A stretch of 64,000 nt of DNA, from positions 930,001-994,000 of the forward strand of contig NZ_KI421498.1 of NCBI RefSeq assembly GCF_000473105.1, in the 5' to 3' direction. The notes beneath the pieces are model-generated. The model was not told where the DNA came from. It ran no database searches and saw only the letters and a program-made list of their open reading frames with translations. The DNA is from Phaeobacter inhibens DSM 16374. Lineage in GTDB: Bacteria > Pseudomonadota > Alphaproteobacteria > Rhodobacterales > Rhodobacteraceae. Shown piece after piece: positions 1-64,000 of this stretch. How positions within the stretch are numbered: position 1 is the stretch's first letter; each line of letters opens with the position of its first letter. A program made the position numbers and the translations under genes.

Positions 1-301
1 GATGCGCCGTCCTGAGATCACCGGCTTCATCTCGGTTGCGCCACCGGCCAATATGTATGATTTCTCGTTTCTGGCGCCCTGCCCGTCTTCCGGTCTGATC
101 ATCAACGGGACAGCCGACCGCGTGGCGCCGCCTGCGGATACGGTGAACCTGGTGAACAAACTGCATGAGCAGAAGGGCATCACCGTCACCCATACCGAAG
201 TCGAAGGCGCTGATCATTTCTTCCAGGACCCTCATATGGATCCGATGATCGACAATGTCTCTGATTACGTCAAACGGCGGCTCACCGAAAGCTCCCGCTG
301 A
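1..301 (+). CDS. alpha/beta hydrolase, C-terminal part (5' end outside window)
   Basis: Only the last ~99 residues are present; the frame is open to the left edge. The segment has the C-terminal half of an alpha/beta hydrolase: a GTADRVAPP strand-loop that would supply the acid residue (Asp), and a GADHFF motif that would supply the catalytic His. The nucleophile elbow lies outside the window. The pattern resembles the small COG2945-type hydrolases of Alphaproteobacteria; the substrate is unknown. The TGA stop shares one base with the ATG of the next gene (TGATG), so the downstream protein is probably translationally coupled. Confidence 0.75.
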   Translation, partial: MRRPEITGFISVAPPANMYDFSFLAPCPSSGLIINGTADRVAPPADTVNLVNKLHEQKGITVTHTEVEGADHFFQDPHMDPMIDNVSDYVKRRLTESSR

Positions 302-549
302 TGGGCACGATTGAGACGCTGGCCCAGAAATTGGCCGCTGACACGCTAAAGGTACAGGACGCCACCGGCGAAGAGCGCCTTTATATGGAGGTGAGCCAAG
401 TTCTGGGAGCGGCGTCTCAATCCCTTGAGGAAGCTTTCCTCACCGAAATGCGGGTGCGCCTTGCCGAACGCAAGGCGCGCGCTTTCCTCAACAGCAAAAT
501 CAGCGCCGCCAAGGCCAAGATCGCATCCAAGGCCCCAGACCATGAATGA
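301..549 (+). CDS. small uncharacterised protein (82 aa) between hydrolase and HD protein
   Basis: I do not recognise a family. The protein is 82 residues and predicted largely helical. Its second half is rich in Ala, Lys and Arg (region of LAERKARAF and AAKAKIASK), with no signal peptide, membrane segment or Cys/His cluster. Its ATG overlaps the hydrolase stop by one base, and its stop lies 8 bases inside the next gene's start region, so it sits in a tightly coupled three-gene operon. The overlaps support it being real. It may be a small nucleic-acid- or partner-binding protein, but that is inference. Confidence 0.6.
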   Translation: MGTIETLAQKLAADTLKVQDATGEERLYMEVSQVLGAASQSLEEAFLTEMRVRLAERKARAFLNSKISAAKAKIASKAPDHE

Positions 550-1714
550 CACCTCATCGCGGCTTGAAAGCCAGTTCCGTTTCTTGATGGAGGCGGACAA
601 GCTGCGCCGCGTGGATCGTCAGAACCTGATCCTGGACGGCTCGCGCTGTGAAAATTCCGCCGAACACAGCTGGCATCTGGCGCTTTATGCGCTGGTATTG
701 GCCCCGTTTGCACCTGCTGATGTCTCGATTGAACGGGTGGTACAGATGTTGCTGCTGCATGATCTGGTTGAGATCGATGCAGGCGACCACCCGATTGACG
801 GCGATGTGGACTGGGAGGCTGTTGCCAGCGCCGAAGCCGTCGCGGCGACCCGGTTGTTTTCGCTGTTACCAGCAGATCAATCCGCTTTTCTGCACGGTCT
901 GTGGCGCGAGTTTGAAGCGAGCACGACACCGGATGCACAATGGGCCAAGCGCATTGATCACTGTCAGCCAATCTTTCAGACGCTTTATAATGCGGATGTG
1001 CCTGCTGCGCATATCGAGGTGGTCCGCGGCAATCTCTATGGCGGGCGCGCCGCCGCGTTGAAAGACGCGTTCCCCGAGGTCTATAGCCATGCGGTCGCAA
1101 AGCTTGAGGGGAGCGACCCACAGGATGTGCTGACCGCGCCCTTGGCTTTCCTTAATGAGGTCGACGCCCTGAAGACGGTTCTGCGCGCCACCACGCTCGG
1201 CGATGGTAGCCGCCACGAGAATTCCGCCGAACACAGCTGGCATATCATGCTCTACGCCTGGGTGCTGGCCCAGCACAGCCATGCGCCAGTGGACATGGCC
1301 AAAGTCCTGCAGATGCTGATGCTGCATGACATTGTCGAAATTGATGCGGGCGATGTGCCGATCCACGCAACCCTGTCGGAGGCTGATCACGCTGCCATTG
1401 CCGCAAGTGAACAGGCCGCAGCAGAACGGATTTTCGCTCTTCTGCCAGAAGATCAGGGCCAGGCGTTCCGCAGCATCTGGGAGGAGTTCGAAGCCGCCGA
1501 GAGCGCCGAAGCGGTCTATGCCAAGGCTATCGATCGCGTGCAGCCCGTCTTGCTGAACCTGATGTCCGGCGGCGGCAGCTGGCGGGAGTACAACGTGTCT
1601 CTCGCGCAGCTGGAGGCCCGCGTTGGCCAGAAAGTTGCCCGCGGCGCGCCCGCAGTCTGGGACCATGTCCGCGCCACTGTTGCCCCTTGGTTTGCCGAAA
1701 ACACCAGCGCCTGA
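542..1714 (+). CDS. HD-domain phosphohydrolase with two tandem YfbR/HDDC2-like domains (390 aa)
   Basis: A predicted metal-dependent phosphohydrolase, by family most likely a 5'-deoxynucleotidase-type enzyme. It contains two copies of the HD fold. Copy one has EHSWH (His42), HD at 73-74 and a late Asp139; copy two has EHSWH (His231), HD at 262-263 and Asp331. Both copies keep the metal ligands, so both look catalytic. Single-domain relatives (YfbR, HDDC2) are about 190 residues, and this is almost exactly double. The start at 542 (MNDTSS) is preferred over an upstream in-frame start at 425 because homology begins there and it overlaps the preceding stop. Substrate not determinable. Confidence 0.85.
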   Translation: MNDTSSRLESQFRFLMEADKLRRVDRQNLILDGSRCENSAEHSWHLALYALVLAPFAPADVSIERVVQMLLLHDLVEIDAGDHPIDGDVDWEAVASAEAVAATRLFSLLPADQSAFLHGLWREFEASTTPDAQWAKRIDHCQPIFQTLYNADVPAAHIEVVRGNLYGGRAAALKDAFPEVYSHAVAKLEGSDPQDVLTAPLAFLNEVDALKTVLRATTLGDGSRHENSAEHSWHIMLYAWVLAQHSHAPVDMAKVLQMLMLHDIVEIDAGDVPIHATLSEADHAAIAASEQAAAERIFALLPEDQGQAFRSIWEEFEAAESAEAVYAKAIDRVQPVLLNLMSGGGSWREYNVSLAQLEARVGQKVARGAPAVWDHVRATVAPWFAENTSA

Positions 1715-1771
1715 TCCGGGCGCTGCGTAGGCGGGCTGCGCTCGCAGCTGATCTTCACCGGAGGTCTGATC

Positions 1772-2107
1772 ATGCCACTTCACTATCTTTATCTTGTTCT
1801 GGCTGTTGCTGCAGAGACGATCGGCACCACCGCGCTGCAGGCCAGCCAGCAATTCACCCGCCTTGGCCCGTCACTGCTGGTGGTGGTCGGCTATGGGCTG
1901 GCCTTTTATCTGATGGCCCTGACGCTGCGCCACATGCCCGTCGGGATCGTCTACGCGATCTGGTCTGGCCTCGGGATCTTCCTCATTGCTATCATTGGCT
2001 GGGTCGTCTTTGGCCAACGGCTTGATTTGCCAGCGGTTCTGGGACTGCTATTGATCCTTGCCGGTATTCTGGTGATCCATCTGTTTTCCAACACCGCAGG
2101 ACATTGA
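1772..2107 (+). CDS. SMR-family small multidrug/quaternary ammonium transporter
   Basis: A 111-residue membrane protein with four predicted helices, the normal size for EmrE-type transporters. The essential acidic residue of helix 1 is present at Glu15 within AVAAETIGTTAL. The family works as antiparallel dimers exchanging protons for cationic compounds. A good ribosome-binding site (GGAGG) lies 8-12 bases upstream of the ATG. The gene starts 57 bases after the HD protein, so co-transcription is possible. Neither guanidinium-exporter features nor a riboswitch can be seen upstream, so general cation or drug export is the best call. Confidence 0.9.
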   Translation: MPLHYLYLVLAVAAETIGTTALQASQQFTRLGPSLLVVVGYGLAFYLMALTLRHMPVGIVYAIWSGLGIFLIAIIGWVVFGQRLDLPAVLGLLLILAGILVIHLFSNTAGH

Positions 2108-2255
2108 TTGCGATCAGTATAGCTTCGCGAATGGCTGACGAAACGCCACACCCCGGGCCGGATCGGCGCCACGCGGGCAAAAAGATGTATTTCCTCTGGT
2201 CTTTGGTGGCCTATCACGCTATGCGCGCGTCAACTTCCTTACAAAGGCTGACGTC

Positions 2256-4076
2256 ATGGACCTGCGCAACATTGCGATCATTGCTCACGTGGACCACGGG
2301 AAAACCACCCTGGTTGACGAGCTTCTGAAACAATCCGGCGCCTTCCGCGAAAACCAGGCTGTGGCGGAACGCGCCATGGACAGCAACGATCTGGAACGCG
2401 AGCGGGGCATCACAATTCTGGCCAAGGCCACTTCGGTGGAGTGGAACGGAACCCGGATCAACATCGTCGATACCCCCGGCCACGCCGATTTCGGCGGCGA
2501 GGTCGAGCGGATCCTGTCCATGGTGGACGGTGTTGTCCTGCTGGTGGACGCCGCTGAAGGCCCGATGCCGCAGACCAAATTCGTGACCTCCAAGGCTCTG
2601 GCCCTTGGTCTGCGCCCGATCGTGGTCGTGAACAAAGTCGACAAACCCGATGGCGAACCGGACCGCGCGCTGGACCAGTGTTTTGACCTCTTCGCCAACC
2701 TCGGCGCGGATGACGACCAGCTGGACTTCCCGACGATGTATGCATCCGGTCGCTCTGGTTGGGCTGATATGGAGCTGGACGGTCCCCGCAAGGATCTTTC
2801 GGCCATGTTCCAATTGATCGTTGATCACGTTCCTGCCCCCAAGCAGATCGAGCATAAGAACGAGCCGTTCCGCATGCTGGCAACCACTTTGGGCGCCGAC
2901 CCCTTCATGGGCCGCATCCTGACCGGCCGTGTTGAATCCGGCACCCTGAAGGCAGGCGACAACCTCAAGGCGCTGAGCCGCGAGGGCGACCTGATCGAGA
3001 ACTTCCGCTGTACCAAGGTTCTGGCCTTCCGCGGTCTGGGTCAGCAGGCCATCGACGTAGCCGAAGCCGGCGATATCGTCTCCATTGCGGGGATGACCAA
3101 GGCCACCGTGGCGGACTCGCTGGTGGATACCTCGGTCAGTGAAGCCCTGCCCGCGCAGCCGATTGATCCGCCCACCATCACCGTAACCTTTGGCATCAAT
3201 GACAGCCCGCTGGCGGGTCGCGATGGCAAGAAGGTTCAGTCCCGCGTCATTCGGGATCGTCTGATGAAGGAAGCCGAATCCAACGTCGCGATTCAGATCT
3301 CCGACACCCCCGGCGGCGAGGCCTTTGAGGTTGCCGGTCGCGGCGAACTCCAGATGGGTGTTCTGATTGAGAACATGCGTCGCGAGGGCTTTGAACTGTC
3401 GATCTCCCGTCCGCAGGTTCTGTTCAAAGAAGAAGACGGCGTCCGCATGGAGCCGGTTGAGGAAGCCACCATCGACGTCGATGATGAATATTCCGGCGTT
3501 GTCATCGAAAAACTGACCGGTCACCGCAAGGGTGAGCTGGTTGAGATGAAACCCGCAGGCGTTGGCAAGACCCGCATCATCGCACATGTGCCCTCCCGTG
3601 GCCTGATCGGCTATCACGGCGAGTTCCTGACCGACACCCGCGGCACTGGCGTTCTGAACCGCGTGTTCCACGGCTGGACCCCGCACAAAGGGTCCATTCC
3701 CGGCCGTCGCGCTGGTGTTCTGATCTCCATGGAGAACGGCACCTCGGTCGCCTACGCCCTGTGGAACCTCGAAGAGCGTGGCAAGATGATGATCGGCGCG
3801 CAGGAAGACGTCTATACCGGCATGATCATCGGCGAGCACAGCCGCGATAACGATCTGGAAGTCAACCCGCTGAAGGGCAAGAAGCTGACCAACGTCCGCG
3901 CCTCCGGCACCGATGATGCCGTGCGTCTGACCACACCGATGAAGCTCTCGCTGGAAGAGGCGATCGCCTATATCGACGATGATGAGTTGGTGGAGGTGAC
4001 CCCGAACTCCGTGCGTCTGCGCAAGCGTTACCTCGATCCGCATGAGCGCAAGCGGATGGCCCGCGCCAACGCGTAA
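2256..4076 (+). CDS. typA: ribosome-associated GTPase TypA/BipA
   Basis: Translational GTPase of the EF-G family that binds the ribosome and aids 50S assembly and stress or cold adaptation. The 606-residue length is typical. The G domain has AHVDHGKTT (residues 10-18), DTPGH (72-76) and NKVD (126-129). The later domains carry the family-typical [18 protein letters not shown] and [14 protein letters not shown] stretches. The gene follows a 148-bp gap and ends in a strong intrinsic terminator, so it is probably monocistronic. Start ATG at 2256 has AAAGG about 10 bases upstream. Confidence 0.98.
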
Positions 4077-4102
4077 GCCCCCTTCGACACTGAGACCATC
4101 AG

Positions 4103-4132
4103 AGGCCGCCCAGAATTAAGGGCGGCCTTTTT
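4103..4132 (+). terminator. intrinsic terminator of typA
   Basis: A 9-bp perfect stem AGGCCGCCC / GGGCGGCCT with an 8-base loop is followed directly by five T, 27 bases after the typA stop. Confidence 0.92.
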
Positions 4133-4192
4133 GCTATCTGTTTACCGCGTGCTACCCTTCGGGAAACAGGGATTTATCCAAGGGAAGACAGC

Positions 4193-4774
4193 ATGCGCAA
4201 ACTACAGGTTCAGGGCGTTCATCATATCACCTTGACCGGTGCCGACCGGCAGACGTCAATCGATTTCTGGGAGGGCGTGCTGGGCATGCCATTCATTTTC
4301 GACCAGCCCAATCTGGATGACCCGGACGAAGGACATCTCTACTTTGATCCCGGCGATGGTCGACTGATCACGGTCTTCACCAATGAGACCCGAACGGCCG
4401 ACCGTCGCCGCACGCCGATGGATCCCGGCTGTGTCCACCATCTGGCCTTCAACGTCTCAAAGGCGACATTTGCCCAAGCCGTTGAGCGGCTGGACGAACG
4501 CGGCATCGGGCATTCGGGACCAAAGGACCGGGGCTTTATGGATTCGATCTACTTCAAGGATCCGATGGGATTGCTGATCGAACTCGCCTGTTACAAATTT
4601 GAACCTCCGATGGGGTGTTCCCATGCCGATGTGATGATCACCGCACATCGAATTCGAGTCGCCGCCGGAGACTATAATATTCAGGAGAAACACCTGGCCG
4701 ACGCGATTGAGCAGCTAGTCGAACGTCGGCAACAGACCCTATCTGAGGACCGCACACCCCGGAACCCCTATTGA
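4193..4774 (+). CDS. VOC (glyoxalase/dioxygenase-fold) protein
   Basis: A 193-residue protein of the vicinal-oxygen-chelate superfamily. It has the repeated beta-alpha-beta-beta-beta layout: HHITLTGAD near residue 10, CVHHLAFNV near residue 83, and DPMGLLIELACY near residue 125, where the Glu is a likely metal ligand together with the His residues. Members include extradiol dioxygenases, glyoxalases and resistance proteins; the ring-cleavage-like spacing is suggestive but no substrate can be assigned. AAGGGAAG precedes the ATG. It lies alone between the typA terminator and a convergent gene. Confidence 0.8.
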   Translation: MRKLQVQGVHHITLTGADRQTSIDFWEGVLGMPFIFDQPNLDDPDEGHLYFDPGDGRLITVFTNETRTADRRRTPMDPGCVHHLAFNVSKATFAQAVERLDERGIGHSGPKDRGFMDSIYFKDPMGLLIELACYKFEPPMGCSHADVMITAHRIRVAAGDYNIQEKHLADAIEQLVERRQQTLSEDRTPRNPY

Positions 4775-4796
4775 AACTGCGACAGGCATTCTGACA

Positions 4797-4825
4797 AACG
4801 AAAAAGAGCGGCCAACGGCCGCTCT
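4797..4825 (-). terminator. intrinsic terminator of the DUF1330 gene
   Basis: Read on the minus strand: AGAGCGGCC, loop GTT, GGCCGCTCT, then TTTTCGTTT. It lies 30 bases past the DUF1330 stop. Confidence 0.85.
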
Positions 4826-4854
4826 CCTCACATCTTCAACAGGCTGATCAGTGG

Positions 4855-5142
4855 TTACTCGCTGATCTCCACCACCATCAGCTCCCGCTCAGAGGCGTCG
4901 CGCGCATGGCTTAGCGCCTCCTGATATTCGGGGCTGTTGTAGCAATCCACGGCGGCATCTACGCTGGGGAACTTTGCCACCACGTTACGAGGGCGTTCCT
5001 TGCCTTCCAACTGGACAAACCGGCCACCACGGGCAATGAACTGCCCTCCATGTTTGGCAACGGCCGGTCCCGCCAGCTCGGCGTATTTGCCGTAGGCCTC
5101 GGCATCGGTGACGGTAACATGCGCAATCCAGAGTGCTGGCAT
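4855..5142 (-). CDS. DUF1330 family protein
   Basis: A 95-residue ferredoxin-fold (dimeric alpha-beta barrel) protein. It begins MPALWIAHVTVTD and carries the family pattern YAELAGPAVAKHGGQFIARGG, then a C-terminal SPEYQEALSHARDASERELMVVE. Function of the family is not established. A ribosome-binding AAGGA sits 9 bases upstream of the ATG. A 7-bp inverted repeat at 5211-5228 and a possible promoter (TTGGTC, 16-bp spacer, TAACCT) lie upstream, so regulation from this gap is plausible. Confidence 0.88.
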   Translation of the reverse strand: MPALWIAHVTVTDAEAYGKYAELAGPAVAKHGGQFIARGGRFVQLEGKERPRNVVAKFPSVDAAVDCYNSPEYQEALSHARDASERELMVVEISE

Positions 5143-5210
5143 CGAAGGCGTTCCTTTGTCTGACGATCTTTCCGGCAGGTTACGGGAATTGCCAGAAAGA
5201 CCAAGTCATT

Positions 5211-5228
5211 TTTGATCAGACGATCAAA
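5211..5228. promoter_or_regulatory. 7-bp inverted repeat, possible operator
   Basis: TTTGATC-AGAC-GATCAAA is a perfect dyad between the end of alaS and the start of the DUF1330 gene. It is 9 bases after the alaS stop (minus strand) and about 70 bases upstream of the DUF1330 start. No T-run follows on either strand, so it is a poor terminator. The spacing is two bases too wide for an FNR box. It could be an operator for DUF1330; the regulator is unknown. Confidence 0.35.
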
Positions 5229-5236
5229 CAGTTATG

Positions 5237-7888
5237 TTAACCGGCCAGCAGGGCCTCTGCCGCCTTGATCGCCTCCTCAGCGCCAGCGAAATCCTTGCCG
5301 CCGCCCTGCGCCATATCGGGACGGCCACCGCCGCCCTTGCCGCCGACCGCCGGAACCGCCGCCTTCAGGACATCAACCGCAGACACTTCTGCCGTCAGAT
5401 CATCCGTGACACCCGCGGCCACCGCCACCTTGCCACCATCATTGGCGATCAGCAGGATCACACCGGAGCCGATTTTCTGCTTATGGGCATCAATCAATCC
5501 ACGCAGGTCCTTGCCGGAGACACCTTCCAGCGCCTGACCGAGGAAAGTCTTGCCGCCGACCTCCTTGGTCTCTGAGGCGCCACCAGCACCGCCGCCCATC
5601 GCGACCTGCTGTTTCAGCTGCGACACCTCGTTTTGCAGCGCCTTGCGTTCATCCATCAGCGCCCTGAGACGGTCCATGACCTCCTCGGGCTGTGCCTTGA
5701 GGCTATTCGCCACCTCTGCCATCCGCAGGGCCTCTCGGTCGAGATGGGCAAAGGCCTCGGCACCGGTCAGCGCCTCGATCCGGCGCACACCGGCAGAAGA
5801 TGCACTGTCACTCAGGATCACAAATGTGCCGATGTCCCCGGTCCGGCGCACATGAGTGCCGCCGCACAGCTCGATCGAATAGGTGTTGCCATCCTGGCCC
5901 TTGCCGGTGGCGGCTTCGCCCATGGAGACCACGCGCACTTCGTCGCCGTATTTTTCACCGAACAGTGCCTGCGCGCCTAGGGCGCGGGCATCATCCGGCG
6001 TCATGATCCGGGTTTCAACGACGGTGTTCTGGCGAATAAACCGGTTCACATCAACGGCCACCCGGCGCAGTTCTTCCGCGCTCAGCGCCTTGCTATGGCT
6101 GAAGTCGAACCGCAGGCGATCATCCGCATTGAGCGAGCCGCGTTGCGCCACATGATCCCCCAGCGCCTCGCGCAGGGCCTCGTGCAGCAGATGCGTGGCG
6201 GAATGGTTCGCACGAATGGCGCTACGGCGGAGGTGATCCACCTCCAACTGGGCTGCGGCGCCTTTGGTGATCATGCCGCTCTCGACCTTGCCAAAGTGGA
6301 TAAAGACGCCAGCGGCTTTCTTGGTGTCCATCACCCGAACCACACCGCCATCGACACGGATCTCGCCGCTGTCGCCGACCTGCCCACCGGACTCCGCATA
6401 AAACGGGGTCTGATTCAGGACGACCTGCACATCGGTGCCGACACCGGCTTCGGCAACCTGGGCGCCATCAACCACAAGCGCCATGATCTGGCCTTCAGCC
6501 GCCTCGGTCTCATAGCCGAGGAAATCGGTGGTGCCAGCCTGATCAGCAACATCAAACCAGATGGTGCTGTCCGCCGATTCACCCGACCCTGACCATGCTG
6601 CGCGCGCCTTGGCCTTCTGCTCCGCCATAGCGCTGTCAAACCCGTCGGTGTCCACGGTCCGGCCCTTTTCGCGCAAGGCGTCCTGGGTCAGATCCAGCGG
6701 AAATCCGAAAGTGTCATAAAGCTTGAACGCCGCAGCACCGGGCAACGGAGCGCCCTCATCCAGACCGGACAATTCGTCGTCCAGCAGCTTCAGGCCGCGA
6801 TCCAGCGTCTGCTTGAACCGGGTCTCTTCCTGATGCAGCGTCTCTTCGATCATCGGCTGTGCGCGGCCCAGCTCAGGATAGGCTGCCCCCATCTGCTGCA
6901 CCAGCGCTGGCACCAAGCGGTGCATCACCGGATCCTTGGCGCCCAGAAGATGCGCATGACGCATCGCGCGGCGCATAATGCGACGCAATACATAGCCGCG
7001 CCCGTCGTTCGACGGCATCACACCATCGGCCATCAGGAAGGATGTCGAGCGCAAGTGGTCTGCAATCACCCGGTGGTGGACGTTCTGGTCACCATATGGA
7101 TCCACATTGGTCACATCGGCCGAGGCTTCGATCAAGGCCTTGAACAGGTCGGTGTCGTAGTTGTCGTGGCTGCCCTGCAAGAGTGCGCCGATCCGCTCCA
7201 GCCCCATGCCGGTATCGATCGACTGCATGTCGAGCGCCTTCATCGTGCCATCTTCGAACTGCTCGTTCTGCATGAAGACGACATTCCAGATCTCGATAAA
7301 CCGGTCGCCATCTTCATCGGCACTGCCCGGAGGGCCGCCCCAAATGTGATCGCCGTGATCATAGAAAATCTCGGTGCAGGGCCCACAGGGGCCGGTCGGC
7401 CCCATCTGCCAGAAATTGTCGGAAGTATCGATGCGAATGATCCGGTCTTCGGGCACGCCGACCTTCTTCCAGATCTCGAACGCCTCGTCATCGGTGTGAT
7501 AAACCGTGGTCAGAAGGCGGCTCTTGTCGATGCCGAATTCCTTGGTGATCAGCTCCCAGGCAAAGGGGATCGCCTCTTCCTTGAAGTAATCGCCAAAAGA
7601 AAAATTCCCCAGCATTTCAAAGAACGTATGGTGACGCGCGGTATAGCCGACATTGTCGAGGTCGTTGTGTTTACCGCCTGCCCGCACACATTTTTGCGAG
7701 GTCGTCGCGCGTTTGTAGTCGCGGGTTTCTACCCCGGTAAAGCAGTTCTTGAACTGAACCATGCCCGAGTTGGCGAACATCAGGGTTGGATCATTGCGCG
7801 GCACCAACGGGCTGGAGGACACAATCTCATGCCCTTGCTTTGCAAAGTAGTTCAGAAAGGTTGAGCGGATATCATTGAGCGTCGGCAT
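5237..7888 (-). CDS. alaS: alanyl-tRNA synthetase
   Basis: Class II aminoacyl-tRNA synthetase charging tRNA-Ala, with a built-in editing domain. The 883 residues match the normal length. Visible marks are [20 protein letters not shown] (class II motif 2 region), the editing-site [11 protein letters not shown] and CGGTHV zinc-binding motifs, and a Gly-rich C-terminal [16 protein letters not shown] typical of the C-Ala domain. The recA terminator at 7983-8010 separates it from recA, so it must have its own promoter in the 7889-7982 gap; I could not pick one out confidently. Confidence 0.98.
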
Positions 7889-7982
7889 AATCGGATCTCT
7901 CGGCTGGCTGTCTCAGCGGTTCGGGAAGATGTATCCGCCCCCAGAGAGCCTGTCCAGCGCTGCGGTGCGGAAAGCCGACATG

Positions 7983-8010
7983 AAAAAAGGGCGCGGAGAG
8001 ATCCGCGCCC
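7983..8010 (-). terminator. intrinsic terminator of recA
   Basis: On the minus strand a 9-bp stem GGGCGCGGA / TCCGCGCCC with a 4-base loop is followed by TTTTTT. It lies about 90 bases beyond the recA stop. The 90-base tail between them has no evident gene. Confidence 0.9.
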
Positions 8011-8100
8011 TGATTTGATCAGATTTTCCCAGCATTATCTGTGCTATGAACAGGTATTATCGCGTCTTGGCACATAACAGGGCCACCTGCGCCCTCATTG

Positions 8101-9168
8101 TCAGGCTTCCAGGATGTCGTCGTCCGCGCCTTCCGGTCGGTCAAACTCAAGCCCATGAGCCGCGCGGATCTTATCCTCGATATCATAGGCGATATGGGCG
8201 TTTTCACGCAGATAGGTTTTGGCGTTTTCACGCCCCTGCCCAATGCGCTCATCCCCGTAGGAGAACCAGGCACCGGATTTCGCCACAACACCTGCGGCAA
8301 CACCCAGATCCAGCAGTTCGCCCATCTTGGAGATGCCTTCACCATACATGATGTCGAATTCCACCTGTTTGAACGGTGGGGCCACTTTGTTCTTCACGAC
8401 CTTCACGCGGGTTGCGTTGCCGACGACCTCATCCCGGTCCTTGATCGCGCCGATACGGCGGATATCCAGGCGGACGGAGGAATAGAATTTCAGCGCGTTA
8501 CCACCAGTTGTGGTTTCGGGCGAGCCGAACATAACGCCAATCTTCATCCGGATCTGGTTGATGAAGATCACCATGCAGTTGGAACGGCTGATGGAGCCGG
8601 TCAGTTTGCGCATGGCCTGGCTCATCAGGCGGGCCTGCACGCCGACGCTGCTGTCGCCCATGTCCCCTTCCAGCTCCGACTTGGGTGTCAGCGCCGCAAC
8701 AGAATCCACGATCACCATGTTCACCGCCCCGGAGCGCACCAGAGTATCGGTGATTTCCAACGCCTGTTCACCGGTATCGGGCTGCGAAATCAGCAGCTCG
8801 TCCAGATCGACACCCAGCTTGGCCGCATACTGCGGGTCCAGCGCGTGTTCCGCATCCACAAAGGCGCAAACGCCGCCTTTCTTCTGCTGCTCTGCAATAC
8901 AATGCAGGGTCAGCGTTGTCTTGCCCGAGCTTTCAGGGCCGTAGATTTCAACGATACGCCCCATCGGCAAGCCACCGATACCCAGTGCGATATCCAGCCC
9001 CAGCGACCCGGTCGAGGAGGCCTCGATCTCATTCAGGGGGTTTCCGTCGCCGAGCTTCATAATGGAGCCCTTGCCGAACTGCCGCTCAATCTGCGCCAGG
9101 GCGCTATCAAGCGCCTTTTGTTTATCGCCGCTCTTCTTGTTGTCTTTCATGGTCAAAAGATCCGCCAT
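8101..9168 (-). CDS. recA: recombinase RecA
   Basis: ATP-dependent strand-exchange protein and LexA co-protease. With the start at 9168 (MADLLTMKD) it is 355 residues, the usual size. Walker [10 protein letters not shown] is at residues 77-85, and the L1/L2 region and the family-typical [19 protein letters not shown] are intact. The frame stays open to 9288, but that extension would run through the SOS box and promoter, and AAGGGACT sits just before the 9168 ATG. Expression is probably LexA-controlled through the box at 9225-9239. Confidence 0.98.
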
Positions 9169-9224
9169 AGTCCCTTGTCCCTTTCTATGTGTCACACCCG
9201 CGAGCGGGCGGCAATCACTGCTTT

Positions 9225-9239
9225 GTTCGCCTCTTGTTC
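9225..9239 (-). promoter_or_regulatory. SOS (LexA) box of recA
   Basis: The minus strand reads GAAC-N7-GAAC (GAACAAGAGGCGAAC), the direct-repeat LexA site known from Alphaproteobacteria. It lies 57-71 bases upstream of the recA ATG and overlaps the likely -10 element. Confidence 0.88.
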
Positions 9240-9268
9240 TATATGAGATCAAAAGGAGAACATTGCAA
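9238..9268 (-). promoter_or_regulatory. putative recA promoter
   Basis: The minus strand has TTGCAA at 9263-9268 and TATAGA at 9238-9243 (spacer 19; 18 if ATATAG is used). The -10 overlaps the edge of the SOS box, as expected for LexA repression by occlusion. Confidence 0.45.
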
Positions 9269-9372
9269 TGAAAATCTGACGTGGCCACTCCTGCCCTGAT
9301 CTGGTGGCCAAGAGGGTTAAGAGAGTGTTATCCAAGGTAGACCCTTCGTCTTAGCCGCGGATTTTTCACGCT

Positions 9373-9966
9373 ATGCTGATCTTTTTCAAGGAACGACTGG
9401 CGCTGCTGAGCGTGCCAAAAACTGGTACCACGGCCTATCAGGCGGCGCTGAGCGCACGTGCCGATATGGTATTTGCCAACCCGCCACAGCTGAAACACGC
9501 CCCTGTATACCGCTACAACCGCTGGATTCGCCCAATGTTGGCTAAGGTTTGCAACGCAGAAATGGAGCTGGTCGCTGTCATGCGCGAACCGGTCAGTTGG
9601 CTGGGCAGCTGGTACCGGTTCCGGCAGCGCGACGATCTGCGCGGCCATGCTAACAGTACGCTGGGGGTCAGTTTTGACGATTTTCTGCGGGATGCCTGCA
9701 AGGGGAAGCCGCCGCCCCATGCCGATGTCGGCAGCCAGGCCAAATTTCTGGAAGCCCAGCCCAATGGCTGCGCCGTCAGTCATTTATTCCGCTATGAGGA
9801 CCCAAACGCGCTTCACGGGTTCCTCAAGGAGCGTCTCCAGACCGAAATCGACCTGCCCCGCCTCAATGTCAGCCCGCAGGCTGATCTGGCTCCCAGCAGT
9901 GCTGCGCTGGAGGTTGTCAGACGCAAGCGAGCGGATGAGTTCGCACTCTATGCAGGCCTGAGCTGA
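9373..9966 (+). CDS. sulfotransferase-like protein (197 aa)
   Basis: Its N-terminus, LALLSVPKTGTTAYQ, resembles the 5'-phosphosulfate-binding loop (PKTGTT/S) of PAPS-dependent sulfotransferases. A REPVSWLGSWYRFR segment near residue 73 resembles the 3'-phosphate-binding strand (R-x-P-x-x-x-x-x-S) of the same fold. At 197 residues it is shorter than most sulfotransferases. The acceptor is unknown. No convincing ribosome-binding site precedes the ATG. The gene is divergent from recA and convergent with cckA. Confidence 0.65.
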   Translation: MLIFFKERLALLSVPKTGTTAYQAALSARADMVFANPPQLKHAPVYRYNRWIRPMLAKVCNAEMELVAVMREPVSWLGSWYRFRQRDDLRGHANSTLGVSFDDFLRDACKGKPPPHADVGSQAKFLEAQPNGCAVSHLFRYEDPNALHGFLKERLQTEIDLPRLNVSPQADLAPSSAALEVVRRKRADEFALYAGLS

Positions 9967-10030
9967 CGCCAGCACACTCGCTACCGGCCGGACTACGGGC
10001 ACAACCGTACCAGGGTCCGAACGCCGCCTG

Positions 10031-12346
10031 TTAATGCAGCTGTTCGTGAACAGTTTCTGTCAGCTGGTTGAGTGAGAAGGGTTTGGGCAGGAAGACCGAA
10101 TTCGGAACCGATGGCTCGGCCTCGCCAAAGGCCCCCTCGGCGTAGCCAGAGACAAAGACCACGCGGGTATCCGGACGCGTCTTCAGCGCCTCACGCACCC
10201 AGCTGGGCCCATCCATACCCGGCATCACCACATCAGTGACGAACACATCGACTGTCAGACCCGGATCTTCCAGGGTGCGCAACGCATCTTCGGCAGATTC
10301 CGCCTCAAGCACCGTATAGCCCCGCATCCGCAACGCACGGGACGCAAAGGCCCGTACGGGCGCTTCATCCTCCACCAGGAGAACAACCCCTTCGCCATGC
10401 TGAGCGGCAACCGGCTTTGCGGTTGCATCAACGGTGATCGCGGCAGCGGCTTCTGGCTCCACCTGCGTGTTCACCGGGAAGAACAGAGTGAACTGGGTGC
10501 CCTGATCCTTGATCGAGTCGACAAAGATATAGCCACCCGTCTGTTTGATGATGCCATAGGCTGTCGAAAGACCAAGCCCGGTCCCCTCACCCGTCCGTTT
10601 GGTGGTGTAGAAAGGTTCAAACACTTTTTGCAGCTTATCCGGGGATATACCGACGCCTTCATCGGAAACCTTGACGGTGACCCAGTCGCCAGCAGGTACA
10701 ACCGCGCGGTTGCGTTCCAGCGGTTGATCCAGCACCACGGCCTCGGTCTCGATACGGATCTCACCGCCCTGCGGCATCGCATCGCGCGCATTCACCACCA
10801 GATTCATCAACACCTGTTCCAGCTGACGTTTGTCCGCCCGGATCGACCGCATGACCGGATCATGGCTCAGCGTCAGCGTTACCTTCTCACCGACCAGTCG
10901 GTTCAACAGATGGGTAAGGTCAGACAGGGTGTCGCGCACATCCAGCACTTCAGGCTGCAAAGTCTGCTTACGCGAGAATGCCAGCAGCTGGCTTACAAGA
11001 GCCGCCGCGCGATTGGCGTTTTCATGGATCTGGATCAGGTCGCCAAAATCCTGATCGCCCTGATCATGGCGCAACAGCAGCAGATCGCAATGCCCCGAAA
11101 TGGCCGTCAGCAGGTTGTTGAAATCATGCGCCACACCACCAGCCAACTGGCCAATCGCCTGCATCTTCTGGCTCTGGACGAATTGCGCCTCCAGCGTTTT
11201 CAGCTCAGTCGCATCGTTCAGCACCGCGATGAGGACGGTTTCCCCTTCCTCAATAACCCGCGTAAGGGTCACCTGCACAAAGACTTCCTTGTCACGACGT
11301 GTCAGGCGCAAGAATTCGGATTTATGCGAGGCCTGCCCGTCAGCGGTGTCGCGCAGCCAGTCCGACATCGGACGGCCAAGACCATCCATCAACTGGCCGA
11401 TATTCCGATTGCCGCAGGAGCTGATGCCAAGCAGATGCATCCCCAGCTTATTCGCCGAGAGCAGTGTTCCTTTGGGGTCCACCTTAACAAACGGTACCGG
11501 CAGGCTCTCGAGAGAGGCCTGACCGACCGAGGTTTCGTTGTCAGCCAGTTGCAGGAAATATAGTTCGCTGCGTCCCTGACTGCGGTTCTTCTCGCAGACC
11601 AGAACCTCAATCAACCCGCTTTTGGTGCTCATGGTGTTGATCTGTCCGGACAGCACCGGCAAGGATGTGAAAAGACGATCGGTGGACTTCACCCGTTCGC
11701 CAATCAGACTGCGGGCCGCCTCGTTCATGAACAGAACCGCCCCGGTCCGACCGACCGTCAGCATCGGAATCGGCACCGCATCGGCGCCACGGCTGGTGGT
11801 GGGACGATCCGTGATCTCCTCCACCCGCCACAGAAAGCTACCGCCCTGCATCTGATGGACGGCCAGCCGCACATGGCCGCGGCGCGTCACGATATCTTCG
11901 CGCGCGGCCCCGTCAACACGGGCACGGCTTTGCAGGCGGAACAGAACTGCCGAGGGATTGGCGAGGATTGATCGCAACGTGCCCGCAAGCGTTTCGGTAT
12001 CGGCATCCGCAAAGCGTTTCAGCGCCGCCCCGTTGGAGGCGTGGATCATCCCGTCATCATCGCAGACGAAGGTCGCGGTCGCATCTTTGTCGATGAACCC
12101 GGTGAGCAGAGCAGCCGCCATTGACCGGGCTCGCAGCCGGGTACGCGCCTGCACCAGCATCATCAGCGCCACGGCAATCAGCGTCAGGCCAACAGCCACA
12201 AGCCCGCGCGTGATCCACTCCGGCGTCTGAAACAGCCAGGGCGCGGTGATGACCATGCCCGACAAAAGCAAAACCGCCGCCAGGCGAGCATGTTCCGGCG
12301 TGTAGACGCGCAACTGTGGAACGGGTGAAGCATGGCGACCGTTCAT
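10031..12346 (-). CDS. cckA: hybrid sensor histidine kinase CckA
   Basis: Membrane-bound hybrid kinase that in Alphaproteobacteria feeds the ChpT-CtrA phosphorelay (cell cycle in Caulobacter; motility and gene transfer agents in Rhodobacterales). At 771 residues it has two membrane helices (about 22-40 and 48-66), PAS-like regions (about 90-400), a HisKA domain with GGVAHDFNN (His407), an HATPase with DEGVGI and GTGLGLS (about 562-595), and a C-terminal receiver with [11 protein letters not shown] (Asp705). The HDFNN H-box is the CckA hallmark. The upstream gap holds a TTAA-N7-TTAAC CtrA site. It follows the RsmB-type gene on the same strand, with a 93-bp gap. Confidence 0.93.
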
Positions 12347-12392
12347 TGCGGCTCCCTCGATGAATTTATGTGCTTATATCGAGACGAATTAG

Positions 12393-12408
12393 GTTAAAAC
12401 TGCGTTAA
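12393..12408 (-). promoter_or_regulatory. CtrA-binding site upstream of cckA
   Basis: The minus strand reads TTAACGCAGTTTTAAC, an exact TTAA-N7-TTAAC match to the CtrA consensus. It lies 47-62 bases upstream of the cckA ATG. It is the only such full site I noticed in the window. Confidence 0.65.
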
Positions 12409-12439
12409 TACCGCAGGATCCGAATTGCCTTAAAGTCGA

Positions 12440-13651
12440 TCAATCGTCGCCGAAACGGGACAGAACAGCAACATAGAAACCATCTGTTCCACCGTGGACC
12501 TGCCAGCCGTGATCCTGTTGCAACTGCCAATTAGGGTTCCTGGCCAGGAATGCCGCGACCTGATCGCAGTTTTCCGCATTCAGCATCGAGCAGGTCGCAT
12601 AGGCCAGCGTTCCACCGGTTGCCACCAACTGGCTGGCGTCGTTCAGGATCTGCGCCTGTGTCTGGCACAGGTCATCCAGCCGCGCCTGCGTCAGGCGCCA
12701 TTTGCCTTCGGGCGCGCGCCGCCAGGAGCCGGAGCCGGAACAGGGTGCGTCGCATAGCACCAGATCAAACGGGGCTTTGGCAGCAACATCATCAGGCGCC
12801 AGCACTGTGATCGCAGCCCCAGCCCGGTCTGCGCGTGCAGGAAGGTCTTTCATCCTTTGCGGCGCGATATCATGGGCAAAAACTGCAAGATTTCCTCGCG
12901 CTGCGATGGCGAGGCTCTTACCGCCGCCACCAGCACAGAAATCAAGCACCCGCTGACCGTCAGCCAAGGGCAGCGCCTCGATCACCGCCTGACTGGCGGC
13001 ATCCTGCAATTCGACCAATCCGGTCAGATAGGCCGAACTGTTGCGCAGCTTGCGCGCCCCTTCGGTCACTGACAGCGCCGTATCCGCCGCGGGGTGCGCT
13101 TCGGCAAGGATCCCCTCCTCCGACAGCGCGATCAAAGCTGCGTCGCGATCGGTTTTTCGCTGGTTGACGCGCAGATGCACTGGCGCGCGCTGCTGCAACG
13201 CCCGCGCTGCCGCCTCTGCGGCATCGCCAAGGCTGGCCGCAAACGCAGGCCAGAGCCAGTCCGGAATATCAAGCGCCTCCGTCGGCTGCATCTGAGGCGC
13301 AGTGCTGATCGCGGCCTCCTCGGCGGGTTCAAGCGGCGCAGGCGCGTGGCCTACTCCGTTGAATATCTCAGCCACATCAACGCCTTCTGCCCGCAGAGCC
13401 CCCAACATCAGCTGCCGACCCGTTGTGTTGGCATCAGAGATCTCCCCCGCGCCACCACCGCCCCCAAGGGCTGCATAGGAACGCAGGCACCGCAGGGCCG
13501 CAAAAACATGGTCACGCACCGCTGCGCGATCTTTGGATCCGGCAAAGCGGCTCCGTCGCGCCCAGGCCGTCAGTGCTTTTTCAGCAGGCTCTCCTGTCAG
13601 GATGTGATCGAGGATTTCGATAGCGGCCTGGCGGCGGGCAGCCGGGGTCAT
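12440..13651 (-). CDS. RsmB/NOP-family RNA (cytosine-C5) methyltransferase
   Basis: SAM-dependent rRNA m5C methyltransferase of the RsmB/NOP2 family, 403 residues. The N-terminal ~130 residues resemble the NusB-like RNA-binding part (RQAAIEILDHILTGEPAEKALTAW). The Rossmann methylase follows, with VLDFCAGGGGKSLAIAA and DAPCSGSGSWRRAPEGKWR. The second conserved Cys is in YATCSMLNAEN. This is the two-cysteine mechanism of the family. It sits 50 bases after guaB with no terminator between, so guaB and this gene may be co-transcribed. The exact rRNA position modified cannot be read from sequence. Confidence 0.9.
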   Translation of the reverse strand: MTPAARRQAAIEILDHILTGEPAEKALTAWARRSRFAGSKDRAAVRDHVFAALRCLRSYAALGGGGGAGEISDANTTGRQLMLGALRAEGVDVAEIFNGVGHAPAPLEPAEEAAISTAPQMQPTEALDIPDWLWPAFAASLGDAAEAAARALQQRAPVHLRVNQRKTDRDAALIALSEEGILAEAHPAADTALSVTEGARKLRNSSAYLTGLVELQDAASQAVIEALPLADGQRVLDFCAGGGGKSLAIAARGNLAVFAHDIAPQRMKDLPARADRAGAAITVLAPDDVAAKAPFDLVLCDAPCSGSGSWRRAPEGKWRLTQARLDDLCQTQAQILNDASQLVATGGTLAYATCSMLNAENCDQVAAFLARNPNWQLQQDHGWQVHGGTDGFYVAVLSRFGDD

Positions 13652-13701
13652 ACCCCGGCCTCTTGGTGATGCGTCACAGTCATTGGGCAGCGCTCCTGTC
13701 T

Positions 13702-15414
<1,713 letters not shown>

Positions 15415-16590
15415 ATGATCCGCCCCCTCAGCGATATTGTTGTTCTCGACCTTACCCATGTGCTGGCTGGCCCCTATGCCTCCATGACGCTGCGCGATCT
15501 TGGCGCGCGGGTGATCAAGGTAGAACGACCGGGCCATGGCGATGACACCCGCGCCTTCCCGCCCTTCAAAGATGGCGACAGCGCCTATTTCTCCACTATC
15601 AACCACGGCAAGGAGAGCATCGCCCTGGATCTGCGCGCCGAGGAAGATCGCGGAATCTTCGAAAAGCTGTTGACACAGGCCGATGTGATCCTCGAAAATT
15701 TTCGCCCCGGCGTGATGGAGCGGCTCGGCTATGGCTGGGAAGCGCTCCATGCCCGTTTCCCAAAACTTGTCTATGGCGCGGTCTCCGGCTTTGGCCATAC
15801 CGGCCCCGACCGGCTGCGTCCGGCCTATGACATGGTGGTACAGGCCCGTGGCGGGGTGATGTCAATCACCGGCGAGCGCGACCGCGAACCAGTGCGCGTC
15901 GGCGCCTCCATCGGCGATATCGCAGCGGGTATGTTCCTGTGTCAGGGCGTATTGGCGGCGCTCTATGCGGTGCGAGGTGGCGCGCCCGGTCAAAAGGTGG
16001 ATATCGCCATGCTCGACAGCCAGCTGGCGCTGCTGGAGCACGCGGTGGCTATCACCTCGGTGACTGGTGAGGCACCGCGCCCGTCGGGGGCGCGTCACCC
16101 GTCGATCACCCCGTTTGAGACGTTCCACGCCAGCGACGGGTTGTTTGTGATCGCGGCTGGCAACGACACGCTGTTTGCGACCCTTTGTACAGCGCTGGAC
16201 CTGCCGCTGGCCACAGATGCGCGCTTTGCCAGCAATCAGGCGCGCTGCGAAAACGCGCGCCTTCTCAAACGCTTGATTGAGGCAGTGACCCTGGACCAGC
16301 CCGCATCCTATTGGATCGACCGGCTGCAGCGCGCCGGTGTGCCGACCGGTCCGATCCAATCTGTGGCCGAGGTGATGCGGGATCCCCAGATCCTGGCCCG
16401 CAATATGCTGGTGGATGTCTGCGACCAAGAGGGCACCCCGCGGTTCAAAGCAGCGGGCAATCCGGTCAAACTCTCTGCCCTGCCCGACGAGACAACACGC
16501 CCGCCTGCGCCGATGCTCGACGAACACCGAGCCCAGATCCTGAATTGGCTGGGTGAAATCGCTTCAGGTCCACCAGTCAACGACACCTGA
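15415..16590 (+). CDS. CaiB/BaiF-family (class III) CoA transferase
   Basis: Family III CoA transferase moving CoA between carboxylic acids. With the start at 15415 it has 391 residues, the usual length. It begins PLSDIVVLDLTHVLAGPYASM, then has the substrate-loop motif ILENFRPGVMERLGYG and a putative catalytic Asp168 in VGASIGDIAAGMF. AGGAG lies 8 bases upstream of the chosen ATG. The frame extends to 14944, overlapping guaB, and is rejected. The substrate is unknown; there is no metabolic operon partner next to it. Confidence 0.93.
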   Translation: MIRPLSDIVVLDLTHVLAGPYASMTLRDLGARVIKVERPGHGDDTRAFPPFKDGDSAYFSTINHGKESIALDLRAEEDRGIFEKLLTQADVILENFRPGVMERLGYGWEALHARFPKLVYGAVSGFGHTGPDRLRPAYDMVVQARGGVMSITGERDREPVRVGASIGDIAAGMFLCQGVLAALYAVRGGAPGQKVDIAMLDSQLALLEHAVAITSVTGEAPRPSGARHPSITPFETFHASDGLFVIAAGNDTLFATLCTALDLPLATDARFASNQARCENARLLKRLIEAVTLDQPASYWIDRLQRAGVPTGPIQSVAEVMRDPQILARNMLVDVCDQEGTPRFKAAGNPVKLSALPDETTRPPAPMLDEHRAQILNWLGEIASGPPVNDT

Positions 16591-16751
16591 GGCCGACTGA
16601 TTTGGATCGCCAAACCACCGCCCGGAGCTGTCTTTTCCTAAAACCACGCAGAAATGACGCCACGAGACTGCAAAATGACGCGCGCCGCCTTTCCTCGCGC
16701 CGAAAACGCCATATGCTCCGCCCAAACCGCGCAAGCAAGATAGGTACAGGC
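16591..16751 (+). other. intergenic gap before the RamA-like gene (161 bp)
   Basis: No terminator, riboswitch or promoter stands out. An in-frame ATG at 16713 could extend the next protein by 13 residues, but the 16752 ATG with ACAGG upstream fits the homology start better. Confidence 0.4.
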
Positions 16752-18848
16752 ATGGCAAACGATCCCGCCCCCGAGATCTCGACCGAGACCGCAACTGATC
16801 CCGCATCGCATCCGCTGGTGGTCTTCACCCCTTCCGGCAAACGTGGCCGGTTTCCGGTCGGCACTCCGGTCCTGACCGCGGCGCGTCAGCTGGGGGTCGA
16901 TCTGGATTCGGTCTGCGGCGGGCGTGGCATCTGTTCGAAATGTCAGATCACGCCCTCTTATGGTGAGTTCTCCAAACATGGTGTGACAGTCGCTGACGAC
17001 GCCCTGACCGAATGGAACAAGGTCGAACAGCGCTATAAGGACAAACGCGGCCTGATCGACGGGCGGCGACTGGGGTGTCAGGCGCAGGTCCAAGGCGATG
17101 TGGTGATCGACGTGCCGCCGGAAAGCCAGGTCCACCGCCAAGTCGTGCGTAAGCGTGCCGAAGCGCGCGACATCACCATGAACCCCTCCACCCGCCTTTA
17201 TTATGTCGAGGTGGAAGAACCCGACATGCATAAACCCACAGGCGATATGGAGCGGCTGATCGAGGCGCTGGATGCGCAATGGGATCTGAAAGGTGTCAAA
17301 ACCGACCTGCATATCCTGAGCGTGCTGCAACCGGCCCTGCGCAAGGGCGGCTGGAAGGTTACCGTGGCCGTGCATCTGGGCGATGAAAACCACCCACCCA
17401 AGATTATGCACATCTGGCCCGGTTTCTACGAAGGCTCAATCTATGGTCTGGCGGTTGACCTTGGCTCAACCACCATCGCCGCGCACCTGTGCGATCTGAA
17501 AACCGGCGACGTCGTGGCCTCCTCCGGCATCATGAACCCGCAGATCCGCTTTGGCGAAGACCTGATGAGCCGGGTTTCCTATTCGATGATGAACAAAGGC
17601 GGCGATCAGGAGATGACCCGCGCGGTACGCGAGGGCATGAATGCGCTGTTCACCCAGATCGCAGCAGAGGCAGAAATTGACAAGGCGCTGATCGTGGACG
17701 CAGTCTTTGTCTGCAACCCGGTGATGCACCACCTGTTCCTCGGCATCGATCCGTTTGAACTGGGTCAGGCGCCCTTTGCGCTGGCGACCTCCAATGCGCT
17801 GGCACTGCGCGCGGTGGAGCTGGACCTCAATATTCACCCGGCCGCCCGTGTCTACCTCCTACCCTGCATTGCCGGCCATGTGGGTGCCGATGCTGCGGCG
17901 GTCGCCCTGTCGGAAGCGCCTGACAAATCCGAGGATCTGGTGCTAGTGGTGGACGTCGGCACCAACGCGGAAATCCTGCTCGGGAACAAGGACAAGGTGC
18001 TGGCCTGCTCCTCCCCCACCGGGCCGGCGTTTGAGGGCGCGCAGATCTCCAGCGGTCAGCGCGCTGCTCCCGGTGCAATTGAACGAGTCGAGATCAACCC
18101 GGAAACCAAGGAACCGCGCTTCCGGGTGATCGGCTCCGACATTTGGTCGGATGAGGACGGTTTTGCTGCGGCAGTCGCCACCACCGGCATCACTGGTATC
18201 TGCGGATCCGGCATCATCGAGGCGATTGCCGAAATGCGCATGGCCGGGTTGCTGGATGCCTCTGGCCTGATCGGTTCGGCAGAACAAACTGGCACGACAC
18301 GCTGCATTCAGGACGGACGCACCAATGCCTATCTGCTGTGGGACGGCTCTGTCGAGGGTGGCCCGACCATCACCGTGACCAACCCCGACATCCGCGCGAT
18401 CCAGATGGCCAAAGCGGCGCTTTATTCCGGCGCGCGCCTCCTGATGGACAAATTCGGCATTGATACCGTCGATCGGGTGGTGCTGGCGGGCGCCTTTGGC
18501 GCGCATATCTCCGCAAAACACGCGATGGTCCTCGGTATGATCCCTGATTGTCCGCTGGACAAGGTGACCAGTGCGGGCAATGCCGCAGGCACCGGCGCCC
18601 GCATTGCGCTGCTCAACACGGAGGCCCGCAGCGAGATTGAGGCCACTGTGCAGCAGATCGAAAAGATCGAAACCGCAGTGGAGCCACGGTTTCAGGAGCA
18701 TTTCGTCAATGCCTCTGCGATCCCGAACTCCGCAGAACCGTTCCCGATCCTGAACAGCATCGTCACCCTGCCAGAGGCGAACTTCAACACAGGAGGTAGC
18801 GACGGCAATGACGATGGCGGACGCCGTCGGCGGCGGCGGCGCGGGTAA
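16752..18848 (+). CDS. RamA-like ASKHA/DUF4445 protein with N-terminal 2Fe-2S domain (corrinoid reductive activator)
   Basis: 698 residues. The N-terminal plant-type 2Fe-2S ferredoxin domain has Cys55, Cys61, Cys64 and Cys109 (VCGGRGICSKC ... LGCQ). A linker follows, then an ASKHA-type ATPase fold with AVDLGSTTIAAHL, VVDVGTNAEI, GICGSGIIEA and LAGAFGAHI. Family members use ATP to reduce Co(II) corrinoid proteins back to Co(I). I recall that in the roseobacter Phaeobacter inhibens a RamA-like protein supports a divided B12-dependent methionine synthase; the same role is inferred here. No corrinoid protein or methyltransferase is adjacent. The C-terminus ends in an unusual Arg-rich tail. Confidence 0.88.
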   Translation: MANDPAPEISTETATDPASHPLVVFTPSGKRGRFPVGTPVLTAARQLGVDLDSVCGGRGICSKCQITPSYGEFSKHGVTVADDALTEWNKVEQRYKDKRGLIDGRRLGCQAQVQGDVVIDVPPESQVHRQVVRKRAEARDITMNPSTRLYYVEVEEPDMHKPTGDMERLIEALDAQWDLKGVKTDLHILSVLQPALRKGGWKVTVAVHLGDENHPPKIMHIWPGFYEGSIYGLAVDLGSTTIAAHLCDLKTGDVVASSGIMNPQIRFGEDLMSRVSYSMMNKGGDQEMTRAVREGMNALFTQIAAEAEIDKALIVDAVFVCNPVMHHLFLGIDPFELGQAPFALATSNALALRAVELDLNIHPAARVYLLPCIAGHVGADAAAVALSEAPDKSEDLVLVVDVGTNAEILLGNKDKVLACSSPTGPAFEGAQISSGQRAAPGAIERVEINPETKEPRFRVIGSDIWSDEDGFAAAVATTGITGICGSGIIEAIAEMRMAGLLDASGLIGSAEQTGTTRCIQDGRTNAYLLWDGSVEGGPTITVTNPDIRAIQMAKAALYSGARLLMDKFGIDTVDRVVLAGAFGAHISAKHAMVLGMIPDCPLDKVTSAGNAAGTGARIALLNTEARSEIEATVQQIEKIETAVEPRFQEHFVNASAIPNSAEPFPILNSIVTLPEANFNTGGSDGNDDGGRRRRRRRG

Positions 18849-18923
18849 GTCGATTTTGCCGGTAGCGGGGGGTGTTGGGCGCTTGACCCTCCCCCGCGAA
18901 ACCGGTAATCAACCCTTATTGGC

Positions 18924-18997
18924 GCGGGTATGGTGAAAAGGTATCACGGCAGCTTCCCAAGCTTTAGTTACGAGTTCGATTCTCGTTACCCGCTCCA
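18924..18997 (+). tRNA. tRNA-Gly (anticodon CCC)
   Basis: 74 nt with encoded CCA. The acceptor stem GCGGGTA pairs perfectly with TACCCGC. The D arm is GTGA/TCAC and the T arm is ACGAG-TTCGATT-CTCGT. The anticodon loop TTCCCAA puts CCC at 18956-18958. The anticodon stem GCAGC/GCTTT has an apparent C-U mismatch at pair 28-42 and a G-U at 27-43. It decodes GGG. No T-rich terminator is obvious downstream. Confidence 0.95.
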
Positions 18998-19145
18998 AAA
19001 TATCCGACATTAGATTGTTACACCAACCCACTGAATTTGTGGTGCCATCTTCCGTTTTCCGTCACCTTTCGAATGCTTCCTGTGAGACATCTTGTTGCGG
19101 AGTGCCGACTTGCACCTTGGCACCAATCTCTCTACCGACTGCTGC

Positions 19146-19622
19146 ATGGACCTGATCTTTCACACCCCGCTCAGCCCTGACGCTCAACGCTATCACGGGC
19201 TCCAGAACCCGCAGCCGCTGGCGATGGCGGATAGGGTGCGGTTTTCCGAGCTGGATATCCTCCATCATGTCAACAACAAGGCCTACCTGAGCTGGTTTGA
19301 AACCCTGCGCGTGGCCTACTACGACCGGTTTTTCGCACCGCATTTCAAGGGGATGCCAGCGCCTCGCAATGTGCTGCGCAACGCCAATGTACATTATGTG
19401 AAGGAAATGTTGCTGGAGGAAGATTATATCACCACGGCCCGCGTTGTGTCCTTCCGGCGCACCTCATATGTGATGGAACAGCAGATCTGGTCTGGCGATT
19501 TGCGTGCGACGATGACCGGTATCATGGTTCTGCGCACGCCAGATGGGCAGTCCGGCTACCCGTTGCCAGACAGCCTGCGCGCCGCCCTGAGAGAGCGGGA
19601 CGGCGCAATTGCAGAGGGTTAG
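19146..19622 (+). CDS. 4HBT-family (hot-dog) acyl-CoA thioesterase
   Basis: 158-residue hot-dog-fold protein. The motif RFSELDILHHVNNKAYLSWFE gives the family D-x-x-x-H-V-N-N-x-x-Y signature, with the Asp as likely catalytic residue. Relatives hydrolyse acyl-CoA or 4-hydroxybenzoyl-CoA esters; the substrate here is open. A TTG start at 19092 would add 18 residues but the ATG at 19146 fits the family better. It is preceded by the tRNA-Gly and convergent with pgl. Confidence 0.82.
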   Translation: MDLIFHTPLSPDAQRYHGLQNPQPLAMADRVRFSELDILHHVNNKAYLSWFETLRVAYYDRFFAPHFKGMPAPRNVLRNANVHYVKEMLLEEDYITTARVVSFRRTSYVMEQQIWSGDLRATMTGIMVLRTPDGQSGYPLPDSLRAALRERDGAIAEG

Positions 19623-19656
19623 GCGAGGGATTTCAGCCCTCGACGCATTACCTTAA

Positions 19657-20328
19657 CTAAGGCGCCCAATGCACGGTCATTTCTGACAAAACTGCCTGAA
19701 TCGGTGCCTCCTCCGGGGGCAGAGACTTGGCCGTTTCAAGCGCCTCACGCTTGGCCTCCCCGTAGATCACCAGATGTTTGGCAATCGCAGCGTCCAATAC
19801 GCGCGCCGACAGGCTGACGCGCGGTTCCGGCTGACTGTCAGGTCGCATCACCGCCAACACTGGCGCGTCTGCCGCCAGTGCCTCACTCAGCCCGCGCACG
19901 CCGGGAAACAGGGATGCGGTGTGCATGTCTTCCCCCATGCCTAACAGGACAACAGAAAGCGGCAGATCCGGCTCAATCAGGCTTTCGACCTCGACCAGCA
20001 CATCCTCTGGCGCCCGCGCAGGCACATGAAACGGCACGAATGTCGCTGATGCCGCCCGGTTGACCAGCAGACGCTCGCGGATCATCCGCGCATTGGAACG
20101 CTCGCTGTCGGCGGGCACCCAGCGTTCATCTGTCGCCATCAGCCGTACCCGCGCCCAGTCGATATCAGCAGCGCAGAGATCGTCAAAAATCGGCGCTGGG
20201 GTGGTGCCACCTGCGACGGCAAAGGATGCGCTGTCATGGTGCAAAAGATGGGTCTTCAGATCGCCGGCCAGTTGATTGGCTACATTAATCGCCAGCATAT
20301 CGCGATCTGCATATTCGATAATATTCAT
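19657..20328 (-). CDS. pgl: 6-phosphogluconolactonase
   Basis: Hydrolyses 6-phosphogluconolactone in the oxidative pentose phosphate / Entner-Doudoroff entry. 223 residues with the start at 20328 (MNIIEYADRD), chosen because it overlaps the zwf stop in an ATGA arrangement; a start at 20346 is less likely. Family marks are AVAGGTTPAPIF, ATDERWVP, SNARMIRERL and GMGEDMHTASLFPG. It works directly after Zwf, its operon partner. Confidence 0.95.
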   Translation of the reverse strand: MNIIEYADRDMLAINVANQLAGDLKTHLLHHDSASFAVAGGTTPAPIFDDLCAADIDWARVRLMATDERWVPADSERSNARMIRERLLVNRAASATFVPFHVPARAPEDVLVEVESLIEPDLPLSVVLLGMGEDMHTASLFPGVRGLSEALAADAPVLAVMRPDSQPEPRVSLSARVLDAAIAKHLVIYGEAKREALETAKSLPPEEAPIQAVLSEMTVHWAP

Positions 20329-21812
20329 GGGTTGATCCCCCGCCATTCCCGTTCGTCGCGCCGCATCAGGAGATCCGCATCTCCCGGTCCGGTGCTACCG
20401 CTATCATAGGGTTTTGGCACATCTCCGCGCGATGTCCAGCCCGCAATAATCGGATCCGTCCAGGCCCAGGCCGCCTCCACCTCGTCACCGCGCATGAACA
20501 GCGTCTGATTACCCCGGATCACATCGGTGATCAGCCGCTCATAAGCATCGGGTGCGCCGTCGATATCCGCCCCCAGCGCCTGCGCAAAGCTCATATCCAG
20601 CGGCACGTCGATCAACCGCATACCGCCGGGTCCGGGCTCCTTGATCGTCACCTTGAGCGTGATGCCCTCGTCTGGCTGCAATCGGATGGTCAGCAGATTG
20701 GCATGACGCCCGGCATCTGCACCGAAAATCGAATGCGGCGCGTCCTTGAAGAAGACGTTGATCACGGAGGAGCGCGCCACCAGCCGTTTACCCGTGCGCA
20801 GGTAGAACGGTGTGCCCGCCCAACGCCAATTGCTGATATGCGCCTTCAGCGCCACATAGCTTTCGGTGGAGGAGCGCGGATCACCCACGGTTTCGCGGTA
20901 GGACTGGTCCTCGTCGCCCCCTTCCCCGTCCTCTGCCAGCGCATATTGACCGCGCACAATATGGTGGGGTTCCACCGGCTCCAGCGCCCGGATCACCTTC
21001 AGCTTTTCGTCCCGTACGGCATCGGGATCGAACTTCGCCGGGGGTTCCATTGCGATCAGGCACAGCAGTTGCATCAGGTGGTTCTGCACCATGTCACGCA
21101 TCGCGCCTGACTTGTCATAATACGACGCACGCCCCTCTACACCAACCGTTTCCGACACTGTTACTTGGATATGATCCACATATTGACTGTTCCATAGCGG
21201 TTCAAACAGCATGTTCCCAAAGCGGATGGCCATCAGGTTCTGCACGGTCTCTTTGCCTAGATAATGGTCAATTCTGTAGATCTGGCTTTCATCAAAATGG
21301 CTGGCCAGTGTGCGGTTTAGCGCCTTCGCTGACGCCAGATCATGACCAAAGGGTTTTTCGACAACGATCCGGGTCTGATCGTCCGCCAGATCATGCGCCC
21401 AGATCTGCTCTGCCAACGGCGCAAACAGCGCAGGCCCGACCGAGAAGTAAAACACGCGGACGCGATCCGCTGTTGGACGACCAAGGGTCTGGGCCAGCGT
21501 CTGCCAGCCTTCGGCCTCAGTCGCATCAATTGCCAGATAGTTAATCCGCGCCAGAAAACTGTCGACCTGCCCCCCGGCAGCGTCTTTGCCCGCCGAGATG
21601 TCGCCCGCTTGCAACGCTGCGCGCACCAGTGACTGATAGTCCCTGCGGCTCAACTCGGCACGCGCAGCACCAATGATACGTGCGGTATCGGGTAACTGGC
21701 CCGCACAGTGGCGACGATACAGCGCGGGCAGAATCTTACGCTGCGCCAGATCGCCGGTGCCGCCAAATATCACCAAGTCAAACGCCTGAACCGGAATAAC
21801 GCGGGAAACCAT
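20325..21812 (-). CDS. zwf: glucose-6-phosphate 1-dehydrogenase
   Basis: Oxidises glucose 6-phosphate to the lactone with NAD(P)+. 495 residues from the 21812 ATG, with AGAAGG upstream. The nucleotide loop is IFGGTGDLAQRKILPALY and the active-site motif is YRIDHYLGKETVQN. It is the first gene of the zwf-pgl pair, coupled by a 4-base overlap. The 250-bp gap upstream probably holds its promoter; a TTGACC at several places is suggestive but no clean pair was found. Confidence 0.98.
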   Translation of the reverse strand: MVSRVIPVQAFDLVIFGGTGDLAQRKILPALYRRHCAGQLPDTARIIGAARAELSRRDYQSLVRAALQAGDISAGKDAAGGQVDSFLARINYLAIDATEAEGWQTLAQTLGRPTADRVRVFYFSVGPALFAPLAEQIWAHDLADDQTRIVVEKPFGHDLASAKALNRTLASHFDESQIYRIDHYLGKETVQNLMAIRFGNMLFEPLWNSQYVDHIQVTVSETVGVEGRASYYDKSGAMRDMVQNHLMQLLCLIAMEPPAKFDPDAVRDEKLKVIRALEPVEPHHIVRGQYALAEDGEGGDEDQSYRETVGDPRSSTESYVALKAHISNWRWAGTPFYLRTGKRLVARSSVINVFFKDAPHSIFGADAGRHANLLTIRLQPDEGITLKVTIKEPGPGGMRLIDVPLDMSFAQALGADIDGAPDAYERLITDVIRGNQTLFMRGDEVEAAWAWTDPIIAGWTSRGDVPKPYDSGSTGPGDADLLMRRDEREWRGINP

Positions 21813-22062
21813 GATGTGCCTTCTTTCAGTCTGGATCAAACACGTCCCGGGCAATGCACACCGGACAGAACACGGTCAAAAACGTCAGGCGACCATAGCG
21901 ATAGGCCCGACTGATGCGGGTCAATCAGATGGCAGTATATGCAGTTGTAGATAGAAGAAAACAGCCAGTGTCACCCTCAGCTATATTCGGTAGAGGTCAA
22001 CTGGTCAGATCAGGCATAGATACAGCAAGCGGACTGTTGATCCGCTTGCGAGTTCTACAAGA
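21813..22062. other. gap between usg and zwf (250 bp)
   Basis: Apart from a GC-rich hairpin near the usg end and TTGACC boxes on the minus strand, I see nothing definite. It likely holds the zwf promoter. No small coding frame or riboswitch was recognised. Confidence 0.4.
22025..22049 (-). terminator. terminator-like hairpin after usg
   Basis: Perfect 9-bp stem GCAAGCGGA / TCCGCTTGC with a 7-base loop, 14 bases past the usg stop. There is no real T-run, so termination efficiency is doubtful. Confidence 0.45.
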
Positions 22063-22332
22063 TCAATGCATGCGCAGGATGCCCGTTACGTTGCGCCATT
22101 CCCCCGGACTGATCATCTTGCGATGGGTAAAGCGGACGGAATGCAGCGGGCCTTCAATCTCGCGCTGCCAATACTCGATAAACTCAAACAATCGCGGATG
22201 ATCCGGCGCCAGATCATACTCCTGCCAGACGAAAGTGTTCAGAACATGGGTGTAGTCCGGCATATGATAGGTCATCTCTGCCGTGGTCAGACCATAGCCC
22301 TTCAGCATCAATTCAGTTTCGCGTGTCTCCAT
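22063..22332 (-). CDS. usg: Usg family protein
   Basis: 89 residues, matching the Usg family of Alphaproteobacteria, named from its place near trp genes in some species. It begins METRETELMLKGYGLTTAEMTYHMPDY and continues with VWQEYDLAPDHPRLFEFIEYW and RFTHRKMISPGEWR. Function is unknown. No trp genes lie nearby; here it is divergent from gyrA. Confidence 0.88.
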   Translation of the reverse strand: METRETELMLKGYGLTTAEMTYHMPDYTHVLNTFVWQEYDLAPDHPRLFEFIEYWQREIEGPLHSVRFTHRKMISPGEWRNVTGILRMH

Positions 22333-22452
22333 TTCAGGTCTCCCTTACGGATCCCCCCACAGACAGCTTAGCATAGGAAAGGTTAATTCCGAACAAATAC
22401 AGCCCGTTGGAAGAAAAGCTCCGGCATGGGCGCGCTCCGCAGTCCTGCTTGC

Positions 22453-22482
22453 TTGCGCCTTATATGCCCTGTCTGTTATGGT
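22453..22482 (+). promoter_or_regulatory. possible gyrA promoter
   Basis: TTGCGC at 22453-22458 and TATGGT at 22477-22482, spacer 18, 45 bases before the gyrA GTG start. Sequence resemblance only. Confidence 0.35.
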
Positions 22483-22526
22483 GCAGACACAATATATAGA
22501 CCCAATAATAACAACGGGCAGCCAAC

Positions 22527-25283
22527 GTGAACGATACGCCGGAAACTCCTGAAAACATGGACGAAAACAAACCCGAACGGCCAAAGTATGACGGCCCGAC
22601 GGTGTCCATCGAATCCGAGATGCGCACTTCGTATCTCGACTATGCGATGTCGGTTATTGTCAGCCGCGCCATTCCTGACCTGCGTGACGGTCTGAAACCG
22701 GTTCACCGCCGGATTCTCTACGCCATGCATGAGGTCGGCAATTCGCATGACAAGCCCTATCGCAAATCGGCGCGTCCGGTTGGTGATGTCATGGGTAAGT
22801 ACCACCCCCATGGTGACTCTGCGATCTATGACGCCTTGGTGCGGATGGCGCAGGATTTTTCCATGTCGCTACCGCTCTTGGATGGTCAGGGCAACTTTGG
22901 CTCCATGGATGGCGATAACCCAGCCGCCATGCGCTATACCGAAGTGCGGATGGACAAACCTGCCGCCTCGATCCTGGCCGACATTGAAAAAGATACGGTC
23001 GATTTTCAGGACAACTACGATGGCAAGGACCGTGAACCCACGGTGCTGCCGGCGCGGTTCCCCAACATGCTGGTCAATGGCGCTGGCGGTATTGCCGTTG
23101 GCATGGCGACAAATATCCCGCCCCACAATCTGGGCGAAGTGATTGATGCCACGCTCGCGTTGATCGAAGACCCGGATCTGACCAGCGAACAGTTGATCGA
23201 CTATGTACCCGGCCCGGACTTCCCAACCGGCGGCGTGATGTTGGGCCGTTCCGGCGCGCGCAAGGCCTATCTGGAAGGACGCGGCAGCGTCGTCATTCGC
23301 GCCAAGACCCGCGTTGAGGAGATCCGCAAGGACCGCTATGCAATCGTGGTCGAAGAAATTCCCTATCAGGTCAACAAGGCCGCGATGATCGAAAAGATCG
23401 CCGAACAGGTGCGCGAGAAAAAGATCGAGGGTGTCAGCCACGTACAGGATGAATCCGATCGCAACGGCGTACGGGTTGTTGTCGAGCTGAAGCGCGATGC
23501 CACGGCTGAGGTGGTTCTGAACCAGCTCTATCGTTTCTCGCCCATGCAGACGCACTTTGGCTGCAACATGCTGGCCTTGAACGGTGGTCGTCCCGAGCAG
23601 CTGACCCTGCGCCGATTCCTGACCTCCTTCCTTGATTTCCGCGAAGACGTGATTGCGCGGCGCACCGCCTATGACCTGCGCAAGGCGCGGGAACGCAGCC
23701 ATATTCTGTGCGGTTTGGCCGTCGCGGTTTCAAATGTGGACGAGGTGGTCGCAACCATCCGTGCCTCTGCTGATGCAGCCGAAGCCCGACATAAGCTGAT
23801 GACCCGCCGCTGGCCCGCGGTCGACATCGCACCTTATATCCGTCTGATTGACGATCCGACCCACACCATGAATGACGATGGCACCTATAACCTCTCTGAG
23901 GTGCAGGCCCGCGCTATTCTCGAACTGCGGTTGCAGCGTCTGACACAGATTGGTGTCAAAGAAGTCACCGATGAGCTGGAAGAACTGGCAGGCAAGATCA
24001 AGGAATACCTTGAGATCCTGTCCTCGCGTGAGCGGATTCTGGGCATCATCTCGGACGAGCTGCGCGAAGTGCGCGATAATTTCGCCGTTCCCCGCCGCAC
24101 CGAGATCGTAGACTGGTCCGGCGACATGGAAGACGAGGATCTGATCGAGCGCGAAGACATGGTCGTGACGATCACGAGCGGCGGCTATATCAAGCGGACC
24201 CCACTGGTCGACTTCCGGGCGCAGAAGCGCGGCGGCAAGGGGCTGTCTGGCATGCAGACCAAGGAAGAGGATGTTGTCACCAATCTCTTTGTGGCCAACA
24301 CCCACACCCAGCTGCTGTTCTTCACCACTGACGGCATGGTCTACAAACTGAAGACCTGGCGTCTGCCACAGGGTGGCCGCACGTCCAAAGGCAAGGCGAT
24401 TGTCAATATCCTGCCAATTCCGCCTGGCGTCTCCATCGCCGCGATCATGCCGGTCGATGTGCCGGATGACGAATGGGAAAACCTGCAGGTGGTCTTTGCC
24501 ACCTCGGGCGGGGATGTACGTCGCAACCGTCTGTCGGATTTCACCAATGTCCGCCGCAACGGCAAGATCGCGATGAAACTGCCCGAGGATGGCTCGGTCA
24601 AACTGGTGAACGCCCGCATCTGTTCCGAGGACGATGATGTGATGCTGGTGACCAATTCCGGGCGGGCGATCCGGTTCCGCTCCACCGACGTCCGCGTCTT
24701 CAACTCCCGTGAATCGACCGGGGTGCGCGGGATCCGGCTGGTGAGCGAAGGGGATGAGGTCGTCTCGATGTCGGTGATCCGCCACTTCAGCGCAGAGCCC
24801 TGGGAGCGCAATGCCTTCATCAAGCGGTTCCGCTCCGAGCTTGGCGGCGAGGTTGCCGAAGACGAAAATGGCGAGGAGTCCGAAGGTTCACTGTCCGAGG
24901 AGCGGTATCAGGAAATGCTGGCGGCCAATGATCTCCTGGTGACCATCAATCGCTCTGGAGTGGGCAATCTGACATCGGCCCATGACTACCGTGTCAGCGG
25001 GCGTGGCGGTCAGGGTGTTGGTGCCATGAAAGGCGGCGCCATCGTCGCGACCTTCCCGGTCGAGCTTGAAGATCAGATCATGCTGGCCACCTCCAAAGGT
25101 CAGTCGATCCGCTGTCCGGTCAACGGGATTTCTTTCCGCTCCCGCAGCGCCGGTGGCGTACGGGTGTTCAACACGGCCAAGGGCGAAGAGGTCGTCTCGG
25201 TTGCCTGGATCGCGGAACGCGACGACGAAGATGCAGAAGTCCCTACCTCTGAGGGTACCAGCGAACCTGCCGAGACAACCTGA
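22527..25283 (+). CDS. gyrA: DNA gyrase subunit A
   Basis: Breakage-reunion subunit of DNA gyrase, 918 residues from a GTG start. The N-terminal region has the winged-helix and catalytic Tyr137 in AMRYTEV. The quinolone region [17 protein letters not shown] keeps Ser98 and Asp102, the susceptible residues at the E. coli 83 and 87 positions. The C-terminal beta-pinwheel is present, with an RGGKGL GyrA-box-like segment. The C-terminal domain carries an acidic insert near residue 780 ([11 protein letters not shown]) and an acidic tail. A strong terminator follows. Confidence 0.98.
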
Positions 25284-25315
25284 TCTCCTCGCTGCATAGC
25301 CCGATGACCATCAAT

Positions 25316-25344
25316 AAAACGCCGCCCCTCGGGGTGGCGTTTTT
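25316..25344 (+). terminator. intrinsic terminator of gyrA
   Basis: Stem AAAACGCCGCCCC / GGGGTGGCGTTTT (one G-T pair, tight loop) running into TTTTT, 33 bases after the gyrA stop. Confidence 0.9.
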
Positions 25345-25413
25345 CGTTAATCGAAACCTAAGCAGTTTCTGCCAGCCTGAGAGCGATACACGCGTCGCCA
25401 AGGGAGGCCTGAC

Positions 25414-25764
25414 ATGAACCTCTATCACTGCTCGATCGATCTGCACCACGAAGCAAAAGCAATTGCCTTTGCCAATGCCGTGGACCAATGGATGTCCTAT
25501 CTGCGCGAGCGGGATGTCATTCAAGGCTGGCGACTTCTGCGTCGCAAACTGAACCTGGCCAGTGACAAACATCGCGATTTCCTGCTGGAAATCGAATTCG
25601 CCAATATGACCCAGCTGGATCAGGCGTTTCGGGTGCTGGGTGAAATGGATGAAAACGTCGAGCGGCTCTATGCGAATGTAAATGCGCTGATCGCCTCGGC
25701 TGATTTTGGCCTCTACCGGCCCTTCCCCGATCCTGAGCGCGCCGAGCGTATGGCGCTGATCTGA
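25414..25764 (+). CDS. DUF6614 family protein
   Basis: 116 residues, recognised as the small roseobacter family DUF6614: YHCSIDLHHEAKAIAFANAVDQW, then GWRLLRRKLNLASD and a C-terminal FGLYRPFPDPERAERM. It has a likely ferredoxin-like alpha/beta layout with no signal peptide. Function unknown. AAGGGAGGCC upstream gives a strong ribosome-binding site. It lies alone between the gyrA terminator and a bidirectional terminator. Confidence 0.8.
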   Translation: MNLYHCSIDLHHEAKAIAFANAVDQWMSYLRERDVIQGWRLLRRKLNLASDKHRDFLLEIEFANMTQLDQAFRVLGEMDENVERLYANVNALIASADFGLYRPFPDPERAERMALI

Positions 25765-25806
25765 CCAAGCCTGCGCCGACGAAACACGAGCGCCGCACCG
25801 CAACGG

Positions 25807-25838
25807 AAAATCCCCCGCCAGCGATTGACGGGGGATTT
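25807..25838. terminator. bidirectional intrinsic terminator (DUF6614 / M32 peptidase)
   Basis: Stem AAATCCCCCG / CGGGGGATTT between two convergent genes, with A-rich sequence on one side and T-rich sequence (ATTTGCTAATTTTT) on the other. Confidence 0.8.
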
Positions 25839-25861
25839 GCTAATTTTTGCAGCGCGTCGAC

Positions 25862-27331
25862 TTACAGTCCGTAAAGCGCGCCGAATTTGTCTTCCAGATA
25901 GCTCAACAGCGGCTCCGGGCTGGGCGCCATGCCTGCCGCATGGGTGATGGTCTCAACCGGGCTGCGCAGCCCGCCATGGGTTTGCAGATTATCACGCAGC
26001 CAGCTCGTTGCGGCGACCGTATCACCCGCCGCCAGCTGCGCATCCAGATCCGGCACTGCCTGACGCAGCGCGTCATAAAGACAGCCGGCATAGACATTGC
26101 CCAGCGAATAGGTTGGGAAATAGCCAAACAGCCCCACCGACCAATGCACGTCCTGCAAACAGCCATTGGACGGTTTGTCGACGTCATAGCCAAAATCAGC
26201 GGCAAAACGGTCATTCCAGGCCGCTTCCAGATCCTGCACCTGCAAATCGCCCGACATCAGCGCGCGCTCCAGATCAAACCGCATCATCACATGCAGATTA
26301 TACTGCAGCTCATCGGCCTCGGTGCGGATGTAGCCGTTGTGAACCGCATTCACAGCCGCATAGAACGCATCGGCATCTGCAATGCCAAAGTCACCAAACT
26401 GCGACACCATCTGGTCAAACAGCCACCCGGTAAAGGCACGGCTGCGGCCCAGCTGGTTCTCATAGATCCGGCTCTGGCTTTCGTGCACCCCCATAGAGAC
26501 ACCCCGACCGAGTGGTGTCAGCAGATAGGCCTGATCAATGTTCTGCTCATAGGCAGCATGACCGACCTCGTGAATGGTGGAGTAGAAACAGTTGAACGGA
26601 TCATCATCGCTGGTCCGCGTGGTCACGCGGACATCCAGACCGCTGCCGGAACAGAAGGGATGCACCGCCTTGTCGACCCGACCATGGCGCATCTGATAGC
26701 CAAAAGTCTCGGCCAGCGTGGTGGTCAGCGCCATCTGCTTGTCTGCATCGAAATGACCGCTGACGCCCTTTGGCGCGGGTTTTTCCAAAACCCGGGCGCG
26801 CAGATCAACCAAACGCGGGCGCATGGCATCAAACAGCGCAGCGATCTCGGCGGCGGTGGTGCCATGTTCGTAATCGGCGATCATCGCGTCATAGACGTCA
26901 CCCCCGGCGGCCAACGCCTGCCCCTCTTCGCGTTTTAGCGCGACCACTTCCTCCAGCACCGGTAGGAAGGCTGCAACGTCCTCAGCAGCACGGGCAGCTG
27001 CCCATTTCCCCTGCGCCTCGGAGGTGACGCGGGCGATGCGTTTCGCCAGATCACCCGGCACTTTGACAGCACGCTCATGACTGCGACGGATCTCGCGCAG
27101 CTGGGCGGTACCCACCTCATCCGGGGCCTCGGCCCGTGCCAGCCAGTCGGCCACCTGCGGGTCAGAGCGACGGGCGTGCAGAACGGCCTCAATCGCCGCC
27201 ATTTCTTCGCCCCGCTGGGGGGCGGCACCGCGTGGCATCATGGTTTCCTGATCCCAGCCCAAACGGCCGGCAATCTGGCCAAGCGCCTGGGTGTCACGCT
27301 CATAGGCCATCAGGTCGTCAAATGCGCTCAT
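25862..27331 (-). CDS. M32-family metallocarboxypeptidase
   Basis: Cytoplasmic zinc carboxypeptidase of the Taq/Pfu type, 489 residues, mostly helical. The HExxH zinc motif is in STIHEVGHAAYEQ, with the usual downstream SMGVHESQSRIYENQLGRS, whose HES gives the third ligand region. It also has ALTTTLAETFGYQMRHGRVDKAVHPF. It starts 2 bases after the ctaA stop, so it is co-transcribed with ctaA. Probable role is peptide turnover. Confidence 0.94.
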   Translation of the reverse strand: MSAFDDLMAYERDTQALGQIAGRLGWDQETMMPRGAAPQRGEEMAAIEAVLHARRSDPQVADWLARAEAPDEVGTAQLREIRRSHERAVKVPGDLAKRIARVTSEAQGKWAAARAAEDVAAFLPVLEEVVALKREEGQALAAGGDVYDAMIADYEHGTTAAEIAALFDAMRPRLVDLRARVLEKPAPKGVSGHFDADKQMALTTTLAETFGYQMRHGRVDKAVHPFCSGSGLDVRVTTRTSDDDPFNCFYSTIHEVGHAAYEQNIDQAYLLTPLGRGVSMGVHESQSRIYENQLGRSRAFTGWLFDQMVSQFGDFGIADADAFYAAVNAVHNGYIRTEADELQYNLHVMMRFDLERALMSGDLQVQDLEAAWNDRFAADFGYDVDKPSNGCLQDVHWSVGLFGYFPTYSLGNVYAGCLYDALRQAVPDLDAQLAAGDTVAATSWLRDNLQTHGGLRSPVETITHAAGMAPSPEPLLSYLEDKFGALYGL

Positions 27332-27333
27332 TC

Positions 27334-28482
27334 TCAGTGATCCTTAATCGAAGTTGCAATGGGATAACCCGACAGATACCGCGCCCTGAGGATCAGGACC
27401 CAGAGACAGACAGCCATCAGCTGATGCAGGATCGCGATCTGCCAGGGTGCGGCATAGAGCACGGTGACGATACCAAGGACCATTTGCAACAACAGCGCCG
27501 CAAAGACCGCGTTAAAGGCAAAGCGCGTGCGTGGATGGGCGCTGCCACGGCCCCGCAGCCAGACCACCACGCCAAAGGCCAGCAAGAGATAGCCGCTGAC
27601 CCGGTGAATGAACTGCACAAGGCCGGGGTTTTCAAAAAAGTTGGTCCAAAGCGGCTGCAACATAAACGGCTCAGGCGGCAGGATTTGACCCGCCATCAGT
27701 GGCCAATCAGTATAGGACCGGCCTGCATCAATGCCTGCCACCAGCGCACCGAGGATGATCTGCAAAAAACTGAAGTGCAGTAACCCGGTGGAGAGACCAA
27801 ACAGCTTGGCCTCCTTCGCCCGACGGGCCTGCATCAGATCACGCTCTTCGCGTCCCAGCAGGAACATGTACCAGGCGATGAAGCCCAGAATGACAAATGC
27901 CAGCCCCAGATGGGTCGCCAAGCGGTAAGACGCAACAGAGGTCATGCCCTCGCCCTGCGTTACACCAGAGGCCACCATCCACCATCCAATAGCCCCCTGA
28001 ACAGCGCCCAGAAGGCCGGGCAACGCCAATCTTCCGGCCCACCCAACGGGGATCTGCCGTGTAACCGCAAAGCCGAGGAATCCAAGCGCCCAAACCAAGC
28101 CAATCACCCGTCCCAATTGGCGATGGCCCCATTCCCACCAATAGATCTCCTTGAAATCCGCCAGCTGCATCCATTGATTTTCAATGCGCCACTGATCGAT
28201 TTCCTTGTATTTGTCGAACTCTGCCTGCCAATCTGCCTCGCTCAGCGGTGGCATGGCACCGGTCACAGGCCGCCATTCGGTGATCGACAGCCCACTGTCG
28301 GTCAGCCGGGTCAGCCCGCCGACAACAATCATCGCCACCACCAGCGCAAAGAGCACTGCCAACCACGCACGAATGGCGCCCCTTGCGCCGCGACGGGTGC
28401 GGTCAATACCGCCGGGTGTCGCCTGTGGGCGTTCTTGCGGCTCGTTGCCAGAGACCTCTTCGAAAATGCTGCGCTTGCTCAT
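27334..28482 (-). CDS. ctaA: heme A synthase (CtaA/Cox15)
   Basis: Membrane monooxygenase turning heme O into heme A for aa3 oxidases. 382 residues, about eight membrane helices. The heme-binding His residues sit in WEWGHRQLGR, ATHLGLAFV, FIHRVSGYL and AILHQLMAV. The ITEWRPVTGAMPP loop is the family signature. The start at 28482 is chosen because the ribosome-binding site GGAAGAGG overlaps the alternative ATG at 28497. It lies between trmJ and the M32 gene on the same strand. Confidence 0.95.
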   Translation of the reverse strand: MSKRSIFEEVSGNEPQERPQATPGGIDRTRRGARGAIRAWLAVLFALVVAMIVVGGLTRLTDSGLSITEWRPVTGAMPPLSEADWQAEFDKYKEIDQWRIENQWMQLADFKEIYWWEWGHRQLGRVIGLVWALGFLGFAVTRQIPVGWAGRLALPGLLGAVQGAIGWWMVASGVTQGEGMTSVASYRLATHLGLAFVILGFIAWYMFLLGREERDLMQARRAKEAKLFGLSTGLLHFSFLQIILGALVAGIDAGRSYTDWPLMAGQILPPEPFMLQPLWTNFFENPGLVQFIHRVSGYLLLAFGVVVWLRGRGSAHPRTRFAFNAVFAALLLQMVLGIVTVLYAAPWQIAILHQLMAVCLWVLILRARYLSGYPIATSIKDH

Positions 28483-28573
28483 GCTTGCCTCTTCCAATTT
28501 CTCGTCAAGCTAGGCCGCATGTTCGGCCCCGTCCAGTGGGCGACTATGCTGCAAATCCGCCCGAAGTCGCGCC

Positions 28574-29320
28574 TCAGTCGCGTTTTTCCTTCCAGCGGAC
28601 CATCTGTCGCATGATCCCATGCAGCATCTGAACGTCTGCGCGGGTGAGCGGCATCCGGCTGAACATATTGCGGAACACGGTTTTCATGCTGGGCGCCTTG
28701 TCGGGCGGAAAGAAGAACCCTGCGTCGTCCAGCCGGTCCTCATAATGATTGACCAGCGCGTCTACATCCGCGTGGCTGGCCCAGTCGGATTTGCCAAGGT
28801 CAGTCACGACCGGGGCAACCTCTGTCACCTGGCGGCGCCATTCATAGGCCGTCAGAAGTACGCATTGGCCGAGGTTAAGCGAGGCAAATTCAGGATTTAC
28901 GGGAACAGAGATAATGGCATTGGCCCGGGCGATATCCTCGTTCTCGAGGCCTGCTCGTTCGGGGCCGAACATCACCGCAACCTTCTCACCTGCCGCGATC
29001 TTCTCAGCGGCCAGTTTCATGGCTGCTTCCGGGCTATAGACCGGTTTGGTCAACTCGCGTGGGCGCGCCGTGGTGGCGAAAACGAAATCGCAATCCTCAA
29101 TCGCACCCGCAAGATCCTCAGCGAGCCGCGCCTCATCCAGCAACCGCCCCGCGCCCGAGGCCATGGCAACGGCCTTGGGGTTAGGCCAGCCATCGCGCGG
29201 CGCCACGATGCGCATCCGGTCAAGCCCGAAGTTCCACATCGCGCGGGCGGCAGCGCCGACATTCTCACCCATCTGCGGGCGTACGAGGATAAAGGCGGGT
29301 TGTGGGGTATCGCTGGGCAT
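28574..29320 (-). CDS. trmJ: tRNA/rRNA 2'-O-methyltransferase, TrmJ type
   Basis: SPOUT-class RNA methyltransferase, 248 residues. It begins PAFILVRPQMGENVGAAARAM, the TrmJ/LasT signature. The knotted C-terminal SAM site has VMFGPERAGLENEDI and PVNPEFASLNLGQCVLL. TrmJ methylates ribose at position 32 of tRNAs. The start at 29320 follows GGAGAG. It may lead the trmJ-ctaA-M32 set (91-bp and 2-bp gaps). It is divergent from the ThiE-like gene. Confidence 0.9.
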   Translation of the reverse strand: MPSDTPQPAFILVRPQMGENVGAAARAMWNFGLDRMRIVAPRDGWPNPKAVAMASGAGRLLDEARLAEDLAGAIEDCDFVFATTARPRELTKPVYSPEAAMKLAAEKIAAGEKVAVMFGPERAGLENEDIARANAIISVPVNPEFASLNLGQCVLLTAYEWRRQVTEVAPVVTDLGKSDWASHADVDALVNHYEDRLDDAGFFFPPDKAPSMKTVFRNMFSRMPLTRADVQMLHGIMRQMVRWKEKRD

Positions 29321-29527
29321 CCGTCTCTCCAAAAAACCTGCACTGCTCTAGTCGGCACAGGCGTGATGGGCAAGGCCGCGCGGGGCGACTTCTGCGGGAA
29401 ACCCGCTATATTCCATATATATCAGCGCTGCATCACACGGAAATAACCCGCTCGGGATGTCGCCAAATCCTTGCGTCCAGTGGCAAATGCGCTAAACACC
29501 GACAACCACTGAACAGGAGCCCTCCCC

Positions 29528-30163
29528 ATGGACAGCCCCGCTGACGCCCCCGAAACGCCGCAGATCTATCTGACGACGCCCCCCAGTTTTGAGCTCGGCC
29601 GCTTTCCCGACCAATTGGCACGGGTGCTGGATTCGGTGGAAATTGCCTGCGTTCGTCTTGAGCTGGCCAGCCGCGATGAGGACACGCTGAGCCGGGCCGG
29701 TGATGCCCTGCGCGCCGTGGCCCATGCCCGCGATGTGGCAATTGTGATCGCGGATCACCAGATCCTTGCGGAACGCCTGGGCCTTGACGGAGTCCACCTC
29801 TCGGACGCGGCCCGCCCGGTTCGGGCGGCGCGTAAAGCGCTTGGCACCGATGCGATTGTCGGCAGCTTCTGCGCGGCGTCGCGTCACGATGGTCTGACCG
29901 CCGCCGAAGCCGGTGCAGACTATGTCAGTTTTGGCCCCGTTGGGACCTCAGGTCTGGGCGATGGCAATCAGGCTCAGAAAGAGCTCTTTGAGTGGTGGTC
30001 CCAGATGATCGAAGTGCCAATCGTGGCAGAGGGCGGCCTCACACCTGAGCTGGTCCGTAATCTGACCCCCTATACGGATTTCTTCGGTATCGGAGATGAG
30101 ATCTGGCGCGAAGAAGATCCCCTCATGAGCCTGCGCAACCTACTGGCGGCGATGGAGGGCTAA
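29528..30163 (+). CDS. thiamine phosphate synthase (ThiE)-like protein
   Basis: 211-residue TIM-barrel protein of the ThiE/TenI group: VIADHQILAERLGLDGVHLSD, then GSFCAASRHDGLTAAEAGADYVSFGPV, then VPIVAEGG. The usual phosphate loop (G-P-x-x-x-T-x-T-K) is altered to GPVGTSGLGDG, so true thiamine phosphate synthase activity is uncertain. No other thi gene and no TPP riboswitch is nearby. AGGAG precedes the ATG. Divergent from trmJ across 207 bp. Confidence 0.75.
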   Translation: MDSPADAPETPQIYLTTPPSFELGRFPDQLARVLDSVEIACVRLELASRDEDTLSRAGDALRAVAHARDVAIVIADHQILAERLGLDGVHLSDAARPVRAARKALGTDAIVGSFCAASRHDGLTAAEAGADYVSFGPVGTSGLGDGNQAQKELFEWWSQMIEVPIVAEGGLTPELVRNLTPYTDFFGIGDEIWREEDPLMSLRNLLAAMEG

Positions 30164-30231
30164 AAGCCCCCCAGCCGAATGTAGCGCAACAGACGCCCAT
30201 GACAGAACACCTGACCGGCGCTCACTTCCGG

Positions 30232-31431
30232 TCAGAGGAACAGCCGCTCTACGCACCAGTAGCCACCGATCAGCGCAATGGTGAAACTGGCCGGGATGGC
30301 GACCCTGCCCCGATATTTCGGATGCCGCCAGAACCAGAACCCGAGGAGCGCATAGGCCGCCCCGACGACGGTCAGCTGCCCCAGTTCGACGCCCACATTG
30401 AACCCCAGCAGTGCCGGCAGGAACTGCGCATCCGGAAGACCGAATTCACCCAGCACCGAGGCAAACCCCAGCCCGTGCAACAACCCGAACCCAAAGATCA
30501 CCAGCGTTCGCCAGCTGTGCAGTTTACGAGCAAAGATATTCTCGACCGCAACAAACACAATTGACCCGGCAATCAGTGGCTCCACAATGGCAGGATTGAT
30601 CTGCACCAGCCCCAAAGCGCCAAGCGCAAGGGTGATGGTATGCGCCACCGTGAAGGCGCTGATCTGCCAGATCAGAGGTCGCAGCCGGGTGCTGAAGAAA
30701 AACAACCCCAGCACAAACAGGATATGATCCAGCCCCTTTGGCAGGATATGGGTGTACCCAACGGGGATATAGTCAACGAACGCCTCGCTCGGCGTCTGCG
30801 CCAGTCCGCCTGAAAGGGGAATGGTCGGGGTGGTTTCACCACCTTGCAGGTAGCCGGTGTAGGGACCTTCAACACCGTTTTGGCGCAGGACCACGCCGCC
30901 CGACCCTTTTGGCCAGCCCAGTTTCAGCCCCCGCGCACCTTCCGGGATTACCCCCGAAAGCCGCAGCAAGGTACTGCGTGGCAGGGCAATGTCCCCCGGC
31001 TCCGGGATTTCAATCGCGGTCACCTCCATTGCGATATCACCACGCGCTTCCACCTGAAGGCTCTGCAGCCAGTCTTCTGCGAACAGCTGCACCATAGGCG
31101 CCAGCTCATCCGGTCCAAGCGCCCGCAGGTCGTCATAGTCCTGCGCCTGAATGGCCGTATCGGTATCAACCATGCCATCCAGATCAATACCTGCCACAAA
31201 AGCCTCAGCGTTGATCCGCAGATCCATGGTCAGCTGATCGCCGGAAATCTCAAAATCCGCAATCGTCGGCGTGACTTCATGGGCGAAGCCGCTAGAGTGT
31301 GAGACGCTCCAGAAGAGCAGGACCAGCAGCAGACGCCTCAGGTGATGCCTCCAGCGGATCGACCTTCCGCGCGGCACCTGCGCCACCCGCTGCCAATGTC
31401 TGTCACCAACCGTCCCAGCCAGAGGTCTCAT
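30232..31431 (-). CDS. HupE/UreJ-family membrane protein with N-terminal periplasmic domain
   Basis: About 399 residues. A Tat/Sec-like N-terminus (basic HHLRRLLLVLLFWSVSHSSGFA, cut before HEV) is followed by a ~170-residue extracytoplasmic domain and then six membrane helices. The helices carry HupE/UreJ motifs: GLDHILFVLGLFF, FTVAHTITLALG and LHGLGFASVLGEFGLP. HupE/UreJ proteins move nickel or cobalt, but this larger two-domain subtype is uncharacterised. The start is uncertain: 31440, 31431 or a downstream GTG. It is divergent from the DUF4198 gene, with overlapping possible starts. Confidence 0.75.
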   Translation of the reverse strand: MRPLAGTVGDRHWQRVAQVPRGRSIRWRHHLRRLLLVLLFWSVSHSSGFAHEVTPTIADFEISGDQLTMDLRINAEAFVAGIDLDGMVDTDTAIQAQDYDDLRALGPDELAPMVQLFAEDWLQSLQVEARGDIAMEVTAIEIPEPGDIALPRSTLLRLSGVIPEGARGLKLGWPKGSGGVVLRQNGVEGPYTGYLQGGETTPTIPLSGGLAQTPSEAFVDYIPVGYTHILPKGLDHILFVLGLFFFSTRLRPLIWQISAFTVAHTITLALGALGLVQINPAIVEPLIAGSIVFVAVENIFARKLHSWRTLVIFGFGLLHGLGFASVLGEFGLPDAQFLPALLGFNVGVELGQLTVVGAAYALLGFWFWRHPKYRGRVAIPASFTIALIGGYWCVERLFL

Positions 31432-31438
31432 CTGCGCC

Positions 31439-32284
31439 ATGCGTTTTGCCCGCCCTGTTGCCTTTTTTCTGCTCGCGCTTGCCGCAAACACCGTCGGTCG
31501 CGCTGCCCTTGCTCACGAGTTTTGGATTGCGCCAGAAAAATATCAAGTAAAATTAGGCGCCTCGGTTCAGGCGGATCTGCGCAACGGGCAAATATTTAGC
31601 GGTGCGCGGTTGCCGTATTTCGATCGAAATATCGCCCGGTTCGAGACCTGGGAGCAGGCGGGGGTCCGCCCCTATGGCGGACGGATGGGCGACATGCCAG
31701 CACTTCAGTTGGAGCCCCCGGCGGAGGGGCTGCTGGTTGTGGTTCACGAGACCACGCCGGACCATCTGACCTACGACAGCTGGGAGGATTTCGCCAAATT
31801 CGCAGCCCACAAAGACTTCCCCGATATCGAACAGCGCCATAACGCCCGCGACCTGCCCCGTGAAGGGTTTGTGGAGCGTTACACCCGCCACGCAAAATCG
31901 CTGGTTGCTATTGGCAGTGGCGCAGGAGCGGACCGCGCCGTTGGCATGCTCACCGAATTTGTCGCATTGGCCAACCCCTACAACGATGATCTCAGCAGCG
32001 GTCTGCCAGTCGAACTGCAATTCCGGGGCCACCTACGCGCAGACGCCCAGATCGAAGTTTTTGAGCGGGCCCCGGATGACACTGTGTCCGTTACATTGCT
32101 CCGCACTGACGCTGGTGGCCGCGCCGTGGTGCCTGTGAAATCAGGCCATACCTATCTCCTGGATGCGGTGGTCCTGCGCCCCGTGGATCCTGAGGCTGCA
32201 TCCCAGACTGATAGCGCAACCACAGGCAAGCCCGCGCCGGTCTGGCATACGCACTGGGCTGCTCTGACTTTCGCCATTCCCTAG
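31439..32284 (+). CDS. DUF4198 (NikM-like) secreted protein
   Basis: 281 residues with a Sec signal (ARPVAFFLLALAANTVGRAALA, cut before HEFWIAPEKY). The mature start HEFW is the hallmark of DUF4198, where the N-terminal His is thought to bind a metal. A beta-rich domain follows, ending in HTHWAALTF. DUF4198 proteins often accompany nickel/cobalt uptake systems. Here it is paired head-to-head with a HupE/UreJ-like protein, which supports a shared metal-related job. The ATG at 31439 overlaps a possible ATG of the divergent gene. Confidence 0.8.
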   Translation: MRFARPVAFFLLALAANTVGRAALAHEFWIAPEKYQVKLGASVQADLRNGQIFSGARLPYFDRNIARFETWEQAGVRPYGGRMGDMPALQLEPPAEGLLVVVHETTPDHLTYDSWEDFAKFAAHKDFPDIEQRHNARDLPREGFVERYTRHAKSLVAIGSGAGADRAVGMLTEFVALANPYNDDLSSGLPVELQFRGHLRADAQIEVFERAPDDTVSVTLLRTDAGGRAVVPVKSGHTYLLDAVVLRPVDPEAASQTDSATTGKPAPVWHTHWAALTFAIP

Positions 32285-32332
32285 TTCGGTTGCGGCTTGC
32301 GGGGGGCGAAAAAACGCGGCAATACGGGTTTT

Positions 32333-33292
32333 ATGACACAGCCTCCGCATGTTCCCGCCTCACATCAATCTGACGCCACGCCCCTGTCCGGTGGTCCCGC
32401 CTCAGCGCAGCCTGATATCCTCTGCATCGGATCGGTGCTCTGGGATATCATTGGCCGCTGCACTGCGGAAATGCAGCGTGGATCGGATATGCCGGGGCGG
32501 ATCACCCGCCTGCCCGGCGGTGTGGCGATGAACATTGCGATGACCTTGGCCCGTTTTGGCCTGCGCCCGGCCCTCCTGAGCGCCATCGGTCGTGATGCCG
32601 AAGGGGATGAACTGGTCCATGCCTGCGCCCATCTTGGCCTGATCACCGACCACCTCTACCGCTCTGAGGATCTGCCCACCGACCGCTACATGGCGGTCGA
32701 GGGCGCCAATGGTCTGATAGCCGCCATCGCAGACGCCCATTCTCTTGAGGCCGCAGGTGCGAAAATCCTGCGTCCGCTGATCGATGGCGCTCTTGGCAGC
32801 AAGGATGCACCATATAGCGGCCCGGTGGCGCTGGACGGCAATCTGACCTTGTCTCTGCTGGATGACATCACCGCCAACCCGGCCTTTGCGAAGGCGGATC
32901 TGCGCGTCGCCCCCGCCTCACCCGGCAAGGCTGAGCGTCTGCGACCGTTCCTGCTGCGCAGCTGTGGCACACTTTATGTGAACCTTGAGGAAGCAGGCCT
33001 GCTCTGTCAGGACGAATTCACCGACAGCCCCACCGCCGCCCGCGCCATGCTGGATCGCGGCGCCGCACGGGTATTGGTCACGGATGGGGGCAGCACCGCC
33101 ACCGAAGCTGACCATAACGGGCTGATCACCCAGGCCCCGCCGCGCGTGACCGTCGCGCGCGTGACTGGCGCTGGCGATACCTTCATGGCTGCACATATCG
33201 CAGCCGAGGCCCGCGGCGAAGACCGCGAAACCTCTCTTGCATCGGCACTGAAGGCCGCTGCAACCTATGTTTCAGGAGAACCACCCCTTTGA
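32333..33292 (+). CDS. psuK: pseudouridine kinase, PfkB family
   Basis: 319-residue ribokinase-like sugar kinase. The N-terminal ILCIGSVLWDIIG and RLPGGVAMNIAMTLARFG bind the substrate, and the C-terminal VTGAGDTFMAAH supplies the catalytic Asp and anion hole. Assigned as pseudouridine kinase because it is directly coupled to psuG, the next gene. It makes pseudouridine 5'-phosphate. The ATG at 32333 lies about 50 bases after the DUF4198 gene, so it could read through from there. The first 30 residues are a Pro/Ser-rich extension. Confidence 0.9.
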   Translation: MTQPPHVPASHQSDATPLSGGPASAQPDILCIGSVLWDIIGRCTAEMQRGSDMPGRITRLPGGVAMNIAMTLARFGLRPALLSAIGRDAEGDELVHACAHLGLITDHLYRSEDLPTDRYMAVEGANGLIAAIADAHSLEAAGAKILRPLIDGALGSKDAPYSGPVALDGNLTLSLLDDITANPAFAKADLRVAPASPGKAERLRPFLLRSCGTLYVNLEEAGLLCQDEFTDSPTAARAMLDRGAARVLVTDGGSTATEADHNGLITQAPPRVTVARVTGAGDTFMAAHIAAEARGEDRETSLASALKAAATYVSGEPPL

Positions 33293-34203
33293 TTAACATG
33301 ACATTTTCCGCCGAAGTCGCTGCAGCCCGCGCCTCCGGCCAGGCCATCGTCGCGCTTGAAAGCACCATCATCACCCACGGGATGCCCTATCCGCAGAACG
33401 TCGAAGTTGCCGCACAGGTTGAGGCCGATATTCGCGCCGCCGGCGCCGTACCCGCCACCATGGCCGTGATCGACGGCGTGCTGCACATCGGGCTTGAAGC
33501 GGAGCAACTGCAAGCGCTCGGCCAGGCCAAGGACGTCGCGAAGATTTCGCGCGCGGATATGCCCGCCTGTATCGCAACCGGCGGCACTGGTGCCACCACC
33601 GTTGCGGCGACCATGATCGCAGCACGGCTGGCCGGGATCAGCGTTTTTGCCACCGGCGGCATCGGCGGGGTCCATAAAGGCGCAGAAACCAGCTTTGATA
33701 TTTCCGCCGACCTTATGGAGCTGGCGCAGACCCCGGTCACCGTGGTGGCTGCGGGCGCAAAGGCGATCCTCGACATCCCCAAAACGCTTGAGGTGCTGGA
33801 AACCCAGGGTGTGCCTGTGATCGCCTACGGGCAGAACAGCTTCCCCGCGTTCTGGTCGGCAACCTCTGATCTGGCTGCCCCCCTGCGCATGGACAGCGCT
33901 GCAGAGATCGCCCGCGCCCATGCCACCCGTCAGGCGATGGACCTGCCCGGCGGCCAGCTGATCGCCAACCCGATCCCCGCAGACGATCAGATCGCAGCTG
34001 AGGATCTGGCTCCGGTTCTGGCGCAGGCCCAGTCCGAAGCGGATGCGCAAGGCGTCGTCGGCAAGGCGGTAACCCCCTTCCTGCTGCAACGCATCTTCGA
34101 GCTGACCGAAGGCCGTTCGCTGACCGCCAATATTGCGCTTGTGCGCAACAATGCCCGTCTGGCCGCTGAAATCGCCAAGGAATTGGTCAACTTGAAGCAA
34201 TAA
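33289..34203 (+). CDS. psuG: pseudouridine-5'-phosphate glycosidase
   Basis: Cleaves the C-C glycosidic bond of pseudouridine 5'-phosphate to uracil and ribose 5-phosphate. 304 residues, with ALESTIITHGMPYPQN, SRADMPACIATGGTGATTVAATM, FATGGIGGVHKGAE and the C-terminal NIALVRNNARLA. A TTG start at 33289 is chosen: AGGAG ends 10 bases before it and it overlaps the psuK stop (TTGA). The alternative ATG at 33298 would be 19 bases from that ribosome-binding site. No pseudouridine transporter is adjacent. Confidence 0.95.
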   Translation: MINMTFSAEVAAARASGQAIVALESTIITHGMPYPQNVEVAAQVEADIRAAGAVPATMAVIDGVLHIGLEAEQLQALGQAKDVAKISRADMPACIATGGTGATTVAATMIAARLAGISVFATGGIGGVHKGAETSFDISADLMELAQTPVTVVAAGAKAILDIPKTLEVLETQGVPVIAYGQNSFPAFWSATSDLAAPLRMDSAAEIARAHATRQAMDLPGGQLIANPIPADDQIAAEDLAPVLAQAQSEADAQGVVGKAVTPFLLQRIFELTEGRSLTANIALVRNNARLAAEIAKELVNLKQ

Positions 34204-34212
34204 AGGCCCTTT

Positions 34213-34241
34213 CTGCGCAGCTGCCCATTGCGGTTGCGCAG
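34213..34241 (+). terminator. weak hairpin after psuG
   Basis: CTGCGCA / TGCGCAG, 7-bp stem with a 15-base loop, 9 bases after the psuG stop. No T-run, so read-through to the DUF502 gene is likely. Confidence 0.3.
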
Positions 34242-34286
34242 ATCCCTGCCTAGCTTCCTTACGTTCCTCACCGGTGAAACGCACAG

Positions 34287-34979
34287 ATGACCACACCCTT
34301 TGACGACGAAACCACGCCCCGCCGCCCTGGCCTTTTTGCCCGACTGCGGTCGTCCTTCTTTACTGGCATCGTGGTCATTGCCCCGGTCGGGCTGACCATC
34401 TGGCTATTGTGGACTGTGATGGGCTGGATCGACGGTGTGGTGTTGCCGCTTGTGCCGCATACCGTACGGCCCGAGCAATATATCGGGATCAACCTGCGTG
34501 GCGTCGGTTTGATAATCTTCCTGCTGTTCACCATTGTGGTGGGCTGGATCGCCAAGGGCATCATCGGCCGTTCACTCATCGGTTTTGCCGAAAGCCTGGT
34601 GGACCGCATGCCGGTGGTGCGCTCGATCTATTCTGGGATCAAACAGATCTCGGAAACCGTGTTTGCCCAGACCGAACGCAGCTTCGACACCGCCTGCCTT
34701 ATCCAGTATCCGCGCCGTGGCATCTGGGCAATCGGCTTTGTCTCCACCACCGCCAAAGGTGAGGTGGCAGCGCGGGCCGAGACGGGTGGCAACCTCCTGT
34801 CGATTTTTGTGCCGACCACACCAAACCCCACATCCGGGTTTCTGCTGTTCTTTCCTGAGGAAGATGTGATCCCGCTGGACATGACTGTGGAAGAGGCTGC
34901 CAAACTGGTGATTTCCGCCGGACTGGTCTATCCCAACGCCAAGGATCCCACAAAACCTGCCGAGCTCGTTTCAGACTGA
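34287..34979 (+). CDS. DUF502 family membrane protein
   Basis: 230 residues with two membrane helices (about 25-46 and 72-92, GVGLIIFLLFTIVVGWIAKG). A conserved cytoplasmic-side part has VRSIYSGIKQISETVF, FVPTTPNPTSGFLLFFPEEDV and DMTVEEAAKLVISAGLVYP, all DUF502 features. Function unknown. It starts 83 bases after psuG on the same strand, with only a weak hairpin between. Confidence 0.9.
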   Translation: MTTPFDDETTPRRPGLFARLRSSFFTGIVVIAPVGLTIWLLWTVMGWIDGVVLPLVPHTVRPEQYIGINLRGVGLIIFLLFTIVVGWIAKGIIGRSLIGFAESLVDRMPVVRSIYSGIKQISETVFAQTERSFDTACLIQYPRRGIWAIGFVSTTAKGEVAARAETGGNLLSIFVPTTPNPTSGFLLFFPEEDVIPLDMTVEEAAKLVISAGLVYPNAKDPTKPAELVSD

Positions 34980-35024
34980 ATTCCGGCGCCCAATCAGGGG
35001 CACCACCAGGCCGGGGTTCTGCGT

Positions 35025-36053
35025 TCAGCCAAACATCTCCGCCAGATCCACCGTCGACCGGAGGCCGATGGCGTCGCTGTCCTGCTCCAGAAACCGCTCC
35101 GCAGCTGCACGTCCAGCGGCTTTCAGCTTCGCCAGAATCTGTGGGATCGGGATCAGCTTGGTATTGACGGACAACTCCCGCATCAGATCATCATCAGCGA
35201 TCATATGCACCAACACCCGTTTCATCTCTCCCGCCGCCAGCTGTCCCTCTGCCAGCAACCGCTGAACAAAGGAAATCGCCCGCAGCTCTCGCAACAGAGA
35301 TGAGTTGAAGCTGATTTCATTCACCCGGTTCTGGATCTGCTGCGGCGTGCGCGGCAGCTCATCGCGTTCCAGCGGGTTGATACTGACAATCACCACGTCC
35401 GAGGGCAATTCAGGCCGGTAAAGCGGAAATAGCGCCGGATTGCCGGTATAACCGCCATCCCAATAGGGCTCCAACCGTCCGGTCTTCGGGTCCTCAATCT
35501 CAATCGCCTGAAACAGGTTCGGCAGACAGGCAGAGGCCAGGATCGCGTCGGTCGTGACCTCCTCACCGGAAAACACCCGCACCTTGCCACTGCGGACCGA
35601 TGTGGCGCAGATGAACAACTGTGGCCCCTGAACGGCGCAAACCTCAGCAAAATTGAACCCCTCCACCACGGGTCTGAGCGGATTGCGATAGAACGGCCCA
35701 TAGCTATAGGGCGACAAGATCTGGCCCATGGCCTCACGCGGGGAAAACGGCGCGATCCAGTCCAATGCGCCCAGCAGCGGTGCGGCATCAAGCCCTGCCA
35801 GCCAATGGGCAAACCGCATGTCCCCCACCGCCCCCATCCGCTGCCAGAGATGATCAAGACAGGCCCGCGCCCCTGCACGCCCCCCCTGAACCAGCCCGGA
35901 TTTCAACGCCGCCCCGTTCAGGGCCCCAGCAGAGGTCCCGGTGATCGCGGCGATCTCCAGATCCTCACACTCCAAGAGCCGGTCGAGAACACCCCAGGTA
36001 AACGCCCCATGCGCGCCACCACCCTGCAGGGCCAGATTGATCCGCTTTGTCAC
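35025..36053 (-). CDS. patatin-like phospholipase
   Basis: 342-residue serine lipid hydrolase with a Ser-Asp dyad. The oxyanion loop GGGAHGAFTWG is at residues 11-21, the nucleophile Ser41 is in GTSAGALNG, and Asp199 is in YWDGGYTGNP. No signal peptide, so it is probably cytoplasmic or membrane-associated. Some roseobacter patatins act on membrane lipids or polyhydroxyalkanoate granules; its neighbour is 3-hydroxybutyrate dehydrogenase, so a polymer link is possible but unproven. Confidence 0.9.
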   Translation of the reverse strand: MTKRINLALQGGGAHGAFTWGVLDRLLECEDLEIAAITGTSAGALNGAALKSGLVQGGRAGARACLDHLWQRMGAVGDMRFAHWLAGLDAAPLLGALDWIAPFSPREAMGQILSPYSYGPFYRNPLRPVVEGFNFAEVCAVQGPQLFICATSVRSGKVRVFSGEEVTTDAILASACLPNLFQAIEIEDPKTGRLEPYWDGGYTGNPALFPLYRPELPSDVVIVSINPLERDELPRTPQQIQNRVNEISFNSSLLRELRAISFVQRLLAEGQLAAGEMKRVLVHMIADDDLMRELSVNTKLIPIPQILAKLKAAGRAAAERFLEQDSDAIGLRSTVDLAEMFG

Positions 36054-36107
36054 ACTCTATCTCCTGACCGGCGGCGCAGATCGGGGCCTGCGCATTTCAC
36101 TTTTCAC

Positions 36108-36170
36108 CTTTCCCAAAATACTCCGGGGGTGAATTGCCCCTGATGGGGCAAGAGGGGGCTGGCCCCCTCT
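36108..36170. repeat. intergenic element with two GC-rich hairpins
   Basis: The segment begins CCCAAAATACTCCGGGGGTG and continues with two perfect hairpins. These are TTGCCCC/GGGGCAA (36134-36151, loop TGAT) and AGAGGGGGC/GCCCCCTCT (36151-36170). From memory, this consensus recurs between genes in Roseobacter genomes, like a REP element. It lies between bdhA and the patatin gene and may stabilise or end transcripts. Confidence 0.5.
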
Positions 36171-36187
36171 CTACGTTTGCATCCCGA

Positions 36188-36961
36188 CTACAGCGCGGTC
36201 CAGCCACCATCGACGCTCAGGGTGGTGCCAGTCATCTGCGCCGCCGCATCGGAACAGAGGAACACTGCCGTGCCGCCCAGCTGTTCAACCGTTGCAAACT
36301 CGCGCGAGGGCTGGCGTTCCAGCATCACCTTCTTGATCACCTCTTCCCGGCCCATATTATATTTTTCCATCGTATCGGGGATCTGCGCCTCCACCAGCGG
36401 GGTCAGCACATAGCCCGGGCAGATCGCATTGGCGGTGATCGGCTCCTCTGCGGTTTCCAGGGCCAGCGTCTTGGTCAAACCGACAACGCCATGTTTGGCG
36501 GCGACATAGGCCGATTTGTAAGGGGACGCCGTCAAACCATGCGCCGAAGCGATATTGATCACCCGGCCCCAGCCTGCGCCGCGCATCATCGGCAGGGCCG
36601 CAGCGGCGGTGTGAAAGGCTGACGACAGGTTGATGGCAAGGATTGCGTTCCACTTGTCGACCGGAAACTCATCCACTGGCGCCACATGCTGGATCCCTGC
36701 ATTATTGATCAGGATGTCGCAGCGACCGGATGTGGTGATCAGGGCGCGACAGGCCTCTGCATCGGACATATCTGCCTGAATATAACGTGCCTCAACGCCG
36801 AACTCGGCAGCGATCTCGGCGGCCAGCGCATGGTCCTCGTCACGGTCGGTAAAGGAGTTCAGAACCACATCCGCCCCGGCACGCGCCATCTCCCGCGCAA
36901 CCCCAAGACCAATACCGGAATTCGACCCGGTAATCACCGCACATTTGCCGCTCAACGTCAT
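36188..36961 (-). CDS. bdhA: 3-hydroxybutyrate dehydrogenase (SDR family)
   Basis: 257-residue short-chain dehydrogenase oxidising 3-hydroxybutyrate to acetoacetate in polyhydroxybutyrate turnover. It has the NAD loop TGSNSGIG (11-18), NNAG (86-89) and catalytic Ser139, Tyr152 and Lys156. SAHGLTASPYKSAYVAAKHG is the pattern of true 3-hydroxybutyrate dehydrogenases. The C-terminal PLVEAQIPD also fits the family. Start at 36961 follows GGAAGG; a longer frame to 37066 is rejected. The 5' region includes the candidate attenuator/sRNA at 37064-37131. Confidence 0.92.
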   Translation of the reverse strand: MTLSGKCAVITGSNSGIGLGVAREMARAGADVVLNSFTDRDEDHALAAEIAAEFGVEARYIQADMSDAEACRALITTSGRCDILINNAGIQHVAPVDEFPVDKWNAILAINLSSAFHTAAAALPMMRGAGWGRVINIASAHGLTASPYKSAYVAAKHGVVGLTKTLALETAEEPITANAICPGYVLTPLVEAQIPDTMEKYNMGREEVIKKVMLERQPSREFATVEQLGGTAVFLCSDAAAQMTGTTLSVDGGWTAL

Positions 36962-37063
36962 CTTGCTCTTCCCTTCCTGTGCAAAACCTGATTGGTGCAA
37001 CTGTGGCATGCTGCACCTGCAAAGGAAACGGCAATCACCGCGTGAAAGTTGCAAGAAACCGGT

Positions 37064-37125
37064 CAAAAAAAGAGCCTGCCCGCAGACAGCTGACGCCGAT
37101 CAGGTGACATCCGGATTGAGGCTCT
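37064..37125 (-). terminator. intrinsic terminator of candidate sRNA 2
   Basis: The 7-bp stem AGAGCCT/AGGCTCT, enclosing a 41-base structured loop, is followed by an uninterrupted T-run on the minus strand. The loop is long, so strength is uncertain. Confidence 0.5.
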
Positions 37126-37131
37126 GCGGGT
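37064..37131 (-). ncRNA. candidate small RNA 2 (or bdhA leader/attenuator)
   Basis: Predicted start near 37131, seven bases after a -10 box, and end at the T-run near 37064, about 68 nt. The 3' end is AGAGCCT (37119-37125) pairing with AGGCTCT (37071-37077), followed by TTTTTT. An alternative stem CCCGCAG/CTGCGGG (37124-37130 with 37079-37085) would compete with it. An internal hairpin CCGGAT/ATCGG is also possible. It could be a stand-alone sRNA or an attenuated leader of bdhA, whose ATG is about 100 bases further on. Confidence 0.5.
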
Positions 37132-37137
37132 CAACGC

Positions 37138-37166
37138 ACCGTAGGAATTGGGAACCGCAAGGTCAA
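37138..37166 (-). promoter_or_regulatory. sigma-70-like promoter of candidate sRNA 2
   Basis: TTGACC (37161-37166), 17-bp spacer, TACGGT (37138-37143) on the minus strand. The -35 box begins inside the T-run of the upstream terminator. Confidence 0.5.
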
Positions 37167-37193
37167 AAAAAACGCCCGCACGAAGCGGGCGTT
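37165..37193 (-). terminator. strong intrinsic terminator of candidate sRNA 1
   Basis: Perfect 9-bp stem AACGCCCGC / GCGGGCGTT with a 5-base loop, then a run of T on the minus strand. The nearest annotated gene on its right is on the opposite strand. Confidence 0.88.
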
Positions 37194-37240
37194 AAGTTAT
37201 TGAGGCAGGTTTCATACAGGCAAGAAACCTATCGAGCAGT
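37165..37240 (-). ncRNA. candidate small RNA 1
   Basis: Predicted ~76-nt transcript from a near-consensus promoter, start about A37240, to a strong terminator. Hairpin 1 is AGGTTTC/GAAACCT (37207-37230) with a 10-base loop reading TTGCCTGTAT. A single-stranded stretch (GCCTCAATAACTT) follows, then the GC-rich terminator. This is the classic layout of an Hfq-dependent sRNA. No gene on the minus strand upstream could own this terminator, which is the main argument. I could not match it to a known sRNA family. Confidence 0.6.
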
Positions 37241-37246
37241 GAGACC

Positions 37247-37275
37247 TTTATAAGCAATTTCCCCCGCTCATCCAA
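37247..37275 (-). promoter_or_regulatory. sigma-70-like promoter of candidate sRNA 1
   Basis: TTGGAT (37270-37275), exactly 17-bp spacer, TATAAA (37247-37252) on the minus strand. Four of six bases match at -35 and five of six at -10; one of the best promoter matches in the window. Confidence 0.65.
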
Positions 37276-37355
37276 GCTAAAAGTTTGAATTGACCCGACA
37301 GCGCCGTTAGCGTTGGTGTTCATGAAAATAAGGCCAGAGCGGGATTGTTGCAAAA

Positions 37356-39182
37356 GTGCGTCCAGATTTTTTCTTTAGAGTTCGACCGGCCTTGGCCGGA
37401 ATCATCCTCAGCGCAAGCGTTAATTTTGCACAAGCAGAATCAGCGCATGGCATAGCTATGTATGGGGACCCGGCCCTACCACCGGATTTTGTGTCTTTAC
37501 CCTATGCAAACGCCGAGGCGCCCAAGGGTGGCAAGGTGGTCTTCGGCAACACCGGTGGCTTTGATACGCTGAACCCTTTTGCCCCAAAAGGCACGCCGCC
37601 CTGGCAGATGCGCTTCTGGGGATATGAGAGCCTGATGGGGCGTTCTGCGGACGAGGCATTCACGCTCTATGGGCTGCTCGCCGAATCGATTGAGGTGCCG
37701 GGTGATCGCGCATGGGTTGAATTTACGCTACGTCCGGAGGCCCGATTCTCCGATGGTTCACCAGTCACGGTCGCAGATGTCATCTGGTCCTATGAAACCC
37801 TCGGACAGGAGGGGCATATCCGCTATCGGCGGTTCTGGAACCAGATCGACAGCATCGAACAAACGGGCGAGCGCAGCCTGCGCATAACCTTTAATGAGGA
37901 CAACCGTGAACTGGCGCTCATCGCGGGCCTGCGTCCGATCCTGAAAAAGGGACAGTGGGACGGCAAGGATTTTGCCGCCTCCGGCCTGGATGAAGCCCCA
38001 ATCGGCTCCGGACCTTATACCGTTGCTGCATTCGAACCCGGCCGATTCATCCGTTTTTCCCGCAATCCCGACTACTGGGGGCGCGATCTGCCCTTGCGAC
38101 GCGGCACCAATAACTTCGATGAGATCCGGCTGGATTTTTATGGCGACCAAACCGTATTGCTGGAAGCCTTCAAAGCGGGCGAGATTTCTGCGATCCGGGA
38201 GTTCAACGCCGCAAAATGGGACAAGGCGTATGATTTTCCGGCGATCGCCATTGGCGACGTCGTCAAGACCGTCATCCCCAATGGCAAACCCTCCGGCATG
38301 ACGGGCATCGCAATGAACACCCGCCGCGCGCCCTTCGACGACTGGCGCGTGCGCGAAGCGCTGATCCGGGCCTTCAACTTCGAATATATGAACGAGACGC
38401 TGACAGGCGGAACCCAGCCGCGCATTTCGTCTTATTTTTCCAATTCCTATCTGGCCCTGCAACCCGGCCCCGCCGAGGGCAAGGTGCGCACGCTCCTGGC
38501 CCCATTTGAGGAAAGCCTGCTCCCCGGTGTGCTGGAAGGCTATAGCCTGCCTGTTAGCGATGGCACTGAGCGCAATCGCAAGAACCTGCGCGCGGCGACA
38601 AAACTTCTCGCGGAGGCAGGCTGGACCGTTCAGGACGGCGTTATGCGCAATGCCGAGGGTGAGGCGCTGGAGTTGCAGGTCCTGCTGACCCCCGGCAACC
38701 TCGGCGAAGGCGAAATGCGCTCCGTTGTGGAAATCTACGCCCGCGCTTTGGAACGTCTTGGCATCTCTCTGTCATCTGACATTGTCGACAGCGCCCAGTT
38801 TGTGCAGCGCCAGCAGGCGTTTGACTATGACATGACCTTCTTCCGCCGGGCGATGTCACTGAGTCCCGGTAACGAACAATATCTCTATTGGGGCAGTACT
38901 GCGGCGCAACAGAAAGGGTCGCGCAATCTGATCGGGATTGAGGACCCGGCGGTAGATGCCATGATCGACGCGATGCTGGTCTCAACCAGCAAGGAGGATT
39001 TCACCGCTGCCGCCCGCGCATTGGATCGCCTGTTGACGGCCGGTCGCTATGTGATCCCGGTCTGGCAATATGCCGAGGGGCGCATCGCTCATGTGAAGGA
39101 GCTGAAATTTCCGGACCGGCGACCGGTCAGCGGCGATGGGATCACTTACATGCCCGAGGTCTGGTGGTATCAGGCCGACTGA
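37356..39182 (+). CDS. extracellular solute-binding protein, family 5 (YejA-like)
   Basis: 608-residue periplasmic binding protein of an oligopeptide-type ABC system. Signal peptide: basic FRVRPALAGIILSASVNFAQA, cut before ESAHG. The family pattern is clear: LPPDFVSLPYANAEAPKGG, FTLRPEARFSDGSPVTVADVIWSYETL, SGPYTV and NTRRAPFDDWRVREALIRAFNFEYMN, as in YejA. The start is a GTG at 37356; a stop at 37329 limits the frame upstream. No permease or ATPase genes follow, so this is an orphan binding protein. It ends in a strong terminator. Confidence 0.92.
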   Translation: MRPDFFFRVRPALAGIILSASVNFAQAESAHGIAMYGDPALPPDFVSLPYANAEAPKGGKVVFGNTGGFDTLNPFAPKGTPPWQMRFWGYESLMGRSADEAFTLYGLLAESIEVPGDRAWVEFTLRPEARFSDGSPVTVADVIWSYETLGQEGHIRYRRFWNQIDSIEQTGERSLRITFNEDNRELALIAGLRPILKKGQWDGKDFAASGLDEAPIGSGPYTVAAFEPGRFIRFSRNPDYWGRDLPLRRGTNNFDEIRLDFYGDQTVLLEAFKAGEISAIREFNAAKWDKAYDFPAIAIGDVVKTVIPNGKPSGMTGIAMNTRRAPFDDWRVREALIRAFNFEYMNETLTGGTQPRISSYFSNSYLALQPGPAEGKVRTLLAPFEESLLPGVLEGYSLPVSDGTERNRKNLRAATKLLAEAGWTVQDGVMRNAEGEALELQVLLTPGNLGEGEMRSVVEIYARALERLGISLSSDIVDSAQFVQRQQAFDYDMTFFRRAMSLSPGNEQYLYWGSTAAQQKGSRNLIGIEDPAVDAMIDAMLVSTSKEDFTAAARALDRLLTAGRYVIPVWQYAEGRIAHVKELKFPDRRPVSGDGITYMPEVWWYQAD

Positions 39183-39207
39183 CCTCACCAACCATCCAGA
39201 TAACCCT

Positions 39208-39239
39208 GGCCCGCTCCGATATCTCGGGGCGGGCCTTTT
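39208..39239 (+). terminator. intrinsic terminator of the solute-binding protein gene
   Basis: 12-bp stem GGCCCGCTCCGA / TCGGGGCGGGCC (one T-G pair) with loop TATC, then TTTT. Confidence 0.92.
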
Positions 39240-39257
39240 CGTGGTGCGAGCTGACGC

Positions 39258-39287
39258 TTGACCCGAAACCATTAGTTCTGTTATTCG
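39258..39287 (+). promoter_or_regulatory. possible ars operon promoter
   Basis: TTGACC at 39258-39263; the best -10-like hexamer about 17-18 bases on is poor (TTATTC / TATTCG). The gap to the ATG at 39294 is tiny, so the mRNA would have almost no leader. An ArsR operator probably overlaps, but no clear dyad was seen. Confidence 0.25.
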
Positions 39288-39293
39288 AGAAGT

Positions 39294-40127
39294 ATGGAAA
39301 TAGAAATCACATCGCAACTTTCTGCATTGGCGCACCCAAATCGGCTGGCACTGTTCCGCCTGCTGATGCGACGCTATCCCGATGCTGTCCCCGCTGGTGA
39401 GATCGCCGCCGCCCTGGCGCAGAAGGCCAACACCGTTTCCAGCTACCTCTCGACCCTCAGCGCCGTCGGCTTGATCCGTGCTGAGCGGCAAGGCACCTCG
39501 TTGCTCTACCGGGCACAATTGGACGGGTTGCGTAATCTGTTCGACGATCTGCTATCGGACTGCTGTCACAATCGTCCGGATATTTGCCCGCCTACCGTGG
39601 CGCAGACCCCCTTGCTGCCCGGCAGCGACCGACCCCTAAATGTTCTGTTTATCTGCACTGGCAACTCCGCCCGCTCCATCATGGCGGAGGCGATCCTGCA
39701 GCAGCATAGCGATGGACGGTTTCACGCCTATTCCGCAGGCAGCCGCCCATCCCCCGCGCCGCGTCCTGAGGTTCTGAGCCTGTTGCGCGCAAACGGACAT
39801 GAGACCGGCGGGCTTCGCTCAAAAGATCTCAGCGAATTCTCTGGAGATGATGCCCCACCAATGGATTTCATCTTCACCGTCTGCGATCACGCCGCAAATG
39901 AAGATTGCCCGGCCTGGCCCGGCCAGCCCATGAGTGCCCATTGGGGCCTCCCCGATCCCGTCAAAGCCAAAGGGCGAGAGGCAGAAAGACGTCTGGCATA
40001 TCAGCAAACCTATGACGCGCTGCGCAACCGCATCCGCAGCTTCGCCGCGCTCCCCTATGAAACACTTGACCGCATATCATTGCAGCACCGGCTGGATGAC
40101 ATCGGCCGTCATACACCCTCTGAATAA
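39294..40127 (+). CDS. ArsR-type repressor fused to ArsC-type arsenate reductase
   Basis: 277 residues in two parts. Residues 1-100 form an ArsR winged helix (HPNRLALFRLLM, NTVSSYLSTLSAVGLIRAERQGTSLLY). Cys90, Cys91 and Cys98 (DCCHNRPDIC) resemble the C-terminal arsenite-sensing cysteines of Acidithiobacillus-type ArsR. Residues 115-277 form a low-molecular-weight phosphatase / thioredoxin-dependent ArsC domain: P-loop CTGNSARS (Cys121), then Cys197 and Cys205 (VCDHAANEDC). The fusion probably senses As(III) and also reduces As(V). First gene of ars-arsC-aqpS. Confidence 0.9.
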   Translation: MEIEITSQLSALAHPNRLALFRLLMRRYPDAVPAGEIAAALAQKANTVSSYLSTLSAVGLIRAERQGTSLLYRAQLDGLRNLFDDLLSDCCHNRPDICPPTVAQTPLLPGSDRPLNVLFICTGNSARSIMAEAILQQHSDGRFHAYSAGSRPSPAPRPEVLSLLRANGHETGGLRSKDLSEFSGDDAPPMDFIFTVCDHAANEDCPAWPGQPMSAHWGLPDPVKAKGREAERRLAYQQTYDALRNRIRSFAALPYETLDRISLQHRLDDIGRHTPSE

Positions 40128-40147
40128 CCATCAAACGAGTTCATCAC

Positions 40148-40624
40148 ATGAATATTCTCGTCCTCTGCACGGGCAACTCTGCACGCTCCATCCTGCTGGA
40201 AACTCTCTTGAACAGCCATGGAACAGGCCGGGTCAAAGCCTATTCCGCAGGCTCCAAGCCGGCTGGATCAGTCCACCCACAGTCGCTGGCACTTCTGGCG
40301 GAGAAAGGCCACGACACCAGCGCTGCACGGTCGAAGAGCTGGGATGAGTTTGCGTCTGAGGGGGCACCTCAGATGGATCTGGTGATCACCGTCTGTGCCT
40401 CCGCTGCGGGCGAGACCTGCCCGATCTGGCCCGGCACCCCGCTGCGCGCCCATTGGGGCGTCGAAGATCCCGCTGCGGCTGCCAGCCCCGATTGGGACGC
40501 CGCCTTTCGCATTGCCTATGACCGGCTGGAGCGACGCGCCCACGCATTTCTAAACCTGCCACTGGAGCACATCAACACCGACGACCTGCGCCAAGACCTG
40601 ATCCGGATCGGAGAGCTGCCATGA
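40148..40624 (+). CDS. arsC: arsenate reductase ArsC (thioredoxin-type, LMW-PTP fold)
   Basis: 158-residue stand-alone copy of the same fold as the upstream fusion. The P-loop CTGNSARS carries the nucleophile Cys7; the redox pair is Cys83 and Cys91 (VCASAAGETC), matching the three-cysteine relay of pI258-type ArsC. It reduces arsenate to arsenite using thioredoxin. It lies 20 bases after the fusion gene and overlaps aqpS by four bases (ATGA). Two ArsC domains in one operon are redundant unless they differ in substrate. Confidence 0.92.
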   Translation: MNILVLCTGNSARSILLETLLNSHGTGRVKAYSAGSKPAGSVHPQSLALLAEKGHDTSAARSKSWDEFASEGAPQMDLVITVCASAAGETCPIWPGTPLRAHWGVEDPAAAASPDWDAAFRIAYDRLERRAHAFLNLPLEHINTDDLRQDLIRIGELP

Positions 40625-41277
40625 CCACGCAAAAACTAATCGCCGAAGCGCTCGGCACCGGTTTTCTGCTGATCGGCGTTGTGGGGTCGGGCATCATGGC
40701 CGAAACCCTGTCGGGTGGAAACATCGGGTTGGCGCTGCTGGCCAATGCGGTGGCAACGGGCGCGATGCTCTATGTGATCATCACAACGCTGGGGCCGATT
40801 TCTGGCGCACATTTCAACCCGGCGGTCACGCTTGCCTTTGCGCTGCGCGGCGATCACAGCTGGGCTGCGGTTCCGCAGTATGTGTCTGCGCAGATCATTG
40901 GCGGCATCCTCGGCGTCTGGGCCAGCCATGTGATGTTTGATCTGACCATCCTGCAGACCTCCACCACCATGCACCGGACCGGGGGCGCTCAATGGTTTTC
41001 GGAAATCCTTGCGACATTTGGTCTGCTGTTCGTGATTTTTGGCGGGTTACGCTCCCGTCCTGAGGCTGTTCCTGCCCTCGTCGCCTTTTATATCACGGGC
41101 GCCTATTGGTTTACCGCCTCCACCAGTTTTGCCAATCCAGCGGTGACGGTTGCGCGCGGGTTCAGTGATACATTTGCGGGCATCTACCCCGGCCATATTC
41201 TGATGTTCATCGTCATGCAGTTCATCGGTGTTGGTCTGGCGCATCTGATCCTGCCGCGCCTGTTTCGACCCAGTTGA
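40621..41277 (+). CDS. aqpS: aquaglyceroporin of arsenic operon (AqpS-like)
   Basis: 218-residue MIP-family channel with six membrane helices. Both pore motifs are intact: NPA at 66-68 (SGAHFNPAVT) and NPA at 172-174 (TSFANPAVTVARG). By analogy with Sinorhizobium meliloti arsR-aqpS-arsC, it lets arsenite made inside the cell flow out down its gradient. It overlaps arsC by four bases. No ArsB or Acr3 pump and no ArsH is in the window, so the channel would be the only exit encoded here. Confidence 0.92.
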   Translation: MTTQKLIAEALGTGFLLIGVVGSGIMAETLSGGNIGLALLANAVATGAMLYVIITTLGPISGAHFNPAVTLAFALRGDHSWAAVPQYVSAQIIGGILGVWASHVMFDLTILQTSTTMHRTGGAQWFSEILATFGLLFVIFGGLRSRPEAVPALVAFYITGAYWFTASTSFANPAVTVARGFSDTFAGIYPGHILMFIVMQFIGVGLAHLILPRLFRPS

Positions 41278-41363
41278 CCGCGAGCCAACCCAGAGCAAAT
41301 CTCAGGCGAAATCCGAAACCGGGGGGCACCCAGCATGACGCGGACTTTCTTTTTTTGCAAAAA

Positions 41364-41373
41364 ATGCTAGCAT
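41364..41373 (+). promoter_or_regulatory. possible extended -10 promoter
   Basis: ATGCTAGCAT contains TG-N-TAGCAT, an extended -10 form and also a perfect 10-bp palindrome. It would give a short leader before the ATG at 41413. No good -35. Confidence 0.28.
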
Positions 41374-41412
41374 CAATACCCACGCGCAATTTTGACCCGG
41401 AGGGAGCCCCCC

Positions 41413-41643
41413 ATGCCTGTTCAAACAGCCCGCGCCAGCTGGTTCGACAGGATGCCCCGTCTCAAGCAACGGTTTCCGCATCTGCAGACCCGCTCGGCCC
41501 CATCCCTGTTCGACGACAAGGATAAGTTTGTCGCCTATTTGGCCCGTACCCATCACCTGACTCTGACGGAGGCCCGGGAGGAAGTGGATGATTTCCTCTA
41601 TACCGAGAGCCTGCATCGGGAATTGGAACATCAGCTGAACTGA
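41413..41643 (+). CDS. small uncharacterised protein (76 aa)
   Basis: 76 residues, unrecognised. It has a basic N-terminus (SWFDRMPRLKQRFPHLQTR) and an acidic C-terminal half (SLFDDKDKFVAYLARTHHLTLTEAREEVDDFLYTE); the latter looks like two helices. No signal peptide or membrane segment. The start at 41413 is chosen because GGAGGGAG is 6-13 bases upstream; a TTG start at 41392 would sit before that site. Reading frame and ribosome site support coding. Confidence 0.65.
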   Translation: MPVQTARASWFDRMPRLKQRFPHLQTRSAPSLFDDKDKFVAYLARTHHLTLTEAREEVDDFLYTESLHRELEHQLN

Positions 41644-41795
41644 TCCGACCTGTCCGCACAGCGGCCATTCCCTCGTTCGGGGGGCTCTACAGTGGGGACT
41701 TCAGAGAGGTGACCCATAGAAAGCAGCCCCGCAGCGGGCAGTGATGTCTCGGCTGATCTTGGGCCATATGGGGCTGTCTCGCAGAGCGACAGCCC
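41644..41795. other. convergent gap (152 bp)
   Basis: Besides the hairpin at 41770-41796, I see no gene or regulatory signal. Confidence 0.4.
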
Positions 41796-41796
41796 C
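41770..41796 (-). terminator. terminator-like hairpin at end of XRE-cupin gene
   Basis: GGGGCTGTC / GACAGCCCC, 9-bp stem touching the stop codon; no T-run follows. Confidence 0.45.
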
Positions 41797-42419
41797 TATG
41801 ACAGGGACGTCACCCAGAGAATGGTCGCATCTTCATCGCTGAGAGAGATCACGTTATGCCCCATTGCAGCGTCATAATAGGCGCTGTCTCCACGACGCAT
41901 TTCAATAGGTTCATAGAATTCTGTATAAAGCCGCACGACCCCTGTCAGCACGTATAGGAATTCCTCGCCGTCGTGGCGCACCCAGCCCTCAAATTCATCC
42001 ATCGACCTGGCCCGAACGCGAGCGCGATAGGGCAACATCTGTTTGCGCGTCAGGCTATCAGCCAGCAGTTCATGCTCATATGTCGTGGTGGCATGGGCAG
42101 AGCCCTGACCGGTCTTGGTCACCGTCAGACGGCCATTGACCTGATCCCGTTGCGGCTGGGTAAACAGCTGTGGAACCGAGATCTGAAGCCCCACCGCCAG
42201 CTTCTTCAACGCCTCGTAAGTCGGTGACATCTGGCCATTTTCGATCTTCGACAGGGTCGAACGCGCAAGGCCTGCCTGATTGGCGGCATGTTCCAGCGTC
42301 CAGTCCCGCGCCTTGCGCAACTCGCGCACCCGAGCCCCCAGATCCAGTGGCTCGGTTTCGGCGGCCTCACCTGATGCGCGGGCAATAGTGATGAGCGATT
42401 TGGGATCACGAGAGGTCAT
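41796..42419 (-). CDS. XRE-family transcriptional regulator with C-terminal cupin
   Basis: 207 residues from the start at 42419 (AGGAA upstream). A Cro/C1-type helix-turn-helix at about 28-82 (RVRELRKARDWTLEHAANQ, STLSKIENGQMSPTYEALKKLA) is followed by a small beta-barrel cupin at about 135-207 (EEFLYVLTGVVRLYTEFYEPIEMRRGDSAYYDA). This is the PuuR-like layout, where the cupin senses a small metabolite. It is divergent from the AMP-binding ligase with a 65-bp gap and probably regulates it. Confidence 0.9.
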   Translation of the reverse strand: MTSRDPKSLITIARASGEAAETEPLDLGARVRELRKARDWTLEHAANQAGLARSTLSKIENGQMSPTYEALKKLAVGLQISVPQLFTQPQRDQVNGRLTVTKTGQGSAHATTTYEHELLADSLTRKQMLPYRARVRARSMDEFEGWVRHDGEEFLYVLTGVVRLYTEFYEPIEMRRGDSAYYDAAMGHNVISLSDEDATILWVTSLS

Positions 42420-42484
42420 GCTTTTTCCTATAGGGCGGGGCGCGCCATCTTGCAACGCGTGGTTTGCCAAGTTAGCCAATCGAC

Positions 42485-44092
42485 ATGCAATCTGTGTTTG
42501 ACAGCGGGCCCTTCGCGCCCTGCCCCGCGCCGTTCAATCTGGCCGACCACGTGCTCTACCAGCGCGCGGCGGCGCTTCCCGCAGCAGCGGATGCGGTGGC
42601 GCTGTGCGTGCTGGCGCCGCAGTCTCCATCCAGCGCTGCCACATCAGATCTGCCGCAAGAGCCGTCGCCACAGATCTACACCTACGGGGCCCTGCGCGCT
42701 GCGGTGCGTGGACTTGGCGCCGGACTGCTGGCCGAAGGGCTATCTCCCGGCGACCGGGTGCTGCTGCGACTGGGCAATACGCCGATCTTTCCGATTGCCT
42801 ATCTGGCCGCGATTGCTGTTGGTCTGGTGCCGGTTCCCACCTCCGCACAGCTGACCGAGCCTGAGGTGGCGCGCATCATGGATGACCTGTCACCTGCTGC
42901 GATCCTGCGCGATCCGGGGATCGCCTCGGTACCGCACCCCTGCGAAATCGACCGCGACTCACTTGAGGCCATGCAGCGCGCCGCACCACCGGAAAACGAG
43001 TTTCACATGCAGCTCGGCGACCCTAATCGACCGGCCTATGTCGTCTATACCTCCGGGACCGGCGGAAATCCGCGCGCGGTTGTGCATGCCCACCGGGCGA
43101 TCTGGGCGCGCCAAATGATGATCCGTCATTGGTATGATCTGCGCCCCACCGATCGCCTCCTTCATGCCGGTGCATTCAACTGGACCTTCACGTTGGGCAC
43201 CGGTCTGATGGACCCGTGGAGCCTTGGCGCAACCGCACTGATCCCCGAAGATGGCACCTCGATCACCGCACTGCCTGACCTCTTGCGCCAGCATGATGCC
43301 AGCCTCTTTGCCGCTGCGCCCGGCGTTTATCGCAAACTGCTGCAAAAAGACCGGACGCTACAGTTGCCTGCCCTGCGCCACGGTCTCTGCGCTGGTGAGA
43401 AACTCTCCAGTCAGGTCGCGCAGGATTGGCGGGCAGCCACCGGCACCGCGCTCTATGAGGCGTTTGGCATGTCGGAATGTTCGACCTTCATCTCGGCGGA
43501 TCCGGCGCGCCACCGTGATCCTGAGCAGGCAGGCGACACGCTGGGCTGGCCGCAACCGGGACGCCGGATTGCCATTCTTGATCCAACCGGTCGGCCTTCT
43601 CCTCGCAACTCCCCCGGCGTCATCGCCATTGATCGCCGCGACCCAGGGTTGATGCTGGGCTATCACAACGCCCCAGACGCCACCGAGGACCACTATCAGG
43701 GAGAGTGGTTCCTGACCGGCGATCAAGGCGAAATGACAGACACCGGGCAGATCCGCTATCTTGGGCGCAACGACGACATGATGAACGCAGGCGGCTATCG
43801 CGTCTCTCCCCTAGAGGTGGAAGCGGCGTTGACGAGCCATCCCGATCTTGAACAGGTGGCGGTCGCCTCTGTCGAGGTGAAACCCGACACCCATATCATC
43901 GTTGCGTTCTATACCAGTGCCAAAGACGTGACCGCTGAGGCGCTTTCGGCTTTTGCCAAGGACCGGCTGGCGCGCTACAAACAGCCGCGCGCTTATCTGC
44001 GTCTCGACGCGCTGCCCAGCGGAGCCAATGGCAAACTGCTGCGCCGCGCCCTGCCCGATTGCTACATCCAATACCAAAGGACCCCGTCATGA
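42485..44092 (+). CDS. AMP-dependent acyl-CoA synthetase/ligase
   Basis: 535-residue ANL-superfamily ligase. P-loop YTSGTGGNPRAVVHAH (188 onward) has Gly for the usual second Thr and Arg for the usual Lys. The core motifs are YEAFGMSECS, the hinge YLGRNDDMMNAGGYRVSPLEVE and the C-terminal catalytic Lys in LPSGANGKLLRR. The pattern is nearest to benzoate- or medium-chain acyl-CoA ligases; the substrate is open. It overlaps the DsbA/FrnE gene by four bases, and is likely controlled by the divergent XRE-cupin regulator. Confidence 0.9.
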   Translation: MQSVFDSGPFAPCPAPFNLADHVLYQRAAALPAAADAVALCVLAPQSPSSAATSDLPQEPSPQIYTYGALRAAVRGLGAGLLAEGLSPGDRVLLRLGNTPIFPIAYLAAIAVGLVPVPTSAQLTEPEVARIMDDLSPAAILRDPGIASVPHPCEIDRDSLEAMQRAAPPENEFHMQLGDPNRPAYVVYTSGTGGNPRAVVHAHRAIWARQMMIRHWYDLRPTDRLLHAGAFNWTFTLGTGLMDPWSLGATALIPEDGTSITALPDLLRQHDASLFAAAPGVYRKLLQKDRTLQLPALRHGLCAGEKLSSQVAQDWRAATGTALYEAFGMSECSTFISADPARHRDPEQAGDTLGWPQPGRRIAILDPTGRPSPRNSPGVIAIDRRDPGLMLGYHNAPDATEDHYQGEWFLTGDQGEMTDTGQIRYLGRNDDMMNAGGYRVSPLEVEAALTSHPDLEQVAVASVEVKPDTHIIVAFYTSAKDVTAEALSAFAKDRLARYKQPRAYLRLDALPSGANGKLLRRALPDCYIQYQRTPS

Positions 44093-44760
44093 GCCTTGTG
44101 AAGCTTGATATTCTGTCCGATCCGATCTGCCCCTGGTGCTATATCGGCAAGACCCATCTGGACAAGGCGCTGGCCGAGGTTGGCGATCATCCGTTTGTCA
44201 TTGAATGGCACCCGTTCCAGCTCAACCCCGACATGCCACGCGAAGGCATGGATCGGCGCAGCTATCTTGAGGCGAAATTCGGCGGCAAGGAGGGCGCGGT
44301 GAAAGCCTATGCCCCGGTTGTGGAACACGCCAGTGCCGCCGGGCTTGAGATCAATTTCGAGGCGATGGAACGCACGCCGAACACACTGGACGCCCACCGC
44401 CTGATCCACTGGGCCGGGATCGAGGGAAAGCAGAGCGCCGTGGTCGATGCACTGTTTGATGCCTATTTCGTACAGGCCAAGGATATTGGCGACGCTGAGA
44501 TCCTCGCCGATATTGCCGAGGTCGCGGGAATGGACCGCGCAGTCACCCTGCGGCTCTTATCCGGGGACACCGACGCCGAGGAAATCCGCAACCGCGACGC
44601 CCATTCGCGCAAGATGGGGGTCACATCGGTGCCAACATTTGTGGTCGCGAACCAGCACGCCGTACCGGGCGCGCAGCAGCCCGAACTGTGGAAACAGGTG
44701 ATCGCCGACATCCAGAGACAGCTGCAGGAAGGTAACGCCGCGGAGGCCGACAAAGCCTGA
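44089..44760 (+). CDS. DsbA-family FrnE-like oxidoreductase
   Basis: 223 residues, thioredoxin fold with an inserted helical domain. The active site CPWC occurs in LDILSDPICPWCYIGK, and the cis-Pro loop is MGVTSVPTFVVANQHAVPGAQ. No signal peptide, so it is cytoplasmic, as in FrnE. The ATG overlaps the ligase stop (ATGA), so the two proteins are co-expressed. The link to the ligase is unexplained; 2-hydroxychromene-2-carboxylate isomerase is a related fold and an alternative. Confidence 0.9.
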   Translation: MSLVKLDILSDPICPWCYIGKTHLDKALAEVGDHPFVIEWHPFQLNPDMPREGMDRRSYLEAKFGGKEGAVKAYAPVVEHASAAGLEINFEAMERTPNTLDAHRLIHWAGIEGKQSAVVDALFDAYFVQAKDIGDAEILADIAEVAGMDRAVTLRLLSGDTDAEEIRNRDAHSRKMGVTSVPTFVVANQHAVPGAQQPELWKQVIADIQRQLQEGNAAEADKA

Positions 44761-44796
44761 ACGCGCGCCTCAGTACACCTAGCCCTATATTGAAAA

Positions 44797-44825
44797 TCTG
44801 GACCTGCTGCACAGAGTAGTCCAGA
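44797..44825 (+). terminator. possible terminator after frnE-like gene
   Basis: TCTGGAC / GTCCAGA 7-bp stem with a 15-base loop, followed by CCTTT. Weak. Confidence 0.35.
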
Positions 44826-44974
44826 CCTTTGCGGCGCGGCCAGTTACAACGATGCACATAAAACTGTGCGTCTTGGCTGCTGGTCCAATCCCGAGAGATA
44901 TGTTAGCGCGGACAGAGCGCCGCCCAGACAGCACCCGATTACCGGGGCTCCTGATGTGTCGCCTGAGGTTTCAA

Positions 44975-46198
44975 ATGACAAAAGATATACAGATCAGCAT
45001 GTCCAAAGCTGAGTTCATTGCCCTGATTGCGATGATGTTCGCAACTGTTGCATTTTCTATCGACGCCATGCTGCCTGCGCTGCCCGAAATTGGTCATACG
45101 CTTAGCTCCGATAACCCCAACCGTGCGCAGCTGGTCATTGCCACCTTTGCGCTTGGCATGGGGATTGGCACGTTTTTTACCGGGCCGCTCTCCGACGCCT
45201 TTGGCCGCCGAACCGTCATTTTTGCCGCTGCGGGTCTTTATATTGCGGCTGCGCTGGTAGCCTATGCCAGCTCTTCCATCGAAATGCTGCTCTTGAGCCG
45301 TGTGGTGATGGGGCTTGGTGCCGCCGGTCCGCGCGTCGTAGCGCTGGCAGTTGTGCGCGACCTCTATTCTGGTCGTGAAATGGCCCGGATGATGTCCATC
45401 GCCATGCTGATCTTCACCCTCGTGCCGGCCATTGCCCCGATGATGGGTGCGGGCATTATTCTGCTGACCAGCTGGCGGGCGATCTTTCTGGCGTTTGCGC
45501 TGTTTGCCGTCGTTATCGTTCTCTGGATGGGGCTGCGCTTGCCTGAACCGCTGCCGGTCGAGAACCGCCGGCCGTTTCGTCTGCCGAACCTTCAAGCAGC
45601 TCTGATCGAGATGCTGCGGCATCCTACGGTGCGGCTGTCTATGATGGTGCAATGCTTCTGTCTTGCGATGCTGTTTTGCATGATCACACTGGTTCAGCCC
45701 ATCTACGATGTGGTCTTTGATCGCGCGGACAGTTTCCCGTTCTGGTTTGGCTTCATAGCCGTCATGTCGGGCAGCAGCAGCCTAATCAACGCATCGCTTG
45801 TGGTTCGGCTTGGCATGCGGCGCATGGTGACCTGGGCGCTGGCCGGGCAGATCATCTTCTCCGCGCTGATGCTGGGCCTGGAGGTGCTGCCGCTGTCCGG
45901 TGATCTTATGTTTGCGCTGTTTGTAGCCTGGCAGACCAGTGTGTTTTTCATGGCCGGCCTCACACTTGGCAACCTCAACGCCATGGCGATGGAGCCGATG
46001 GGCCATATCGCAGGCATGGCCGCATCCATCGTGGGCGGTGTGTCCACCGTGTTTGCCGCCGCTGCCGCTGCGACGGTGGGGCTGCTGTTTGATGGCTCCA
46101 TTGCGCCACTCACTGGTGCGATCCTGCTGATGGTGATCGCAGGCTACGCCATCATGTTGCATATGGCACGGGTGGAAAACCGGGTGGCGGCGGAATAG
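44975..46198 (+). CDS. MFS multidrug efflux transporter, Bcr/CflA type
   Basis: 407 residues, twelve membrane helices. It has the DHA1 motif A GPLSDAFGRRTV near residue 67 and SIDAMLPALPEIG near the first helix, as in Bcr/CflA drug exporters. Motif C-like GPRVVALAVVRDLYSGREMARMMS follows helix 4. The start at 44975 is chosen: upstream residues to 44852 are in frame but would precede the first helix with unrelated sequence. A bidirectional terminator follows. Confidence 0.88.
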   Translation: MTKDIQISMSKAEFIALIAMMFATVAFSIDAMLPALPEIGHTLSSDNPNRAQLVIATFALGMGIGTFFTGPLSDAFGRRTVIFAAAGLYIAAALVAYASSSIEMLLLSRVVMGLGAAGPRVVALAVVRDLYSGREMARMMSIAMLIFTLVPAIAPMMGAGIILLTSWRAIFLAFALFAVVIVLWMGLRLPEPLPVENRRPFRLPNLQAALIEMLRHPTVRLSMMVQCFCLAMLFCMITLVQPIYDVVFDRADSFPFWFGFIAVMSGSSSLINASLVVRLGMRRMVTWALAGQIIFSALMLGLEVLPLSGDLMFALFVAWQTSVFFMAGLTLGNLNAMAMEPMGHIAGMAASIVGGVSTVFAAAAAATVGLLFDGSIAPLTGAILLMVIAGYAIMLHMARVENRVAAE

Positions 46199-46225
46199 AC
46201 GCCACATCATAGCACGATACAAAAC

Positions 46226-46257
46226 AAAGCCCCTCCAGACAGCTGGAGGGGCTTTTT
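46226..46257. terminator. bidirectional intrinsic terminator (MFS / mfd)
   Basis: 13-bp stem AAAGCCCCTCCAG / CTGGAGGGGCTTT with loop ACAG; extra T on one side and A on the other. It serves two convergent genes. Confidence 0.95.
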
Positions 46258-46278
46258 CATATCCGACCTTTGGGTCAT

Positions 46279-49200
46279 TCAGCCGGATTTTGCCTTCGCC
46301 TTAGCCTTCTTCTTTTCGGCGACAACCTTCTCAGCCAGATCACGCGCGATGGCAAAGGCGCCTTTGATCTTGTCGCTGTCCTTCTTCCAGTCCCGGCGCA
46401 CGACAATCTTGTTGTCCTTCACCTTGGCCAGACCGTCCTGCGCCTGAATGAACTCCACCAAGCCCTGAGGCGAGGCGAATTTATCATTGTGGAACTGGAT
46501 CGTTGCCCCCTTCGGCCCACCGTCCAACTTGGCAATCCCGGCGCGTTTGCACATCGCCTTGATCCGCACAACCAGCATCAGCGTGTTGACATCTTTTGGC
46601 AGTGCCCCGAAACGGTCGATCAGCTCCGCGGCAAAACCTTCCAACTCCACCTTGGTGCTCAGATCCGAGAGCCGACGATAGAGGCCGAGACGCACATCAA
46701 GATCCGGCACGTAGTTCTCCGGGATCAATACTGGTACGCCAAGGTTGATCTGTGGCGCCCATTGGTCATCGCTGCCGGACAGGCCTTCCAGCTCGCCGGA
46801 TTTGATCTTGGCAATCGCCTCCTCCAGCATGGACTGATAAAGCTCATAGCCCACGTCACGCATCTGCCCGGACTGTTCTTCGCCCAGGAGATTGCCCGCC
46901 CCGCGAATATCCAGATCCTGTGATGCCAGCGAGAAACCAGCCCCCAGCGTATCCAGCGAGCCCAGCACGCGCAGGCGTTTTTCCGCCCCGGGCGTCAGCC
47001 GCACACGGGGTTTGGTGGTGAGATAGGCATAGGCACGTGTCTTGGACCGACCCACACGCCCCCGGATCTGATAGAGCTGCGCCAGACCGAACATATCCGC
47101 GCGATGGACCACCATTGTGTTCGCCGTGGGAATATCCAGCCCGGACTCCACGATGGTTGTGGCCAGCAGAACGTCGAATTTGCCATCGTAAAAGGCATTC
47201 ATGCGATCATCCAGATCGCCGGCCGCCAATTGACCATGGGCCACGACATAAGACAGCTCCGGCAGCTGCTCCTGCAAAAAGGCTTCGACATCGGGGAGAT
47301 CGGTGATGCGTGGCACCACATAGAAACTCTGCCCGCCGCGATAATGCTCCCGCAGCAGGGCCTCACGGATGGTGACCGCATCAAACTCGCTCACATAGGT
47401 GCGAATGGCCAGACGATCCACCGGCGGCGTGCCGATGATGGACAGATCGCGCACGCCAGTCAGGCTCAGTTGCAGGGTTCGCGGGATTGGCGTTGCGGTC
47501 AACGTCAGCACGTGAATATCGCTGCGCATCTGCTTGAGCCGTTCCTTATGAGCGACCCCAAAATGCTGTTCCTCGTCGATAATCAGCAGGCCGAGGTTTT
47601 GAAAGCGCACGGATTTTGCCAGCAAGGCATGGGTCCCGACGACAATATCAATCGTCCCTTTGGCCATACCTTCGCGGGTTTTGGCAGCTTCCTTTGCTGT
47701 AACAAAGCGCGACAACTGCCTGACTTCCAAAGGAAACCCGCGAAACCGCTGAGCAAAGGCCGCCGCATGCTGCCGCGCCAGCAACGTCGTGGGTGCAACA
47801 ATCGCCACCTGTACACCTGACATGGCTGCGATAAAGGCCGCGCGCATCGCAACCTCTGTCTTGCCAAAGCCGACGTCGCCGCAAATCAGCCGGTCCATGG
47901 GCGACCCGGACTGCAGATCCTCCATCACCTCGCTGATCGCGCGCAACTGGTCGTCAGTTTCCTGATAGGGGAAGCGCGCTGAGAATTCTTCCCAGGCATG
48001 CGGCGGCGGGTCCATCATCGGCGCCTTGCGCAACGCCCGCTCGGCGGCCACCCGGATCAAGCGATCCGCCATCTCCCGGATACGCTCCTTCAGCTTGGCC
48101 TTTTTGGCCTGCCAGGCACCGCCGCCCAATCGATCCAGAAGGCCCTCGTCATGGCCGTATTTGGACAGCAGTTCGATGTTCTCAACCGGCAGGTACAGCT
48201 TTGAGTGTTCTGCATATTCCAGCAGGATACATTCATGCGCCGCACCTGCGGCTGTAACCACTTCCAGACCCTTGTAGCGGCCAATCCCGTGGTCCACATG
48301 CACCACCAGATCGCCAGGGCTGAGGGATTGTGTCTCGGTCAGGAAGTTCTCGGCCTTACGCCGCTTCTTGGGCGCGCGGATCAACCGATCCCCCAGGACA
48401 TCCTGTTCGGAAATCACCGTCAGATCATCGGTCTCGAACCCGTGTTCCAGCGCCCAGACCGCCAGATGCAGACCGGATTTTCCAATCCGCGTGCCGTCGT
48501 TGATCGCGATGACCTCCGCCAGGCCTTCGTCCTCAATCAGACCGGTCAAACGCTCCCGCGCGCCCTCAGAATAGGAGGCGACCACAACCGGCCCTACCTG
48601 CATCCGCGCTTTAATGTGATCAGCCAGTGACTTGAAAAGGCTGACACTTTCCAACTGTCGCTCAGGAGAGAAATTGCGGCCGATTCTACCGCCCGCATCT
48701 ATCACGCCCGGTCCGCTGGCCTGTGGCAGCGGATGGAACTGGATAACCCGGTGATCGCCAATCGCGGCCTCCCAGGCATCATCATCCAGATACAGCAGCC
48801 CCGGCGGCACCGGTTTGTAAACCGTGTCCATCCGCCCCTTCTGCGCCATAGCGATCTTCCGGGTCTCATACTGGTCCACGATGCTGTCCCAGCGCGCCAA
48901 CCGGGCAGGCGTTACCTGATCGTCCAGCGTCACCGTGGCCTGCGGCAGGTAGTCAAACAGGGTCTCCAGCCGCTCATGGAAAAACGGCAACCAGTGTTCG
49001 ATCCCCTGATATTTACGCCCTGCAGACACCGCCTCGTAAAGCGGATCATCCGTGCCCGCCGCGCCAAACTCAATCCGGTAGTTCTGCCGAAACCGGGTCA
49101 CGGCGGCCTCATCCAGGATCACCTCGGAAACGGGCGCCAGTTCAACCACGCTCAGCTTCTCGGTGGTCCGCTGCGTCGCCGGATCAAACCGCCGCGCCCC

Positions 49201-49746
49201 ATCCAACACATCGCCAAAAAGATCCAGCCGCACCGGGCCGCTCTGTCCCGGCGGATAGATATCGATAATCCCGCCCCGCACCGCAAAATCCCCGGGCTCC
49301 ATCACCGTCGGGCTCTTGGTGAATCCCATCCGCGTGAGATACCCGCGCAAGGCCTCCTCGTCGATGCGCCGGTCCACCTCCGCAACAAAGGCCGCATCTT
49401 TCAGAACCTGACGTGCCGGGACACGCTGCGTGGCGGCATTCAGCGTGGTCAGCAGCACAAACTGCCCCGGCATCTGATGCACCAGCGCTGCCAGTGTCGC
49501 CATCCGCGCGGCGGCGATATCGGCATTTGGTGACACCCGGTCATAGGGCAGGCAATCCCAGCCCGGAAAACTGATCACAGGCATATCCGGCGCAAAGAAA
49601 GCAAGTGCCGCCCGCGTCGCCTCCATCCGCTTGTCATCCCGCGCGACATGCACCACCGGCGCATCGCTGCTGGCGGCTTCCTTCAGGATCAGCCGCGCAT
49701 CAAAGCCCTCTGGTGCGCCGCCTGCGGTGATTGCCCGTTGCGCCAT
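46279..49746 (-). CDS. mfd: transcription-repair coupling factor Mfd
   Basis: Removes stalled RNA polymerase at DNA lesions and recruits UvrA. 1155 residues. The N-terminal UvrB-like module has [15 protein letters not shown]. The CarD-like RNA polymerase-interacting domain has [18 protein letters not shown]. The translocase domain has Walker [29 protein letters not shown] and QIRGRVGRS. The C-terminal TRCF domain reads [23 protein letters not shown] Lys/Ala-rich tail ends the protein. It follows the SufBCD-associated gene by 34 bases, so it may be co-transcribed. Confidence 0.98.
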
Positions 49747-49780
49747 CTCTGTCTCTCTTTCGTCATCTGCCCGCAGGCAA

Positions 49781-50305
49781 TTAGCCGAGGAACCCGATCT
49801 GCAGGTTCTGATACATGCCCCAGAGCGCGGTCACAAAGATCGCGACCATGCCGACCAGCTGAATGAACAACCGGGTAATGGTCAATTGGCGGGCCAGGGT
49901 TTCCCCCGCCAGTCCCTCGCGATTGATGCGGCGCGCCGAGCTCCAGTTAATTAGGCCAACGATCGCCATAGGAAAGGCCAGAAGAAATACCGCCTGAGCA
50001 AATTCTACCCCATAGTAAAACCCCAGCATCCCCAGCATCGCCAGCACAAAGCAGGTCATCCCCAGAACCCAATGGCCTGACACCTCGGTGATATACATCA
50101 TCCGGTTCACATTGACGCGGGTGATGGCCTCCAGATCCAGTGCGGCCTGCCCGCCTTGCTTGCGGGCGCGGTAGACCATGTCAAACGGCACCCCCATCAC
50201 CCAATGGCTGGCGGAGGACCAGACCACGGCCAGCGCGATCCAGTACCACAGGTTGGAAAAGGACCGCAGATCAATCAGCTCGGTCAAGGTATGAAACAGA
50301 TCCAC
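49781..50305 (-). CDS. membrane protein annotated in roseobacters as SufBCD-associated component
   Basis: 174 residues from a GTG start at 50305, which follows AGAAGGG; longer frames run into the hemB upstream gap. Four predicted membrane helices are seen: LWYWIALAVVWSSASHWVMG, HWVLGMTCFVLAMLGMLGFYYG, VFLLAFPMAIVGLINW and LFIQLVGMVAIFVTALWGMY. The homologous family in roseobacters carries the label 'component of SufBCD complex', but no suf gene lies here and the role is not demonstrated. It precedes mfd and is divergent from hemB. Confidence 0.75.
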   Translation of the reverse strand: MDLFHTLTELIDLRSFSNLWYWIALAVVWSSASHWVMGVPFDMVYRARKQGGQAALDLEAITRVNVNRMMYITEVSGHWVLGMTCFVLAMLGMLGFYYGVEFAQAVFLLAFPMAIVGLINWSSARRINREGLAGETLARQLTITRLFIQLVGMVAIFVTALWGMYQNLQIGFLG

Positions 50306-50506
50306 TACGCGGCCCTTCTCTCGTCCAGTCTTTGCGCCCCTATATCCCCCGCGGCGCGCGCCGGCACAAGGGGTGGCCCCATCCGGCCAGAGGATGGGGG
50401 GGCATGGCGCGGCGAATCTGTCACTTGTCGCCGCCGCCATTCCATGTCACGCAAAGGGGAAACCGCGACCGGTTCCCGGATCGCATCCCTGATCTGCGAG
50501 GACCCG

Positions 50507-51505
50507 ATGAAGCCGACCGTCGCCCCTTTTCCAGCTGCCCGCCCCCGCCGTTTGCGCAGCGCCCCTGCCCTGCGCAATCTGGTGCGCGAGACCACGTTGA
50601 CCAGCGACGATCTGATCTGGCCAGTGTTTGTGCGGGATGGCGAAGCGATTGAGGAGCCAATCCCCTCCATGCCCGGCGTCACTCGGCGCAGTATCGACAA
50701 AGTGGTAGAAGCCGCGATTGAGGCTCAGGCGCTTGGCATCCCGGCGATCTGTCTGTTTCCCTATACCGATCCCGCACTCAAAACCGAGGATTGCGCCGAG
50801 GCCTGGAGCCCAGACAATCTGGTCAACCGCGCCATCCGCGCCATCAAATCTGCCGCGCCGGATTTAGCGGTGATGACCGATGTGGCGCTGGATCCCTATA
50901 ACATCAACGGTCACGACGGCTATGTGGTGGACGGCGAGATCGTCAATGACGAGACCGTCGAGGCGCTGGTCAAAATGACCGTGGCCCAAGCCGATGCAGG
51001 TGCGGATATCATCGGTCCCTCCGATATGATGGATGGCCGGATCGGAGCCATGCGACGCGCGCTGGAGGCCGCAGGCCACCGCAATGTCACCATCCTTTCC
51101 TACGCCGCCAAATATGCCTCCGCTTACTATGGTCCGTTCCGCGACGCGGTTGGCGCCTCCGGCGCGCTGAAGGGCGACAAGAAAACCTATCAAATGGACC
51201 CCGGCAACACCGATGAGGCCCTGCGCATGATCGAACGCGATCTGAGCGAAGGCGCCGATATGGTGATGATCAAACCCGGTCTTGCCTATCTCGACATCTG
51301 CCAGCGGGTGAAATCCACTTTCGGCGCGCCGACCTTCGCCTATCAGGTCTCCGGCGAGTATGCGATGATCGAGGCCGCGGCCCAGAATGGCTGGATCGAT
51401 GGCGAGCGTATCATGATGGAGAGCCTGATGGCCTTCAAACGCGCAGGCTGTGATGGGGTGTTGACCTATTATGCACCAGCAGCCGCACGACTGCTGAATG
51501 GCTAG
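50507..51505 (+). CDS. hemB: porphobilinogen synthase (delta-aminolevulinate dehydratase)
   Basis: Condenses two 5-aminolevulinate molecules to porphobilinogen in heme and bacteriochlorophyll synthesis. 332 residues from 50507, GAGGA upstream. Schiff-base lysines lie in SYAAKYASAYYGPFRDA and VMIKPGLAYLD. The metal region reads MTDVALDPYNINGHDG, so the zinc-binding cysteines are replaced by Ala/Asp. This puts it in the Mg-dependent class. Divergent from the SufBCD-associated gene. Confidence 0.97.
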   Translation: MKPTVAPFPAARPRRLRSAPALRNLVRETTLTSDDLIWPVFVRDGEAIEEPIPSMPGVTRRSIDKVVEAAIEAQALGIPAICLFPYTDPALKTEDCAEAWSPDNLVNRAIRAIKSAAPDLAVMTDVALDPYNINGHDGYVVDGEIVNDETVEALVKMTVAQADAGADIIGPSDMMDGRIGAMRRALEAAGHRNVTILSYAAKYASAYYGPFRDAVGASGALKGDKKTYQMDPGNTDEALRMIERDLSEGADMVMIKPGLAYLDICQRVKSTFGAPTFAYQVSGEYAMIEAAAQNGWIDGERIMMESLMAFKRAGCDGVLTYYAPAAARLLNG

Positions 51506-51716
51506 GCAACAAGGGCGGCATCACCGAACCCGTGGCGCGACAGATCACGCGAAATTGCCGGCAGGAAGCCGCTGATTGCGCCTGTCTCAGTGATGACAGG
51601 CGGCAGCTTTCCGCGTATACCTTGCCGCAGAGCCAGAAAACTGGCCGCAATTGAACAGTGACAGGCCGAGACGACAGCCCCGCGCGGCCCCGGCCCCAGA
51701 TAACAGGCAACTCAAG
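51506..51716. other. gap hemB to SYLF gene (211 bp)
   Basis: Holds one hairpin, GCCTGTC/GACAGGC (51580-51601), about 75 bases after hemB, without a T-run. No clear promoter for the next gene was seen. Confidence 0.35.
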
Positions 51717-52292
51717 ATGAGCAGTTCTAATTCTTCCCGTTTGACCCGGCGTGGCTTTGCGCTTGGCGCCTTGGCTGGCGCTGGTGTCACCGCCGCATGT
51801 GGCAATGGTATCGGAAACAGCAACGCCTCCACCATCGACGCCCGCGTCGATGCAACCCTTAGCCAGATGTACAGCCAGTACCCCGGCGCCGTCACTCTCG
51901 CAGAGAAATCAACCGGCATGCTGGTAATGCCGCTGGTGACGGAAGCCGGCTTCTTTGTTGGCGGTGCCTTTGGTCGTGGCGCCCTGCGCATTGATGGTGT
52001 GACGGTTGACTACTATTCCACGGTGAAGGGCAATGCGGGCCTGCAGATCGGCGCCCAGCAATACGCCCATGTGCTGTTCTTCATGACCCAGGATGCGCTC
52101 TCGAACTTCCGCCGTTCCTCCGGCTGGGCCGCAGGCGCCGATCTGGAGTATGTGATCCGCGACGAGGGCGACTCGCTGGCCGCCGACACCAATACGCTGA
52201 ACAGCCCGGTTCTTGCCGCAGTCTTCGGTCAGGCAGGCCTGCGCTTGGGGGCCACGCTGGAAGGCACCAAATACACCCGGATCATCCCCTGA
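51717..52292 (+). CDS. SYLF-domain (Ysc84-like) lipoprotein
   Basis: 191 residues. The N-terminus has a Tat-like TRRGFALG motif, then a hydrophobic stretch ending in GVTAAC, a lipobox-like Cys at about residue 29. The rest is an SYLF domain, a lipid-binding fold: TLAEKSTGMLVMPLVTEAGFFVGGAFGRG, SGWAAGADLEYVIRDEGDS. Likely attached to the membrane outside the cytoplasm. The function of bacterial SYLF proteins is unsettled. The start at 51717 is taken because the signal begins there. Confidence 0.82.
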   Translation: MSSSNSSRLTRRGFALGALAGAGVTAACGNGIGNSNASTIDARVDATLSQMYSQYPGAVTLAEKSTGMLVMPLVTEAGFFVGGAFGRGALRIDGVTVDYYSTVKGNAGLQIGAQQYAHVLFFMTQDALSNFRRSSGWAAGADLEYVIRDEGDSLAADTNTLNSPVLAAVFGQAGLRLGATLEGTKYTRIIP

Positions 52293-52326
52293 TCCGGCCC
52301 GGCTGCGTGCCGTAATATCCGACTTA

Positions 52327-52357
52327 TCTTCTGGCTGAAAATATCCCCGCCGGAGGC
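52327..52357. repeat. short intergenic element related to that at 36108
   Basis: CTTCTGGCTGAAAATATCCC followed by CGCCGGAGG resembles the AAAATACTCCGGGGG core of the element at 36108. I recall such sequences as frequent in roseobacter intergenic regions. It abuts the terminator hairpin. Confidence 0.4.
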
Positions 52358-52386
52358 ATGGCCTTTCCTTCAGGAAAGGCCATTTT
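52358..52386 (+). terminator. intrinsic terminator of SYLF gene
   Basis: 11-bp stem ATGGCCTTTCC / GGAAAGGCCAT with loop TTCA, then TTT. Lies between convergent genes. Confidence 0.85.
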
Positions 52387-52394
52387 CATATCGC

Positions 52395-53267
52395 TCATTC
52401 AAACGCCTTCAGTCGTTTGAACAGGCTTGAGGTATCCCAGCGCCCGCCGCCCAGTTTCTGCACGTCTTTGTAGAACTGATCGACCAGGGCGGTCACCGGC
52501 AGGCTGGCCCCGGTCTCCTCCGCCGCATCAAGGCAGATACCCAGATCCTTGCGCATCCAGTCAACCGCGAACCCGTGATCAAAATGGTCATCCAGCATGG
52601 TCTCATGCCGGTTGGCCATCTGCCAGCTGCCTGCGGCCCCTTGGCTGATCACCTCGACAACTGCGCGACCATCCAGCCCAGCCTTTTCAGCAAAATGCAG
52701 CGCTTCGCTCAACCCTTGCACCAGTCCCGCAATCGCGATTTGGTTGCACATCTTGGTCATCTGACCGGCGCCACTGTCGCCGATCCGGCGACAGATCCGG
52801 GCGTAAGACCCAATAACAGGCTCGGCTTTGTCATAGGCCACCTGATCGCCACCACACATAACTGAGAGCACACCGTTCTCTGCCCCGGCCTGACCGCCCG
52901 AAATCGGCGCATCAACAAAGGACAGCCCCAGATCCGCAGCCGCCGCGTTCAGCTCGCGGGTCACTTTTGCCGAAACCGTTGTATGATCTACAAAAATCGC
53001 GCCCGCGCCCATACCACCAAATGCACCGGTATCGCCGAGGCACACGCTGCGCAAATCATCGTCATTGCCGACGCAGGCCATCACGAACTCCGCACCCGCT
53101 GCCGCCTCTCGCGGTGTCGCAGCCGCCGTGCCGCCATGCTCTTTTGCCCAGGCTTCCGCCTTCGCTGCGGTACGGTTGTAGACTGTCACCTCGTGACCGG
53201 TGGCCGCCAGATGACCCGCCATCGGATAGCCCATCACTCCCAAACCCAAGAATGCAACCTTCGCCAT
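52395..53267 (-). CDS. beta-hydroxyacid dehydrogenase (3-hydroxyisobutyrate / tartronate semialdehyde reductase family)
   Basis: 290 residues. Rossmann loop FLGLGVMGYPMAGHL, active-site loop DAPISGGQAGAENG, and catalytic Lys in GAGQMTKMCNQIAIAG. These fix the family; the substrate could be 3-hydroxyisobutyrate, tartronate semialdehyde or a similar acid. The neighbours (an acylase, divergent) give no clue. Usual length. Confidence 0.9.
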   Translation of the reverse strand: MAKVAFLGLGVMGYPMAGHLAATGHEVTVYNRTAAKAEAWAKEHGGTAAATPREAAAGAEFVMACVGNDDDLRSVCLGDTGAFGGMGAGAIFVDHTTVSAKVTRELNAAAADLGLSFVDAPISGGQAGAENGVLSVMCGGDQVAYDKAEPVIGSYARICRRIGDSGAGQMTKMCNQIAIAGLVQGLSEALHFAEKAGLDGRAVVEVISQGAAGSWQMANRHETMLDDHFDHGFAVDWMRKDLGICLDAAEETGASLPVTALVDQFYKDVQKLGGGRWDTSSLFKRLKAFE

Positions 53268-53403
53268 CTGCTTTCCCCCTGATGCGTCTTGTCCTATGTT
53301 GGCGCCACCCTAGCAGCCGCGCCGCCCGGTGCAATCTGCGAGGGCGAGAAACTGCGCCGTAACCGGGCCAATAACGTCAAAAACCTGAGGAAACGCACCA
53401 CCG

Positions 53404-55893
53404 ATGGGACTTCTCTTTCGCTGGCTCCTGCGCCTTGCCGCCGCTTTGATTCTGCTTCTAGTGATGGGACTGGGCTTGGTCTATTTCCTCGCGGCGCAAT
53501 CGCTGCCGGATTACAACAAGGAGATCACCTTGCCCGGCCTCTTGGCGCCAGTGGAGATCGTGCGTGACAATGCCAATGTGCCGCATATCTTCGGCAGCTA
53601 TGGCGCCAGCGACGAGGATGTCTATTTCGGTCTCGGCTATGCCCATGCGCAGGATCGCCTGTGGCAGATGACCACCCTGCGCCGCACCGCCATGGGCCGC
53701 CTATCGGAAATCTTCGGCAACCGCACGGTGCAGGTGGATACGCTGATTCGCCGCCTCGATATCTACCGTCTGGCGCAGCAATCCGTCGCCGCCCAGACAC
53801 CCGAAACGATGACCGCGCTGCGTGCCTATTCCGCCGGTGTTAATGCCCGCCTGCAGGAAATCAACGAGGATGCATTGGGGCGCGGTGCGCCGGAGATGTT
53901 CCTCTTTAACGTCCCAATGGCGCCATGGCAGCCCGCCGACAGCATTGCGGTTATGAAGTTGATGGGACTGAAACTTTCCGGACATATGCAGGAAGAAATC
54001 CTGCGCGCCCGCACCTCTCTGGCGTTGCCCGATCCCGAACGGTTGAAGGACATTCTGCCGGATGCGCCGGGCAACGGTGTTGCCGCGCTGCCCGAATATG
54101 CGGCGCTGTTTCCGGACCTCCCACGACATGCCAGTGCCAGCACAGACATCAGCCAGACCTTGCCCTTTATGCCGATTGCGCCGCGCGGGCTGGCCGGTGC
54201 GTCCAATGCCTGGGCCGCCGCCCCCAGCCGGTCTGCGGCGGGTGGCACGCTGCTGGCCAATGATCCCCATCTGGAGCTGACCGCCCCCGGCGTGTGGTAT
54301 CTGGCGCGTCTGGAACTGGGCACAGGCGGTGTCATCGGCGCTACGATTCCCGGTATCCCCGCAGTCATCTCAGGCCGCTCGGACCTGCTGGGCTGGGGCG
54401 TGACCTCCTCTTATATGGATGATCAGGATCTGTTCATTGAACAGTTGAACCCCGACAATGCCGAGGAATACAAGACCGCCGATGGCTTTAAGCGCTTCAC
54501 CAGCCGCCCCTCTATCATCAATATCAAAGATGAAACCCCGGTTACCCTGACCCTGCGCTGGACCGACAATGGCCCGGTTCTGCCACGGTCGCTGTTTAAT
54601 CTCGCCGCGATCACCCCGCCCGGCCATGTTGTCAGCCTTGGCTGGACGGGCCTCAGCGGTGAGGATACCTCGATAAGCGCCGCACTTGAGCTGATGCGCG
54701 CGAACTCCGTCGCGCAGGCGATTGAGATCAGCGAAGGCTATATCGCTCCGTCGCAGAACCTGACCCTTGCCGACAGGACCACCGTTGCGCTGAAAACCGT
54801 TGGGGCCATCCCGCAGCGTGACGCCCGCCATCAAAGCCAGGGCCGGATGCCCAGCCAGGGCTGGCGCCGCGAAAACCAATGGCAGGGCCGCGCGCCTTAT
54901 GCGGCAAACCCTGAGTTCGTCTCCCCCATTGGTGGCATCCTCGGCAACACCAACAACAAGCTGCTTCAGCGCCCGTTCCCCAACCACGTCTCTTACACCT
55001 GGGGCGATACCCAGCGCATCAATCGCTGGAAGAAGCTGATGCAAGATCGTCAGGTCCACACCCGTGACAGCTTCATCGAGGCACAGCTTGACACCGTGTC
55101 CTATACCGCCCGCACCATGTTGCCGCTGATTGGCGCCGATCTGTGGTTCACCGGCGAAGCCGCGCCCGAAGGCACCCGTGAGCGTCAGCGCCAGATCGCA
55201 CTGACGCTGCTATCGGAGTGGAACGGCGAAATGAACGAACATCTGCCAGAGCCGCTGATCTATGCCGCCTGGGTGCGGGCTTTGCAAAAACGTCTGATTA
55301 CAGACGACCTTGGGCCGCTGGCCGCGGAGTTTACGCAAGTGGACCCGCTGTTCCTCGAGCGGGTGTTCCGCGATGTGGAGGGGGCATCGGTCTGGTGCGA
55401 TATCCGCCAAAGCGCCCCCACTGAAACCTGTAGTGAGCTGGCTCGTCTGGCGCTGGACGATGCATTGATCTGGATCGAAGAGACCTATGGTAACGCATTG
55501 GAATCGCTGCGGTGGGGCGATGCGCATCAGGCAACCCAAAACCATGAGGTACTGGGAGATGTGCCGCTGCTACGGGTCTTTGTGAACATCCGCCAATCCA
55601 CTAGCGGTGGCGACAATACGTTGCAACGGGGGCGCACCTCCGGTGCGGGAGAGCACCCGTTCCGCAATGTGCATGCCGCAGGCTATCGCGGGGTATACGA
55701 TTTTGCCGATCCCGATAGCTCGGTCTTCATCATTGCCACCGGTCAATCCGGGCATTTTCTGTCACGCTATTATGACGACATGTCCCAACTCTGGCGGCGC
55801 GGCGAATACATCCCAATGTCACTGGATGAGGATCTGGCCCGCGCGGCCTCCGTTGGTGTCACCCGTCTGGTCCCGGCCACTGCCATCGAATAA
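53404..55893 (+). CDS. penicillin acylase-family (Ntn-hydrolase) protein
   Basis: 829 residues. An N-terminal membrane anchor or signal (residues 5-31, LLRLAAALILLLVMGLGLVYFLA) is followed by the alpha chain from about 45 (VRDNANVPHIFG). The autocleavage site lies before Ser267 in LAGASNAWA, giving the N-terminal nucleophile of the beta chain. LANDPHLELTAPGVWY and SYMDDQDLFIEQLNP continue the family pattern. Homologues include penicillin G acylases and acyl-homoserine lactone acylases. Which substrate applies cannot be told. Confidence 0.93.
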   Translation: MGLLFRWLLRLAAALILLLVMGLGLVYFLAAQSLPDYNKEITLPGLLAPVEIVRDNANVPHIFGSYGASDEDVYFGLGYAHAQDRLWQMTTLRRTAMGRLSEIFGNRTVQVDTLIRRLDIYRLAQQSVAAQTPETMTALRAYSAGVNARLQEINEDALGRGAPEMFLFNVPMAPWQPADSIAVMKLMGLKLSGHMQEEILRARTSLALPDPERLKDILPDAPGNGVAALPEYAALFPDLPRHASASTDISQTLPFMPIAPRGLAGASNAWAAAPSRSAAGGTLLANDPHLELTAPGVWYLARLELGTGGVIGATIPGIPAVISGRSDLLGWGVTSSYMDDQDLFIEQLNPDNAEEYKTADGFKRFTSRPSIINIKDETPVTLTLRWTDNGPVLPRSLFNLAAITPPGHVVSLGWTGLSGEDTSISAALELMRANSVAQAIEISEGYIAPSQNLTLADRTTVALKTVGAIPQRDARHQSQGRMPSQGWRRENQWQGRAPYAANPEFVSPIGGILGNTNNKLLQRPFPNHVSYTWGDTQRINRWKKLMQDRQVHTRDSFIEAQLDTVSYTARTMLPLIGADLWFTGEAAPEGTRERQRQIALTLLSEWNGEMNEHLPEPLIYAAWVRALQKRLITDDLGPLAAEFTQVDPLFLERVFRDVEGASVWCDIRQSAPTETCSELARLALDDALIWIEETYGNALESLRWGDAHQATQNHEVLGDVPLLRVFVNIRQSTSGGDNTLQRGRTSGAGEHPFRNVHAAGYRGVYDFADPDSSVFIIATGQSGHFLSRYYDDMSQLWRRGEYIPMSLDEDLARAASVGVTRLVPATAIE

Positions 55894-55932
55894 CCGCAGC
55901 AGGCGCCACGCGTTAATCGACTGCAGTAAAAC

Positions 55933-55963
55933 AAAAAACCCCGCTCCCAAATCGGGCGCGGGG
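55933..55963 (-). terminator. intrinsic terminator of hflX
   Basis: On the minus strand CCCCGC, then CCC-GATTT-GGG, then GCGGGG (one mismatch), followed by TTTTTT. It is 29 bases past the hflX stop. Confidence 0.88.
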
Positions 55964-55991
55964 GGTCTTGATAACTCGTCAGAAACTCAGA

Positions 55992-57263
55992 TCAAAGGGC
56001 GGCGAAACGGTTCTTCTGGGTCTCGGTCCACAGAACCGTCAGCTCAAACCCAATCTCTGTTTGCGTTTCGCTTTGCACAACATCCTGTTCAAACAGCCAA
56101 GCACGTTGCTTGCCTTGCGCAAATGTCAGGGTGATCTCATCCTCATGACGGATAAGACGCAACTGCGACGTGATATCCGCCAGCAGATCCTCCAGCCCTT
56201 CACCACTGATCGCAGAGATGGCGTGAATGCCGTCCTCACGTTCCGCGCGCTGACGGCGGGCCTCGGCCTGTTCGTCGTCCAGAAGATCCAGCTTGTTCCA
56301 GACCTCCAGCCGCGCGCGGCTGTCATCAACCCCGAGGGAGGCCAAAATGCTCTCGACATCTGCGGCCTGGTTCTGGGTCTCGTCATGGCTGATGTCGCGC
56401 ACATGCACGACCACATCTGCGGCCAGCACCTCTTCCAGCGTGGCGCGGAAGGCGGCAACCAGTTCCGTCGGCAGATCCGAGATAAATCCAACGGTATCCG
56501 ACAGGATGATTTCCGGCCCATCCGGCAGCTGCACCCGGCGCATTGTCGGGTCCAAAGTGGCAAAGAGCATATCCTTCGCCATCACCTCAGCCCCGGTTAA
56601 CCGGTTGAAAAGTGTCGATTTACCGGCGTTAGTATAGCCGACCAGCGCTACGATCGGATAGGGAATCTTGGCCCGTGCCGCGCGATGCAACGTCCGGGTC
56701 TTCACCACTTTGTCCAGCTGACGGCGCAGACGAACGAGTTGCTCGTCAATGGCGCGGCGGTCCGCCTCGATCTGGGTTTCGCCGGGACCACCGACAAAGC
56801 CAAGCCCGCCCCGTTGACGTTCCAGGTGGGTCCAGGCCCGCACCAACCGCGTCCGCTGATAGCTCAGCGCCGCCATTTCCACCTGCAACACACCTTCACG
56901 GGTGCGCGCGCGATCCGAAAAGATCTCAAGGATCAGCCCGGTCCGGTCAAGAATCTTGACCTTCCAGGCCTTCTCCAGATTGCGTTGCTGCACCGGCGAG
57001 ACCGGGCCGTCAATCAACACCAGTTCCACCTCTTCATCGTGGAACTGCGCTTTCAACTCGTCGATTTTACCCGATCCAAACAGCATGCCCGCATGCGCCT
57101 TTGGAAGGCGCACAACAGCCGATCCGATCACCTCAATGTCGGGCAAAGCCTCCGCCAGGGACACGCCCTCAGCAAGGGCGGACACCGGGTCGCGGCGGTC
57201 GCGGTCTGATTTGATATCGGGATGCACCACCCAGGCACGGGTGGGCGTCCTATCATGCTCCAT
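55992..57263 (-). CDS. hflX: ribosome-splitting GTPase HflX
   Basis: 423 residues. The N-terminal HflX domain has FGSGKIDELK and LIDGPVSPVQQRNLEKAW. The G domain has VALVGYTNAGKSTLFN, DTVGFISDLP and NKLD. HflX rescues stalled or stressed ribosomes. It starts with ATG at 57263, whose A is shared with the hfq stop (TGATG), so it is translated with Hfq. The TTG at 57266 is a worse start. Confidence 0.96.
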   Translation of the reverse strand: MEHDRTPTRAWVVHPDIKSDRDRRDPVSALAEGVSLAEALPDIEVIGSAVVRLPKAHAGMLFGSGKIDELKAQFHDEEVELVLIDGPVSPVQQRNLEKAWKVKILDRTGLILEIFSDRARTREGVLQVEMAALSYQRTRLVRAWTHLERQRGGLGFVGGPGETQIEADRRAIDEQLVRLRRQLDKVVKTRTLHRAARAKIPYPIVALVGYTNAGKSTLFNRLTGAEVMAKDMLFATLDPTMRRVQLPDGPEIILSDTVGFISDLPTELVAAFRATLEEVLAADVVVHVRDISHDETQNQAADVESILASLGVDDSRARLEVWNKLDLLDDEQAEARRQRAEREDGIHAISAISGEGLEDLLADITSQLRLIRHEDEITLTFAQGKQRAWLFEQDVVQSETQTEIGFELTVLWTETQKNRFAAL

Positions 57264-57502
57264 CAAGAGGCGTCTTCACCTTCATACAGGCTGATCGGCT
57301 GGGCAGGCATGATTGTCGAAATGGCGTGTTTATAAACCAGTTGCGACTGCCCGTCCCGACGCAGCAGGACACAGAAATTGTCAAACCATGTGATCACACC
57401 CTGCAACTTTACGCCGTTGATCAGAAAGATTGTGACCGGAACCTTGGTTTTACGAACGTGGTTCAGGAAGGCATCCTGAAGATTCTGTCTGTCCGAAGCC
57501 AT
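57263..57502 (-). CDS. hfq: RNA chaperone Hfq
   Basis: 79 residues, the short alphaproteobacterial form. Sm1 motif in [26 protein letters not shown]; Sm2 motif in [13 protein letters not shown], which includes the YKHA signature. It ends in a short acidic tail (EGEDAS), unlike the long tail of E. coli Hfq. It pairs sRNAs with mRNAs and would be the chaperone for the candidate sRNAs at 37 kb. It overlaps hflX by one base. The 128 bases before it hold the promoter region; no clean site was picked. Confidence 0.97.
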
Positions 57503-57630
57503 TATTATTATCTCGCCTTTGTTCTTGTCGCGCTGCGGACCAGCGCCCTGTTAATGAATACTATGAACGCAGATAGTCGGAGTTTCCACCCGAAAATTAC
57601 TCATATGACGTTCACGGTAACCATGATTGA

Positions 57631-59178
57631 TCAACTGCGCCAGAGGTTTGGTGTCATCAGCGCAATGATCGCCAGAGTTTCCAGCCGCCCCAGTACCATG
57701 GCAAAGCACAGGATCAGCTTTGCTGTGGCCGTCAGATGAATAAGCGCGATGGGTTCGGACCCGGCTATTTCCGTCAGCGGTCCTGTGGTCGAGAGTGTCG
57801 CAATGGTCAGAATCAAAGCCTGCTCAAAATCCGACCCCACAGCGGCGAGGCTGATGCTGATCACCGCCAAAGACAAAGCAAACAGCATGAAGAACACCCA
57901 GGCCACAAAAGCACCATTGCTTTGCAGCCTCCGGTTGCCCTTGCCCTCATTGCTCACGGAGGACGGATGTACCAGCCGTTCCATCTCCCGCAAACCATTG
58001 AGATAGAGCGCATAGACCCGCAGCAATTTCACACCACCAGCGGTGGTTGCCACACCGCCACCAATCACTGCCAGCCCCAGAAGGATCATGCCGGGTGTAT
58101 TCAACCCGGACCATTGCCGCGCGGTTTCCCAGTCGGCGCTTTCAAACCCGGTGGTCGACAGGAACGACAAAACAGTAAACGTTGCCCCCCACCAGGAGTG
58201 CAGACCCTGCATCAGATCGCTGGTGGTCGCGACATCAAAACTGGCAATCCAGTGACGCAGAAACAGCAGCAACGGCACGCCAAAGACGATCAGAAGGCCG
58301 ATGCGGAACTCAGGATCCCGGTCCAGCCGACTATGACCACTGGTCACCGTATCGGTCGAGAACGTGAGCCGCGACAGGGCAAAGAACATGAACAGGAACA
58401 TCACCATTTCCCCGGCAATGCCACTGGCGCCATTCTCCACCCCGCCAACCGCGGAAATACCAGAGGTGGCCAGAACCGACATCGCATGGCCGAGCGCCAC
58501 CAAGGCTGTCTCACCGGTGATGATCAGCAAAATCCACAGCACCAGCGTCAGCCCGGCATAAAGCGGCGCGAGGGTTTTGGTCACCACCACCAGCTTGCGG
58601 CGCGGATCCGCGCGCTGCATATGCAGGGGTGTTTCGGTGCCCCGCCCCGGCTCGCCCCGTGCGGTGACCTCAAACCCGCCCAGCGACAGCGGTGCGAGAA
58701 TGGCCGAGGCCGCAACCCACATCAGCAGCCCCCCCAACCAGCCGACCATGGCGCGCCACAGATGTACGCTGGGCGGCAGCCGGTTCGGGTCGGAAAATAC
58801 ATCCGCACCCGTCGTGGTAATGGCGCTGACCATATCGAAATAAGCATTGAGGTAGCTGGTATTCCCCAACGCGTCCTGCACCGGAACCGCCAGAAACGCA
58901 GGCAGCACTGCAAAACTGGCCAGCAGCGAGGTCAACTGCCCCGGCATACTGTAGCGCGGCACGCGATTGCCCATCGATAGCCCGACAAGCACAACCACCA
59001 TCAACCCCACAACGCCGGAGTAAAAAAAACTGCGCGAGGTCTGATGATCATCCAGGATCAGCGCATGGATGGCCGGCACCCACATCGCCAGCGCCGCCAC
59101 CAGCAGGATCAGCAGGAACAGTGGCAGGCGGAAGAGACCCCGTGTCCGTTCCTGCGACGGTTTGCGGTGCCGCGACAT
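57631..59178 (-). CDS. trkH: TrkH-family potassium uptake channel subunit
   Basis: 515 residues, about ten membrane helices. Selectivity-filter-like segments include AITTTGADVFS, ATSGISAVGG, STTGFESADW and STTGPLTEIAG, the four-repeat pattern of TrkH/KtrB. The start ATG at 59178 follows the trkA stop by one base, so trkA-trkH is one operon. It admits K+ when TrkA is bound. Confidence 0.95.
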   Translation of the reverse strand: MSRHRKPSQERTRGLFRLPLFLLILLVAALAMWVPAIHALILDDHQTSRSFFYSGVVGLMVVVLVGLSMGNRVPRYSMPGQLTSLLASFAVLPAFLAVPVQDALGNTSYLNAYFDMVSAITTTGADVFSDPNRLPPSVHLWRAMVGWLGGLLMWVAASAILAPLSLGGFEVTARGEPGRGTETPLHMQRADPRRKLVVVTKTLAPLYAGLTLVLWILLIITGETALVALGHAMSVLATSGISAVGGVENGASGIAGEMVMFLFMFFALSRLTFSTDTVTSGHSRLDRDPEFRIGLLIVFGVPLLLFLRHWIASFDVATTSDLMQGLHSWWGATFTVLSFLSTTGFESADWETARQWSGLNTPGMILLGLAVIGGGVATTAGGVKLLRVYALYLNGLREMERLVHPSSVSNEGKGNRRLQSNGAFVAWVFFMLFALSLAVISISLAAVGSDFEQALILTIATLSTTGPLTEIAGSEPIALIHLTATAKLILCFAMVLGRLETLAIIALMTPNLWRS

Positions 59179-59179
59179 C

Positions 59180-60556
59180 CTAGAAGAAGTCAATCGAGAC
59201 CTGCATCAGGCGCTCGACCTCGGGCACATCCGCAGCCATGGCAAAGAGCGCGATCACATCGCCCTCCTCGATCCGCATACCGCCGGTTGGGCGCATCACC
59301 ACACCGTTTTTGCTGACGGCGCCAACCAGCACACCTTCGGGAAAATCGATATCGCGGATCATTTGTCCGGCCATCGGAGAGGTCGACATGACCTCGGCCT
59401 CAATCACCTCCGCTTCGGCGTCGCCGATCGAATAGACCTGCCGCACCCGGCCATAGCGAATGTGGCGCAGGATCGAACTCACGGTGGTGGCACGTGGGTT
59501 GATATAGGCGTCAATACCAAGCGGTGCCATCAGCGGCACCAGTGTCGGATCATTGATCAGCGCAATCGCCAGAGGGCAGCCTTCCGCCTTGGCCCGCACA
59601 GCTGCCAGCATATTGACCTTGTCGTCATCAGTCACCGCCAACATGGCGTCAGCGCGGTCGATCCCCGCCTCAATCATCAGGCTGCGGTCCAGACCATCGC
59701 CGTTCAGAACAATCGTCCGTTCCAGCGTCTCCGCGGCACGCTCGGCGCATTTGCGGTTCCGCTCAATCATCTTGGCGCGCGTGCGTCCCGTACGGGATTC
59801 CAGTGCCTTCGCCACTTCAAGCCCGACGTTCCCCCCGCCGACAATGACCACACGATCCTGACGTTTCTGTTGTTTGCCAAAGACTTCGATTGTGCGGCTC
59901 ACGTCCTCGACATGGGCAAACACATAGGCACTGTCGCCCACAAAGAGCTGGTCACCCGGCTCAGGTGCAAACAGGCTGCCATCCCGGCGGATACCGACCA
60001 CAATGGCGCGCAGGGTCGAAAACAGATCGGTCAGCTGGCGCAGCGGCGTGTTGACGACAGGGCAATCCTCATCGATCTGCACCCCAAGAAGCTGCGCACC
60101 GCCCTCCATGAACATCTCGGTATCAAAGGCAGCCGGCGCAGACAGGCGTTGCATCGCCGCGGCCGCCACCTCGCGCTCGGGGCTGATCACCACATCAATT
60201 GGCAGATGGTCACGCCGGTATAAATCCGAATAGATCGCTTCCAGGTAGCTCTTGGAGCGCAGTCGCGCGATCTTTCGCTGGATGGAAAACACCGAATGCG
60301 CCACCTGACAGGTGACCATATTCACCTCATCGGAATGGGTGGCCGCGATGATCATATCCGCGTCCCGCGCCCCGGCCCGGGTCAGCACATCCGGATAGGA
60401 GGCAAAGCCCGCAATCCCCTGAACATCCAGCGTATCCGTAGCACGGCGCACCAGATCGGGATTGTTGTCCACCACGGTCACGTCGTTGTGCTCACCCGAC
60501 AGGTGGCGGGCGATCTGCCAGCCGACCTGACCTGCGCCACAAATAATAACTTTCAT
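59180..60556 (-). CDS. trkA: Trk potassium uptake regulatory subunit TrkA
   Basis: 458 residues: two RCK units, each with a Rossmann loop (VIICGAGQVGWQIA at residue 3 and RVVIVGGGNVGLEVA near residue 232). Each is followed by a TrkA-C domain. It binds NAD(H) and nucleotides and gates TrkH. It lies one base before trkH. Upstream is a divergent lipoprotein gene (about 110 bases between starts). Confidence 0.95.
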   Translation of the reverse strand: MKVIICGAGQVGWQIARHLSGEHNDVTVVDNNPDLVRRATDTLDVQGIAGFASYPDVLTRAGARDADMIIAATHSDEVNMVTCQVAHSVFSIQRKIARLRSKSYLEAIYSDLYRRDHLPIDVVISPEREVAAAAMQRLSAPAAFDTEMFMEGGAQLLGVQIDEDCPVVNTPLRQLTDLFSTLRAIVVGIRRDGSLFAPEPGDQLFVGDSAYVFAHVEDVSRTIEVFGKQQKRQDRVVIVGGGNVGLEVAKALESRTGRTRAKMIERNRKCAERAAETLERTIVLNGDGLDRSLMIEAGIDRADAMLAVTDDDKVNMLAAVRAKAEGCPLAIALINDPTLVPLMAPLGIDAYINPRATTVSSILRHIRYGRVRQVYSIGDAEAEVIEAEVMSTSPMAGQMIRDIDFPEGVLVGAVSKNGVVMRPTGGMRIEEGDVIALFAMAADVPEVERLMQVSIDFF

Positions 60557-60667
60557 GTGCTTGTCCCTCGGGGCGCTGATACGCGCAATCGCCGGTTTTG
60601 AATGACAGAAGCCGCTGTAACGGTCAATTCAATTGTCTTGCTGCGAATTCTGCCGCACAATCACAGG

Positions 60668-61147
60668 ATGCCCATCGGAAAACATACGTTTGCCGCGCTC
60701 TTGTTGGCCTCAGCGCTGGCGGCCTGCGGGCCGGTTCCGGTCTATTACCGCGCCGGTGCCGATGTCGCCCGACGCGACGCCGATCTGCTCAGCTGTGAGG
60801 TCAGCGCCCTGCGGGATGCGCCGGTGGCGACCCAGATCCGACAGCACCCGCCTATCTATCGCCCTGGCGGGGAAATCTGCCGCAATGGGCGCTGCTATCA
60901 CCGTACCGGCTATTGGGAGGATGGTGGCATCTATACCGTCGACGTCAACGCGGATCTGCGCAAGCGGGTGGAACAGTCCTGCATGGCGTCCAAAGGCTAT
61001 CAGCCCATCGCGGTAAAACGCTGTCCCCAATCGGTGGCCGATGCGGTCGGCACCCGCCGTGCATCGACACTTCCGGCGCTGACCCAGACATCCTGCGCAA
61101 TTGCGCGACGCGGGCAATCGCCACAGATCGTCGCAACGGCGCCCTGA
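60668..61147 (+). CDS. lipoprotein on the opposite strand between ntrX and trkA
   Basis: 159 residues from the ATG at 60668. A signal (PIGKHTFAALLLASALAAC) ends in a lipobox with Cys20. The mature part has several Cys (SCEVSAL, ICRNGRCYHRTGYWEDG, RCPQS) and an aromatic-rich centre, suggesting disulfides outside the cytoplasm. Family not recognised. The start at 60602 would precede the signal. It sits on the plus strand inside a minus-strand gene set. Confidence 0.72.
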   Translation: MPIGKHTFAALLLASALAACGPVPVYYRAGADVARRDADLLSCEVSALRDAPVATQIRQHPPIYRPGGEICRNGRCYHRTGYWEDGGIYTVDVNADLRKRVEQSCMASKGYQPIAVKRCPQSVADAVGTRRASTLPALTQTSCAIARRGQSPQIVATAP

Positions 61148-61216
61148 TCCGTCAGCACATCAGAGATCACCGCCAAAGCCCTGAAATATAAATAATCTGC
61201 GTGGATACAGCCTGTC

Positions 61217-62632
61217 TCAGGCCATATCCTCCTCGGTTTCTTTCTCCACATGAGCGATCCGCGCGCCTGCCTTGTTGGAGGTCACCACCCCCAGCGATTT
61301 CAGTTTGCGGTGCAGGGCTGAACGTTCCATCCCAACAAAGGAGGCCGTGCGGCTGATATTGCCGCCGAAGCGGTTGATCTGAGTAAGCAGATATTCCCGC
61401 TCAAAGGCCTCACGCGCCTCCCGCAATGGCAGCGTTGCAAGTGCGCCGGACAGCACAACACGGCTCTGATCTTCCACCGCTTCCTCTTCACGCGGCAGAT
61501 CTTTCGGCTCAATAGGACCGCTGTTTTCACCAAGAATCAGAACACGTTCCACCATGTTCTTCAACTGGCGCACATTGCCCGGCCACAGCATGGTCTGCAT
61601 CAACGCAACGGCATCTTCGCTCAGCCTACGAAGCGGCAGACCCTGGCTCTGGTTGAACTGCTCGATGAAATGGTCCGCCAACAGCGGGATATCCTCGCGA
61701 CGGTCCGCCAGTGACGGAACCGGGATCGGCACCACATTCAGGCGATGATAAAGCTCCTGACGGAAGCGATCCGCCTCAATCTCACGCTCAAGGTCCTTAT
61801 TGGTCGCTGAAATGACCCGCAGGTCCACCCGTACCTTGTCAGAGCCGCCAACCCGCTGGAACTGCTGATCAACCAGCACCCGCAGGATCTTTGACTGGGT
61901 GCCAAGCGGCATATCCGCAACCTCATCAAAGAAGACAACGCCGCCATGCGCCTGCTCCAGCAGGCCCGGTTCAACTCCGCGCTCGGCACTTTCGCGGCCG
62001 AACAACACCTCTTCCATCCGGTCCGGCTCAATGCTGGCGCAGTTTACCGTCACAAAGGGCGCTGAGGCGCGGTTCGACTGGGTATGGATATAGCGCGCGG
62101 CGATTTCCTTGCCGCTGCCCGCAGGCCCGGTCAGCATCACCCGTCCGTTGGATTTGGTGACCTTATCCAGCTGGCTGACCAGGGCACGATAGGCGGCTGA
62201 GGCGCCGATCATTTCGCTGGCGCCCGAGTCCTGGCGTTTCAGATCAGTGTTCTCGCGGCGCAGCTTTGATGTCTCCATCGCGCGGCGAATAACGACCAGT
62301 AACTGGTCAATATTAAAAGGTTTTTCGATAAAGTCATAGGCGCCTTGCTTGATCGCAGCGACCGCGATCTCGATATTGCCATGACCTGAAATGATCACCA
62401 CGGGGATCTCCGGATTGTCCCGTTTCACCACTTTCAGAATGTCGATGCCGTCCATCTGGCTATCCTTCAGCCAGATATCCAGTACCATGAGCGCAGGCGG
62501 CGCCTCATTCAGCGCGGCCATGCATTCCTCGGAACTGCCAGCCTTGCGCGTCGCGTAGCCTTCATCCTCAAGGATATCAGAAACCAGCTCACGGATGTCG
62601 CGTTCATCGTCAACAATCAGAATGTCACTCAT
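61217..62632 (-). CDS. ntrX: NtrX response regulator (AAA+ type, GAFTGA-less)
   Basis: 471 residues: receiver with Asp52 (VLDIWLKDSQMDG), AAA+ domain with Walker A GPAGSGKE and Walker B GGVVFFDE, and a C-terminal Fis-type helix-turn-helix (GGNISRTASFVGMERSALHRKL). The loop that should hold GAFTGA reads FGRESAERGVEPGLLEQAHGG, so the sigma-54 contact is missing. It overlaps ntrY by four bases (ATGA). Probably controls nitrogen or redox/respiratory genes. It is a member of the NtrC family by architecture, but sigma-54 activation is doubtful. Confidence 0.93.
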   Translation of the reverse strand: MSDILIVDDERDIRELVSDILEDEGYATRKAGSSEECMAALNEAPPALMVLDIWLKDSQMDGIDILKVVKRDNPEIPVVIISGHGNIEIAVAAIKQGAYDFIEKPFNIDQLLVVIRRAMETSKLRRENTDLKRQDSGASEMIGASAAYRALVSQLDKVTKSNGRVMLTGPAGSGKEIAARYIHTQSNRASAPFVTVNCASIEPDRMEEVLFGRESAERGVEPGLLEQAHGGVVFFDEVADMPLGTQSKILRVLVDQQFQRVGGSDKVRVDLRVISATNKDLEREIEADRFRQELYHRLNVVPIPVPSLADRREDIPLLADHFIEQFNQSQGLPLRRLSEDAVALMQTMLWPGNVRQLKNMVERVLILGENSGPIEPKDLPREEEAVEDQSRVVLSGALATLPLREAREAFEREYLLTQINRFGGNISRTASFVGMERSALHRKLKSLGVVTSNKAGARIAHVEKETEEDMA

Positions 62633-64000
62633 GTCAGACCTGCTTTCACTGTACTCTTATGATGGTCTGCCGCCTCATGTGCAGCAGGCAGGCGGATCAC
62701 AGCCATGGCCCCGTGGTGGGCCTGACCGTCGAAAACCGGCGCGTCTTCCAGCACCAGCGTTCCGCCGTGTTCTTCGATAATTTTCTTGACGATCGGCAGG
62801 CCGAGACCTGTGCCTTCGTCGCGGGTGGTCACATAGGGTTCAAACAAACGGGCACGGTCTTCTGGCAGACCGATGCCATTGTCGGCGATGGTGACCTCAT
62901 AGCCGGATTTCGTCGGACTTACAGCGATGCGGATTTCAGGATCAAGATCCGCAACCGTGCCTTTTTGTTTCAGTGTTTCAACGGCTTCGCCTGCATTCTT
63001 GATCAAATTGGTCAATGCCTGACCAATCATCGTCGCGTCCAGATCCGCAAGCATCGGTTCCGTCGGCAGATCCGCGACAATGCGAAGATCAGGCTGACCT
63101 GCCTTTTGCAGGGTCACCGCATCGCGCAGCAGCTTCACCAGATCTTCCTCACGCCGCTCGGGTTCCGGCATACGGGCAAATTTGGAGAATTCATCAACAA
63201 TACGGCGCAAGTCGTTGGTTTGACGGACAATCACATCTGTCATGGATTGCAGGAGATCACTGTTTTCTTCGCCCAGCTTGGGCGCAAATTTGCGTTTGAT
63301 GCGCTCAGCACTCAGCTGGATGGGTGTCAGCGGGTTCTTGATCTCATGGGCAATCCGGCGCGCAACATCGCCCCAGGCCGCCATCCGCTGCGCGCTGACC
63401 AGGTCCGTAACATCGTCAAAGGCCACCACATAGCCCTCAAGCCGGTCTTCCTCGCTCCGTCGAGGGGACATCCGCACCAGAAGGTTCTCCAGCTGCCCCT
63501 GGCGGGTCACCTTGATCTCGCCCTGCACCACATCGGCGCCAGTTTCGGTCAGCTCCTGAAACAACGGCCCGAACTCCGGCACGGCCACCGCCAAGGCCAG
63601 CGACTGGCGATCACCACTCCACCCCAGCAGCCGCTCCGCAGACCGGTTCACAAAGGTGACGCGCCCCTCAGAATCCAGCCCCACCACGCCGGAGGTCACC
63701 GACATCAGCACGGAATCAAACAACCGGCGGCGGCGCTCAATCTGATGGGTGTTTTCCAGCAGCGTGTCGCGTTGTTCCCGCAGCTCAAGTGTCATCTGGT
63801 TGAAGTAGCGTCCCAGCTGCGAAATCTCATCATCGCCGTCGTCCTCCGGCACCTGCACATTCAGGTTGCCCGCCCCGACACGCCGCGCCGCAATGGTCAG
63901 CCGCCCGACCGGGCGCGACAGCCGTTCGGCAAACCACATGCCCAGCCACATCGCCGCCAGGATTAGGATCACAGCAAAGCCGAGATACAGCAGGACAAAG
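62629..64000 (-). CDS. ntrY: NtrY sensor histidine kinase, C-terminal part (5' end outside window)
   Basis: The frame is open to the right edge; about 457 residues are present. From the edge they run: end of a membrane helix, HAMP (RLSRPVGRLTIAARRVGAGNLN), PAS (SVTSGVVGLDSEGRVTFVNRSAERLLGW), HisKA with RRIAHEIKNPLTPIQLSAERI, and HATPase with DNGIGLPED and GTGLGLPIVKKI. The KNPLTPIQLSAER H-box region is typical of NtrY. It is the partner of NtrX, with which it overlaps by four bases. Confidence 0.93.
   Translation of the reverse strand, partial: FVLLYLGFAVILILAAMWLGMWFAERLSRPVGRLTIAARRVGAGNLNVQVPEDDGDDEISQLGRYFNQMTLELREQRDTLLENTHQIERRRRLFDSVLMSVTSGVVGLDSEGRVTFVNRSAERLLGWSGDRQSLALAVAVPEFGPLFQELTETGADVVQGEIKVTRQGQLENLLVRMSPRRSEEDRLEGYVVAFDDVTDLVSAQRMAAWGDVARRIAHEIKNPLTPIQLSAERIKRKFAPKLGEENSDLLQSMTDVIVRQTNDLRRIVDEFSKFARMPEPERREEDLVKLLRDAVTLQKAGQPDLRIVADLPTEPMLADLDATMIGQALTNLIKNAGEAVETLKQKGTVADLDPEIRIAVSPTKSGYEVTIADNGIGLPEDRARLFEPYVTTRDEGTGLGLPIVKKIIEEHGGTLVLEDAPVFDGQAHHGAMAVIRLPAAHEAADHHKSTVKAGLT

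Follow-up and report, generated by a model that had tools for sequence, protein, structure and literature searches.

The gap between bdhA and a divergent gene for a family-5 ABC-type solute-binding protein (SBP_bac_5) marks a short stretch of the Phaeobacter inhibens DSM 16374 genome in which a small RNA gene, here called unit 1, is predicted on the minus strand. The gap lies in a 64,000-nucleotide stretch of DNA, referred to below as the window. Positions of the genes and of the elements discussed are given in Table 1. According to the original prediction, unit 1 consists of the promoter TTGGAT-17-TATAAA, a transcript of about 76 nt with a hairpin, and a perfect 9-bp terminator followed by a T-run, and all of these are found in the letters. 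As had been stated, the terminator cannot belong to a minus-strand gene further upstream, since the neighbour at 37356 is on the plus strand.

Table 1. Genes and predicted elements in and around the bdhA/binding-protein gap
Feature	Position	Strand	Remarks
bdhA, 3-hydroxybutyrate dehydrogenase	36188..36961	minus	TIGR01963 above cut-off; downstream of unit 1
Proposed unit 2	37065..37164	minus	Rejected as functional unit
Unit 1, predicted sRNA gene	37165..37240	minus	Predicted 76-nt transcript ACUGCUCG...UUUUUUUU; R1 covariance match 109 bits
Unit 1, intrinsic terminator	37165..37193	minus	Stem 37193-37171, 9 perfect pairs, then T8 ending at 37165
Unit 1, near-invariant 40-nt core	37201..37240	minus	5' end, hairpin and CUGCCUC linker
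Unit 1, 5' hairpin	37231-37206	minus	8 pairs, 10-nt loop UUGCCUGUAU; stem UAGGUUUC/GAAACCUG
Unit 1, -10 box TATAAA	37252-37247	minus	17 bp from the -35 box
Unit 1, -35 box TTGGAT	37275-37270	minus	Kept as CTTGG
Predicted promoter of the binding-protein gene, TTGAAT-17-TAGCGT	37285..37313	plus	TTGAAA-17-TAGCTT in relatives
SBP_bac_5 gene, family-5 ABC-type solute-binding protein	37356..39182	plus	Divergent from unit 1

The predicted +1 of unit 1 is A37240, 6 nt past the -10 box. In its 17-bp spacer, its 6-nt distance to the start and its A at -7, the unit 1 promoter fits mapped sigma-70 promoters of alphaproteobacteria (PMC8407463). RpoHI is a less likely sigma factor because T at -9 is absent (PMC3441632); RpoHII is possible. 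Tried with two alternative 5' ends, the fold of unit 1 beats 200 out of 200 dinucleotide shuffles (z -4.05 and z -5.16). Unit 1 also spells a possible 7-codon reading frame (MKPASIT), the stop of which is variable and the start lost in some members. The short peptide was rejected as the product of unit 1, as neither start nor stop is conserved across relatives.

Distribution and pattern of change of unit 1

Used as a DNA query, unit 1 finds matches in 25 of 25 genomes of the same family, and in none of the 16 other alphaproteobacteria sampled. The search was extended with R1, a covariance model of unit 1, in a sample of 394 Rhodobacteraceae genomes, approximately one per genus. R1 matches the gene in 384 of them. 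Among genomes of good quality the gene is found in 345 of 347, nearly always as a single copy; the two genomes lacking a match are fragmented assemblies, and several weak matches correspond to copies cut by contig ends. A second genus was sampled in depth, which is probably Paracoccus, being nearest to P. pantotrophus DNA, and unit 1 was found by R1 in all of its 113 good genomes. Outside Rhodobacteraceae, R1 yields zero matches among about 380 alphaproteobacterial genomes. Phages and viral contigs contain no match either, and a phage or viral origin of unit 1 was rejected on this ground.

The gene is otherwise chromosomal, but in Paracoccus its location is a chromid or megaplasmid, 1.5-2.2 Mb in size (NZ_CP038206.1, NZ_CP035287.1, CP038202.1, NZ_CP038196.1). 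Both neighbours of unit 1 are retained in the two secondary-replicon records of Paracoccus examined.

The promoter is conserved at a fixed position. In an alignment of 51 loci, almost every one from a genus of its own, the TTG of the -35 box is in place in 47 and TATAAA, TATAAG or TATAAC in 44, TTG and TATAA thus holding fixed positions in >85% of the loci. Strict conservation starts at the predicted +1, and approximately 40 nt from there (ACUGCUCGAUAGGUUUCUUGCCUGUAUGAAACCUGCCUC) are without change in nearly all genera sampled. Across 26 distinct sequences, none of the 8 hairpin pairs is broken or altered; covariation is therefore uninformative for this stem. The terminator evolves in a different way: 6 of its 9 pairs are altered on both sides, by compensatory changes, and the shape is retained. 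The helix features 28 double-change cells versus 6 in shuffles, none of the 500 shuffles being as good, and for every covariation measure used it outdoes all 500 shuffles as well as all slid controls. Synteny and covariation across Rhodobacteraceae had been proposed as a check of the locus, and the position of the promoter and the terminator stem of unit 1 are indeed conserved. In the rare divergent copies the loop and the CUGCCUC linker are the parts best retained. One of these copies (L206) carries a C-G in place of a U-G pair, others are altered at the 5' end.

The stretch downstream of unit 1

The original prediction viewed the locus as two tandem, chained or duplicated sRNAs, the second one (unit 2) starting from TTGACC...TACGGT. 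These letters are present, as are a stem GAGCCT/AGGCTC and a T7 run at 37065-37071, so that motifs and two T-runs occur at the places given. The standard promoter scan calls no promoter in the unit 2 region, and the structure of unit 2, leader included, is unremarkable relative to shuffles (z -0.6). Conservation in related genomes had been proposed as a further check, and in congeners it speaks against the unit, which is 27-52% identical, versus 69-98% for flanking DNA, and is the fastest-changing stretch of the bdhA/binding-protein gap. In the two nearest species 37164-37065 is 50-52% identical, with flanks at 98-100%, and in three further congeners identity falls to 27-40%. TTGACC, TACGGT and the T7 run are not retained even in the two nearest species. 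Unit 2 was discarded as a second sRNA, its hexamers, stem and T-run being lost within the genus, and its letters probably arose by chance.

Unit 2 is unrelated to unit 1 in sequence. The motif GGTTTCTTGC does occur twice, as had been noted; the second copy (37061-37052) falls within a separately conserved region upstream of bdhA, and does not mark a second sRNA. Two tandem, chained sRNAs are accordingly an extremely improbable reading of this locus. On its side are the motif letters and the two T-runs, and an observation from elsewhere: in one other genus (L217; G307:C15:38105-38180, minus strand) the intact sRNA gene is accompanied, approximately 1.8 kb away, by a clear tandem copy that has degenerated. 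The copy retains loop and terminator and has a broken stem. The sRNA gene is therefore capable of duplication.

Genes flanking unit 1

The neighbourhood of unit 1 was compared at 59 loci. A divergent family-5 binding-protein gene lies upstream in 57, and bdhA lies downstream in 46, often within 110-280 nt. One of the loci lacking a downstream bdhA is cut off by a contig edge. No bdhA is found within 1.5 kb downstream in at least 10 loci; unrelated, mostly convergent genes, which by their translations encode an MFS transporter, a DUF502-type protein, an Mfd-like helicase or LivM, are found instead, and unit 1 is intact. Unit 1 is likewise intact in two loci in which an XRE-type regulator takes the place of the binding-protein gene. 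Its persistence where one or the other neighbour is missing therefore argues against unit 1 being a leader of bdhA or a by-product of the binding-protein gene.

The proximity of bdhA on the same strand, in most loci and at short distance, would suit an attenuated 5' leader of bdhA, prematurely terminated as UpsM is for the dcw genes. UpsM, derived from the dcw 5' UTR in R. sphaeroides, is likewise a short terminated RNA upstream of a same-strand gene, but stems from partial termination of a long leader, whereas unit 1 persists where no same-strand gene follows. The stretch between the terminator and bdhA is not conserved, bdhA has a conserved upstream region of its own, and no conserved alternative antiterminator partner was found. 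Together with the loci devoid of bdhA, these data make the leader highly improbable. Upstream of bdhA a short sequence, TTTGCAGGTGCAGCATG (37007-37023, minus strand), is conserved across genera; we take it to resemble a TGCA-rich PhaR-type operator.

The -35 boxes of unit 1 and of the binding-protein gene are 9 bp apart, and the two divergent promoters may therefore influence each other; the spacing to the start codon of the binding-protein gene is conserved at about 115 bp. Peptide-binding proteins are frequent sRNA targets, as known for GcvB and AbcR. Unit 1 could then mainly regulate the SBP_bac_5 gene, either through the shared promoter DNA or by pairing. The adjacency to a gene for an ABC solute-binding protein recalls RNAs of the GcvB/AbcR type, but differs from them in that no pairing signal to the mRNA of the neighbour is observed; we know of no sequence relation between unit 1 and GcvB or AbcR. 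RNAduplex energies of unit 1 with the 5' region of the adjacent mRNA show no excess over shuffles (mean z -0.1, 57 loci), and in a ranking of 45 window genes by pairing the two neighbours are 17 and 30, the latter being the binding-protein gene. Given these figures, and the two loci in which the RNA persists without that gene, such a main role is unlikely. The link to the binding protein that had been suggested holds as divergent synteny, and was not recovered as functional pairing with the mRNA.

A block, CAAACTTTTAGCTTGG (37270-37295), is common to both divergent promoters. Its TTTGAA half is lost in the two loci lacking the binding-protein gene, its CTTGG half is kept. On the plus strand the binding-protein gene is followed by an arsenic-type cluster (39294-41277), in which an ArsR-like HTH and a low-molecular-weight phosphatase domain form one fused protein, together with another phosphatase of this type and an aquaporin-family channel.

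Nature of unit 1 and relation to known RNAs

As judged from sequence comparisons, unit 1 is a predicted 76-nt transcript unit that has its own promoter and does not depend on its neighbours; its 5' half is structured and near-invariant, and its terminator covaries. The conserved promoter, the 40-nt core, the covarying terminator and the near-universal single copy uphold the initial call of an sRNA. The gene very probably stands on its own and encodes a small regulatory RNA; single-copy throughout Rhodobacteraceae, it would be the founding member of an sRNA family that is not in Rfam. The locus had been thought undescribed, and appears to be so: neither the unit 1 stretch nor its counterparts in twelve diverse relatives hit an Rfam family at the gathering score, and core fragments of unit 1 were not found printed in the literature searched. 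The family is new and apparently unnamed.

Unit 1 is probably an Hfq-dependent, trans-acting regulator. It would be transcribed by the housekeeping (sigma-70/CarD-type) polymerase, and its U-tail (U8) would bind Hfq. Base pairing in trans would involve the loop, the CUGCCUC linker and the unpaired 5' end ACUGCUCGA, and would change how several conserved mRNAs, or another RNA, are translated or decay. A search of 16 genomes of the family for exact 11-nt matches complementary to three candidate seeds reveals no conserved target, and in 25 genomes the exact 11-mer seed complements found are chance matches, or in-gene matches common to near kin. A simple seed-type sRNA would not usually keep both hairpin strands invariant, and something besides pairing may maintain this invariance. 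Forty nucleotides kept nearly unchanged across hundreds of genera may exceed the needs of a few mRNA seeds. Tentatively, unit 1 could be a core RNA of the family, acting as a global regulator, an RNA sponge or a protein-binding RNA with a conserved core partner, rather than as an ordinary stress sRNA.

It is rare for a bacterial sRNA to occur throughout a whole family and at the same time to change so little. As a core post-transcriptional regulator of a group that ranks among the most abundant marine bacteria, unit 1 is a strong candidate. R1 provides a covariance model ready for the annotation of the family, and the gene is a clear candidate for deletion in model strains.

Unit 1 might alternatively be a divergent member of a described family, such as MmgR (suhB, RF00519) or StsR. 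The suhB/MmgR family is the one most like unit 1; both are short autonomous RNAs whose layout of two hairpins is similar, with a 5' hairpin, a pyrimidine-rich linker and a strong terminator. In Sinorhizobium, MmgR has a role in PHB metabolism, and bdhA adjoins unit 1. The core sequences are however unrelated, and unit 1 scores 24.3 bits, versus a gathering score of 41 bits. A better suhB/MmgR-like RNA (37 bits, just below gathering) resides outside the window, about 95 kb away on the same contig of the source genome (G000:C6:871844-871919); it has orthologous-looking matches in congeners, and is not recognised in the R1 search. StsR (RSs0827) of Rhodobacter sphaeroides is a 72-nt orphan, Hfq-bound sRNA (PMC8307010). 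It resembles unit 1 in being a short orphan sRNA of the same bacterial family, but the published probe target, CCGTTCTACCTTCACTGTCC (PMC11354728), is absent from unit 1, and R1 places unit 1 at a separate site in StsR-bearing genomes. Identity with StsR was ruled out by probe sequence and location, and membership of unit 1 in a described family is, overall, very unlikely.

RNAs catalogued by transcript surveys in the family were also considered. In Paracoccus denitrificans, 'Intergenic 134' is an 84-nt intergenic RNA, confirmed by RT-PCR and covered by 5,830-17,250 reads, with homologues across Rhodobacteraceae and the same context in R. sphaeroides; matches in Streptomyces and Rhizobiales are also reported (PMC5107571). 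By coordinate order (759993-760077, minus strand) it probably maps to chromosome 2, and unit 1 is found on chromids in other Paracoccus species. The Streptomyces and Rhizobiales matches set it apart from unit 1, which has no matches in the class outside the family. Unit 1 may be Intergenic 134 of P. denitrificans, a likeness drawn from description and coordinate order. A study of R. sphaeroides compiles 79 sRNAs (PMC8625941), and the unit 1 RNA may be among these under a locus number.
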